Source of the DNA: Actinostola sp. cb2023 | Taxonomy: Eukaryota; Cnidaria; Anthozoa; Actiniaria; Actinostolidae | Assembly: GCA_033675265.1 (NCBI GenBank) | Contig: JAUJYZ010000119.1 | Span: forward strand, 124,001-188,000 | Direction: 5' to 3' | Length of the DNA: 64,000 nucleotides | Part shown: piece after piece, positions 1 through 64,000 of the stretch | Numbering within the stretch: the stretch's first letter is position 1 | Layout: each line of letters begins with the position of its first letter | Made by a program: the position numbers and the translations under genes | The notes under the pieces: model-generated | Seen by the model: only the letters and a program-made list of their open reading frames with translations | The model's database searches: none | Told to the model about the DNA's origin: nothing

Positions 1-1051
1 GGTTGTGCTTCCAATGTAACTTTTCAGGAATGTCTATTTTCTTGTACACTCTCATGTTAGTGACATTGGCTTTAGTAAGATTGGCATAGATCTCGTCTTC
101 TTGCCCTGGCGATGGCCACAGGTGGCCAATCACTCCTTGCTCGGCCATTTGGAACTTTGTAATATCAACAAAGTCACTCAGATAAATGGTTCTGGCTGAA
201 GACGTTTCAATCATACTGTGGTCAGAAACGATTATCACATTCATCTTGTCAAACAAATTTGCATTTTTGAGGCTTTGAGTTAAGTATCCCACTACGTCTT
301 TGTCTACTCGTTCGATGGCTTTTACAAAGTCGCCAGTGCTGATGCCATACGTGTGCCCTGTAGAGTCTGGTTCGTTGATATACAACGCCGAGAACTTCGG
401 TGGACGTTTCTGCTTGAGCCATCCAATGAGTTTATCAATGCGGTTCTTGAACGGTAGACTCTGGTTCGCAAAACAATGGATGTAGGGAGGCCATCCGGAA
501 CGAGTCTTATTCCGATAACGCGGGAGATCTTTATAATGACTGTTCAATGCTGTACAGTTCTGGAAACATGTAAGCTTCTCGTATAAACTCGGTTTTTCCT
601 TGTAGCTGAAATAACCAGGCCAATAGTGCACAGCAGAGCGGTAGCCTAACTTCTGCACTGTCAACCAAATCGGTTCAGCAGCTTCGTAAAACTTTGGATC
701 AAAGTTAGAACAATCGTACTGGAGGATGAACATTTCGTCATAAAGAGGGTCCCAGAAGTAGTTGGAAACGATTCCATGGCTCTCTGGGTACATTCCTGTT
801 AGGTAGGTTTGGTGCGTTGGCCATGTCTTGGTCGGTGTTACGGTCAGCATATAACTTGCTTTGACTCCATTATTTTCAATGTAATCTAGATTGGGTGTAT
901 TCGCTTTATTACCACCAGTGAACTGCCAACCAAGGCCATCAAGTGACACCAATAGCAATGGATGGTCAGCTACAGCTGACGCTGTCACCAGTAAAACCAG
1001 TCCAAAGAAAGGACGAAGTCTTCTAGACATAGTACTGGCGCCAAAAGCCAT
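1..1051 (-). CDS. Ectonucleotide pyrophosphatase/phosphodiesterase (ENPP) family, 5' part, 3' end off the window
   Basis: Secreted or membrane-bound zinc phosphodiesterase of the alkaline-phosphatase superfamily. One uninterrupted reading frame runs from ATG 1051-1049 to the left edge, about 350 residues without an intron; a second ATG at 1030-1028 could also serve. Residues 10-28 look like a signal peptide (basic RRLR, then a hydrophobic stretch ending ASAVA). Family landmarks in order: SLDG (first metal Asp, about residue 38), PTKTWPTH holding the probable nucleophile Thr76, TGMYPESHGIVSN, EPDSTGH (metal-binding Asp and His) and VSDHS (second metal pair). Family members usually read KTFPNH and DHG, so the W, T and S here are variants. 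Several N-x-S/T sites fit an extracellular protein. Which ENPP subtype, and the substrate (nucleotide or lipid), cannot be told from this fragment. Confidence 0.9.
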   Translation of the reverse strand, partial: MAFGASTMSRRLRPFFGLVLLVTASAVADHPLLLVSLDGLGWQFTGGNKANTPNLDYIENNGVKASYMLTVTPTKTWPTHQTYLTGMYPESHGIVSNYFWDPLYDEMFILQYDCSNFDPKFYEAAEPIWLTVQKLGYRSAVHYWPGYFSYKEKPSLYEKLTCFQNCTALNSHYKDLPRYRNKTRSGWPPYIHCFANQSLPFKNRIDKLIGWLKQKRPPKFSALYINEPDSTGHTYGISTGDFVKAIERVDKDVVGYLTQSLKNANLFDKMNVIIVSDHSMIETSSARTIYLSDFVDITKFQMAEQGVIGHLWPSPGQEDEIYANLTKANVTNMRVYKKIDIPEKLHWKHN

Positions 1052-1721
1052 TCACTTTCTGACAAAGAAATTACAATGTAATCCGCAAGTCAATGGGATG
1101 TATACTTTTGAATAGGAAGTGTCACTCACTCACTCAGCTCTGTAAACTTTCGAGCCACAAATCCACGAGTTGGCCAAGGGTGTCTTTGAATAGAATAATT
1201 AATATGCTTTATAAACTAATGATTAATTCATGAGCAAAACACAATGAAAACCATAAACCTTGAATTTTCATATGCACGGCCAAACTTATAGAACGACAAT
1301 TGCTCCCGTACACGACAGAGGAACGGCCACATAAAGGTTCCCTATATACAAGATTTAAAAATCTTGAATATTTTTGCAGAAAATATGAAATGAAGTTACG
1401 GATTTTTTAAGCCGTTTAATAAACGAGCAGGAGTGTTTTATCGGATATAGCTAATTGCATAATCGTTGTCGGGTTGAAAATCATAAATCATAGAAGCTGA
1501 GACCGCAAGGATGGATGGGAAATCAGTTCATGACCTGTATTACATACAGATATATTCAATGTTCTCGTAGTTTTAAAGGTATATGAGCTATTTAACTAAG
1601 ATCCTACAAGTCTGGATAAAAAGGTCGATGATTTGACGGTGTTATTTGAGAGTTTTAATTTCCCAGAATTCCTTTTGGTCATATATATAGCTTTCATGAT
1701 TTTCAACCCGACAACGATTAT
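1052..1721. other. Intergenic, no gene seen
   Basis: Upstream flank of the ENPP gene. AT-rich sequence with no coding exon that I can support. A block of about 60 bp at 1289-1350 (starts TATAGAACGACAA) recurs in direct orientation at 2816-2876. The receptor gene's missing 5' exons were looked for here and not found. Confidence 0.5.
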
Positions 1722-2336
1722 GCATTCTCAAACTCATTAATAATTCATTAACTCAATAACCAATCAGCTCTCACGATTCGAGTCAGGTGGATGTATCTTG
1801 ATACCGGAGGAAGAACTGATCAAGACACTGATCAAGACACTGATCAAGACACTGATCAAGACACTGAAATTATTGTATATTTACCATTATGTTACTTACC
1901 TTTAACTTAGTAGACTTACTACCTCTTACTTATCATGAAAAAAAATCTAGTGATAAATCATCAACCAGAGTTGAATCAGTGACCACTCGCACATTACGCT
2001 CACTACTTATCCATTAGACTACCTGACTGCTTGTTCGATTTTGAAGCTCTTTTTAACAAACATAATACTTGCGAGGTGACTCATTAGGCTAAGACACAAA
2101 AGCAATTATTATGTTCTTTTCTCAGGAGACTCAAGAACAATTCAGATAATCATTCATTATTAATGAGTTTGAGAAGCAATATCAAAAACTCGTGCTTCGT
2201 GTTTCATCAGGGGATTCAAAACACCTCGAAACAATAAAAGCACTCGGCCTACGGCCTCGTGCTTTCATTAGTTTCTCGGTGTTTTGAACCCCTGATAAAA
2301 CACTTGCACTCGTTGTTGATATATTACATAGACCTC
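1722..2336. repeat. Composite inverted-repeat element, copy 1
   Basis: About 610 bp that recurs in reverse complement at 5650-6244. It has two modules. The first, 1724-2178, has inverted ends (TTCTCAAACTCATTAATAAT ... ATTAATGAGTTTGAGAA) and an internal 12-bp tandem repeat (GATCAAGACACT, 4 units at about 1818-1866). The second, 2179-2330, is itself palindromic around GGCCTACGGCC. No coding capacity. Looks like a non-autonomous DNA transposon nested against another. Confidence 0.7.
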
Positions 2337-2445
2337 TTTAGCTTCGTATGTAAATTGCCCATTTGTAAACATGGTGTTCTCTGGAGATTCAATATGAACG
2401 AATAAATTTCAGAAATCATACATGCTAAAGAGGTCTGTTAGCTAT
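2328..2445. mobile_element. MITE with AGACCTCTTTAGC termini
   Basis: Terminal inverted repeats AGACCTCTTTAGC / GCTAAAGAGGTCT, followed inside by GTATGTAAATTGCCCATTT. A better-preserved copy lies at 33250-33443 in the CFAP157 3' flank. Confidence 0.55.
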
Positions 2446-3626
2446 ATATCGATATAAAACCATGTAGCGATAAAACACTCTTGCTCGTTATTTTAAAAAC
2501 TACCGCTTATTTTAATAATTCATGAGAAAAACAGAATAGAAATCATAACCGTGACGAGTGTTGTAAATCTAATACAACACGGCCACCCACGGCCACTCAT
2601 GTTGCAAACACATTACTTGATTTCAATAAATAAAACAAGACTACAACAAATTAAAACACAACATACCATAGCTATAGCCAATCAGGATCGTACAAATATA
2701 ATGTGAATCAAAATACAAAGACAAATAAAAATAAAAATACGAATAAAAGTGCTCCTCTGTGTAAGTGAGCTAGCAGAGCTAGCACGATAGAAGTCATTCC
2801 TTTCGAACGAAGACCATATAGAACGACAACTTGCTCCCGTACACGACAGAGGAACCACATAGAGGTTCCCTTATACAATCAGTATACCTGGATTACCTTG
2901 ACAAGTGGCTAAGAACCCTCTAAAACCTTGAATACCTTGACGAGCACTCTAAGAACCCTCTAAAACCTTGAATACCTTGAAGTGACGGCGTGACCCAAAT
3001 ACACAACCCTTACACTACATGTGACCCGGTGGTGCTAACTTTAATAGTTTATGATTAACAAGACGCTCTATTTATTAGCGCGATTAACTTTCCATTCCGT
3101 TTATCAAGTAGATTTTCTCATCTATTGACGTGCATGGAAGTGTGATTATCCCGAGGGGGGGCACTCCCGGAAATTTAAGATAGGGGTGTGCCAATCTCGT
3201 CCCCAGAGCCTGCGTGCATGCTTTCTCATTGGTTCAGAAAGGAAGCCATTTGAGTGTCACGGTACCGTAGGTTCCCCACTCATGATATGAAAACGCGCGA
3301 CTCAGTTACCCGCGTGACGTGTATTTTGGCACACGTGTCATATATCTATTATCTCAGTATCTAAATGTCAATTTAACTACGTCATGGAAATATAATATAT
3401 CACTATAATGACGTCATCGCTATAATTAAATTAATGTATTAAACTTTATAAATGTCTCAAGAAATCTTCTAGCTGGGCACAAGTGCCCTACTAATCGGGG
3501 AGACTTAAATCTAAAATACTGTAAATATAAAACTAAGATCTAAATACAATTTATATAATTATGTTAAAAGATAATAATAATAATTACAATGACGTCATCA
3601 CTCATCACTCTTACCTTGGTTACCAG
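2446..3626. other. Upstream flank of receptor exons, repeats only
   Basis: No coding exon could be supported. It holds the second copy of the 60-bp block (2816-2876), a 2-unit tandem repeat of about 48 bp (2908-2984, CTTGAATACCTTGA), a degraded copy of the GAGTCG MITE family (about 3228-3303) and AT-rich microsatellite DNA before 3590. Confidence 0.5.
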
Positions 3627-6600
3627 GCCTTTGGATTGGACATCTTCCTCAGACAAGACTGGGTCGATGAAAGACTTAACCACGGTTTAAACCAAACGCT
3701 TTCTCTCAGCCACACGGTGATGTCTAACGTGTGGTTACCTGACACGTACTTTAAGAACGCCAAGGAGTCCAGCTTCCACGAGGTGACGGCCAAGAACATC
3801 ATGATACGAATTGGTCCCAAGGGCAACGTTCACTATAACACAAGGTGAGCCCTCGTAGTTCTTCGTTACTGAGAGTCTGGTTTGCATTAGCGATACAGGC
3901 ATAAGCGCAAGTGTACGTATAGTACAAAAGGGGATTATGTTACTACGAACATTAAACTGGCCCCGCGACGAGCATAAGCGAACGCGCAAGCTAAGTACAA
4001 CATGCAATAGACCCATCAAATCAGAGAAAACAAACCAAGGCGTAGCTAAGCCTAGGGGTTCGAGCTCATCTAACTTAAGCCGTGGCTTAGGTCAGGGGTG
4101 GATCCAGAGATTATGCAAGGGGGGGGGGGGGGTGGGGGCGTTCAGGTTGGACATTGGTTTCAGCCAAATTTTATGTAAGCTTAAATCATTTTTAAGTTGA
4201 CATTCATTCGATCGAATTCCTGCAAGTTTGGATGGATTTTTCGCTAAAAATCGTACTTTTAAGCGAAATTTTTTTTAAGGGATTCCAAATATGGTAAGTA
4301 CAATGTCCAAATATGGAGGTAAAGCTGGTCGGGCTAACGACAACTTTGTATGAGGCAATGTTTGATATAGTTCGAATTTCCAAAACTGGGGCGGAGCGTG
4401 CGTCCGTGTAGGTGATTTTGACCCATTTATACCAGTCGTTCACGACCTTCATATGCCACGTCTTAGCGAAGCTGTGACTTATTTTCTCTCGTCGTATAAA
4501 TGGGCCTATTATTTCACTGCGAAAACTGGCCCGACGCAAGCATAAGGATCACATTAAACTTTTTGGGGGGCCTTTATTCTTGTGCTTGCGTAGTTATACT
4601 TCCGTCTAGTTCGTTTGCGCAGTTGTTTTGTTTAGTTCATATTCTGTATATAGGGATATTTTTCAGTTTGTTATCTTATTCCATTAATTTTTGTAATATT
4701 TAATATTTTTATTTTTATTTTTATTTTTTTATAGGGACATTTTAATGGTGTAAATAGATAGGTGTCTCCAATGGGCTTGTGTCACCTGTCACGTGACTTT
4801 TTAAATTTTCACCGAAGGCAAACGAAAATATCATAACTTGAAAGAGCATACTAAAGTTAGTATAAGTTGAACATTTCAAAGGAATCAAGCAAATATAAGA
4901 CAAAAGTTAAAGGCTTTTTTTACGTTTCCCGCTTTGACAAGGATTTGTATGGGTTTTTCGCTTGGAGGGCAAGCGTTGCCTTCCAACATACATTTCCATA
5001 CAAAAAAGGCAAAGTTTGAATGCATGTAACTCTCGCCCTATTTACTTACTTCCCTTCAAACTTTCCACTTTTACTAACTTTAGTATGCTCTTTCCAGTTA
5101 TGGTATTTTCGTTTGTCTTCAGTGAAAATTTAAAAAGTCACGTGACAGGTGACACAAGCTCATTAGTTTCTTGTAAACTAGAACGCATGACACAATAATA
5201 AAGTTATTATTGTTAATTATTATCATTAATTACTTCAGGATAACGCTCAAAGCAGCATGTATCATGGACCTAAGGCTGTACCCATTTGATGTACAAAAGT
5301 GTCCCTTAATAATGGAGAGCTGTAAGTATCATATGTCGGGGGGGGGGGGGAAGTATCATATGTCGTTAGTTTCATATGAGTGGAAAGTAGTTACGGTACG
5401 GTTCGTGCCGTGCGGTGATGGTACCGTGTCGTGTCCAAGCATTCTGATTGGTTGAGAAATGATTTCGCGCGCTGTGATTGGTTGAATTCCATACCGCATT
5501 CCATACATGAATTCCTTTGGTGCAGATGACGAAGTGTGTAGCCTATGTATTCTGCATCGCACAGAGGACATTTAAACTTATAGATTACACCTTGTTGGCT
5601 GACCAATGAGGGTTTAGGTTCTCTGACCCTTAGGGCATCACCTATTTTTGATGTAATATATCAACAACGAGTGCAAGTGTTTTATCAGGGGTTCAAAACA
5701 CCGAGAAACTAATGAAAGCACGAGGCCGTAGGCCGAGTGCTTTTATTGTTTCGAGGTGTTTTGAATCCCCTGATGAAACACGAAGCACGAGTTTTTGATA
5801 TTGCTTCTCAAACTCATTAATAATGAATGATTATCTGAATTGTTCTTGAGTCTCCTGAGAAAAGAACATAATAATTGCTTTTGTGTCTTAGCCTAATGAG
5901 TCACCTCGCAAGTATTATGTTTGTTAAAAAGAGCTTCAAAATCGAACAAGCAGTCAGGTAGTCTAATGGATAAGTAGTGAGCGTAATGTGCGAGTGGTCA
6001 CTGATTCAACTCTGGTTGATGATTTATCACTAGATTTTTTTTCATGATAAGTAAGAGGTAGTAAGTCTACTAAGTTAAAGGTAAGTAACATAATGGTAAA
6101 TATACAATAATTTCAGTGTCTTGATCAGTGTCTTGATCAGTGTCTTGATCAGTTCTTCCTCCGGTATCAAGATACATCCACCTGACTCGAATCGTGAGAG
6201 CTGATTGGTTATTGAGTTAATGAATTATTAATGAGTTTGAGAATGTAGAATAACGGTGTTCACTAATCCTTTGGTGCAGATGACGAAGTGTATTCTGCAT
6301 CGCACAGAGGACATTTAAACTTATAGATTACACCTTGTTGGCTGACCAATGAGGGTTTAGATTCTCTGACCCTTAGGGCATCACCTATTTTTGGATTAGT
6401 GGATTAGTGAACACCGTTATTCTACAATCGGCAAACATCTACAAAGCGGTCATAATGTCAACCCTAAAGCCTTGGACCTGACTGACAACTTTTCCATCCT
6501 CAAGAAGTGCCAAGGAAAGTTGGACTGCCTCATATACGAGATGTTGTTAATTAAAAAGAACAGCCCGAAGCTTAACATTCAGTCGGATTCCATCCGTGCA

Positions 6601-9600
6601 AAAGTATTTGTTTAACTAACACTGAACTCCATTGAACATTGAACACTATTCTTATGTTAATTATGTAAATTTCGTACGTAACTTATATGTTACTCATTAT
6701 TCATCTCACTTTACTTGATAATGATGACAGGATGTCATCGAAACGTAGTAACTTAATATCACTAGTTTTTCTCCTTAACTCTATTTCTAAAGTTACCCTT
6801 ATAAGTAACAATTATGATTGATATTATGATAATTGATATTTGTAGATGGCTATAGCGTTGATCATATCCACTATCAATGGGAAGCAAACGAAGGTGATGG
6901 GATGATGTTTGTGCCAAGTGATGCCAAAGTGTTGCCGCAGTTCAAGCTGATTGATCTTCAACTGACTAAACAGTTTACTCAATACATTATTGGTAAGGCG
7001 CCACGGTGTTGACTTTGTTATAGTCCTCTTCGCCGCGTTTCCAATCTCCCATACATAGCTTCCTTGCATGCCTTCAAGCCCCCACCCAAGCTGCTAAAAA
7101 TCGCTGTTTGCAGGGTGCAAGGTGGTGGAGCTTGTGTGGGGGCTTTAGGAATATAGGAAGTTATGTGCATGTGGGGACTAAATTGATAGATAGAAAGCTC
7201 TGTATGGGGGATTGGGGGCTTGGATGGGGGCTTTAGGGATATAGGAAGTTTATGTGCATGTGGGGACTATAAATTGATAGATAGAAAGCTCTGTATGGGG
7301 GCTTGGGGGGCTTGGGTGGGGGCTTGAGGGCTAGAAAGCTCTGTGTGGCCGGGGACTTGGGAGTTGACGGAAAGAAGTGAGTGAAGGCAAAGAGAGAAGG
7401 AGTGGTAGAGCCGGGGGAGAAGGGAATTCATCTGATATGGAATAGGTTCAGCCGAGTTAGCAGGCACTGGGTGGTTAAAGACTTCCTGGAAGTGTTCAAC
7501 CACCTGGCTGCTTTCCGATCCCAAGCTCTGCTGTCAGTGCACCCGCGCCCGTGTGGGATATACACGGGACGGTCGAGTAGAATCAAGATGATACCATTGA
7601 AATTCAGATATTTTTACTCGCACTGTTCGTGACTAATGTACTTGATGGTCAGCGGTATTCATTGTATTTCCAGGTAACTGGTCGGGAGTCGTGGCAACGT
7701 TTACCTTTGAACGCACGTATAGTTTCTATTTGATTCACATCTACGGACCAAGCGCGTTAATTGTTGTGATTTCTTGGATTTCTTTCTTACTGCCTCACGA
7801 ACAAGCACCAGCACGTGTCACGCTAGGTGTCACGTCACTGCTGACTGAAGTCACGATACTCACTATGTCCAACCAAGCTATACCAAGGGTAAGAGGTGGG
7901 GGAGGGAGGTAGAATTGGGGCAGCGTCACGCTAGGTGTACGTCACGTCACTACTAACTGAAGTCACGATACTCACTATGCCCAACCAAGCTATACCAAGG
8001 GTAAGAGGTGGGGGAGGGGAGGTAGAATTGGGGCAGCGTCACGCTAGGTGTCACGTCACTACTAACTGAAGTCACGAAACTCACTAGTCACGATACTCAC
8101 TATGTCCAATCAAGCTATACCAAGGGTAAGAGGTGAGGGAGGGGAGGTAGAGTTAGGGCAGCGTCACGCTAGGTGTCACGTCAATGTCACGTCATATCAC
8201 ACATATCACACTTGATATTATTTTTTTTAATTTTAAAAATGTCACTGTCGAAAATGGTCGGGAAAGGGTCGGGAAAGGGTCCGGTAAAGGGTCGGGCGTA
8301 AGATAAGATAAGATAATTTATTTACCGTCAATTACACGGGGAGTGGTTGCACGTTCTCCCGAGCCAGAGGATCATGGTAAAAGTGCTTGACAAAGAAAAA
8401 TAGTAAAAATAACATAAAATATTAAATTTGAATGCTAATTAATCGAATTATTGTATCAATTAAATAATCACGTGTTTGAATCTATTTTTAGGTGAATTAC
8501 GTCAAATCCATCGATAAGTATCTGATCACGTGTTTTCTGTTCGTCTTTGCGACGTTGGTGGAATACGCGCTTCTATTAACCATAGTCATTCGGCAGAAAC
8601 AACATGAACTGAAGGCCAAACAAGCATTAAATACGGTAAGCCATCTATTTACCAGCAAGTAAACACAGGCAACCCAAGCTCTTACATGGTGGTTTTAACT
8701 AGTTATCACATTACACTGGAGAAAGCGCGTCCGCACGCATAATCTCATGCTCGGGTTCGAGGATCCAGCGGTTTTTGTCCGGCGCTCCGAAATCACCCGG
8801 ATAAAAACCGCTGGCCGGGTCCTCAAGCGTGCAGGGCACACGTCTCGGCCGGTCTAAATGTCCTAAACCTAGTAAATTTAATTTATACAGAAGTTTAATT
8901 TACCCGCGATCGACAATTTACAGTTTAGAGCGAGTGCGGTGTGATGCTCGATGGTGACTTCGGAGCGCGGACAAAACCCGCTGGATCCTCGAGCATGGCG
9001 CGGTGTAAATTCCGTGTAAATTCAGTATGTGGTGTACCCGCCTTACAGTCGTTTTCGTATGAGTGGGAAACCTACGGCACGGAGTTACGGTCACGGTACG
9101 GAATCGAAGACATTGTATTCAACCAATCACAGCGCGCAAAATCATGGCTCAACCAATCAGAATACTTGGATACCGCATGATCAAGGCGCAATACCGTCAC
9201 CGCACGGCACGGCACGAACCGTACCGTAACTACTTCTCACTCATATGAAACTGGATTCTAACTCCCGGGCTTAATTAGATAAATATATAATCAGAGTAAC
9301 ATTCATACTTATATACTCATCTGCATCAAATGTCGTCGAGCAAAGATTTTTAAGATATTGTTATTATATTGTTATTTATTAAGTTTATAGTGAGGGCCAC
9401 AAGTTTGTAAGTGTATTTCACTTTTATGTGTTACCCTCTTGAAATAAAGTCTTCATCATCATCATCAAAGACTTAATTGTACCTGTATAATGTTTGTTTC
9501 ATGGGTGCAGTTACTGGGTGATCGACGTGGGCTGTTAGTCTATTGAGGGACGAAGCCGACTTGCATGTTAGGTACTTTATCCTTGTCTTAGGGAAATATT

Positions 9601-10138
9601 GTATATTGTCTATATCGTGCCGTATTGTACCTTGCTTTATATCTGCGAATGATACGTGAATAAATAAATGCATATATAGTAATGTGTTGTGTAAAAAAAA
9701 TGATCCTAAAATTTAAATTGAAAAGCAGTCCATGTCATTCTGACTCTTCCCAGTCGTCTCTCATCTGATTCCATGCCTTCTGTTTTCGTGTTTCAGAGAG
9801 AAGACTCTTCTTCTGTTTCTTGGAAAGAGAGTGATATAAAAATGCAAGTCATATCAGAGAATAATGGCTCAATCTTTCAACGTAGAGTGGACAAAACCAA
9901 CTCAAAGGAGACCGAGACACAAGTCACACACGCAGCAACCGCCGAGGACGGCCAAACATCGCGCGTGACGACGAGTAATTCTCGAAGGCACAAAATGACG
10001 AGATGCCTTTATCGAACCGAAGTTATTGCGTTGATTGACGAGTATTCACGAAGAGTGTTTCCTATGTCGTTTTTGCTCTTCAATTTGTACTACTGGATAT
10101 GTTTGTTTTATTATTCTAATTTAGTGATTTCGAATTGA
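3627..10138 (+). CDS. Cys-loop ligand-gated ion channel, glycine/GABA-A receptor type, 5' exons not found
   Basis: Pentameric receptor-channel subunit of the plasma membrane, probably anion-conducting. Exons read from splice sites with consistent phase: 3627-3844, 5239-5321, 6846-6992, 7674-7888, 8492-8635, 9797-10138 (stop). Order of landmarks: DIFLRQDW (loop D side), NVWLPDTYF, the Cys-loop (two Cys with 13 residues between, containing YPFDV) in 5239-5321, then M1 (GPSALIVVISWISFLLP), the anion-type PAR triplet before M2, M2 with Leu at 9', M3, a Ser/Thr-rich cytoplasmic loop and M4 (MSFLLFNLYYWICLFYY). The signal peptide and first 70 or so residues of the ligand-binding domain were not found between 1,052 and 3,626, so the gene is either 5'-incomplete here or broken. 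Glu at M2 11' is odd. The ligand cannot be inferred. The exon holding M2 has partial tandem copies in the following intron. Confidence 0.85.
4768..5165. mobile_element. Foldback element in receptor intron 1
   Basis: Long inverted repeat of about 400 bp whose arms begin TTGTGTCACCTGTCACGTGA and include GAAAATATCATAACTTGAAAG / CTTTCCAGTTATGGTATTTTC. The centre is spacer. No coding capacity. Confidence 0.65.
5365..5513. mobile_element. GAGTCG MITE family, partial copy
   Basis: Starts near TTTCATATGAGTGG and carries the family's internal CATTCTGATTGGTTGAG and CGCGCTGTGATTGGTTGA blocks. The right terminus is lost at the junction with the Penelope-like fragment at 5518. Confidence 0.6.
5518..5650 (-). 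mobile_element. Penelope-like element fragment, start of GIY-YIG domain
   Basis: On the minus strand this reads a short peptide ending GVIYKFKCPLCDAEYIGYT, the typical entry into the GIY-YIG endonuclease domain of Penelope-like retroelements (the YIG is AEYIG here). It is a fragment only: the reverse transcriptase is absent. A second partial copy of the same segment is at 6268-6395. Confidence 0.6.
5650..6244. repeat. Composite inverted-repeat element, copy 2
   Basis: Near-identical reverse complement of 1722-2336, with 3 rather than 4 internal GATCAAGACACT-type units. The two copies bracket the first recognised receptor exon and the Cys-loop exon, giving inverted arms of about 600 bp separated by 3.3 kb. 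Confidence 0.7.
6243..6427. mobile_element. Inverted-repeat element carrying a Penelope-like fragment
   Basis: Termini TGTAGAATAACGGTGTTCAC and GTGAACACCGTTATTCTACA enclose a minus-strand copy of the GIY-YIG entry segment (6268-6395) that lacks about 11 bp present at 5518-5650, which destroys the YIG motif. Confidence 0.6.
6421..6740 (+). mobile_element. Penelope-like element fragment, end of GIY-YIG domain and 3' tail
   Basis: Plus-strand translation reads IGKHLQSGHN, later NFSILKKCQGKLDCLIYEML and NIQSDSIRAKVFV then stop (about 6613-6615), the usual C-terminal end of Penelope-like GIY-YIG proteins. The tail holds GATGTCATCGAAACG at about 6731-6745, a feature of such 3' ends. Together with the minus-strand pieces at 5518 and 6268 this looks like one retroelement broken and partly inverted. 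Confidence 0.6.
7817..8190 (+). repeat. Tandem copies of receptor M2 exon end with its splice donor
   Basis: Units begin at 7817 (inside the real exon), 7925, 8038 and 8163 (partial), spaced about 108, 113 and 125 bp. Each full unit repeats the M2 coding sequence from GTCACGCTAGGTGT through TACCAAGG|GTAAGAGG, so the 5' splice site is repeated too, plus the first 30 bases of intron. Reading through the first donor meets an in-frame TAG at about 7910, so only the first donor gives a full receptor. Confidence 0.85.
8293..8370 (-). mobile_element. LINE-like 3' end remnant
   Basis: In minus orientation this ends with a TTATCTTATCTTA-type repeat after an AATAAATTATC stretch, the look of a non-LTR retrotransposon 3' terminus. 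Only the tail remains. Confidence 0.4.
8750..9000. mobile_element. Inverted-repeat element with CATGCTCG...GGATCCAGCGG arms
   Basis: Arms at about 8748-8815 and 8942-9000 are reverse complements (GAGGATCCAGCGGTTTTTGTCC against ACAAAACCCGCTGGATCCTC, with the family's CGGAGCGC/GCGCTCCG). Non-coding, inside the last receptor intron. Confidence 0.5.
9048..9252. mobile_element. GAGTCG MITE family, full copy
   Basis: Terminal inverted repeats GTCGTTTTCGTATGAGTGGG and CTCACTCATATGAAAC. Interior carries paired CCAATCA motifs (AACCAATCACAGCGCGC and AACCAATCAGAAT) and GGCACGAACCGTACCGTAAC. Non-coding. Confidence 0.75.
9322..9475 (+). mobile_element. LINE-like 3' end remnant
   Basis: Sequence ending GAAATAAAGTCTTCATCATC followed by further ATC repeats, the common 3' terminus of L2/CR1-like elements. 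No reverse transcriptase sequence nearby. Confidence 0.5.
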
Positions 10139-10149
10139 TTGTTGTTTGC

Positions 10150-10685
10150 GCACTAGCGTCGGAATCAGAATCGGAATCGTAAGAGGAGCTTACTAACGTG
10201 TGAACGAATAATCGGTGTCGGAATCGGAATCAGAAGGACGACGAAATCGGAATCGGAATGTTAAGAAAGTTTTTTTTTCTTACGATTCCGAATCCGTTGC
10301 GTGTTTTGATTCACACTAGATCGTAAGCTTCTTGCGACTCCGAATCCGTTGCGTGTTTTGATTCACACTAGATCGTAAGCTTCTTGCGACTCCGAATCCG
10401 TTGCGTGTTTTGATTCACACTATATCGTAAGCTTCTTGCGACTCCGAATCCGAGTGCGTGTTTGATTCACACTAGATCGTAAGCTTCTTGCGACTCCGAA
10501 TCCGTTGCGTGTTTTGATTCACACTAGATCGTAAGCTTCTTACGATTCCGAATCCGTTGCGTGTTTTGATTCACACTAGATCGTAAGCTTCTTGCGATTC
10601 CGAATCCGTTGCGTGTTTTGATTCACACTAGATCGTAAGCTTCTTGCGATTCCGATTCCGATTGCGATTCCGATTTTTGCAATAT
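10150..10685. repeat. 52-bp minisatellite with inverted flanks
   Basis: About seven units of 52 bp (AAGCTTCTTGCGACTCCGAA, then TCCGTTGCGTGTTTTGATTC and ACACTAGATCGT) from about 10300 to 10660. The left flank (10155-10260, GGAATCGGAATC) is the complement of the right flank (10648-10676, GATTCCGATTCCG), so the array sits inside an inverted-repeat element. It starts 12 bases after the receptor stop codon and so would lie in its 3' UTR. Confidence 0.75.
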
Positions 10686-10917
10686 AATACTGAAATACAT
10701 TTACAATATTACAGTTCCTTATTTTGGGGCACATGCTAATTGTAAAACCATGTAACAGCCATTATGCTGATCTATACAATTAGCTAGCGAGACCAGAGGA
10801 AAAACCATTTGAGGGGAATGATGAAGAACTGCGCATGCAGTACAGAATACAACTAGTATCTACAATTAGATATGACTGGGTAAAGCTTACGATACGGACG
10901 TACCATGGTGAATGAAT

Positions 10918-11279
10918 CCGTGCCGTGATCGTGCCGTGCCGTGCCGTGATCGTGCCGTGATCGTGCCGTGATCGTGCCGTGCGTGATCGTGCTGCGCCGT
11001 GACTGTGCGGTGATCGTGCCGTGATCGTGCCGTGATCGTGCCGTGATCGTGCTGCGCCGTGACTGTGCGGTGATCGTGCCGTGATCGTGCCGTGATCGTG
11101 CCGTGATCGTGCCGTGATCGTGCCGTGATCGTGCCGTGATCGTGCCGTGATCGTGCCGTACCGTGCCGTGCGTGATCGTGCTGCGCCGTGACTGTGCGGT
11201 GATCGTGCCGTGATCATGCCGTGATCGTGCCGTGATCGTGCCGTGATCGTGCCGTGATCGTGCCGTGATCATGCTTCGC
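10918..11279. repeat. 11-bp minisatellite (GTGCCGTGATC)n
   Basis: About 30 imperfect units of GTGCCGTGATC with occasional higher-order variants (GTGCTGCGCCGTGACTGTGC at least three times). The flanks resemble the ends of the GAGTCG MITE family, whose interior contains GTGCCGTG, so the array probably grew inside such a copy. Confidence 0.8.
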
Positions 11280-11644
11280 CCTGTTCTGCAAAGTCATATG
11301 AAATCAATGGAAAAAGATTGTAAGGACAGATCCAAACTTTTTTTCAATTTGATAATTGTATATCTTCTTGCGCGTGCGTCATACTAAAAAAACCCCTTGA
11401 AAACTACAAGTAGTTCGTTCCCTTGAGCCATTTTTACGAATCCTTCGCGTCTATATCCTAAGCGTTATCGACCCAACTGATGTTTTCAGCAACAGATCTC
11501 ACAATCTCTTTATATCTTGCTATTTATTCAATTTTAATAATAAATAGCAAGAAATAAATAAAACAAAACAAAAGCAATCATTAAAGTCATCCGGCGATTT
11601 TGCATCACATTTTATAAAGCAATTTAACCTCTTTATATATGTAG

Positions 11645-11815
11645 AGGTAATCATACGGTTTCGAGTTCAATTTGGAAATAATTTGCACGAGTGTGTTTTT
11701 CAAAGAGTATCAAAATTGCACGAGCTCGTAGGGCGAGTGCAATTTGAGCTCTTTTAAAAACACACGAGTGCAAATTATTCCATATTGAACGAGAAATCGT
11801 ATGATTACCAATTAA
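11645..11815. mobile_element. Foldback element
   Basis: Arms GGTAATCATACGGTTTCGAG and CGAGAAATCGTATGATTACC, with a second inner pair (AATAATTTGCACGAGTGTG / CACACGAGTGCAAATTATT). Central palindrome near CGAGCTCGTAGGGCGAG. Non-coding. Confidence 0.65.
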
Positions 11816-12081
11816 TAATATTCATGAAAAAAAAGTAATTTGTACTGCAGTGCATATTAAAGGTAATTTGCACTGCAGTGCAAATTACTTTTCAACTGCA
11901 CTACTCTAAGCCAATCAGAATCGAGTATTTTTTTCATGTATATTATTAGGCATTTAATAAGACAATAAAGAACTCTTTACGTATACAGCTGTGTAGTTTT
12001 CTTCTAGTAATCAGGGGCCTTTCGGCCTATAACGGCTATCGTCATTGATACAACGAATTACAGCGCATTATACTATAGATC

Positions 12082-12245
12082 GAGTCATTTTCGTATATGA
12101 GTGGGAAGAAGTTACGGTACGGTTCGTGCCCCATGCCATGACCAAGCATTCTGATTGGTTGAGCAATGATTTTGCGCGCTGTGATTGGTTGAATAGATGT
12201 GTTCGATTCCGTACCGTAGGTTTCCCACTCATACGAAAACGACTC
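12082..12245. mobile_element. GAGTCG MITE family, full copy
   Basis: Ends GAGTCATTTTCGTATATGAG and CTCATACGAAAACGACTC, followed on the right by TA. Contains TGATTGGTTGAG and TGATTGGTTGAATAG. Non-coding. Confidence 0.75.
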
Positions 12246-12438
12246 TATATCGATCCGACCGTCGCTGGTACTAGTTAGTAAAGGTATCAGACGAAGTAAG
12301 CAAACCATATGACGCACACTGGAGTTCGATTCATAAGTCATGCGCGGGCTGCCTGTGGTAAATATCGCAACATTATAAAATCCTTTGTACCTAACCTTTC
12401 AGTGTATATATAACGCAAACATCAGCGCAAACGATTTA

Positions 12439-12778
12439 GTGGTAGGGGTGATCGGCGGTCCTTTTAGGGTTGAAAATATTTTCTATGTGGACGTTTTAGG
12501 GGTTCCGACTCAAAATTAGTTACGTAACATCACTCCGTACCTTTTAGGGTCAATTTTTATTTATTTTCTTTATTGAACAAACATGGAAGAACAGATAAAA
12601 GATGTTGTCCAGTCACTGATTAAACGACATCAGCACAATCACATTTTCGCCATATATAGTCATGTATGGTCGTATACCTTTTAGGGGTTAAAATCAACAA
12701 GGCTTCAAGAGCTCTTTTAATTTATGCGTACCTTTTATGGGTCGTTTTCAAAACCGATCTCCGATCACCCCTACCACT
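12439..12778. mobile_element. Inverted-repeat element with GTGGTAGGGGTGATCGG termini
   Basis: About 340 bp between GTGGTAGGGGTGATCGG and CCGATCACCCCTACCAC. Interior has repeated CTTTTAGGG. The same class of G-rich inverted-repeat elements occurs at 14306-14662 and 39834-40186. Confidence 0.65.
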
Positions 12779-12904
12779 TGGACAAAGGGAGTACCCCCCC
12801 CCCCCCCCCCCCCCCTGGGGGATTTAATACTAAGTTTACAGACATGAAACTTCGCAGGAAGGAAAAGTTTGTTCATAGTAAAAACATGTCAAAAGAACAG
12901 CAGG

Positions 12905-13052
12905 CCCCGGTTGCACGAAAGGTGAATAGCGCTATCCACTGGATAAGTCCTATCCAACGGTTAAAACTGATGCAATTGTCCAATTAATTTTATCTGTTGG
13001 ATAAGATTTATCCGGTGGATGACGCTGTTCACCTTTCGTGCAACCGGGGCCA
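12905..13052. mobile_element. MITE with GGCCCCGGTTGCACGAAAGG termini
   Basis: Ends GGCCCCGGTTGCACGAAAGG and CCTTTCGTGCAACCGGGGCC, with an inner TATCCACTGGATAA / TTATCCGGTGGAT pair. About 150 bp, non-coding. Confidence 0.75.
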
Positions 13053-13437
13053 GCTCTGTAGAGCTAGTGTTTCGGATTTTTTTAGGATTGCTTTTCGGGA
13101 CCGAAACGTTTACGGGGCTTTCGATAAATGGGCCCCTGAGTCTTACTCGATCCCACCCGTGCGGAAGCTACATAGTTTTATTTTTGTTGCGCACTGGTAT
13201 AATTCTCTCTTCATTTGAAGGCCACATCATCTCCTAAACCACGTGTTTTGACTACAATAATAAATAATAATTTTATTTTTATAGCGCACACATCCCTAAA
13301 GTCCAAAGCGCTTCACAATATAAACTATGGATATGGTCGGTCAGTACACTAGGGGTATCATATCAGATGTGTTTTAGTTCAAATCCGCTGACTCTACAAT
13401 AGTGCTGGCTCAAACATTTCAAGATGGCGGACGAAGC

Positions 13438-16400
13438 ATGGCGTTTTTCCTGAGAAATTTTAAACGCATATGCAACCCTTCCTCTGCAACTTTGATTCCA
13501 GTAAGCAGACGAATTTGCTTATATTCTACAGGTTGGTTACATAGTACAAGATAAAATAACTTTGATCGTTGAAATATCTAAATATTTTTGACACTATTTT
13601 TGGCTGTACAACTTTTACATTTAAAAAAAAATTCCTTTTTCAAAACAAAATTAATTTTCAGAATATTTCAGCTATAACACCAGAAGATATACGACAGAGA
13701 CAATCACCAAGACAGACCTGCCTAAGCAGGCTTCACGCAAGAGCAAAGCGTCGAAAAAAGAACTCGAAAATGACAGTCACTCGAAAACGTCAACCAAGTC
13801 CAAGACCAAGGTCAAGGAAAAGAAAGTTGTCAAGGCCAGTAAGACAAAAAAGAACACAGACGAAAAGCTAACAGAAGCGAAGAATGTCAACAAGACAACG
13901 AAATTAAGAAACAAAGGTGTGACAAAGAAAGATAATAAACTACAAAATGCAACTAAGAGACCATCTGTGACAACGACATTGATAGACAAAAACAAAAAAG
14001 ACCCTCGATTACACGATGAAGTTCATCGTGGCAGTGAAAGCACTGTATATAACTCCGATGTAGTTGTTAAGTCGGAGATACTGACTGAAAATAATGGTGA
14101 AGCTACAGCTGTTACAACAAGAGAATATACTGAAGCAGAGGACGTGAGGAGTAATGACAATTCAGACTTCCTGTCAAACAAAGAGTTTGCAGTTGGTAGA
14201 GTCGGGATGAAGTACAGAGAAGGAACAATAGGTGCACGACTGTATGAAGTTAGTACTCTAGCTGAAATCAATGGATATCTCAGCTTAGGGCAGGTGAGTG
14301 TGTGTCCCGGGGGGGGGGGGGGACTCCCATATATAAAGTGGTTGGGATGCTCGTCGTACCAAAAGGGGTCCAGATCCGCGATTTGGTACCTCTTAGGGTG
14401 TCACAAATCTAAAAGGACCACAACTGACTAAGCCAGTACCTATTATGGTGTTTGTCAGTAAATAAGATACTCGAGATAAGATAATGACAGCCGGAATGAC
14501 AGTTGTAGCTTTTGTCACTTTAGAGTTGGTACCCTAATTTTAGGGGTAAACATTATTTGTTGCCATGCCCACCTGGACAAGACTCAGGTACCTTTTAGGG
14601 GTCATTTTCAAAATTTTCGACGGGCATCCCAAACACTTTAATTATGGGAGTCTCCCCTGGGGGTATGTGTACTGATCATACTTTATATAAAATATTATTA
14701 TTATAATGAAAGCATTATAATAGCAGGGCCCACAGAGCAAGCTTAAAAGTGGTGGGGCTAATTTCTTCCATACAAGGGTCACAATGACGATACCATTTTA
14801 TAAATTTCCTTAAAATTTTTACTACCTGTGGACAAAAAAGTGGTGGGGAGTATAGCTCCACCAGCCCCTCCCCTTCCGTGGGCCCTAATAGACCACTAAG
14901 GATACAATCTGACAGATCAGGTAAACTGACAAATGACTCACAATGCAGAATTCATTGATTGAGTAAAAGCCATGAGAATAAACTAAAGTGGAGAGAAAAT
15001 ATTAAACACAAGATTTCGGTACAAAAAAGGGGGAATGACTGTTATAGCTACGTAGTTGAGCCACCTACAGCAAGAGCCCTTTCTATAGACATGTACATTT
15101 GTACGTACTGTGATAGAGTTGTTTTAGTATGAGTGGGAAACCTATGGTACCGTGACACTCAAATGGCTTCCTTTCTGAACCAATCAAAAAGCGTACAGAT
15201 GCATCTCATCCAATCAAACTCTTTCAATACGGTAAGACGTGGTGCTGTGATGGTGCGATAACTTTCCCACTCATACGATTAAAACGACTCTATAAATACA
15301 CTTGGAGGTGTACAGTACTCAAGAATTGTATGTAGCACATGTACGTACCATCAAAGTGGTAGTTCTTCTGCCTTCCTTTTTCTTTTCTTTTCATATTCTC
15401 TCATCTTCTTTAACACAGGAATCCCAAGAGACTAAGAAATTAACCCCAAGTGTAAACACTGTGTGGACACTGTATTTTTATATATTTCTACTTGTATTTT
15501 TCTAGGTCAATGAAGCCCAGAAGCTGTTCAACAGGTACTTAAGGATTGGTAAAACTCTTGGCATCGCTTCATTCAATAAAATGCTACTGGGATGGGCGGA
15601 ACATGGTAACTTAATGAGCGTCAAGATGACATTTAATCTTCTCAAGTCAGATGGTCTCAAGCCTGATATTTCAACATACGCAGCACTGTTATTTGGCTAT
15701 GGGAGATTTGGCGAGACTGAAAAAGTGAAAGAAATAATGAAAGAAATGGAAGGAAATGGATTGAATCCAGAGCATATATTTTATAAGTGTTTGCTGACTG
15801 AGAATCAAGCGAAAGGAGTCATGCATGCATTACACCTAGTGGACCCTGACTTCAAGGCCACAGTGCCACCAGAATACCACAATACACACTACCCCTCACT
15901 AGTCAGACCTCTCTATGACAGCATGGCAGAGGGATTCAATGAAAAAGTAGTTGATGGTAGACTCAATAATGAGTTCAGTGAACATGAGTTACAAGTGTTA
16001 TTGGAGGAGCAATTATTGAGGGAGCTGTGTGGCGTGACGGTGATCAAATCAGTTGAACAAGTACAGGAACAAGACGAAGAGATGAAGAAGCTCAGGGGAA
16101 TATATGAAGAGTGGAGAGTGAAATGCAAGGCAGCTCTGATGAAAGTAATAGATGAAGAACTGCAAGAAATCAAAGGAGGAAAATGTAAGTTATTACACTT
16201 GTGGGGGAATGGCCTTTTACAGTGCAAATCGAAACACCGTGGGCACCCAGAAATAGTTCAGAAATCGTTTATTGTTCGTTGAACAATCAGAAATGACTCT
16301 CTAACTGCAAGAAGTTTATCTGACTGCAAATCAGTCGAACTTCTTGCAGTTAGAGAGTTGTTTCAGATTGTTCAATGAACGATAAACAATTTCTGAAACA

Positions 16401-19400
16401 TTTCTCAGTGCCCACGGTTTTTCGATTCGCACTGTTGGCCACTTGGTCAGAAATTTACCCAAGGCATGGTAGAAATGACACTTGTTTTGAATGCAAACGT
16501 ACTTGGAAGGTTTTGACAACTGGTGCACATGTTTTTCGGTTGGCCACTTAGGTTTTTACAGAAAACAATAGTTTTAGTGGCATTTATTAACTGGCCACTT
16601 AAAAGATGGTGGCTTAATAGGAGTTCAACTGTATCTCACATCCAGCTACAGTCGAACCTCTACTAATGACCACCTCCCCACAACGGCCACCTCTCTGTAA
16701 CGACCAGGGTGTTTTGTCCCAGGCACCAGCCTGCCCACACATTTACTTGTTTTTGAAACCTCACAATGGCCACCTCTACACAATGGCCACAAAAACTTGT
16801 CCCGAGGTGGCCGTTGTAGAGAGGTTCGACTGTAATTCTAATTGCAGAATTTTATCTATTGATGTATTTTTCTAGTCAAATCTCTCAGACCAAGATACGC
16901 TCCATTTCTTCAAACATTTGATGCAGAAGAATTAGCAGATCTCACCCTGGATCAAGTCATGTTTTACATCAAGGGTCAAGTGGAAGGGGTTCCACTGCAC
17001 AGTCTCAGTGGTGCAGTCGGGTCGGCACTTAACGCCAAGTATATTGTGAAACAAAGGGAAAAGGCTGGAGTATTGAAAAAGGTATAGTATACCGTATTTC
17101 CTCGATTAAGCGCCCCAGGCACTAATTTCAAATTTTGTGATCAAGGGGGTGCTTAAACAAGGGGGGCGCTTAATCGAGGAGGGACGCTTAATATAAAAAC
17201 ATGATTTGAACTCAGAAACATAACTTTAATAATACAGTGACTAACTACATAAAAGAACATGCTGTAACTTTGTGATAAAACGCAAGTTGTATGCCATATT
17301 CTGTAATAATTCTTACTGGCCATATTTTGTAGGGGAGGGGAGGGTGCTTAATCGAGGGGGGCATTTAATCGAGGGTGGGCACTTAATTGAGGAAATATGG
17401 TATATGTACATTATTTTGTATGTACTCTTGTCCTTACAATAGTTAATAACGACCCTGTGGCCGAGCCCATGATGCCTTGAGACATTGTAAAGTTAACGTA
17501 GATGTAGGCTTCTGATGAGAATTGATTTTGTTCTTTTTTAGATCAAGAATATTTATTCAGACTACTTTTCCTATGTCATGGATGAACAGCACAGTTCAAA
17601 GAAAATGGCACGTGACCGATGGGACGAGTTAGACCTTGGTCGGCCATATGAAGCTTCTTTAAGACAAGACATCTCAGACTGGCCGTGGGCAACTAAACTA
17701 TTGGTAAAACAGTCATGTATTTCCACTCGTGCGTCATTTTACCATATAAGGGCAAGAGAATACACAAAATATGCCAGCGTATTACACAGTAGCTCGCTCA
17801 CGAGTGCAAAAAAAGACATAGCAAAAATTGCTCAAAAACTTCAGGAAACAAAGAAACAAATTCAATTGTGGAATAATAAACCCCTTATTTGATGGTTTAA
17901 CAGATAATACTTGTGGACATTTTACTCATTGCTTGTATTTTTCCTCATACTATGGGCTCAGAAAAATACTACGCAACTCGTAGAATATCTGCACATATTA
18001 CATGTATCTGTCAAACCATCAAATAAGCTGTATGTATTTCTAGACATACACCCATCTCTCTAGATGCATTAAGGTACCAGGGGACCTTCGTGACCAATGT
18101 TCACTGTAAGCCGCGTAGCGCACCAAATACTCGTCCAACATGTATAAAAGTATACATTTTCTTAAAGCTGAATAAATGCAGATTCTAAATATGCTGGAGA
18201 TTATTTCCTATTTTGTACATATTTTTTGTTATTGCACATTTTAGAAAATTCGACCGGCCTTGTTCAAAGAGAGTTTTGCACGCGGGAATTCTATCGATTT
18301 CTAAGCGGAAAGTGCCATTGTAATGAGCACACTTTGTTCTAAAAAACCGTATCTCCGACTTTTGATACGTTGCCTCGTTTAAAAGTTATTTGATGATTTA
18401 TGTGTAAATCGCTTAAAAACACATTAATGAACTTTGACAACAAATATCTCCTCAACAAAAGCGTTTATCGGAAATCGGAGACACAGTTTTTTAGAACAAA
18501 GTGTGCTCATTACAATGGCACTTTCCTTAAAAATCTTGAATTTTCCGCGTGCAAAATTCTCTTTGAACAAGACCGGTCGAACTAAAATGTGCAATAACAA
18601 AAAATATTTGCGGAAATAATCTCCGCATATTTAGAATCTGCATTTACAGCTTTGCCGATACTTTTATACCTCACGAGTGGTTAGCGCGATGCAGCTTTAT
18701 GAACTGCACAAGGTCCCCTGGTACCTTCAGTGCAACATTGCCGAACACCTCACTAAGCCAGGTACAGAGTATGTGGGATGACGTTAATTATTGTAATGTA
18801 ATCTGTTCAAAGTCCATTTCTTTAACTAATCACATGACATGTTGTTGATTTCCAGTGTGGCTGCACACTAATTGACTTCCTCCTGCAGTCAATAACAATC
18901 AATGCCAACCTCTTCAACAATAAACCCGAGTCCTTACTGGCTGCGTTCTACCATACTTACGAGTTTAGAGAACGGCGCAAAATTGGTGTCATTAAGCCCC
19001 ACCCAGTTGTCTGTAAACTATTTAAGGGATACTTAGCAGACCACGGTAGTATTGTCATGGCGACCACGTCAGTACCAATGTTGGTCCCTCCGAGGCCATG
19101 GAGGGACGTTAGAGATGGGGCTTTTCTGCTACAACCAGGTAGAACCATTATTATTAATGTCCCCCTTGATACTTCGGTGTTACGAGTCTCAATAGTTTAA
19201 TTATTTTAATGTGGTTTTAGTCCAACTGATGCGTACAAACCAAGAGGACGACAGCAAGCAGGATCGTCTATTAGAAGACAAATGCAGTCGCAACCAGCTT
19301 TGTGCTGTTTTTGATGCTTTGAACTCTCTTGGCGCATGCGCATGGAAGACCAACGACCGTATTCTTGACCTGGCCGTCCATTATTTTAACAATGGCGGCA

Positions 19401-20976
19401 GTGATGACCTGGCAATTCCTGGACCAGTGGTACAACCAGACACAAATGCATTTGATAAGTAAGTGGTTCGCTGTGGTTTAGCTGCTTGGGATACCTGTGT
19501 CATTAGAGTTGATCCAGATCCACCACAGGTATCCCAGGCTATGTGTAGTAAAAAAGCGCTTGTGGTCAAAAGCTGAAATCTCCCTTGGAATTGAAGGGCT
19601 CCCTGCAAAAACAGAGTAAGTGACTTGTGATCACAATCCAAATTCTCCTTTGAAAATCAAAGAAACTCAAGGAGAATTTAGATTTTGATCAGAGGTCACT
19701 TACGTTGCTAAAGGAGAATTTCCACTTTGATTGGAGATCAAATTACGTTGGTTGTCTTTGCACATTTTATCACATTTTTAAATGTGATAAGTTCAATGTA
19801 CTAAATTCACATTTCTTTCCTTGTCCTTTGTTTCCTTACCATTTTGCCCCTCTTGTCAACTTTCTACGATACAGAACTGGGCTGCCCCCAGAAGAACGTA
19901 TGAAGATATTACAAGAACATCGTAGAGCTCGTAAAATAGCCCGCGAACAGTACAGTCTGCGGATGTCAGCACTTTACAAGCTGTCAGTTGCTAATCACTT
20001 TAGGAATAACGTGTTCTGGTTGCCTCTAAATATGGATTTTCGTGGACGAGTCTACCCCATTCCTCCTCACTGCTGTCACGTGGGTACGTCAATGTGTTTA
20101 CTTTGGGGGGAGGGGGCAGGTGAGGGAGGGTCGCTTACTAATAAACCTACCTACCTACCTACCTACCTACTAGAGACAAAACCACATTGTGTAACTGAAA
20201 TATCAGGGAAAATGGGACTTTTACAAAGTGGTCGTTTTTTGGACGTAATCATTGATCGCTCATAGAGGTTCGTTGTTAATTCAGGAGATGACCTTAATCG
20301 TGGCATGCTACAGTTCAATAAGGGTGTCGCTCTTGGTGAACATGGTTTGCGATGGCTAAAGATCCACCTGACCAACCTTCATGGAGCCAAGAAGAAGGCT
20401 TCATTGAATGAACGTGCAGAGTACGCAGATGAAATGATGGACGAGATTTTAGACTCGGCTGATGATCCCCTGATGGTGAGTGTTCATTTTTGGAGCTATT
20501 TTGATAAAAGTGAAACAAACAGGCATATTCAAAAAAAACAAAAAAACATTTTATTTAATATAACAGACAGACAGACAAGCAAACACGTTTGAGGTCAATT
20601 TTAGAGTCGGGCCTTCCACAGAAAGCCTGACTAGTAAACAGACGATCACCAACCACCACCAGGGGAACAACGTCATTAAAAACAGACAGACAGACTGACT
20701 GACTGACTGACTGACTGACTGACTGACTGACTGACTGACTGACTGACTGACTGACTGACTGACTGAACAACTGACTGACTGACTGACTGACTGACTGACT
20801 GACTGACTGACTGACTGACTGACTGACTGACTGACTGACTGACTGACTGACTGACTGACTGACTGACTGACTGACTGACTGACTGACTGACTGACTGACT
20901 GACTGACTGACTGACTGACTGACTGACTGACTGACAGACAGACTGACTGACTGACTGACTGACTGACTGACTGACT

Positions 20977-21017
<41 letters not shown>

Positions 21018-24000
21018 TTATTTGTCAATTCCTTATATGGTAACAAAATTCCATATTTGGTACTCACAATTCTCCATATTTGGTAACAAATCTCCATATT
21101 TGGTAACTTAAAGTCCCTATTTGTAAGTGGTTACTTTTTCACTAGTTCCCAGTTTACTTGCACTTCGACGCTGTCTTTTTGTCTAATAACATAACTGTGT
21201 ATCAGGGTCGACAATGGTGGATGTCCGCTGATGAGCCGTGGCAAACACTAGCTACATGTATAGAAATATCCAATGCTGTTCGTAGCGATGACCACACCCA
21301 GTACGTATCCCATCACCCAGTGCACCAAGACGGCTCGTGTAATGGACTGCAACACTACGCTGCGCTCGGTCATGACAGTTATGGCGCTAAACAGGTCAAT
21401 CTAATGCCTGCAGACCGTCCACAGGATGTCTATATGGAAGTGGCCAAACTGGTAGAGATGACTAGAGTCAAAGATGCTGAAAAAGGTTTGAATATTGTTG
21501 ATTGCTTGGTTTCAATCAGCTGTTAAAGTGCATATTTTCTAAAAATATTGATAAAAGAACAACTGGGTTTATATTGAAAGGATAGCATAACATATCTGGC
21601 TATGAATACCGCCATTTTCAATAGGAAATTTGCGCGTGCGCAGACGATTTTTGTTGGTATCGTTATACATGGCTCTAGACCAATCAATGTCTGTGTTTCA
21701 GACTGTGGTATAAATACCCATACACCGAATCAAAATATGCCGACCAATTTGAATAACTATTGTTCTGGACTGACTAGCCTCTCATTCATGTGAAAACGCT
21801 TTTGTGTTTCCACATGAACACGAGGTTAGTCAGTCCAGAACAATGGCAGTTCAAATTGGATGCCATCTTTCGATTCGGTGTATACCCATACTTTATTGAT
21901 TTTTGCTCACAAAGGTCACAAAATCGCACAGCATCTTGAAGGGAAAGTGAAACGCAAGGTCATCAAGCAGACGGTCATGACCATCGTGTATGGAGTCACG
22001 TTCGTTGGTGGTCGACTGCAGATTGAACGTCAGCTGAAAGACCTTGATATCGACGAACGACTCCTGTTTGACTCATCGGCTTATCTTGTACACAAGGTGT
22101 TTGCCAGTATTGGACAGCTCTTTAGCAGTGCAAAGGCTATACAGGTAAATAGACTGAACAGTTCCTCTCTTCCGGCCTCCCCCCAGACTCAGTCGAACGA
22201 GAGATTTCTAAAAACTCGTCTTCACTGAGTCTGGAGGGAAAAGGAGGGACTGTTCGCAGACTAGTCATCAGTTCTATTGGTTTAATCTTTGTTTGTTTTG
22301 TTCAGGACTGGCTTGCCATTGCTGCCACTCACATAGCCTACACAGGTCACATGGTCGATTGGTACACACCGCTGTCCCTATATGTCTGTCAGCCTTACTG
22401 TAAGCGAACTGTCAAAGTTATTAGGACCAAACTACAAGGTATCGAGATACCTGCCAAAGGGCTTGCCTCGTCACCACCGGATTCCAGGAAGCAGCGAGGA
22501 GCTTTCCCTCCAAACTTCGTACATTCTCTTGATTCTACACATATGATGTTGAGCGCATTGTATTCCCAAAGGGCAGGAATAACCTTCACTTCTGTGCATG
22601 ATAGCTTTTGGACGCATGCTGCAAGCATCGATGTCATGAACAAGGTACCTTACTGTGCGATGCAAACAAGGGTGTACTGATGGTGTGAGAGGGTGTACTG
22701 ATGGAGGGAGAGGGTGTACTGATGGAGGGAGAGGGTGTACTGATGGAGGGAGAGGGTGTACTGATGGAGGGAGAGGGAGGGTGTACTGATGGAGGGAGAG
22801 GGTGTACTGATGGAGGGAGGGTGTACTGATGGAGGGAGGGTGTACTGATGGAGGGAGGGTGTACTGATGGAGGGAGGGAGGGTGTACTGATGGAGGGAGA
22901 GGGTGTACTGATGGAGGGAGAGGGTGTACTGATGGATGGGGAGGGTGTACTGATGGAGGGAGAGGGTGTACTGATGGAGGGAGAGGGTGTACTGATGGAG
23001 GGAGAGGGTGTACTGATGGAGGGAGAGGGTGTACTGATGGAGGGAGAGGGTGTACTGATGGAGGGGAGGGTGTACTGATGGAGGAGAGAGGGTGTACTGA
23101 TGGAGGGAGAGGGTGTACTGATGGAGGGAGAGGGTGTACTGATGGAGGGAGAGGGTGTACTGATGGAGGGAGGGTGTACTGATGGAGGGGAGGGTGTACT
23201 GATGGAGGGAGAGGGTGTACTGATGGAGGGAGGGTGTACTGATGGAGGGAGAGGGTGTACTGATGGAGGGAGGGTGTACTGATGGAGGGAGAGGGTGTAC
23301 TGATGGAGGGAGAGGGTGTACTGATGGAGGGGAGAGGGTGTACTGATGGAGGGGAGAGGGTGTACTGATGGAGGGAGAGGGTGTACTGATGGAGGGAGAG
23401 GGTGTACTGATGGAGGGATGGATGGGGAGAGGGTGTACTGATGGAGGGAGGGAGGTAGGGTGTACTGATGGAGGGAGGGTGTACTGATGGAGGGAGAGTG
23501 TAATGGATGGAGGGAGAGTGTACTGATGGAGGGGAGGGTGTACTGATGGAGGGAGGGTGTACTGATGGAGGGAGGGTGTACTGATGATGTGTACTGATGG
23601 GAGGGTGTACTGATGGAGGGAGGGTGTACTGATGGAGGGAGAGGGTGTACTGATGGAGGGAGGGTGGATGGGAGGGAGGGTGTACTGATGGAGGGAGAGG
23701 GTGTACTGATGGAGGGAGAGGTGTACTGATGGAGGGAGGGTGTACTGATGGAGGGAGAGGGTGTACTGATGGAGGGAGAGGGTGTACTGATGGATGGAGG
23801 AGAGGGTGTACTGATGGAGGGGAGGGTGTACTGATGGGGGATGGAGGGGGTGTACTGATGGAGGGAGAGGGGTGTACTGATGGAGGAGGGTGTACTGATG
23901 GAGGGAGGGTGTACTGATGGAGGAGGGAGAGGGTGTACTGATGGATGGGGAGAGGGTGTACTGATGGAGGGAGGGTGTACTGATGGAGGGAGAGGGTGTA

Positions 24001-25922
24001 CTGATGGAGGGGAGGGTGTACTGATGGGAGGGAGAGTGTACTGATGGAGGGAGGGTGTACTGATGGAGGGAGGGTGTACTGATGGAGGGAGAGGGTGTAC
24101 TGATGGAGGGAGAGGGTGTACTGATGGAGGGAGGGAGGGTGTACTGATGGAGGGAGAGGGTGTACTGATGGAGGGAGGGGGATGTACTGATGGAGGGAGA
24201 GGGTGTACTGATGGAGGGAGGGTGTACTGATGGAGGGAGAGGGTGTACTGATGGAGGGAGAGGGTGTACTGATGGAGGGAGAGGGTGTACTGATGGAGGG
24301 AGAGGTGTACTGATGGAGGGAGAGGGTGTACTGATGGAGGGAGAGGGTGTACTGATGGAGGGAGAGGGTGTACTGATGGAGGGAGAGGGTGTGTGTAGGG
24401 TGATGGAGGGAGAGGGTGTACTGATGGAGGGGAGAGGGTGTACTGATGGAGGGAGAGGGTGTAATGAGGGGATGGATGGGGGAATGTATGCTGATGGAGA
24501 GTGTAATAATGGAGGAAGAGGGAGTATTAATGGAGGGAGAGGGTGTACTGATGGGAGGGAGAGCGTGTACTAATGAGAGAGAAGGTGTAACTGATGGATG
24601 GGGAGGGTGTACTAATGGAGGGAGAGGGAGGATCAATGGAGGTAGAGGGTGTGATGGATGGAGAGGTTCACTGACGAAAGTACGGGAAAGTGTACATTTA
24701 TGAGCGAATATAGAAGATTCATTGATGTAGAGAGAATGTTCTGGAGAGACTGGGCAGACATGTACGAAGCTTCAGTGATCCTTGGAGGGCAGTTTGCAGA
24801 TGAACTTAATATAGAGAAGTTCCATTCATTTAAATATTATTTGTTTTATAACAGATTTGTCGTGAGCAGTTTGTAGCACTACATTCCCAACCAAACCAAT
24901 CCTAGGAGACCTACAGAACCATTTCGAGAAAAACTACGGTGGACTCGAGTAAGTATCGTGCTTATTAGACTATGGTACCACCCTCAGTAAATGCCAGGCC
25001 TCGTCCGTGTAGCGTCTCCGATTTCTTTGGAGTCTCTACTTACTGTGAAGAAGAAAAAAAGAAAAAAAGAAAAAAAAACCTTACTGTGAAGACGCGCGGT
25101 GCAACATTGCGCGCAATCAGTAGAGTCGTTTTTGTATGAGTGGGAAACCTACGGTACGGAGTTACGGTCACGGTACGGAATTGAAGACATTGTATTCAAC
25201 CAATCACAGCGCGCAAAATCATCGCTCAACCAATCAGAATGCTTGGATACGGCATGATGATGGCGCGATACGGTCACGATTACGGTACGGCACGAATCAT
25301 ACCGTAACTACTTCCCACTCATACGGAAAACGACTCTAGTTACGGTACACGGTTCGTACCGTGCCGTGCCGTGTCCAAGCATTCTGATTGGTTGAGCAGT
25401 ATCAACATAATTAACGTTCAATATGGAATATCATCCGCCATTTTGCCGTTTTACCGTCGGCTCAAATCTTTTTGTTTGTGACGTCGTGTATGGGGAATAG
25501 TAAAATCCGCTCACAACATTCTCTCGGGTACAAGAAAATACAATGTACTTATAATTACTCTACATTATGACTGCACTTTCCCTTGGGATAGGTGACGTCA
25601 GACATGGGGAATAATTACTGAAGTGAGCCGTGCTCAATTCAGCGGTAATCCATGTATTTTTTCAATTCAAACTCAAGTTTCTTCTCCATTAAAATAAAAA
25701 CAATTTGAAATTCATTTAGAAAATGTCTGTACACAACATTCTCTTTGTTTTTATTTAAAGATAAATTTAGGCTTCAGTTCTCCTGTAATAAACTTGGCCA
25801 CAACTATCATGTTGCCAGCAATATTGCGCGCAAGGGCGTGAAAGTTTACTTTGTTCGTTGGACAGATGAAGAGCTACTTCGATGGAAATGCTGTCATTAA
25901 ACCGTTATTATTATTATTATTA

Positions 25923-25966
<44 letters not shown>

Positions 25967-26728
25967 GGTTATTATTAGTTGAACTGCGTTCAACTCTTCC
26001 GACTCGTACAGTTCTCACGATCAATTATAATTCCATAAAATCATTATAGTCGTAAGAATGACTGACAGGCTTTCAAAAAAATATGTTCTCCATCATCGGA
26101 GACGGATTCAGGGGGGGGGGGGGAGGATTCAGGGGGGGGGGGTGGTGTGTGAAATTGAGAGTCTCGCGGTTCCCGAGGATGTGCACACTCTAAAACTGCG
26201 GCATGTTTCATATTCAGGTTTCCTCGTCCATTGAAGTTGAAAAGGGATGGATATCAACCGGTTAAACAGGCTTCGTTTGGTGAGCTGCCTGACATCGGTA
26301 AGTTATTTGAACATTTTCATTGTCCAGCCTTTTCTCCTTGTATCGCGACTGGTGGAGATTGGACGGAAAAGTTATCAAATCAGTTATCGAAACATTTCAC
26401 CGTGTCTTACAGTTTCTCTTTATAAAGAAGATCATACAGTGGCGAACCTCCCATAAGCGACCACCCAAAATGTCAAGCTTTGTGGTCGCTTACGAGAGGT
26501 GGTCGCTTACAAGAGGTTCCAACTACAGTAATTTGACTTGGAACTCAGTGAACTTTTGGTATTTTGGAAAACTGGTCGCTTAGGAGAGGTGGTCGTTTAC
26601 GAGAGTGGTCGCAACCCGAGGTTCTACTGTAATCAGCATTCAGTCCGTCTTTGCTAAAATTTATATTTTTCTCATCAGGTGATTTCGACATCAACGAAGT
26701 TCTTGATTCCAAGTATTTCTTTAGCTGA
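13438..26728 (+). CDS. POLRMT: Mitochondrial DNA-directed RNA polymerase; frameshift in exon 13
   Basis: Single-subunit T7-like polymerase that transcribes mtDNA and primes its replication. Exons: 13438-13531, 13662-14293, 15506-16184, 16876-17081, 17542-17703, 18856-19138, 19221-19458, 19875-20083, 20285-20475, 21206-21485, 21915-22144, 22306-22644, 24855-24948, 26218-26297, 26679-26728; phases agree throughout, giving about 1,255 residues, close to the usual size. The N-terminus ([10 protein letters not shown]..., Arg-rich, no acids) is a mitochondrial presequence; a Lys-rich linker follows, then PPR-like helices in exon 3. Catalytic landmarks: NMDFRGR (exon 8), [12 protein letters not shown] with the first catalytic Asp (exon 10), [10 protein letters not shown] and VHDSFWTHA with the second Asp (exon 12), C-terminal KYFFS. 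Exon 13 starts in the conserved frame ([10 protein letters not shown]) but must lose a base near 24888-24896 to join the conserved continuation; as written it stops at 24903. Poly(A) signal AATAAA at 26870. Confidence 0.95.
14306..14662. mobile_element. G-rich inverted-repeat element in POLRMT intron 2
   Basis: Left end CCCGGGGG...ACTCCCATATATAAAGTG and right end CACTTTAATTATGGGAGTC...CCCCTGGGGG are inverted. Interior GGTACC...CTTTTAGGGG resembles 12439-12778. Confidence 0.6.
15116..15290. mobile_element. GAGTCG MITE family, variant interior
   Basis: Ends GAGTTGTTTTAGTATGAGTG and CACTCATACGATTAAAACGA then CTC, flanked by TA on both sides. The interior belongs to a second subfamily (CAAATGGCTTCCTTTCTGAA, shared with 53386-53545 and 3228-3303). 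Confidence 0.75.
16262..16425. mobile_element. Foldback element in POLRMT intron 3
   Basis: Arms around CTCTCTAACTGCAAGAAGTT and AACTTCTTGCAGTTAGAGAG, extended by GTTCGTTGAACAATC / GATTGTTCAATGAAC. About 160 bp, non-coding. Confidence 0.65.
16649..16832. mobile_element. pogo/Tigger-like MITE
   Basis: Starts CAGTCGAACCTCTAC and ends GTAGAGAGGTTCGACTG, with TA on both sides as expected for TA-targeting mariner/pogo elements. Interior GGCCACCTCTCTGTAACG and GTCCCGAGGTGGCCGTTGT. Confidence 0.75.
17091..17402. mobile_element. TA-flanked MITE with ACCGTATTTCCTCGATTAAG ends
   Basis: Ends ACCGTATTTCCTCGATTAAG and TTAATTGAGGAAATATGGTA, beside TATA on both sides. GC-rich GGGGCGCTTAA motifs inside both arms. 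The block at 28319-28790 in CFAP157 intron 1 has similar AAGCGCCCCCCTC motifs. Confidence 0.6.
18068..18737. mobile_element. 670-bp foldback element in POLRMT intron 5
   Basis: Outer arms AAGGTACCAGGGGACCTT and AAGGTCCCCTGGTACCTT; inner arms of about 170 bp pair TAAATGCAGATTCTAAATAT with ATATTTAGAATCTGCATTTA and GCACATTTTAGAAAATTCGA with TCGAACTAAAATGTGC. Non-coding. Confidence 0.75.
20694..21016. repeat. Tetranucleotide microsatellite (ACTG)n / (CAGA)n
   Basis: About 65 units of CTGA with one short break (GAACAA at 20764) and a terminal switch to ACAG units (about 20978-21016). Lies in POLRMT intron 9. Confidence 0.95.
21718..21897. mobile_element. MITE with CACCGAATC termini
   Basis: Ends CACCGAATCAAAATATG and CATCTTTCGATTCGGTG beside TA on both sides; inner arms carry GTTCTGGACTGACTAGCCTC / GAGGTTAGTCAGTCCAGAAC. 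A sister copy lies at 45611-45800. Lies in POLRMT intron 10, just before exon 11. Confidence 0.7.
22668..24665. repeat. 2-kb minisatellite, about 20-bp unit
   Basis: Around 90-100 units of GGTGTACTGATGGAGGGAGA, with 16-bp variants lacking the last AGAG step, filling nearly all of the POLRMT intron between exons 12 and 13. Long open frames on both strands here come only from the repeat. Confidence 0.95.
25123..25336. mobile_element. GAGTCG MITE family, full copy, with a partial second copy abutting
   Basis: Ends GAGTCGTTTTTGTATGAGTG and CACTCATACGGAAAACGACT then C, flanked by TA (GTA / TAG). Interior matches 9048-9252 closely. Directly after it, 25338-25396 repeats the other end of a family member (GGTTCGTACCGTGCCGTG, TGATTGGTTGAG). 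Confidence 0.8.
25903..25975. repeat. (ATT)n microsatellite
   Basis: About 20 ATT units with one TTTTT break, in POLRMT intron 13. Confidence 0.9.
26437..26629. mobile_element. pogo/Tigger-like MITE
   Basis: Begins CAGTGGCGAACCTCCCATAA and ends CGCAACCCGAGGTTCTACTG with TA flanks. Interior repeats GGTCGCTTACGAGAGG. In the last POLRMT intron, shortly before exon 15. Confidence 0.65.
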
Positions 26729-27581
26729 TATGACGAGGTGGAATTCAGCCAAGGTCCACTTACTCAAGTGTTCTCAGAAGCCCTCCCCTCACCTCCCCTC
26801 CCCTCCTTTTTTGCCCTCCCCTTTCCCCCTCCCCTGGAGAGCCTGTTCTGCAGGCTAAAGTATAGGGCGAATAAACAAACTTTTATGAGAAACACAACAA
26901 GAATCATGATCGATTGATATTGATAATATTATTGATTGATTGGTATGATTAGACACCGCTGTATGAACGCGTTTGATTGATCCAGGAATAACCCGTGCAA
27001 TTAAAAATGGTAGTGAAATCACACTTTTTCGCGTTCTCGTCATTTGTGAATAATTTACACTGATATGAGCAAATCGTTATTTCACCATACGAAGATTCAG
27101 GGGAAAAAACATGGATGGTTTTTAAGAAAGCAATGTTTTAGTGGAAAGCCGAAATTTTAAAAAGACATTCAAAAAAGTTTAGATGCGGACAGTGGATGGA
27201 GAGAATGCCTACATGGTACCTATATGGTACCAAATAAGTATGTATGTATGGCAATAAGAAATTTTGAAAATAATAAAGACAAAATAAACATTGATCGACT
27301 ATTGATTTTTTTTGTTTTTGTTTTGTTTTAAAAAGCCGGTTTATACAGGAAAACAATATTATATTTGAGAAAAATTAAATAGTTGAGAGCAAGTTCTGTA
27401 GATTGGTTGGGATACCTTTGCTTTTGAGATCGATAGACTGGGTTCTAGCCTCTGTTTTAGTGGTAACCATGGTAACAGTTGATAATCATCGATCGGCCAT
27501 TGTTGAGAAAGGGAAAATACGACGCAAGAATTTTAACTCTTGAAAACTCAATTTTATCCTTGTAAAACTAACCAAGAAAGG
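26729..27581. other. POLRMT-CFAP157 intergenic region
   Basis: About 850 bp between two genes in the same direction. Contains the POLRMT poly(A) signal (26870-26875) and a C/T-rich run (26777-26837). No gene, tRNA or clear core promoter element was recognised; the sequence before the CFAP157 start is AT-rich. Confidence 0.5.
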
Positions 27582-30500
27582 ATGCCGCCTAAAAAGAAGG
27601 GAAAGAAGAGTGGCAAGAAGAAGAAAAGTGGCAAGAAGAGCGGTAGAAAGTCCGCAACTTCGGCTCCTTCGACAGAAGTTCTGACTGAACTTTCCAAGGA
27701 GTATTTCTTGATTCAGATACGCGATTTAGAGGGTCGTTTATCGCGATATCAGAAGAAATGCGACGAATTAGAACTCAAAAACCAGGACTACAAGTCTCAA
27801 TACGAGCAGCAGACGACAGACAAGAAAGAAATTGTGTCCTTTTTGAAGAAACAACTGGAACAACGAGCAGACGAGATCGCAGATCTGCAAGACAGACTGA
27901 TCGGTCTTCAACAAGCTAAAGATGCAGAGAAAGACCAATTTGAAGTACAGCTAGCTACTTTACGGACAGAAATGCAAGAGATCAAGGACCAGTTGACTTC
28001 GGAAAACATGGTTTTAGGGGGGAAGTTGGCTTCGCTAGAAGAATTTCGGGTACAGAAAGAAGATCTCATGGCGAAGTTTGCGAAAATGGAAGAAGATTTA
28101 GAGAACCAACAGAAAGAGCATAAAGATGTCATCTATAATTTGGAAAGGAAAGCAGTAGTAGATAAAGACAGGTGAGGAATATGTACATGTATAGCAATTT
28201 GTACAGTCAACTGTCTGTAGATGGTTCACTAGAGTGTCTCTGTCAACTACCATAAGCTCACTACCCTTGTATAAAGATAAAGTGGTTTACAGTGTACTGT
28301 ATTCACTTATTTTTATGATGCGCCCCCCTCAAATAAGCGCCCCCCTCTTTTAAGCCCCCCCCCCCCCCCTTTGAAGCCGTTTTGTACTAAGCTCCCCTCT
28401 CTAATAAGCGCCCCCCTCTTTTTGAAGCCGTTTCGTACTAAGTGCACCTTTCTAATCAGCGAGGAAGTTGACACTGATCTGAAATAGCATTTCTGAAATA
28501 CTGCTTTCTTTTCTTTACGATGTACTGTACTTTAACTTTTGTACGAGACACATACTGCATGTGTACTTACTTGTATACCTTAATTTCAGCAATTATCTGA
28601 CATACGGTACCATTGTGCTGCATTTCATATTAGCTTTGTTTCTCAGTACTTGATAATAAAGTTTACGAAATGTGGTACAGTACAGAGAATCTGAGTGTTT
28701 GGTTTAGGAAATTAAATAAGCTCCCCTTTCTATTAAGCGGCCCTTCTCCTAATATTAGCACCCACACTCCGCTTAATAGAAGATTTATGGTAATGAGTAA
28801 GAGCAAACAATGAAATCTTGTTTCTTCTTGAAGGCTCAAAAAGGAGATGGTTTTACGGCTGAATCAGGTTGCAGCAGAGTTTCGCAAGGTCTCCAATAAA
28901 CAAATGGCCGAGACTACCAAGAGGACGATACGTGAGAATGTGTCAATCAATGCACAACTTGCAAAGATGTCTGACAAAACAATGGAACTCATCCAAGAGA
29001 ATGACGAACTGAGAGAGAAAGAGAAGAAACAGAAGCTACACATTGATATGTTGGAACATAATGAGAAAGAATTAGCCAGGAAAAATAGCAGCAACCAAAA
29101 GGTAGGGTTACATTCCTTTTACATGTACACATGTAGGACAAATGTAATTTTTGTTCGGTATAATAGAGAGTGACGTGAAAGAGGACGGCGCGCACAATGA
29201 CGAATAACTGTGAAAACGACCAATGGCATCCTCAACATTATGAAGAGGACGTGAAAACAAGTGAAATGGCGTCGTAAACTTGACTTCGTACATGACATTG
29301 TCACGGTAGTCATGCAATGACTGGATGGGATATATTCGTCATCTAACGTCACGTTCTCACGTCGTGTCATGTTTGCTAAATCTCTCTAATTTGTTTTTGC
29401 TGGGGACCTTAAGACAGTCCCATCAAACTGAGCTTTAATAAATAAAGTTATCATCATGTATATTAATTCCAAATGGAAAGTACAATGTACATGTATGCCC
29501 AAGAATTGGCCGGTGCAAGGAAACTCGTAGTTTCATGTATACCCTTGTAATTACATGTATGTATAATATCGATGGGGTACCAATGAAAACAGCCTTAGTG
29601 ACATTTTTGATGATTTTTAAAATTTATGCAATTCTTTCCAAAATACACCTACTGGCTTCTAAATACCTAAAAATATACATGTTACAATTTTGATAATTAC
29701 CGTATTGCATAAATATTGTTTATGCAGATTATTCGCATGTTGGCTGAGAAATCAAAGCAGCAGGAAGAGTTGTTAGCAGAGTATGAGGACAATGAAGAGC
29801 AACATAAACACATAGCAAGTGAGGCTTCAGTGTTACGATCACAAGTGGCTGGCACAACTGATGAGCTGAAGGTAGGCAAGACATCCCCATTTATGGATTC
29901 AGTCCAGTTTCGAGTCCTGGATCGACCAGGGTGTGAAGCTCCTGGTTAAATCACAGGCAGCACAGCCACTTACTGTACATGTATAATAAATAAAAATATA
30001 TTTGTGTGTGTATCTTTTTATGGGTTTCCTGTGGTAGAGCGAGTGCTCAGACTCCCTCAGAGCATGTCCTAGGTTCAAATGCATTTGAAACTGCAGTCTT
30101 AGGGATGCTCATAGGGAGCCCAACATAATACGTATTGTGTGCACATGTATGCTCTTTGAACACAGGAAACCCATCAAAAAGATGCACACATGCAAGTATC
30201 AGATTTGTATTTATTATATAAAGTAGCCTCGGAAGAAATGGTTGAGCTGTCTGTAGTTAATGATGTACTGTAGTGTACATGTATAGGCTACTCGGTCAGG
30301 ACTTGAGCATGTAAGCTTTAATTTTAATGAAGGTTTATCATGTAATTTCAAAACATAGGACAAAAAAATGATTATCATAGCTGGAAAGAGCTCGTTGAAA
30401 TGAGTAACAATGTGAAGTTTGGAAAAGATCGCTTCACAAATTGCGAAGATATGAACTTTCAAAAATCGAAATTTTGTATGAAAACCTTTGTTAGAGGCAA

Positions 30501-32760
30501 GAGTTGCCTCCAAGGGTAAATTTCCAAAGGTTTTCATATAAAATTTAGATTTTTGAAAATTCATATCTTCGCAATTTGTGAAGCGATCTTTTCCAAACTT
30601 CACATTTTTACTCATTTCAATGAGCTCTTTCCAGCTATGATAATCATTTTATTGTCCTATGAGTTTTGAAATTACATGATAAACCTTCATTGATAATTAT
30701 TATATTATTTAATGATTTGTTTTAATATCGTTTACTTGTAGAAACAATATGAAAAGACTAAAATCACTGAAACTGAGTTGATAAAAGTGCGCAAGGATCG
30801 TGATGTGGTCATGAAAACCAAAGACGATCTTCTAGGCATTTTGTCTACTACAGCAGATGCTCTAAAATGTTCTCTTCTTGTAAGTATTCCAAGCTACTAC
30901 CTCATCAAACACCCTACATGCACTGCACCGTATCATAACTACTTCACACCCATATGACTCTATGTAATGATTGTGAAATTTGTTTGTTCTCATCAGACTA
31001 TAGATGATAGCAATCCCTACAGCAAAGCAGAGATGGCATCTCAACGAGACAGCCTAGTGCAGACACTACTAGACATCTTGAATCAAGCTGCCCAGTATGG
31101 TGTAGGACCAAGTGCTAAAGACTTTGTACATAAAAGGTCTGACATCTATGCAAGCGCAGGGCCTGACCTGGGAATGTACGTCCACAAGAGTAAAGAGTAA
31201 GTCATTTTATACTACAAAGATGACTACTATGAGTGTATTACTCCTCAGGGAGGGGAGAGTACTCACAGGAATTTAGTATAGGGGTGTACCACCAACATGT
31301 CAAAGTCCTGATCACTTAGGTTAATCACTTAGTTCAATTCAGTCGAACTTATTAATTTTGAAATTGGCTCATGGTTAGAACTACGTTTTGTGCTTGGAAC
31401 AGCGTTTGTGCGTTGTGGTAAAGTCGCTCCAGAGTCGTAATATCTGACTTGGCTTGAATCTATTTCAAAATCAATAGGTTTGACTGAATTAAGTTCATGG
31501 TTAGCTTGACGTTTGCTGTAGGCCTTAGTATACATGTACATGCATGGGAAGGGCCAATATCTGTACCCTATTTTACTAAATGGACATTTTTTTAGAGTAT
31601 AAATTTAATATGTTTTAAAATTATTGATACTGTGGACATACTCTCAGAGACAATTTTAGAAGCACAAGCATTGGAGCAGGTTACATGTATATGCATGCAA
31701 TCTGGTCTCGTGAGGAATTTTCATCAGCTGAATTGCACCTTTTTAATAGAATACTCTCTGCTTGATAGCACATTGATAGCAGTGTTTGCCCCTACGTTAA
31801 AGTCCAAGGTCTTCTAACAGCTGATTGATACCAAGCAACTGAACCCATGTCCTTATTGTACCAGTATTACAGCACGAAGCACAAATGTATGACCATCTAG
31901 ATAAATGTTTCGCATACTTTCGTCTCGGCCATTATCCAAATGGCGAGACAAAAGTATGCGAATATGATAAAAGTGGTCATAGTTGAGAGCTTTGCGCTGT
32001 AAATAATCAAAGTGATTCACTGTTGGCCATATTAATAATACCGTGCAGCAATAAAACTGAAAAAGAAAAAAAACAGTGCAGCAAGTCACAAGACAAAAGT
32101 GTCTGTCTTGATAAAGATAACTAAACATTGTCATCTTTTAACAGGAAAAGCAAACTAGTTGATCCATCCATAGCTGCAGTCACAAGGCCTCTACCTCACT
32201 ATAGACTGGGTGATCTAGGAATAGTACCAAGAGCTAAGCCTAAACTAGGAAGAATACGTGGCTCTCCTTCCCCACCTTTAGATCCTATCAAGAAAATGAG
32301 AAGTATTGGGGTACAGACAGTGAGTGCTCAGAAGGTAATTATTTTGATCATTTTTTCTTTCCTTTATTTCCTCCATACATTTCTTTCTATCTCATTTATT
32401 CTTTCTGCATTTCTTTCTCACAATTACATTCCTTTTTTATTCCTATTTCTCCCATATTTCATTCTTCATTTCATAATGGTCTGTCCCTTCCTGCACTCTT
32501 TCTTCTCGTTTCCCTTCTTTCCCTTGCAAATTTCCCATTACCTTTTCTTATTACTTTCATTTCTACTTTCTTTCATTTTCTTCTCCCTTCCTTTCTCACT
32601 TTTTTTCTTTTTCTTTCAGGCAATGTTTTTTGCAGATCAGCTACTTTCAAAACGCAGTGGTTCATTGTCTGCACATTCATTCCCTAAACCTGAACACCCC
32701 TCACCAATTAGAACACAAGTCCCGGTTGGACAAGGTTCAGTGAAATCAAGATTTGTTTAA
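27582..32760 (+). CDS. CFAP157: Cilia- and flagella-associated protein 157
   Basis: Coiled-coil protein of motile cilia, basal-body/axoneme associated in vertebrates. Seven exons with consistent phase: 27582-28171, 28834-29101, 29728-29871, 30742-30879, 30997-31196, 32145-32334, 32620-32760; 556 residues, near the vertebrate length. It opens with a Lys-rich tract (MPPKKKGKKSGKKKK), then almost continuous heptads from about residue 45 to 360. Stretches that I recognise from the family: YQKKCDEL, NKKEIV-like DKKEIVSFLKKQL, QLTSENMVLGGKLASLEEFR, LEEFRVQKE, DKDRLKKEMVLRLNQVAAEFRK and NQKIIRMLAEK. The C-terminal third is Pro/Ser-rich and looks disordered. The ATG at 27582 has a good AAGGATGCC context. 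Poly(A) signal AATAAA at 32822-32827, 62 bases after the stop. The assignment rests on remembered family features. Confidence 0.9.
29160..29395. mobile_element. Degraded inverted-repeat element in CFAP157 intron 2
   Basis: Imperfect arms (GAGAGTGACGTGAAAG..., ...GTCACGTTCTCACGTCG...) resembling the ACGACGTGAACGTGAGG element at 40707-40950. Confidence 0.4.
29952..30262. mobile_element. Inverted-repeat element with CACAGGCAGC termini
   Basis: Outer blocks ACAGGCAGCACAGCCAC and TGGTTGAGCTGTCTGTAG, inner GGGTTTCCTGTGGTAGAGCG / GAACACAGGAAACCCATC. The same family forms part of 52590-53075. Lies in CFAP157 intron 3. Confidence 0.6.
30338..30692. mobile_element. Foldback element, AAAGAGCTC family
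   Basis: Two arms of about 160 bp pair (TTTATCATGTAATTTCAAAA ... ; GGAAAGAGCTCGTTGAAATG ; GATCGCTTCACAAATTGCGA). Relatives at 58851-59175 (full) and 61063-61232 (one arm). In CFAP157 intron 3. Confidence 0.75.
31330..31500. mobile_element. Foldback element
   Basis: Arms TTAGTTCAATTCAGTCGAAC / TTTGACTGAATTAAGTTCA and TTTTGAAATTGGCTC / TTTCAAAATC. About 170 bp in CFAP157 intron 5. Confidence 0.5.
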
Positions 32761-33607
32761 CATCCATCCTCTTCCCTACCCTACACAGTCAAAGTCTCAC
32801 AGAATGAAGACTTGTTAACTCAATAAAACAAATGCAACCTTCAAGTTTTTTAAACTAGGCATTTCTATGTACATGTATTTGAACTGAATGAACTTTGCAT
32901 GTGTGTGTAAGGTCTGTAATCTTTGCACAAAACCCCTAGAAGTCCTAGAACTACTGCAAATCACAACATACTTAAATGGTATTTGAACATTGCAAACAAA
33001 TGTATATATATCCTAGACGATGTACATATTGTAGCTATAAAGGCGAACTAGTGCAGAATGGATTTGTATTGTATATACATAAAATATTGTTGCAAGAGTT
33101 GAAATTAAAAATAATAATAATGTTTTGGAAGACTACCGGTACTTGTATGTTACTTGAGGTACATGTGGGATAGTCTCCCTCGCAGATGTTTTTAGTGTCT
33201 GTCCCCACTCCCTACTAAAAACGGCTGTGAGGGAGACTACATGTAGGAGGGAGGAGATGAAATGGACCTCTTTAGCTTGTATGTAAATTGCCCATTTCAA
33301 ACCATGTGATGTAAACATGATATTCTCTGGAGAATTGTCCCTTTATATTTCTGAAATTTATTTGTTCATATTGAAAAGGAGAACACCATGTTTACATCAC
33401 ATGGTTTGAAATGGGCAATTTACATACGAAGCTAAAGAGGTCTATTGAATTCATTAGTGAAGTTTTTCACTTGTGATTCAAGCACGAGTCAAGCATATGT
33501 ACTTGTGTCATGTGAAACAAGCCGTTAAGCACAAGCAAATTAAAGTTTGATTTATTAAAGTCTTACGAGGATAGAATATTAAAGTCCGTAGTTTCATATA
33601 TTTCCAA
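32761..33607. other. 3' flank between CFAP157 and the minus-strand gene
   Basis: Convergent 3' ends. Contains the CFAP157 poly(A) signal, a short inverted repeat (33172-33232, AGTCTCCCTCGCAG / CTGTGAGGGAGACT) and the MITE at 33250-33443. No gene seen. Confidence 0.5.
33250..33443. mobile_element. MITE with GACCTCTTTAGC termini
   Basis: Arms of about 60 bp: GACCTCTTTAGCTTGTATGT, AAATTGCCCATTTCAAACCA and their complement ending GCTAAAGAGGTC. Spacer about 60 bp. Second copy at 2328-2445. Confidence 0.8.
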
Positions 33608-34734
33608 TTAACTTCTTGTTAAACAAAAAAATATCAGAAAAGCATACTTACAGGTTTGACAAGACTGTTCGGTGATTGTGAAAAGTTGAGCTGAACTTCA
33701 CTCCCAGCCGTGGTGTCATCGCTTTTAGTCTTTTTTGTTGTAAGTTTTCGCTAACTATAAACTGGTTCGTAGTTTGTTCGTATTTTGATCGAGCATTTGC
33801 ATGCTCCTTGACGTTAACGTGGGTAAATAAACGATTGATTGTTGTCCATAAATCTATGGCTGTGTTTCTATTGTAGATTTTCCGTAAATGTAGTTTATAA
33901 AACGGCTGAAGAAAACAACTTTTGTCCTTCAAATAAACTGATTTTTTTATTCCGATTTTGCTTGATTCCTATTGGCTAGCGAAAGACTGAACGCTGCACT
34001 GGCTTTCTAAAAACTATATTTTGCCAATATAGAGAACGCTATGGGATTCAAGGAAAATTCACTCGTCATCCAATGAATTTACCTATAGAATTGTATATTT
34101 ATATTATAAAAACATAGAATTCCTTTTTTTCGCCTTTCAAAGTTTAAAGTCAAAACGACAAAAGTGGCGGGAAACGACCTCAGTGCAAATCATTCAAAAA
34201 GTTTGAAGAATGATTTCATTTTCTTCTTTTTAAGAATTTGAATAAGAAACTCTTGTTCAAAGAGAAAACTACCAAAAAGAAGACCCAACTAGTACGTACC
34301 TTGTAGTAGTTACACACGTTGCTCAAAGCGACTCGAGCTGGCCGTGAATCAAAAGCTTTCGAAGCAAGTCTTCTGCGGAGATTTATGGCCGTCTTCAACA
34401 CCATGAAAACTGTTTCTGCAAAAGGAACAAAATAAACAAACTTAGTCAGTACACTAGATAAACGTTGAAAGGCCGAGTTTCGAGGAAAATTTATGCCGAC
34501 TTCACAGTTCCATTCAAAGTTCCAATTAAAACTAAAAGGCGCCAACTTGGCCGGCGGAGTTACAAAATTTTGGATACAATTTTTTGCACAAAAACACATT
34601 CTAACGAGTAGAAACTGCTCAAACTTATACAACACAGTATCTTCTAAAGGAAGAGGTAAGAATAATACTGACTTGCGCTCACATTTAGGAAGTTTTCCGT
34701 ATGGACAACTTTCCGTCTCAGCTGTGTTCGCCAT
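33608..34734 (-). CDS. Unrecognised small multi-exon gene
   Basis: Not recognised. Deduced from splice signals and matching phase on the minus strand: exon 1 34734-34677 (ATG, MANTAETESCPYGKLPKCE), exon 2 34415-34300 (acceptor TTTTGCAG, donor GTACGT), exon 3 33905-33652 (acceptor TTTTCTTCAG, donor GTAAGT), and a tentative last exon 33614-33608 that adds two residues and a TAA. Predicted product about 145 residues, basic, with Arg-rich NLRRRLASKAFDSRPAR in exon 2. No signal peptide, no membrane segment, no known domain. The exon 1 donor is GC (GCAAGT) rather than GT; the alternative is that exon 1 reads on. A CCAAT box (GCCAATCAGAAGC) stands at about 34993-35006, upstream of the start on this strand. 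Exons 2 and 3 are well supported by two good splice sites each; the ends are less certain. Confidence 0.5.
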
Positions 34735-36014
34735 GTGCTTTGATCGGACTTGCGACAAGATTTTCGCAAAATTCCATTTGAAAAATGCCTCTCGAATGTA
34801 GCCATTTGCAAGTTCGGTCAAAGAACTTTCTGAAAACTGCAATTTAAGGAAAATATATTAAATTTTGTGCAAAATTTTGGACAAAATTCACAGAGGCCTC
34901 TCACCTTCCTGCTGCACTCTCCATGCTCTTCTTCAAAGTGACAAACGCGCCAAGAAGGAAGCCCTTCGAGTGCACATATTCCCGTGCAATTGCGGTTTCA
35001 GCCAATCAGAAGCGATTTAGGAAAATCGACGAATTTAAGGAGCCAATCACAATCCAACCGGTCATACGGTGATTGAACACGGAAGTAGTTTGGTTCAAGC
35101 GCGCGTTTCTCATTAATTGCAAAGACCCGAAACTTTGCGGGACCGAAAACTCACTTGTAAAAATGAAGCAAATTGATAGGTTTTCGTGTCTTCAAAGACT
35201 TTCTTTGTGAATGAAACCTAAAAAAATATTTATAATGTCATACAGAAGTAGTTTCTGCACAATTTACTGTAAAACAGAATTTCCACGAAAGGTTCTGTAC
35301 TGACCGCAAATGAAATGATCCCAAGACTGGACCGCAAAGTTTCAAGTTTATTACAAAAGATAATAATTAAATTTACAAGTTAACACCATCCCGCAAATAG
35401 CAAAATAACTAATCTAGGCGGGAGGTGATACATTAGAAGGTGATAGCAAAGGACAGGGGCGGATCTAGAGATTTTGAAATTAAGGGGGGTGCACCACTAA
35501 GGGGCCGTAAGGCCACTTCTTCTAGCGGGTGTGGGGGCATGCCCCCCCAGAAAATTTTGAAATCTAGAAACTCAAAAATGTAATTTCCATCCATTCTGGG
35601 CATCAAATGGTGGGGAGACGTGGGCGAATATGTATCGGGCCCAACTCAATGGGGGGGGGGGGGACACCGCCCCCCCCCATGCCCCCCCCCCCTTTGGATC
35701 CACCCCTGAAGGAACCCAGACAGGACAGCAAGTGATCCCAGACTGAGAGAGAAAGGGAAAATACAGAATCTGGAACGGAACAAAATTAGCTTTCACGTAC
35801 ACAGATAAGTCATGATGGTGATACAATAAGATCACACAATTTTTTTAAACCAACTTAATAAAACGATGGTCATTATTTAGAATTGAAAAGCATTTGTCAG
35901 TCTCATTCAGGAAAACTAGTTCTCAAATAATGCCTGAGAACACTGAAGAGAGTCAAGAGTATGGCAAATATATGTCGCGAAATACCAGCGATTGCCAGTA
36001 TCCTTAAAGCTAAA
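34735..36014. other. Intergenic region
   Basis: Presumed promoter and 5' flank of the minus-strand gene at 34.7 kb. Contains a degraded element at 35455-35710 with ends CAGGGGCGGATCTAGAG and GGATCCACCCCTG, of the same type as a scrap at 4092-4140. Nothing else was recognised. Confidence 0.45.
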
Positions 36015-36057
36015 CAAGACGCTCAATGAGCGTACACTCGGGCATTATGACAAATTG

Positions 36058-36112
36058 AGAAGGAAAAGGAATCGTAAAAATCGTACTTCAAAACTTCATC
36101 AAAGCAAATAGG
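36058..36112 (+). pseudogene. Fragment of exon 1 of the 37-kb gene, inverted
   Basis: Reads GKGIVKIVLQNFIKA, closely matching the end of exon 1 of the gene at 37411-36548 (GKEIVEIVLQNFIKA) but on the opposite strand and without a splice donor (AAATAG instead of AAGGTA). Next to GACGCTCAATGAGCG (36018-36032), which also marks the ends of the 57-kb copy. Confidence 0.6.
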
Positions 36113-36187
36113 CCATCATCAACGCCACGGACTAAGCAAGTTCAATGTACGAAATTCGGGGTTAACTCCGAGTCGAACGTATAACAC

Positions 36188-36612
36188 TTTTATGTTTCCA
36201 ACTTGAAGGAAAGAAACGCTCCTCTCACATATGTCACACACGCTGTGATTAAAGATTAAAGCCCATACTAGTTACTCGCTAGTTTAAATTCTCTCTCCTT
36301 TTGCTTCGTTTGCTTCGCGATAAATACGCTAAAGTTACACCATACCAGAAGTACATAATAGACACAGGAGATACATACAGTACAACAGAGGAACCTAGCT
36401 ACACGAATATTGTACTGTATGCATATCTCCTGTGTCTATTATGTACTTCTGGTATGGTGTAACTTTAGCGTATTTATCGCGAAGCAAACGAAGCAAAGGA
36501 GCTAGAGAGAATTTAAACTAGCGAGTAACTAGTATGGGCTTTAATCTTTAATCACAGCGTGTGTGACATATGTGAGAGGAGCGTTTCTTTCCTTCAAGTT
36601 GGAAACATAAAA
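36188..36612. repeat. Near-perfect 425-bp palindrome
   Basis: Arms of about 195 bp (36188-36383 and 36414-36612) are almost exact reverse complements, for example CAACTTGAAGGAAAGAAACG against CGTTTCTTTCCTTCAAGTTG and CAGAAGTACATAATAGACAC against GTGTCTATTATGTACTTCTG. The spacer is about 30 bp. The left-hand sequence of the gene at 36548-37411 ends inside the right arm. Confidence 0.9.
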
Positions 36613-37411
36613 GTGTTATACTTAAAACTCTCTCTTTGATATAGAAAAATTCTATTTTTAACAGCATTAACACAATAAAAAATATAAACAGAATGTAAAC
36701 AAGGATTGACTTCATTTTCGCCTCAGATTTGTGTTCTTCTTGATGCGATTTCAAAGTTGTTTTCTCACCTTTGGATTTGTCCATGTTGGAATCACACTTC
36801 TGAATCAGTACATCTGGCTTCAAGTTGTGGTATACATGCTTGGCTAGGCAGTACTCAGTTGAGTTCACATTTAAGTCAACATTAGAGTTCATTTGTATTA
36901 TAGTTCTTGAGTTCATTTGATTTGCTTTTGAGCTCGAGTTCAATTGATTACCTTTTGACTTTGAGTTCAATTGATTTGCTTTTGATGAGTTCATGTAAAG
37001 GCCCTGTCGAAAACGCTCAACATCTTTTAGAGTGGGCCCACACGAATCGGCGTATGCGTTTGTATGTGAGAGCGTATTTAAGAGGAACTGATGGATGGCT
37101 TGCCTTGGATACAACATAATTTCTCTTCTGCACAGGTCAACTGCTTCTTTCACTTCTAGTCGTCGAATACGATCACTTAGCACTATCAGTATCTGCCCTG
37201 AGCGAACAATACTTCTATTTTACATGTTTGTGGCGCCATGAATATGCAACCTCAAGTATATAAATAGGCTATTAAAACTACTTTGGCATGAACCCAAATT
37301 TCGGACATTGACCTTGTTTACCTTTGCTTTGATGAAGTTTTGAAGTACGATTTCTACGATTTCTTTTCCTTCTGAATTTTTCAAACGTCGAATCGAATAA
37401 ACATCCATCAT
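36548..37411 (-). CDS. Unrecognised two-exon gene, product with C-terminal membrane helix
   Basis: Not recognised. Exon 1 37411-37322 (30 codons, MMDVYSIRRLKNSEG...; donor AAG|GTAAAC), exon 2 37192-36548 (acceptor GGGCAG, phase 0), 244 residues. Residues 1-95 are mixed and probably helical (IRRLEVKEAVDLCRREIML). Next is a low-complexity segment of about 60 residues with repeats of the form (M/L)NS..K.NQ, then a charged stretch, then one hydrophobic helix of about 22 residues (ILVYILFIFFIVLMLL) followed by basic residues. With no signal peptide, a tail anchor is plausible. The last 22 or so codons lie in the palindrome, so the true end may differ. A 97%-like inverted copy with broken exons is at 57094-58080. 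Hairpins of the form ACTCGGGC...GCCCGAGT stand upstream of both copies, suggesting that the gene moved as part of an element. Confidence 0.5.
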
Positions 37412-37775
37412 TATATATCTGAGAAATGTGTTTCGTTTTACTGCCGGATACTTTAATTTTAAACGGTTTTTCACGGCGCGTGACGACAGTCAGGCAGCAA
37501 GCAAAGCGAGATTATAGCTATCAAAACAAAATCTACTGAAAAATCAAACCCTTGCTCTCTAGCTTCAGAGACATAATACGAAGCTGCTCAGTAACGGGTT
37601 ATTAACGACATGTTGCTTTCAAAACTAAGATTCATAATCTACATGAGTCCTGTGTGTCGTTTGTTTTTTCTTATCTGCTGAGTAATCTTGAAACTCGATA
37701 CGATTAAATACGTCGCATACTTTCTTCATTCTTTGACCGAACAAAACTACGACTACCGAAAAACCCATTTTATAA

Positions 37776-37935
37776 CTCGGGCTTCCTTCGGAAGGGCCCG
37801 AGTAAATAGGCTAATATCTCCACAAAGAATTTTCAGTGAACTACCAATTCAAGCTCACACAAAGTTGTCACCGAGTCTGACCCTTAATTAACTGAATTTT
37901 ATTTATCCCGGGCTAAGTAGCCCGAGTAATAAAAT
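37776..37935. repeat. Pair of CTCGGGC hairpins
   Basis: Hairpin 1 at 37777-37805 (ACTCGGGCTTCC / GGAAGGGCCCGAGT) matches the hairpin at 56697-56725 in inverse orientation. Hairpin 2 at 37906-37929 (CCCGGGCTAAGTAGCCCGAG). They mark the outer end of the shared segment that carries the 37-kb gene. Confidence 0.7.
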
Positions 37936-38312
37936 AATAAAATAGCTTTCCTCCCTCCCCTCCCTCCCTCTCTCCCCTTCCCTCCCCTCCCTCCCCTGCC
38001 TCGATCGTAAATTTGTCTTCTGCCAGGTTACTTGGCAAAATTATAAAGACCTGCCGACTGCTGTTGAAATCACTCGAATGTGAAACGAAAACGTAAATTT
38101 GTCGGAAAAAGAAGCAAAATCCATCGCATTAAGTCATAGTTTTCCAACAATCATGAAGTGATGTTATCATCAAGCAATAGTTGTGGTTAATCAACCATTT
38201 TATTTGATATTTCTAATTCATCGTAACAAGTCAGACAGCGATATTTCGTCAGCTGATATTCTTGAAATATCGCTTCTTGAGTTCTTCTCGATCTTTACGA
38301 GGACTTTACAAG

Positions 38313-42223
<3,911 letters not shown>

Positions 42224-42591
42224 ATACAAAATAAATTTTGTTACAAATAGTAAAAATATACCATAGAGCTAAGAAGATCTATAAATATCATTGAATAATT
42301 CCATTTTCTTCAGTTTTTACCTGATTTTAAAATACTCCAGTTTCGAGTTATTTAGACACTACGCGCCGACTCTTTGACAAAAGATGCATTGACTATTGAG
42401 TCAGTGTAAATAATAGTATTGTCCACACCACATGTGCCAGTGTGAACATTGTCGACATTGAAGAAATATAAAATGAGGCAGCGTGCTCTACACAGTCTGC
42501 TAACAACAATATAAAATAGTACATTAAATTAGTATTGACAGTAGGAGCATTAATTTACCGTTAACCAAGACAGGAGCATAGAACATCAATA

Positions 42592-43032
42592 CAGTGGAAC
42601 CCCGCCTAACGGACACCCCGGTATAATGGACAGTTTTATAGGTCCCGGCGGAAAAGTAATACATTTTCTGTTAAGACCCCGTTATAACGGACAGTCTGAG
42701 TACAATCTTTCGTCACACCATTGTTCGTGAAGATTTATTCCTGATTAGAGACGAATGGAACTGAATATTTGCAAGAGGATAAGCATTTTGTTAGAAAAAG
42801 AACAAAGTTTCACTTGTATTATCAAGGTTTTATGTTGTTTTCATTTGAGACGTTTCAAATGTTGCGTTATTGATGTGTATGCTATAATAGAGGTTTCTAT
42901 TATAAATTCAATAAAGAGTGACGTAATCTGTAAGAAACCCCGTTATAACGGATACCCCGTTATAACGGAAACCCCGTTATAACGGACACTTTCTCTGGTC
43001 CCTTCGGTGTCCATTATAACGGGGTTCCACTG
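42592..43032. mobile_element. pogo/Tigger-like MITE
   Basis: Begins CAGTGGAACCCCGCCTAACG and ends CGGGGTTCCACTG with TA on each side. Subterminal GTTATAACGGACA repeats. About 440 bp without a transposase frame. Confidence 0.8.
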
Positions 43033-43432
43033 TATGTATAAAGCTATATGTCCTACCTGAATGTGTTGGCCAGTATTGTGCCGCATATAAGCTGCATCTC
43101 CGATTTCCAAAGTAGGTTTTAGGTATGGATGAAGGTGCGGCTTATACGTGGGTGACTATGTTATTTTCTTAGGCAGACGTCGTGCTAATCATGAGCCATT
43201 CTCATTTCAAACAATAGATAATGAGGCGGCTTCTTTTGAAGTAATTAAGAACGGCTCTTGGAAAGTACGGCATTTGAACTAGGCCTTAAGGCCTTGTTAC
43301 ACGGTGAAACTTTTTCGTGAAACTGGTGCGAGACAGGTTTCACCAAGAGTTTCACCGTGTATAAACATGGTCGTTTTCAGGAAACTTTTTCGAATTTGCG
43401 TTTTATGAAATGTCCTGAACATTGTTCTATTA

Positions 43433-43697
43433 CAGCGATTTGCAAAAATTCTGTAAAATCTCAATATATCGATATATCAATATATAGTAATTTGCATAAT
43501 CCTAATTCTTTGATTTTAGCTATTATTAAACCTGAATCTAAACCCAAGTAACCTTTGTAGTATGTATGTGAAAAAGCAATTGAAAAAATGGAACTTTAGA
43601 GGGCTTATTCATCAATTTTATGATGGAAATTACCCACAATGCACCCGATATATTGATATATTTGATTTTTACAGAATTTTTGCAAATCGCTGTATAC
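43433..43697. mobile_element. Foldback element around GATATATTGATATAT
   Basis: Arms ACAGCGATTTGCAAAAATTC and GAATTTTTGCAAATCGCTGT with AT-rich inner repeats (AATATATCGATATATC). About 265 bp. Confidence 0.7.
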
Positions 43698-43866
43698 CTT
43701 GAGCTGGTACCGTTCATTATATAGTTTCACAGTGCTTAGCTGAATTTTAGACTCTTTACTACATTATATAATCAAGCACTCTATTTTCATATCCTGAGAT
43801 CTCTAGTTCCTTGGCTGAATTGAATGAATGGTACATATAAACTAAACATAATGTTCAATAAGAATA

Positions 43867-44109
43867 CAGTCATTCTCAAAAAGGTTGTCCAGCCGAAAAG
43901 ACTACATTACTACAATAAAGTCACATGATTCATTATGTTTTCAATTTCTGCACGCGGAACTGCGCCATTACATTCAGTTCTCACAATGCCGTGTACTTTT
44001 GCATCTCAAATTGAAATTCCACGCGAGGAAATTGAATATATAATGAATCACGTGACTTTATTGTAGTATTGTAGTCTTTTCATCTGGACAACCTTTTTGA
44101 GAATGACTG
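43867..44109. mobile_element. Mariner-like MITE with CAGTCATTCTCAAAAAGG termini
   Basis: Ends CAGTCATTCTCAAAAAGGTT and AACCTTTTTGAGAATGACTG, flanked by TA. Interior arms include CTACAATAAAGTCACATGAT / ATCACGTGACTTTATTGTAG. Non-coding. Confidence 0.8.
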
Positions 44110-44180
44110 TATCTACAACATAAACTTTTAAAATATAATATGTACAATAATAATATACAATAAGTGTACAAGTTGTAGTA

Positions 44181-44635
44181 CAGTCGAACCTCTACTAACG
44201 GTCACCTCCCCACAACGGCCACCTCCCCACACCGGCCACCTCCCTACAACCGCTACCTCTGCACTGGCCACCTCCCCACACCGGCCACCTCCCCACACCG
44301 GCCACCTCCCCACAACGGCCACCTCCCCACACCGGCCACCTCCCTACAACCGCTACCTCTGCACTGGCCACCTCCCCACACTAGCCACCTCCCCACACCG
44401 GCCACCTCCCCACACCGGCCACCTCCCCACACCGGCCACCTCCCCACACCGGCCACCTCCCCACACCGGCCACCTCCCCACAACGGCCACCTCTCTGTAA
44501 CGGCCAGCGGTTTTTGTCCCGGCCACCAGCAAGCCCATACATTTATTCGTTTTTAAAACCTCCACACCACGGCCACTTCTACACACCGGCCGCAAAATTT
44601 AGTCCCAAGGTGGCCGTTGTGGAGAGGTTCGACTC
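44181..44635. mobile_element. pogo/Tigger-like MITE swollen by an internal minisatellite
   Basis: Ends CAGTCGAACCTCTACTAACG and GTTGTGGAGAGGTTCGACT; same family as 16649-16832. Between 44211 and 44500 the subterminal block CCACCTCCCCACACCGG is repeated about 17 times. Confidence 0.8.
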
Positions 44636-45029
44636 TATTAGTATAGTGCTATTTCTATTGTTTTCTATTGTTTCATTAGTGCTATTTAGTACTAATTAGT
44701 TATTTAGTTTTCAAGCTTTTCTAAATTGCACTCTAACTTACTTTTTGTCAAAATTTACAAATTAAAATATTATACACAGACTACATATTTTAAATAAACT
44801 TGTGTATATCTTTGATACAGGAATTTGCTGGGTTTCGCAACCCTTCTCTTGGATTTATCTTTCAACACCCTAACATATAAAGTACATAATTCAAGGTCAT
44901 TGCTAGGCTCAGTATCCAGCCGCTGGGGTTTCGTGCGCCCGCGATAAGGAGAGTATCGCGGGCGCACGAAACCCCAACGGCTGGATACTGAGCCTAGGTC
45001 ATTGGGGAATCAAAATCGTCATTAACACT

Positions 45030-45415
45030 GGAAAACACTACGCTCTTCAAACTCAGGAAATTTGTGGGAAATTCAGTTGAAAATTGTTGGAACTTGACTT
45101 CAAACGTTAGAAATTATTTGGAAATGTCGAAAACCTTGAATATTTCCAATGAATTTCAATTCCAATGATTTCAACAAATTTCCAACAAATTTCCAATATT
45201 TCCAATGAATTTCCAACAAATTTTCAATATTTCCAATGAATTTCCAACAAATTTCCAATATTTCCAATGAATTTCCAACAAATTTCCAATATTTCCAATG
45301 AATTTCCAACAAATTTCCAATGAATTTCCAACAAATTTCCAATATTTCCAATGAATTTCCAACAAATTTCCAACAAATTTCCAATGAATTTCCAACAAAT
45401 TTCCAATGCCACGTG
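45030..45415. repeat. Minisatellite of TTTCCAACAAATTTCCAAT units
   Basis: About 15 units of 24-27 bp (AATTTCCAACAAATTTCCAA, TATTTCC). The left flank holds CGCTCTTCAAACTCAGGAAA, which also begins the related array at 51238. Confidence 0.85.
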
Positions 45416-46552
45416 TATGTAAAACAGTGAAAGATTAATTGTTGTGACAAAATCCAAAGTCTTTCCTTTTCATTTATTTGCCTGTCTTTTTTGCTGTGTT
45501 CTGATTGGCTGTTTCATGTTGTTCAAATTGGTACTGATTACAGACTCACGTCTGATATCGATGCTGTTGCATGGGAACCAATCAGATTGCAGAATTTTCT
45601 AGTGATTTCAAAATGGCTATACACCGAATCGAAATATGGCGTCCAATTTGAACTGCCATTGTTCTGGACTGACTAGCCTCGTGTTCATGTGGAAACACAA
45701 AAGCGTTTTCACATGAATGAGTAGCCTGTGAACAGGATGAGAAGCTGGTCCAGAACAATAGTTATTCAAATAGGTCGCCATATTTTGATTCGGTGTATAA
45801 TTACATAGATATTGGCTCAACAAGTGAAGAGGAACTCATGATTGAATTCGTACTGAGTTCCGCTTTCGTTTTCATTTTATCCATCGAATACGTACAGTCT
45901 GAAGCTTGATGGAGATTTGTATGAGCCATTTTCACAGCCTTCAACTGACTCAATTTCTAATCAAAGTAAGGCTGGCTGTCCATTCCAAACGCGTTCCATG
46001 CAGGTCTGTGGGAATGGCGAAAGAGTTTTAAAGACAGTCACAAGACCACAATCAGTGTTGATCTCGAAGGAATTCTACTCAGAGCGTAAAATTTCGCAAG
46101 GTCAGTCGAAACGGCTGAATGTACCGATACCTCAAACTCTCGATAGCCAGATGAACTGCATCATGTTTTCTGTACTCTAGAGTATGTAACAGGTGAAATA
46201 TATTCTGATTCTAACATTCTGGATATAATAACAATAACAAACCCAGTCGAGGGGAAATTGTGAATGGATCTTCGTATATTTTTGACAATTTATTATTGAA
46301 ATTCGTTATCCACATTGAACTCAAGAATAAAATTAAAAGGCCATTGATCACAGTATTTCAACATGTGGCCCAGTAAATTCAACGCGATGATGGCAAACTT
46401 GGCAATGATAGCGGCGATGACATCAGAATATATTAATTACGACAAGAGGAATTGAGGCAAATCAGCATCATCAAGCTAGGTCCTGCGGCTTGCCTTACCC
46501 TGAAAGAACTATGCCATGATTGTCATCATTATATAAACTCCTTTTTGACACA
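45416..46552. other. 5' flank of the ankyrin-kinase-KEN gene
   Basis: Contains the MITE copy at 45611-45800 and an open stretch at 45917-46180 ending at a stop, whose product I do not recognise and do not call. Between 46190 and 46552 the sequence is AT-rich with no clear TATA box or Inr; the promoter of the downstream gene should lie here. Confidence 0.4.
45611..45800. mobile_element. MITE with CACCGAATC termini, second copy
   Basis: Begins CACCGAATCGAAATATGG and ends CATATTTTGATTCGGTG with TATA at both sides. Inner arms GTTCTGGACTGACTAGCCTC / GAGAAGCTGGTCCAGAAC. Sister of 21718-21897. Confidence 0.75.
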
Positions 46553-49500
46553 ATGGATCATTTAGCTGGTAAACTAAGCGAAATGGATTTGTTTGTGGCT
46601 GTGCGGGATGGCAATGAACAAGATGTACATGCATTGATTGCATCTGGTGTTGATGTTAATATAACTGATAAACACGGCAAATCACCCTTGTTTTATGCTG
46701 TACATTTGAACGACAACTTCGGAACTGCCTACGCCCTTATCAAAGCGCTTCGTGATGTTAATAGAATTGATGAAGAAGGCAAGACCATTTTATTTTATGC
46801 CGTGAAATATGGCAATGAAGCGGTTACGGGCGCATTGATTGATGCAGGAGCTGATGTGAACATAACCGATAATCAAGGCCAAACGGCTCTGTTCTATGCT
46901 GTCCGATACCACAACAAAGCTACCATGTCTGCTAGATCTGATGCTACTGTTGTCAACTCAACTGACCAAGAGCAAATGGCTTCAAGTTTGTTTGTTGAAG
47001 TTAAATATCACAACAACGAAATCATTAACGCACTAATCAATGCTGGGGCAGATGTGAACATGACTGATGCAAAAGGCCAAACTGCATTAGTTTATGCTAT
47101 TCAGCACAACAAGGATGTAAATGCACAGACATTGATTGATGCTGGGGCAGACGTGAATATACCTGATTCAAGAGGCCAAACTGCTTTAATTCACGCTGTA
47201 CTAGAATCGAAGGAAGGCATTGCTCGAGCACTGGTTAATGCTGGTGCAAATACTGACGTACAAGATGAATATGGAAAAACACCTTTATCTTATGCTATTG
47301 AATATCACAATGAAAACATGTTTCGTACGCTTCTTGATGTTGGCGTTGACGTAAATCAAAGAGATGAAAAGAACCAAACGGCTTTATTTCATGTTGCTGT
47401 CAGTTATGACGTTGAGGGTACACGGGCTTTGATTGATGCTGGCGCTGATGTCAACGCAATTGACAATCAGGGCCAAACTGCATTGTTTTCTTCTATGCCT
47501 GTTCAGAATGCATATCGGGATGGCACCGAAGAAGTGGCACTCCTGTTGATTAACGCTGGTACTGATGTCAACATTGTTGATAAACACGGCAAAACGGCTT
47601 TATTTTATGCTGTTAGACGACCCAGTGAAACAGTCGCATATAATCTGATTGACAGCAACGCCATCATCGACGCAAGAGATGCTTGGGGTAGAACGCCTCT
47701 TTTTTACGCTGCCACAAGATCGTTTTCGTTGGCTCGTGTTCTTCTTACTAGAGGTGCAAACATGTTCACAGACAACTACAACGTTGATATCTTGTCGTTT
47801 TATGTTGAATACTGCATAACGAACGGAAGAACATCGGACATGAATGAAATGTTTCAACTTCTTCAACAACATGGAGCTCAAAGACAAACTGTAGTTATGT
47901 CGCTTTTAAACACGGTATTTCATCAGGTCTTAAAACACTACAGAATTCAATCAAATCACAAGTCATGGTACCAAGAATCAATTTTAGAGGCCTTACATCT
48001 TGCAATGCAATACACTGCAGAGGATAACGATGGAAGAAACGAAGCAATTGGAATGGTTTCCTTGAAAATGCGTGACCTTGTTCATCAGAGCAGTACGAAT
48101 CTACTCTTTGATTTGCTATCGTTACTAATTAAACTTGGTGTAAATACAAACAGCGCTGACTCATGTGGAAACACTGCATTTCATTACGCAGTGTGCCTGC
48201 CCATGTTCGGCGTGCAACAGGAGGCTGTTCTCAACATCTGCTCGGCCCTCCTGGAAGCGTCTGGGGCAAGATTGAATTCCGTAAATCGTGCCAAAGAAAC
48301 TCCATTGTTGCATTGTTTGTCGCAATTCTCTCAAAGACTGGCTCACATGAAACAGTCGGTCAAACATGATCACGAACAGTGGATCCCTGTAGACATTTGC
48401 CGATTTTTGCTAGCGAGAGATATTTCAGTTGTCGGTGAAGTATCACGTCAGGGAGAATCAGTCTTTCATGTCATTATCAAGATTTTGCAACGAGGATTAA
48501 GTTCAACGCATAAGCCAAAGAGACAATGCGTAATACATCAGGCAATGGAACTACTGGAATTGTTTTCCAACGCAAATAACACAATTAAGGGAAAGACAGC
48601 TTCGAAAAGTAACACCAAACTTCAATCACCACTTCACCTTTGGGCATCGCTTACTCTACCCTCGAGCACTAACACAGCTCACGAGTATACTAGCCTCAAC
48701 TATATCACAGAGCAATACACGTTTGAGCAATTGTTGCACACAATTCTAACCCATTTATTAAACTCTGGAGCAAGAAAGAATGCACGAAATGAGAATGATG
48801 AAACGCCTTTGCACTTGTGCAGAACTCGATGTGCTGTCAAGCTCTTGATAGATGCTGGTGCTAATATCAACGATGTTGATTCAGCACAACGAACACCTCT
48901 ACTCGCGGTCGCCAGAAGGTACGAGTCAAGCCGCAACAAGCGACACACAAAGGCAGTAGTCGATGGGCCTGATCGTTTGTACCCAGATGTTTTAGAGGAG
49001 CCGCTAACGTTTTGGAAAAATTAATCCCAACTCGGCCTTGATCTATGGACATGCGACGTAGATGGAGAATCGGTGTTGAGCATGCTGATTAAAGCAAAGT
49101 CCTACAATCTTTCGAAAGCATTGATTGAACTCGCTTGTGAGGAACAGTATTCCAACGTGCTTGTGTCACTTCTGAATGCTATCTGTAAGGATAAATCTCT
49201 AAGTACCCACTGGAAAGCCAATCTTGTCGAAATGATTTTAAGTTCTAGAAAAACTAAGATCGATGTAACTACAGCATTAACATTGTGTTGTCGGAACGTG
49301 AGAAAACTTTACGTTTCGAAAAAACGAAATAGTGATGAAACATCCACTTCCATTCACTGGCAAATTGCAGAGCGGCTTCTTCTGTATGGAACCTGCAATC
49401 CAGAAAATCCTGATTTCTTGAGGGAGTCGTGCTTGGACATTCCAGGATCGTGTCCACCACTCAAAGAACTTCTCACAAAACCAATAGACATTGGTAAAGC

Positions 49501-50845
49501 CCCAAAACTCATTCCATGGACTCGGTGCTCAGAGAAGCACGAAGACAAACTGACCAAAGTTGCCAGACGCCAGGAATGCAAGATGGTCGAGTCGTATTGG
49601 TATCATCAGGAAGAGGTAGCCAGAGGCGCATTTGGAGAAGTGTATGCAGCATTAAACGAACAGGACGGAAGAGAAGTAGCTATTAAACGAACCGTTAAAT
49701 CCCTCATGAAGCGTCCTGAAACCAAACGAGAGATCAACAACCTCATTTCTCTCGCAGACTGTGGACAAGTCGTGCGTTATCTCTCTTTCTTCGAGGATGA
49801 ACACTTTTCTTACATAGTCTTAGAACTAATGGAGGGCAGTCTCGATGATAATTTTCTCAAAAAGAAGCCACTTAGCACACGTGAAAAGATTGGTCTTTGT
49901 AAAGATGTTATAATGGGATTGACGTATTTGCATGAGCGAGAAGTTTTGCATCGCGATCTCAAGCCAAGCAATATTCTGTACAAAAACGACCCTAAGCTGT
50001 GTCTGAAGTTAGCCGACTTTGGGCTGAGCCGTTGTATCAACACTGTTTCTACCACCGTGTATGGAACCAACGCTGGTACAAGATGCTGGATAGCTCCAGA
50101 GGTCATCAAGTCCGCAATTCCCATCCTTTCCATGTCATCTGACATATTTTCATGTGGACTTGTCCTCCATTATATTCTATCAGGACAAAGACATCCATTT
50201 TCGCCAGTTAAAGGAACGCCTTTAGAACAAATCACTGCAAAAGAACTCAATGTTATCAACAACAACATGGAAGGATGGGACGAGTCAATTCCACCTGAAG
50301 CCACCCACCTTGTGAAAAAGATGCTCGAAAGCGATGACAAGAAGAGAGCGACTGCAGCAGAGGCGCTGGTTCATCCAATGTTCTGGTCAGACAAGAAAAA
50401 GATGGAACTTCTCAACGCTGTTGGAAATCAGCCAGAGTTCGAATGTCCACATGCTAAAAGGAAACCCCCTTTGACGTTCGTCGAGACGGATTTGCAGTCA
50501 AACTTTCCTGCAATAGTCAAGCATCCCACATGGGATGATCCAGGATATGTGAACATGCATACAGTTTTCACCGAAATGTCTAAACCCATAATTTCATCGA
50601 AGGGTAAACCAACACCATCGAGAAAGTATGATACCAAGTCAGTGGTCGAGTTGGTGAGGTTTGTACGAAACTCCTGGCAACACATCTCGGATGGCACCCG
50701 GCCAACGCTTATTAGAGAACTCATCATCAAACACTTTACTTTCTTGGATGAATTTCCGAACCTTGTCATCGAAGTCTTCAAAGCTGTAACCACTCATGGA
50801 TGGGCTAAATCAAGAGGAGAAATCCAGTGCGCCGTGGATGAGTAA
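46553..50845 (+). CDS. RNase L-like protein: ankyrin repeats, protein kinase, KEN ribonuclease domain; interrupted by one in-frame stop
   Basis: Single exon, 4,293 bases in one frame from ATG 46553 (ACAATGG context). Codons 1-823 encode about twelve ankyrin repeats (to about 47780; pattern DxxGQTALxYAV...LIDAGADVN), a less regular helical part, and more ankyrin-like units (about 48140-48930). TAA at 49022-49024 interrupts; the same frame resumes at once (LGLDLWTCDVDGES). Next a kinase: glycine loop GAFGEV and AIK at about 49624-49690, HRDLKPSN at 49949, DFG at 50015, APE near 50095. After HPMFW (KEN entry) come VGN and a KEN domain holding RNSWQH at 50666-50683, which supplies the Arg, Asn and His of the nuclease site, then FPNLVI. 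Known: RNase L and IRE1 share kinase-KEN, and only RNase L has ankyrins. Inferred: dimerising endoribonuclease in the cytosol (no signal or membrane helix). Whether it senses 2-5A is unknown. The stop may be an allele, an error or a real split. Confidence 0.85.
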
Positions 50846-50858
50846 TAAGGTAATAATA

Positions 50859-51045
50859 GAGTCGTTTTCGTATGAGTGGGAAGTAGTTACAGTACGGTTC
50901 GTGCCGTGACCGTCCCGCGCCAAGCATTCTGATTGGTTGAGAAATGATTTCGCGCGCTGTGATTGACGTGGAATAGAATGGCTTCGATTAAGTACCGTGA
51001 CCGTAACTCCGTACCGTAGGTTTCCCACTCATACGAAAACAACTC
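50859..51045. mobile_element. GAGTCG MITE family, full copy in the 3' flank of the RNase L-like gene
   Basis: Ends GAGTCGTTTTCGTATGAGTG and CACTCATACGAAAACAACTC, flanked by TA in AATAATA repeats. Starts 14 bases after the stop codon, so it probably forms the 3' UTR. Confidence 0.8.
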
Positions 51046-51237
51046 TAATAATAATACAGTATTATGGACAATGTAACCGAAGAGGTTTCCTTTATTGAGG
51101 GATTCTCTGGCACCCAGTGTAGCGTGTCAAGGAAATGGCCGAGATAGTCGAGGTAGCTGCATGAATAATGTGTTCGCTTAGGGACATTTTTTGTTAAAAA
51201 CAAGCGGAATTTGAATACTTCAACAGGAATAAACGCG

Positions 51238-52265
51238 CGCTCTTCAAACCTTGGAAATTCCTTGGAAATGTCCAAAACCTTGGAAACATTCTTTGGAAAT
51301 GTCCAAAACCTTGGAAACATTCTTTGGAAATGTCCAAAACCTTGGAAATTCTTTGGAAATGTCCAAAACCTTGGAAATTCTTTGGAAATGTCCAAAACCT
51401 TGGAAACATTCTTTGGAAATGTCCAAAACCTTGGAAACATTCTTTGGAAATGTCCAAAACCTTGGAAATTCGTTGGAAATGTCCAAAACCTTGGAAATTT
51501 TTTGGAAATGTCCAAAACCTTGGAAATTCTTTGGAAATGTCCAAAACCTTGGAAATTCTTTGGAAATATCCAAAACCTTGGAAATTCTTTGGAAATGTCC
51601 AAAACCTTGGAAATTCGTTGGAAATGTCCAAAACCTTGGAAATTCGTTGGAAATGTCCAAAACCTTGGAAATTCGTTGGAAATGTCCAAAACCTTGGAAA
51701 TTCTTTGGAAATGTCCAAAACCTTGGAAATTCTTTGGAAATGTCCAAAACTTGGAAATTCTTTGGAAATGTCCAAAACCTTGGAAATTCGCTGGAAATGT
51801 CCAAAACCTTGGAAATTCGTTGGAAATGTCCAAAACCTTGGAAATTCGTTGGAAATGTCCAAAACCTTGGAAATTCGTTGGAAATGTCCAAAACCTTGGA
51901 AATTCGTTGGAAATGTCCAAAACGTACCTTGGAAATTCTTTGGAAATGTCCAAAACCTTGGAAATTCGTTGGAAATGTCCAAAACCTTGGAAACTCGTTG
52001 GAAATGTCCAAAACCTTGGAAATTCGTTGGAAATGTCCAAAACCTTGGAAATTCGTTGGAAATGTCCAAAACCTTGGAAATTCGTTGGAAATGTCCAAAA
52101 CCTTGGAAATTCTTTGGAAATGTCCAAAACCTTGGAAATTCTTTGGAAATGTCCAAAACCTTGGAAATTCTTTGGAAATGTCCAAAACCTTGGAAATTCT
52201 TTGGAAATGTCCAAAAAAATGTCTAAAACTTTGGAAATTGAAAATTTCCAACGAATTTCCAGTGG
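51238..52265. repeat. 1-kb minisatellite, 28-29-bp unit TTGGAAATGTCCAAAACC
   Basis: About 34 units of TTGGAAATGTCCAAAACCTT then GGAAATTCG or GGAAATTCT. The unit is partly self-complementary (TTGGAAAT/ATTTCCAA). Starts CTCTTCAAACCTTGG and ends TTTCCAGTGGTTTGAAGAAG, suggesting inverted ends. Open frames of 300 or more codons in several frames are a by-product of the repeat. Confidence 0.92.
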
Positions 52266-52589
52266 TTTGAAGAAGGTGCATAGATAGATAGATAGAGTGC
52301 ATTGTGCTTCCCATCGTTCATTAATCTGAATTGTATTTTCTCTTTTTTCTTAGCACTACAATTTCCATTTCTATTTGGCGGATCGAAGACTGTGATTTCC
52401 AACAAGACAGCCTTCTCTACAATTAATACCTTCAAGATATATACAATATACACGCTTCAACATTAAGCTCAACATTGTCAGGGAACAATTCATTTATAGA
52501 ATACCACCATATAAATGGTAATGATAAGTAAATGAGTTTTGTAGAACGGGATGTTTTAGTAGGGATCTGGACGGTCACTCCGTCACTCG

Positions 52590-53075
52590 AAAAACCACAG
52601 GCAGCATAACCATTGCTTCTGAGGATTAATAAAAATATATTTGCATTTGCGCGCCTAGTGGCACAGGCAGCCCAAGCGAGATTCTTTTGAGGTTTTGACG
52701 ATTTGGGCTTCCTGTGTTTATTGTTTTGACGTTCTGACATTAGTTTGAATAGTCCGTAGTTCTATATTGAAAATATCAGGTTTACCCCAATAAAATGAAA
52801 CTATTCAAACTACTGTCAGAACGTCAAAACAATAAGCACAGGAAGCCCAAATCGTCAAAACCTCAAAAGAATCTCGCTTGGGCTGCCTGTGCTTATGGGT
52901 CAGTTCCTGTGGTGAGAGTGCGCGCGCGTGCGTGTACTGAGCACAGGTAGCCCAACACAATACGTATCGCCCGCGCTCTACCACAGGAAACCCATCAAAA
53001 AAGGCGCGCAAATGCCGCAAATATATTTTTATTTATTCCTCAGAAGCAATGGTTGGGCTGCCTGTGGTAAAATCT
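52590..53075. mobile_element. Nested foldback element with CAGGCAGCCCAAG arms
   Basis: Inner palindrome centred near 52790 pairs ACGATTTGGGCTTCCTGTG with CACAGGAAGCCCAAATCGT and GGCAGCCCAAGCGAGATTCT with its complement. Outer ends (ACCACAGGCAGCATAACCAT / TGGTTGGGCTGCCTGTGGT) match the element at 29952-30262. Confidence 0.8.
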
Positions 53076-53385
53076 CCAGTTGAAAATCATGGCCAACGGT
53101 GGAATTCTGGACAATTAATTAATGAAAATCCTCACTAATGAGGATTTATAACTTTAATTCTTTTTAACGTACTTACAAGGGTTATATGGCAAGGAACCTT
53201 TCACTTCAGCCTTTGAATACAACACGAAATAACAAATGTAAAGTGAAGATGGGATTAAATAAATTTGTTCAAGTCTTAGTTAAACTACTTGACTCAAAGT
53301 CTCTTGTCGACTCTTGGATCAAAAAAAAAAAAGAGAACATTTATTCATTCACCAGTTGTTTGTCCCAGTTAAGTATCTTTCTATA

Positions 53386-53545
53386 GAGTCATTTTCGTAT
53401 GAGTGGGAAAGTCACCGCACCGCGCCTTGGCCGTATTGAAAGAATTTCATTGGTTGAGATGCTTCTGCATGTTTTTTGATTGGTTCAGAAAGGAAGCCAT
53501 TTGAGTGTCACGGTACCACAGGGTTCCCACTCGTACGGAAATTAC
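53386..53545. mobile_element. GAGTCG MITE family, variant interior
   Basis: Begins GAGTCATTTTCGTATGAGTG; right end CCCACTCGTACGGAAAT is decayed. Interior matches the AAGGAAGCCATTTGAGTGTC subfamily at 15116-15290. Contains ATTGGTTGAG and ATTGGTTCAG. Confidence 0.7.
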
Positions 53546-54101
53546 ATATCATCTGTTTCAATAATGCACTATCCGACATATCAGGGCTGCTTTCCCAGAG
53601 TTCCTTGCAAGCCTGTCTTCTAGATCTACTAACTTAATCAGTTTTAATATATTAATCCCGACAGTATTTATTCAGTTAGATGTACATGAATGACCAGTTT
53701 ACTCTAGAAATGCGGTGCTAGGAGATTGCTATGGTTACTGATAGAAGACTACTTAATACATCGTCATTGAGGGATACATGGCCGCGGTCGTATCCAGTCT
53801 CTTTTGGCGCCTTCTCTGCACGGTACGATTGCACCACCGGTATGCTCTCGAGCTTGCTCGTGCCAGCCTCCAAACAAACGCTTTTGCCGCGAGAGACTGT
53901 GGAGGAAGGATTTGGCCTCGTTGCTCTTGGCTTCTATATGTTTTGCTTCGTTTTCTAAAGATCGAAAAAACTCATTAGCACGCCGTTCAAGACGACTGCT
54001 ATAGCCGTGCATCTCAATTCTTTGTAATAATAATAATTATTTGTCATTGTTTTGTTTTTGTATCGAATGATTTGTCGATCGAATTGCCATTTGGCGACTC
54101 T

Positions 54102-54512
54102 TGCACTAAGAGGTCACGTGACCCCAACCCCCTTAAATCGAACAGCAGTGTCAAAATGAACTCCACAAATGAAAAGAGCAGCTCGAAATTAGTAAAAGGG
54201 CGAAGTGTCAGCGCATAATGTCTGACTAGTCAGGAGAAATGACATTAAAAATATAATCGAAAGTTTTCTAAGAATTTGTTTGGAAAATGCATTGGATGAC
54301 AAGAGCTTGCAATCCAGCACATTTTCCTATACGAATCCTAATAAAAATTGCCATTTTATTTTTAATGTCATTTCTCCTGACTAGTCAGACATTATGCGCT
54401 GACACTTCGCCCTTTTACTAATTTCGAGCTGCTCTTTTCATTTCTGGAGTTCATTTTGACACTGCTGTTCGATTTAAGGGGGTTGGGGTCACGTGGCCTC
54501 TTAGAGCAAGTG
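54102..54512. mobile_element. Foldback element of about 410 bp
   Basis: Arms of about 145 bp: CTAAGAGGTCACGTGACCCC / GGGGTCACGTGGCCTCTTAG and GGGCGAAGTGTCAGCGCATA / TATGCGCTGACACTTCGCCC. Spacer about 110 bp. Confidence 0.85.
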
Positions 54513-56696
54513 GCCTATTATTCATGAGGGAATCCACCAACCCAGGCCGGGTTTCTAATTTGTACCACGTGCAGAAGTACTTTGAAACTGCATGGTAGAA
54601 AACTCCCCCATGAGTTCAAAAAGCTTGATAACAAGGCTAATGCATTCAGTTCAAAGTCCTATTATATTCACTCGGATTTTGAAACCCCAATAGAATATAT
54701 AGCGACTCCTATTTACAGTAATTGAAACATTACTTCGTATATAGATGTTCAGCTAGCCCAGCCCAGTCACAATTTGCTGTCAATGCGGTGTACACAGACC
54801 TACCCTGACCAAACCTCTCATGCCTGCTGGATATATCCTCTTTCCTTCCTATTTTCTCAGTTAATTAACCATTTACTCAACCCTCTTGTAAGGCCTTGTA
54901 AGCGACCACCTTGCTTTACAACAAGGATGGTCGTTTTTAGAATTAGGTCAGTTCGACTGGAATTCTTACCGGGAAATGAGCTTGAAATTGCAAGCAAAAC
55001 GAAGAACAGCACTACAGCTTGGGTGAACATTGTGCGTCGGGTTACTTGTACGTACGGTGAAGATACCTGGATGACGGAAATAAGATTACGATATCACTTG
55101 TGTAAGATTTCAAGAGAGACTCAAAAATACTTTCTGTGAAGGCTGACAATATTTTGCCACTATTTCAAATAAAGTGTGTATTTATGCTTCGGCACCGAAA
55201 CACAATTCGGAGCCGGCTTGATCCCTCCTTATAACTTCACTGATTTCCAATTTTAGGACAGAGTATTGAAAGTATATAATGAAAGTTCTCTCTCCTGAGA
55301 ATTACTGTCAACCAAAAATTGCACGGATTTGAGTAGATGACAGGGAAATAAAACACATATCCGACGAAAAGTAGAAAACTTACTTGTTTTCGAGGAGGGA
55401 AACTTTTGCAAAGATGGCTCAACCTGGAGATGTCTTGGATGTGTTTTCAGTTGTTTCCAGATCGAGAAACTCAAGCCCAAAAACACTGAGTTTTGCAGTT
55501 GTACAGCTGTGTTGAGTTAACTAAGAAGACACCAACGCCATTGTCAACACTGCCCACTAATGTGGTAGAGGAAAACTGTGCTGAGCGTAAACAAGGCTTT
55601 TGTTTCTGTCGTCTTTTCTTTCGTATTTCCTTTGAGTGCGTGAAAGAACACAAAGTTTTCAATGAACGCCTTTTGAAAGGGAATTAATGTACTGACATGG
55701 CCTCTTGACGTTCATCAATGGCTTTGAGAATTTCCATTCACCATTCAACCTTACAAACTAATTTATAAAGTAGTTTTATTTTCACAAAAGGAACATGCAT
55801 TTCTTCGAGGCCAGAGAATTGCAAAATATATAACTCAACACCAGATATCGATAAGTGAGGATTTTCGCGACGTAATGCATCGACAAATACGCATACTGAT
55901 CACGTGTACTTGCTAAAATGTTACAATCAGTTCAGTTGGAATTGATTGGCTGAGAATGACACCAAGATTAAAGTCTTTTTATAACCCGAGTCGGAGTTCT
56001 TCCTCGAGAAGACTCTTAAAATTTGTTATCGTGACCCGTTTCAATTTTCCATGAACAATCAATCAATTCCCGAGAGTATTTTAAATACTCTTGTTTATTT
56101 GTATCGGTCAATCAAAATGTCTTGACAAATAAAAAGTGTCACGTTAATTAGTAGGATGTTACAATTTGTGTCAACTACTGAGAAGAACAGATCTGACTAC
56201 AGAACATTTCAATCAAAGTTAGTCCACCGGTCTCAAAACTGAACCATGCAACTCAAGTCATTCAACATCTCTTGTCTGGTATTTTCATAGTTGAAAACTA
56301 TGGTACTTTTGATATTCGCCGCGGTACGGTATACTGCGGTTATCGTCGATGTTTGATAATTTACGTAAGTCAGAGTTATCGCCATTTTGACTCGATACAA
56401 AAAAGGAAGGAACACATCGTGATATACGGTAATTTCAATTTGACGAGTTGTAACTTGAGAAGCAAAGGTGATAATCTGTAGCCGGCTCTGGGGAGGGGAA
56501 GGGACTCAGTTCCCCAATCTCCCTCTCCTCCCCCTCTCCTCTCCCTTCCCCAAGAGCCAACTACGCAGGCTAGTTAAGAACAACATTTTAAAATGATCTA
56601 GAAATCGTATTATTCTAAAGATGAATAAATAACAAGAATCTATGATTCTTTTAATTAAATTTATTTAATTTTCAGTTTGAATTTTTTTTTAATTAC
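54513..56696. other. Intergenic region, no gene supported
   Basis: Holds two unrecognised open stretches (54774-55139 and a 34-codon frame at 55414-55515 with an AAAGATGGC start context), neither with a recognised domain or splice partner, a scrap of a pogo/Tigger-like MITE (about 54890-54960) and C/T-rich DNA at 56510-56550. A first exon of an unseen gene at 55414 cannot be excluded. Confidence 0.4.
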
Positions 56697-57093
56697 TCGG
56701 GCCCTTCCGAAGGAAGCCCGAGTTAGAAAATGCGTTTTTCGGTAGTAGTAGTAGTCGTAGTTTTTTTATTCGGTTAAAGAATGACGAAAGTATGCGACGT
56801 ATTTAATCGTATCCGGAGTTTCAAGATTACTCAGCAGATAAGAAAAAACAATACGACACACGACTCAAGTAGATTATGAATCTTAGTTTTGAAAGCAACA
56901 TGTCGTTAATAATCCGTTACTGGGCAGCTTCGTATTATGTCTCTGAAGCTAGAGAGCAAGGGTTTGATTTTTCAGTAGATTTTGTTTAGATAGCTAATAT
57001 CGCTTTGCTTGCTGCCTGACTGTCGTCACGCGCCGTGAAAACCCGTATAAAAAGTATCCGGCAATAAAACGAAACACATTTCTCAGATATATA
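56697..57093. repeat. Upstream part of the duplicated 37/57-kb segment
   Basis: Starts with the hairpin ACTCGGGCCCTTCCGAAGGA and runs to the start codon of the broken gene copy. It is the reverse complement of about 37412-37805 with small differences. A TATAAAA at 57046-57052 lies 42 bases before the ATG; the intact copy at 37 kb has TTTAAAA in that place. Confidence 0.75.
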
Positions 57094-58080
57094 ATGATGG
57101 ATGTTTATTCGATTCGACGTTTGAAAAATTCAGAAGGAAAAGAAATCGTAGAAATCATACTTCAAAACTTTATCAATTAAAGCAAAGCTAAACAAGCTCA
57201 ATGTCCGAAATTTGGGGTCATGCCAAAGTTGTTTTAATAGCCTATTTATATACTTGCACAATACAAAAGCGCATTAATTTTAGAACCGCGGCACAGCGCT
57301 ATTTAAAGCAGAATTTCCACGCTGAAAACAAGTCAGTGAACGGCAAAAATACAATCAAAATCAAAACGTCATTAGAGATTAGGGATCTGTTGAAGAAGAA
57401 GACGCTCAATGAGCGTATAGTCGGGTATTTAATATGACAATGAGAGTTGCGTGACGAGAAACAATTTATGTCGATGACTCATAAAGATTCGTGTACGTCT
57501 GTATTACATATTTAAACGTACTTGAGGTCACTTGATGTTGCATATTGATATCGCCACAAACATGTCAAATAGTTATTGTTCGCTCAGGGCAGATACTGAG
57601 ATATTGCTAAGTCATCGTATTCGACGACTAGAAGTGAAAGAAGCAGTTGACCTGTGCAGAAGTGAAATTATGTTGTATTCAAGGCAAGCCATCCATCCGT
57701 TCCTCTTAAATACGCTCTCACATACAAACGCGTACGCCGATTCGTGTGGGCCCACTCTAAAAGATGTTGAGCGTTTTCGACAGGGCCTTTACATGAACTC
57801 ATCAAAAGGAAATCAATTGAACTCAAAGTCCAAAGGTAATCAAATGAACTCAAGCTCAAAAGCAAATCAAATGAACTCAAGAACTATAATACAAATGAAC
57901 TCTAATGTTGACTTAAATGTGAACTCAACTGAGTACTGCCTAGCCAAGCATGTATACCACAACTTGAAGCCAGATGTACTGATTCAGAAGTGTGATTTCA
58001 ACATGGACAAATCTCCTTGTCATAAGCCCGAGTGTACGCTCATTGAGCGTCTTGTTTTTATTATAAAATATAAACTATGA
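57094..58080 (+). pseudogene. Broken inverted copy of the 37-kb two-exon gene
   Basis: Exon 1 starts at ATG 57094 (MMDVYSIRRLKNSEG) but a change near its end gives a TAA at 57178-57180 and the donor reads AGCTAA instead of AGGTAA. The intron carries about 260 extra bases, including GACGCTCAATGAGCG at 57397. Exon 2 starts after GGGCAG at about 57588 and has an indel that puts a stop five codons in (ATACTGAGATATTGCTAA), after which the original frame is open from about 57610 to 58080. It keeps the RRLEVKEAVDLCR and MNSS..NQ regions but lacks the membrane helix, because the sequence switches to the GCTCATTGAGCGTC end at 58038-58052. Nucleotide identity to the 37-kb copy looks like about 95% or more in exon 2. 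Confidence 0.65.
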
Positions 58081-58299
58081 TATAACGCGCGCTCTGATTG
58101 GCCTAAGTAAACCGGCCATCTACGCGCTTACATACTTTGGTCTTGTTGTCTTCAGTGACTTCAGTAGTTATCTGTTGATTCTTTTTATCCCATCTCTGAG
58201 GATGGGATAAAAAGGAGTTTTTCAAGAAAATAGTGTAAAACTAAATACTTTGGGCACCCTGTGTTAAATGTAGCACGCGGTGAGCTGGTAGTTAGAGGA

Positions 58300-58356
58300 G
58301 GAGGTTTAGAGCGGGAAGTATTTCAAGATGGCGTCCGAGTGAACAGAGCTGATGAG
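58300..58356 (+). promoter_or_regulatory. Possible non-coding first exon of RAD50
   Basis: The RAD50 start codon lies 18 bases after a strong acceptor (TTTTCAATTTCAG, 60014-60026), so a 5' UTR exon must lie upstream. A donor GATGAG|GTAAAT at 58357 after GC-richer sequence is the best candidate I see; the exon start is not defined. Confidence 0.3.
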
Positions 58357-58850
58357 GTAAATACATGGAAATACTGTGCTTTGTCCTTCGTTGTCTACCC
58401 TAATATTATGTCTACTTTCTCTAATACAACTTCTAAATATATCATATCATAAAGTTAAAGTATTTTGCCTTAATTTTTAAGCTAATTTAACTTATAAATT
58501 TAAATGACACGCGCCACAAGGAAATGAAGCTATTTGCAGATTCTCAGGCTTTAAATATCGTATGTGCAGCCAACGTATCAACAAATACCCTATTCATGTG
58601 TTATAGAAAATACAGCAAGCTTTAGCACGTACATGAACAATGTTTGCTTACTCTGTTTTGTCTTGTCTTATTAAAAGGGGGGTCTGGGACGTGTTATTAT
58701 AACTTAAGCTTACTTGCTGGATAGCCAGTCATATTAGAGTGATTCCAACAAACCTGGGCATTACTAATTACACTAGTACACACTATTATAGACACTCACT
58801 CTTTTGTTTTCTTTTGTTTCTTTGCATCTATTTAATAAACACTGACAGCT

Positions 58851-59175
58851 AATGATGGTTTATCAGGTAATTTCAAAACTCATCGGACAATAAATGATTA
58901 TCACAGCTGGAAAGAGCTCGTTAAAATTAGTAAAAATGTGAAGTTTGGAAAAGATCGCTCCACAAATTGTAAAGATATGCATTTTCAAAAATCGAAATTT
59001 TTGCCTCCAACAAAGGTTTTCATACAAAATTTCGATTTTTGAAAATTCATATCTTCGTAATTTGTTGAGCGATCTTTTCCAAACTTCACATTTATACTAA
59101 TTTCAACGAGCTCTTTCCAGCTATGATAATCATTTTTTTGTCCTATGAGTTTTGAAATTATGTGATAAACCCTCA
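58851..59175. mobile_element. Foldback element, AAAGAGCTC family
   Basis: Arms GGTTTATCAGGTAATTTCAA / TTGAAATTATGTGATAAACC and GCTGGAAAGAGCTCGTT / AACGAGCTCTTTCCAGC. Same family as 30338-30692. Surrounded at 58700-59460 by tandem and inverted repeats of a TTAGAGTGATTCCAA(C/T)AAACC block. Confidence 0.8.
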
Positions 59176-60044
59176 TTAGTAGTGCCCAGGTTTAGAGTGA
59201 TTCCAATAAACCTGGCATTACTAATTACACTAATACACACTATTAGACACTCACTCTTTTGTTTTCTTTTGTTTCTTTGCATCTATTAAACACTGACAGC
59301 TAATTAGTAGTGCCCAGGTTTAGAGTGATTCCAATAAACCTGAGCACTACTATTAAATTAGCTGTCAGTGTTTATTAGATGCAAAGAAACAAAAGAAAAC
59401 AAAAGAGTGAGTGTCTGATAGTGTGTATTGGTGTATTGCCCAGGTTTATTGGAATCACTCTAAAAATAATAATATTTTATTGTAACTTTAAAATGATTGT
59501 AAAAATATGTACTTGTATAAGTATGTTTATGCTTGTAAATACATATATTTTATTTATTTTTATTTTTCTTCTAAATAAGTTTTACTTTCCTTTTTCATTT
59601 CACAAATGCTATATATATTCCACTAGTTATCTATTCCATATGTAGATACTGTCTCATTTTCTCCCTCGTTTACTATCAAAGTAGGTAGTGGTCAACTTGA
59701 AAGCCTTTGCTACTTTGACCACTACGCACTAGCCATACACATATGCAATTCCTAAATTTAGTTTATTATTTTTCAGCTTTTGATTATAAAACTATATACT
59801 GTAACTAAATAAGTGCTAAATAAAGAACTTGAACTTGTTAGTGTGTACTGCACTGTTTCATGTTTTAAATTAATACACCCTTGTTGAGGATTTTTTTTTT
59901 TTTTTTTATTATTATTTTTTTTTTTAATCTTTTGACAGACGGCCTACGTCAGCAGAGCTGATTTTCAGAAGGGCTCTGTATAGAGAAATATAAATATAAA
60001 TATTATTATTTCCTTTTCAATTTCAGTAACACGTAGCCTCTACA
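59176..60044. other. Upstream flank of RAD50
   Basis: Inverted pair of the AACACTGACAGCTAAT / ATTAGCTGTCAGTGTT block (59287-59370), AT-rich DNA and a poly-T run near 59890-59927. No coding sequence recognised before 60045. Confidence 0.5.
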
Positions 60045-63000
60045 ATGTCGTCCATTGAGAAGTTGAAGATTTCTGGCATTCGTAGCTACTCCCATGTTGA
60101 ACCCTCAGTCATCGAATTTTTTAAGCCTCTGACATTGATAGTAGGATCCAATGGTGCAGGAAAGACAGTACGTTGATATTAAACAAACCGTGTATTGCAG
60201 AATACTCCCCCCCCCCACTTCCCCCTGTCCCCTGTCCCCCCCTCCCCCCCCCCCCCATCCCACCACTCCAAAGCCACACCTCCCCCGCTTATCCGCTGGA
60301 AAATGAAGAAAATGGTATTTCCAAGGCTCTAGATTTCAAAATTTCCAGGGGGAATATGCCCCCTGCATCTTTGGCGCTTGTTGCTCTGTGTGTACATGCT
60401 ACGCCCCTGTATGGTGACACATGGTGACTAGTGACAAGCCAATTTCATAAACCATTATACCTACAGTACATACTGTATCTTGTAAACACCAGAGCATAAG
60501 CCGCACCCATGACCATTCCCTCGCACTATAGACGTAGCATGTAACTTGTATGTATGTTACAATGTTCACTGTCTGGTTCTTTGCAGTCCATTATTGAGTG
60601 TCTCAAGTATGTGACAACAGGCGATATGCCACCTGGTAGCAAGAGCTCTTACTTTGTGCATGATCCCAAGGTACAAGTTATATTCTTATTTTTATATTAT
60701 AAGGTATATTATTATTATTATTATTACGTGATATCTTTTATTGACAGAAACAGTCAAACACCTGTGTATATAAAAACGTTTTCCATCACACTGAAGAAGG
60801 TCTCTACCGAAACGTCTGTTTGAAAAATATTTTTCAATAATAATTATAAACTTCAAGTCAGAGACAACACCTATATTCTTGTTAGCTGTGTATATAGTGA
60901 TGTACTACTAATAGTTATAATTTTAATTAGTACATTATTATTATTATTATTATTATTATTACATGTATTTGTTATTATTACAGATGTATTATCTACATTA
61001 TGTAGTCTCTAGTTAGTCTTTATATCTGTCTCCTCTAGTTAGCCTTTATACATGTATCTCAAATGAGGGTTTATCATGTAATTTCAAAACTCATGGGACA
61101 AAAATATGATTATCATAACTAGAAAGAGCTCGTTGAAATGAGTAAAAATGTGAAGTTTGGAAAAGATCGCTTCACAAATTGCGAAGATGTGAATTTTCAA
61201 AAATCAAAATTTTATATGAAAACCTTTGGAACTCTTGACAGATTTTTCTTTATTTTGCAAAATCAATATTTTGCAATATTTTGGATTCATAGTGCGGAAT
61301 GTTTCATTCTTTGTCAAATGAAAGGTGAAGTGTAGAATTTTCATAATGAAAAGTATTAAAAAGATTCACCGTGTAAACCGTGCATTTTTATTGATTTTAT
61401 GAGAAAAATGACCTTCGTTAAAGCTGACATGGCGTTGCTATGGTAACCTTTCGAGTGATCATTTTCATATAAACCGATTCCCCAACTCATGATCTGTCAT
61501 ATGGTTGGCTGAACGGGTGTCAAATTATACATCTGCATTAGCAATAAGACGCTTTTTACATTTGGTATAAAAGACCTTAAAACTATATGGAGCCACCTTA
61601 AACACATTTTAATTTGTGTTTTGAATGCGTTTTAAATGCATTTGCGATGTTCACTTAATTCTGAGCAGTGCTGTACACTGTATATTATTGAACTACTGTC
61701 ATATGCCATACTTGTAGGTTGCTGGTGAACAGGAAGTAAAAGGTCAAGTCAAGTTATTGTTCACAGACACAACTCAGAAAACTGTGGTGGTGACAAGAAC
61801 ACTTATATCACAGCAAAAGGTAATTAATAAGCATCGTTTAAATGAGGCTAAATATAATTTACATGTAGGCAATGTTAAACTCGAGGAAATGCTGGCCAGC
61901 GGTCTTGCCTTAGGTACGCACATCGTGGACATTTGCAGGGGCTTACAATACATGTGTCATCTGTCCGCTCTCCCCTTTTGATTATTGCGGTTCAAATTTT
62001 GAGCAGCTAAGCGAGTAGCTCATAGCAAGCTGTTCGTCACAGATCAACTTATTCCACCCTACACACCCATCTCGTTGTAAGTTTTACGCAGGTAAGTATA
62101 CCTATTTGTCTTCTTCCACTAACCGAATATTTAGTGTGCCAGGGGATGGACTGTGGTATAGTTGCCATGGTTACCTCTCAGACTAGCGAGGTTATGCAGT
62201 CCCTCACTTATGGCACCCAACCCCAAGCTCATCTACAGTACCGCCCAAAAGTCTGTCACGCTTTTTCGGCGATATATCGGCACCGATATATCAGTTGCAA
62301 CCGATATATCGGCACCGATATCGTTTGACCAAGCGATATATCGGTTGCCGCCAAGCGATATATCGGTTGCCGCCAACCGATATTTCGGTTACCGGCAAAC
62401 AATATTTCGGTTACCGGCAAACGATATTTCGGTTGACCAAGCGATATTTCGGTTACCCGCAAACGATATTTCGGTTACGCAAACGATATTTCGGTTGACC
62501 AAGCAATATTTCGGTTACCGGCAAACGATATTTCGGTTACGCAAACGATATTTCGGTTGACCAAGCGATATATCGGATTACCTTGCCATGCCATTTTGTT
62601 TGTTGTCAAACAACAAATCGGGTGATTAGTCTGATAAAACATTTCTATATTGTTACTGGAAAAACATCAAGCGATCTTTCCTTGCGCTTTCAGCGGAATA
62701 TCCACACGATCGTTCACATGTTTGGAGAGATGATGGCGAAACTGTACGACACGTGATCATGGTTTTGCTGATGTATTGGTGATGAGTTTAATCACCCTCG
62801 TTCCTAACATGATCTGCCATGATATTGTCAAGATAGTCAACCAAGACATGTATTTATGTAATTATTGTATTATAACTACACACATGTACATACTGCCTCG
62901 TCTTCTATTTCTTCAATACATTTCTTCTTGTTCATTTTCATCAGGGAAAGAAGGTAGAAACTAGAAGCCTAGAGAGTGTCATCAAAAGAGATATTCAAGG

Positions 63001-63393
63001 AGAGGTACATGTACATGTGTAACATGGGAGTAACTATATATATTGCTTGTTTGCATGTGACGTCATGTTAGGGGTGTCGAATATTGGTCCCCACAACAAA
63101 TCAGAGTCTCACAAAATTTCGGTCTCAAAGTCCCGTTTTTTCGCAAAAATCTGTCTCAGAGTCTTGAATTTTGAAAACAAAGGAAATCGGTGAAAAAGCA
63201 TGTACTCTCGGGCTCACAAAAAAATGCCTTGTGTCTGAGTCTCGCAAAGTCTTGCCTTGACCATTCGATACCCCTCATGTTGGTGCCCAATAACAAAGCA
63301 TTCAAAGTATAAGACTAACATTATTGTACATTATTTTGAATTCTTATTTAGAGGCGAAGTTTAAGCTCAAAGTGTGCTGAAGTCAACCATGAA
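60045..63393 (+). CDS. RAD50: DNA double-strand break repair protein RAD50, N-terminal part, continues off the window
   Basis: SMC-like ATPase of the MRE11-RAD50-NBS1 complex, which senses and processes DNA breaks in the nucleus. Five coding exons, all phase 0: 60045-60167, 60587-60670, 61718-61819, 62945-63004, 63352-63393; 137 codons so far, with a good GTGAGT donor after the last. [17 protein letters not shown] is the RAD50 start; [14 protein letters not shown] is the Walker A motif (the family's Pro in GPNGAGKT is Ser here), followed by [19 protein letters not shown] and FVHDPK, then the strand region [11 protein letters not shown] and LSSKCAEVN. Walker B, the coiled coil and the zinc hook lie beyond 64,000. 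Introns hold repeats, including the minisatellite at 62268-62576. Confidence 0.93.
60755..60835 (+). mobile_element. Retroelement 3' tail scrap
   Basis: CACTGAAGAAGGTCTCTACC followed by GAAACGTCTG, the usual wording of some retroelement 3' ends. No coding sequence attached. In RAD50 intron 2. Confidence 0.35.
61063..61232. mobile_element. Single arm of the AAAGAGCTC foldback family
   Basis: Matches the left arm of 30338-30692 (GGGTTTATCATGTAATTTCA, AAAGAGCTCGTTGAAATGAG, GATCGCTTCACAAATTGCGA), then diverges at about 61232. Confidence 0.7.
62268..62576. repeat. Minisatellite around CGATATTTCGGTT
   Basis: About 14 units of 18-25 bp based on CGATAT(A/T)TCGGTTACCGG and CGATATTTCGGTTGACCAAG. CGATATATCG is self-complementary, so the array can form many short hairpins. 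In RAD50 intron 3. Confidence 0.85.
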
Positions 63394-63437
63394 GTGAGTA
63401 CATGATTATATTGTATGACATAAATACCTCTAATTAA

Positions 63438-63565
63438 CCGAGCGCGAGGTCCGTACAGGAAGTTATGGACCGAGTTTTTCCCCGTGACCTTTATGGCCCA
63501 AGCGTGTAGCGCGCGGGCCATAAAAAGTGGGGAAAAACGACAATCCATAACTTCCTGTACTGACT
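63438..63565. mobile_element. Foldback element
   Basis: GTACAGGAAGTTATGGACCG / TCCATAACTTCCTGTAC with TTTTTCCCC / GGGGAAAAA arms. Confidence 0.6.
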
Positions 63566-63711
63566 GAGCAAGCAACGCCAAGGTTAATAAGATATTTATT
63601 ATATAGCTTTTCCTTACATTTCTGTTTTCAGCGGGCCGTACGGGAAGTTACGGCCCACTAATTGACCAATAAGAGCATGCGTAGTATCTGTGTTATATAA
63701 TAAATACAGCT

Positions 63712-63848
63712 TATTAGATGTTTTCTCGGGTATTACGGGCTGATATTTTACGAGTTGCAAACGTATTTTTGTGAGCCCGCAGGGCGAGAAAAAATGCGAG
63801 CAACGAGTAAAATGTCAGCCCGTAATACCCGAGAAAACATCTAATGAG
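63712..63848. mobile_element. Foldback element
   Basis: Arms TTAGATGTTTTCTCGGGTAT and ATACCCGAGAAAACATCTAA with inner ACGGGCTGATATTTTAC / GTAAAATGTCAGCCCGT. Confidence 0.75.
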
Positions 63849-64000
63849 GGATTTATTATATAACTGTGACGTAATTTTATCTGAATATTGTTTTTTGAAT
63901 TTTTTGAGTTGTGAACAGGGCATTACGGATTTCTACAGGTCATTAACGTCTCATATCGGCCCTCAAAAATGACCAAATTTGGTAAAATTACGTCACAGAT

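Follow-up and report, generated by a model that had tools for sequence, protein, structure and literature searches.

The gene at positions 46553–50845 of the window, by which we refer to the entire 64-kb stretch of DNA analyzed, is a genuine member of an anthozoan family of RNase L-like genes, the proteins of which combine ankyrin repeats, a protein kinase and a KEN endoribonuclease module. This order is the plan of RNase L, the effector of the 2-5A antiviral pathway, and in the window copy it is interrupted by one in-frame stop codon. The best explanation, which we hold to be moderately probable, is that of a disrupted or mis-sequenced member of this RNase L-like family, the intact members of which would be ligand-sensing cytosolic RNases descending together with vertebrate RNase L from one ancestral gene.

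Gene structure and domain content

In agreement with the initial annotation, ankyrin repeats, kinase and a KEN-like C-terminus were recovered in one frame register on the forward strand (Pfam and translation; Table 1), with E values of 3.9e-81 (Ank_2), 3.5e-54 (Pkinase) and 1.6e-8 (PF06479). The stop codon, however, had been overlooked there: instead of the unbroken frame of an intact gene, 823 codons are followed by TAA at 49022–49024 and by 606 further codons closed by a second TAA.

Table 1: Features of the RNase L-like gene and of two other coding regions in the window.
Feature	Position	Strand	Evidence
Ankyrin-rich N-terminal half, 823 codons	46553–49021	+	Pfam Ank_2 and Ank_4; translation read
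In-frame TAA interrupting the gene	49022–49024	+	12 of 13 homologues align through in register
Helical, ankyrin-like linker from ankyrins to kinase	49025–49606	+	AlphaFold model; structural alignments
Protein kinase domain, active-type motifs	49607–50383	+	Pkinase E 3.5e-54, residues 195–453 of second part; motif table
Predicted KEN endoribonuclease module: HPMFW, VGN, Y535, R548-N549, H553	50372–50842	+	PF06479; fold match
RNSWQH, KEN catalytic R-N-x-x-x-H	50666–50683	+	Translation; 50-sequence alignment
Terminal stop codon TAA	50843–50845	+	
Type I phosphodiesterase / nucleotide pyrophosphatase, cut at window edge	2–1051	-	Pfam, PF01663 E 4.7e-64
PPR repeats, then RNA_pol piece (PF00940, DNA-dependent RNA polymerase)	15506–20589	+	Pfam

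In the N-terminal half Ank_2 was matched with 268 bits in nine stretches and Ank_4 in twelve; read by eye, the translation holds about eleven canonical ankyrin repeats within residues 1–410, followed by degenerate ones. Residues 1–180 of the second part are helical in the AlphaFold model, and structural alignments to RNase L begin at residue 1 of this 606-residue model, whose fold matches RNase L and IRE1 up to residue 606. Within the kinase, the VAIK lysine lies at 49685–49687, HRDLKPSN begins at 49949 and DFG at 50015. The presence of a KEN domain behind the kinase was borne out by the domain search (PF06479 at 50576–50800, 35.1 bits against a cut-off of 23.3), and RNSWQH, HPMFW, VGN, FVRN..HI and FPNLVIEVF stand in the translation as originally quoted. 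An alignment of 50 sequences shows no variation at N549 and H553 and hardly any at R548 and Y535, the tyrosine presumably having a role in KEN. The catalytic residues of KEN comprise, according to an excerpt of an earlier study, the arginine, the polar residue next to it and the histidine (PMC3710099).

The ATG at 46553 is the putative start codon; translation may instead begin at the following in-frame ATG, at 46586, since TATATAAA at 46530–46537 lies only 15 bases upstream of the first ATG. IRE1 is built with a lumenal sensor and a membrane helix. Both had been described as absent here, and neither was seen by Pfam or in a hydropathy scan of the translation, in which the best 19-residue segment reaches 1.5 and lies within the kinase, as compared to 2.4 at residue 437 in the mollusc IRE1 P0241. 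A second copy was not detected in the 64-kb window, none of 120 tblastn matches starting outside 46000–51000 (queries P0001–P0080, E 1e-3).

The internal stop codon

One internal stop in 1430 codons, as against about 86 expected in random codons of the same composition, together with a homologue match extending from the ankyrins to the C terminus, excludes a chance frame. Among the 13 best-scoring homologues (P0001–P0013, tblastn) twelve have a residue opposite the TAA and are ungapped there, while the alignment of P0006 starts immediately after it; single alignments run from the ankyrin region through the TAA to the C terminus. At the stop the window reads EEPLTFWKN*SQLGLDLW and P0001 reads EDPTTFWKTVIDMGFDLW. 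Since the homologues stay in register, the TAA is to be seen as a nonsense codon that falls within conserved sequence, or as a wrong base, and not as the trace of an intron or frameshift. An intron spanning the stop was ruled out by the flanking residues, which are present in register in homologues, and a frameshift pair near it (by eye, VLEKLI is readable in another frame) by the fit of the homologues to the annotated frame on both sides.

Either the window copy was disrupted by recent loss or a base is wrong. To the reading of a plain pseudogene, in which the copy, one paralogue of an expanded family, would have died recently and be without function, we assign even chances: the TAA is in-frame within a conserved stretch across which homologues keep register, but it stands alone in the whole reading frame, the catalytic motifs are retained and an assembly or sequencing error would look identical. 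This reading of the copy is compatible with the explanation preferred for the family. A split into two genes, one for ankyrins only and one downstream for a kinase-KEN protein (e.g., from ATG 49082), is highly improbable, as the TAA does divide two long open frames but a single protein spans the junction ungapped in 12 of the 13 homologues examined.

The anthozoan family

The window sequence belongs to an anthozoan ankyrin-kinase-KEN family, and the earlier impression of an RNase L-type architecture in a non-vertebrate was supported. Judging from its homologues, the window stems in all likelihood from an anthozoan, a coral or a sea anemone. All 15 organism-named rows among P0001–P0073 are Anthozoa (Actinostola, Actinia, Exaiptasia, Paramuricea, Dendronephthya, Desmophyllum), the other 58 of the 73 being called anthozoan by inference from the tree; five family rows stem from Actinia, four from Actinostola and three from Exaiptasia. 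Ankyrin, kinase and KEN are listed together in 24 of the 73, and many others look like truncated predictions. In the first kinase-KEN tree 50 family rows form one group (100/94), with the window inside a group of six (96/84). Domains and linker are shared with members such as Dendronephthya LOC114530987, Actinostola QZH41_004794 and Desmophyllum OS493_000180 at up to 60% identity; unlike the window copy, the named anthozoan proteins are unbroken. In databases, family members go by names such as IRE1-like, TNNI3K-like, myosin light chain kinase A-like and uncharacterised.

Of the 74 family sequences, the window included, 64 have both an HRD-type and a DFG motif. A subclade of P0045, P0055 and P0059 (100/100), in which the catalytic residues of the kinase are lost and the KEN site is kept, appears from its sequences to have lost kinase catalysis in parallel with the RNase L pseudokinase, which suggests that the kinase need not phosphorylate.

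Comparison with RNase L, IRE1 and cyprinid proteins

With RNase L the window gene has in common the ankyrin-kinase-KEN order, the lack of a membrane helix, the R-N-x-x-x-H of KEN (R548, N549, H553), the VGN and F-x-RN signatures, a joint group in the trees and a structural alignment over the entire 606-residue model. In the 50-sequence alignment the window gene is 20–21% identical to both RNase L rows. Its family has several rows per anthozoan species. The window gene has about eleven canonical ankyrins as opposed to the nine of RNase L and a longer linker, and its kinase is of the active, IRE1-like type (HRDLKPSN and DFG), whereas RNase L is a pseudokinase with HQD and DFD; DFD was found in 114 of 120 RNase L sequences among the matches listed (120 of 129). 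RNase L proper was ruled out for the window gene, in which neither the pseudokinase motifs nor the 2-5A residues were found. IRE1 shares the succession of kinase and KEN, but the window has ankyrins, and IRE1 was ruled out by the failure to find its sensor and membrane helix.

Further ankyrin-kinase-KEN proteins come from fish that we take to be cyprinids by their species names (P0074–P0078 and P0080; carp, Garra, Onychostoma, Sinocyclocheilus), where P0080 is without a listed KEN. One is called ppk4-like in databases, the others uncharacterised. They resemble the window gene in plan, active-type kinase and F-x-RN, with an LGN signature, and differ from it by fewer ankyrins at 26–27% identity (50-sequence alignment).

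The KEN flanks had been claimed to read more like RNase L than IRE1, and they do: the window shows VGN, F-V-RN and a shorter loop before FPNL, as opposed to SD (VSD) and A-x-RN in IRE1. GN after HPxFW and F two residues before RNxxxH occur in RNase L, the cyprinids and most of the anthozoan family, SD and A in IRE1, the list of which was gathered with a probe itself carrying SD and A, although the yeast IRE1 chain also has both; at least two of the 74 family sequences read SD.

Phylogenetic analysis

The kinase-KEN trees gave one arrangement, in which IRE1 is set apart from anthozoans, RNase L and cyprinids, and the cyprinids grouped with mammalian RNase L (99/92 in the first tree, 96/93 in the second, 92/83 in the 42-row tree). 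The split from IRE1 was 100/100 in the 42-row tree and was also found in the first tree, where IRE1 was represented by human and yeast only, and in the second except for the badly cut P0343 (branch length 10), which stopped IRE1 from forming one side of a branch. From the first tree 29 of 91 aligned rows were left out (fragments, rows without readable KEN, near duplicates), the second comprised 21 family rows including the window, and the 42-row tree additionally dropped P0066, P0236, P0266, P0291 and P0343. Overall, IRE1 rows in the trees represented yeast (2rio and 3fbv, presumably), molluscs, a scorpion, a sea urchin, vertebrates and unnamed sources. Among the matches listed for the IRE1 probe (120 of 1743), which belonged to molluscs, arachnids, a sea urchin, vertebrates and unnamed rows, no row was named as a cnidarian IRE1; named RNase L rows among the matches listed (120 of 129) were mammals. 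With yeast taken as root, the arrangement places the ankyrin-kinase-KEN proteins in one lineage next to animal IRE1.

AU tests on the 42-row tree rejected a placement of RNase L and cyprinids with animal IRE1 (p 8.8e-5), of anthozoans with animal IRE1 (p 4.2e-5) and of RNase L and cyprinids with vertebrate IRE1 (p 0.005). Neither cyprinids with anthozoans (p 0.37) nor RNase L with anthozoans (p 0.07) were rejected, and thus the branching order inside the lineage is not fixed. In quick trees the main result held when RNase L was omitted (p 0.0096, 0.0036, 0.030) and was lost when the cyprinids were omitted (p 0.36, 0.24, 0.42); the kinase alone rejected (p 0.005, 0.004), KEN alone did not (p 0.08). 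Since the choice of groups followed the first tree, and since RNase L sits on a branch of about two changes per site, these p-values flatter the claim. Counted as exclusive consensus columns (kinase, then KEN), anthozoans and IRE1 have 30 and 11 in common, anthozoans and RNase L 12 and 7, and RNase L and IRE1 15 and 12; for cyprinids and anthozoans as compared to cyprinids and IRE1 the numbers are 18 versus 16 and 10 versus 9. The counts are mixed; they fit a fast-diverging RNase L without proving it and, in full and together with the branching inside the lineage, weigh slightly against a single origin.

The initial annotation had posed an early origin of RNase L-like enzymes beside a second fusion. 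The latter, in which cnidarians, separately from RNase L, would have fused ankyrins with a kinase-KEN of IRE1 descent, with a convergent plan and a role in stress-induced RNA decay, we regard as rather unlikely. It could draw on the active-type kinase motifs, on a structural Z of the 606-residue model that is higher to IRE1 than to RNase L, on the larger number of exclusive columns in common with IRE1 and on the place of RNase L, unsettled once the cyprinids are omitted, yet it conflicts with the GN and F-x-RN signatures common to RNase L and the family and with the AU tests, whether with cyprinids present, without RNase L or on the kinase alone, all run on trees without any row known as a cnidarian IRE1. 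The trees favour the early shared origin, as the kinase-KEN of anthozoans stands beside RNase L and apart from IRE1; common descent with RNase L is thereby favoured on sequence grounds, though not finally, given the dependence on cyprinid rows and long branches that may attract each other.

Ligand of the ankyrin repeats

Among the residues through which RNase L binds 2-5A are W60 and K89 in repeat 2 as well as some in repeats 4 and 9; part of these residues matter less in mouse, according to an excerpt of PMC5927464. In the window, the position equivalent to W60/F126 is occupied by K, Q or R in ten of the eleven canonical repeats and by a small residue in one, so that no aromatic was found there by eye or by pattern scans, which gave one Y at residue 712, outside the canonical repeats. 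Such scans miss repeats (in human RNase L four were found and F126 was missed), hence the reading by eye; the K89 equivalent was judged by eye only. With no aromatic at the stacking position of the canonical repeats, a link to 2-5A is not supported for the window copy, and its ankyrins may hold a pocket of different build. Some family members (P0041, P0042, P0064) do have W at the W60-like position, which we regard as a frequent ankyrin variant rather than a 2-5A pocket.

Proposed function and earlier reports

With domains, predicted fold, catalytic residues, family and tree computed, we infer a ligand, RNA cutting and an antiviral role. By analogy to RNase L and IRE1, intact members would be soluble cytosolic receptors, in which a ligand sensed by the ankyrin solenoid would lead to back-to-back kinase dimers, the nucleotide-bound kinase domain serving as dimerisation platform; the two KEN domains would then form a metal-independent endoribonuclease cutting single-stranded RNA, which may halt protein synthesis under infection or stress as antiviral or stress RNA decay. 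One ancestral ankyrin-kinase-KEN gene, older than the cnidarian-bilaterian split, would be common to the family and vertebrate RNase L.

According to a 2018 survey, three anthozoans that possess OAS, namely Acropora digitifera, Nematostella vectensis and Orbicella faveolata, yielded no hit for RNaseL, and the pathway was concluded to be absent from lower Metazoa (PMC6307210). The excerpt of a 2021 Nematostella paper on the poly(I:C) response names RNase L and OAS1 among antiviral gene homologues (PMC8476169). RNase L is mentioned once, for vertebrates, in the part seen of PMC13319465, which has OAS1 in anemone immune cells; in an excerpt on Aplysia both OAS1 and RNase L are reported absent (PMC9334734), and the portion of PMC3710099 consulted speaks of kinase-KEN with ankyrins 'in some', with cnidarians not named for it. 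Among the matches listed in a literature search covering few subscription journals, no paper on the anthozoan ankyrin-kinase-KEN family as such was found.

That Anthozoa have a family of many members combining the RNase L plan with a retained KEN site and with KEN signatures as in RNase L casts doubt on the conclusion of the 2018 survey, as far as its excerpt conveys it. The family supplies named candidates for an interferon-independent RNA-decay arm as well as a subclade with kinase catalysis lost in parallel to RNase L, and beside OAS it is an obvious candidate effector. More speculatively, and with little confidence on our part, the family might be the missing effector of cnidarian OAS/cGAS-like enzymes, in a nucleotide-gated RNase system that arose before interferon and before cnidarians and bilaterians parted, with many paralogues, each responding to its own oligonucleotide messenger, and vertebrate RNase L as one pseudokinase survivor.

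Other features of the window

A Pfam scan of ten other open frames gave three clear matches (Table 1); the frames at 15506–20589 are probably exons of a mitochondrial RNA polymerase gene. Five bases past the stop codon of the RNase L-like gene begins an inverted repeat (50851–51053) with 32-nt arms that are 91% complementary and 139 nt apart and with TAATAATA at both outer ends, which looks like a small MITE-type element. Just downstream, at 51246–52216, lies a tandem array of about 33 copies of a 29-bp unit (96% matches), along which several long frames stay open on either strand. Inverted copies of one open frame, 82% identical over 166 residues and without a Pfam match above cut-off, occur at 36551–37219 (-) and 57526–58077 (+), probably as a repeat element or duplicated gene fragment. 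A further tandem array, with about 96 copies of a 21-bp unit, spans 22669–24666 and is strongly G-skewed (GC skew 0.58 in 22001–24000).
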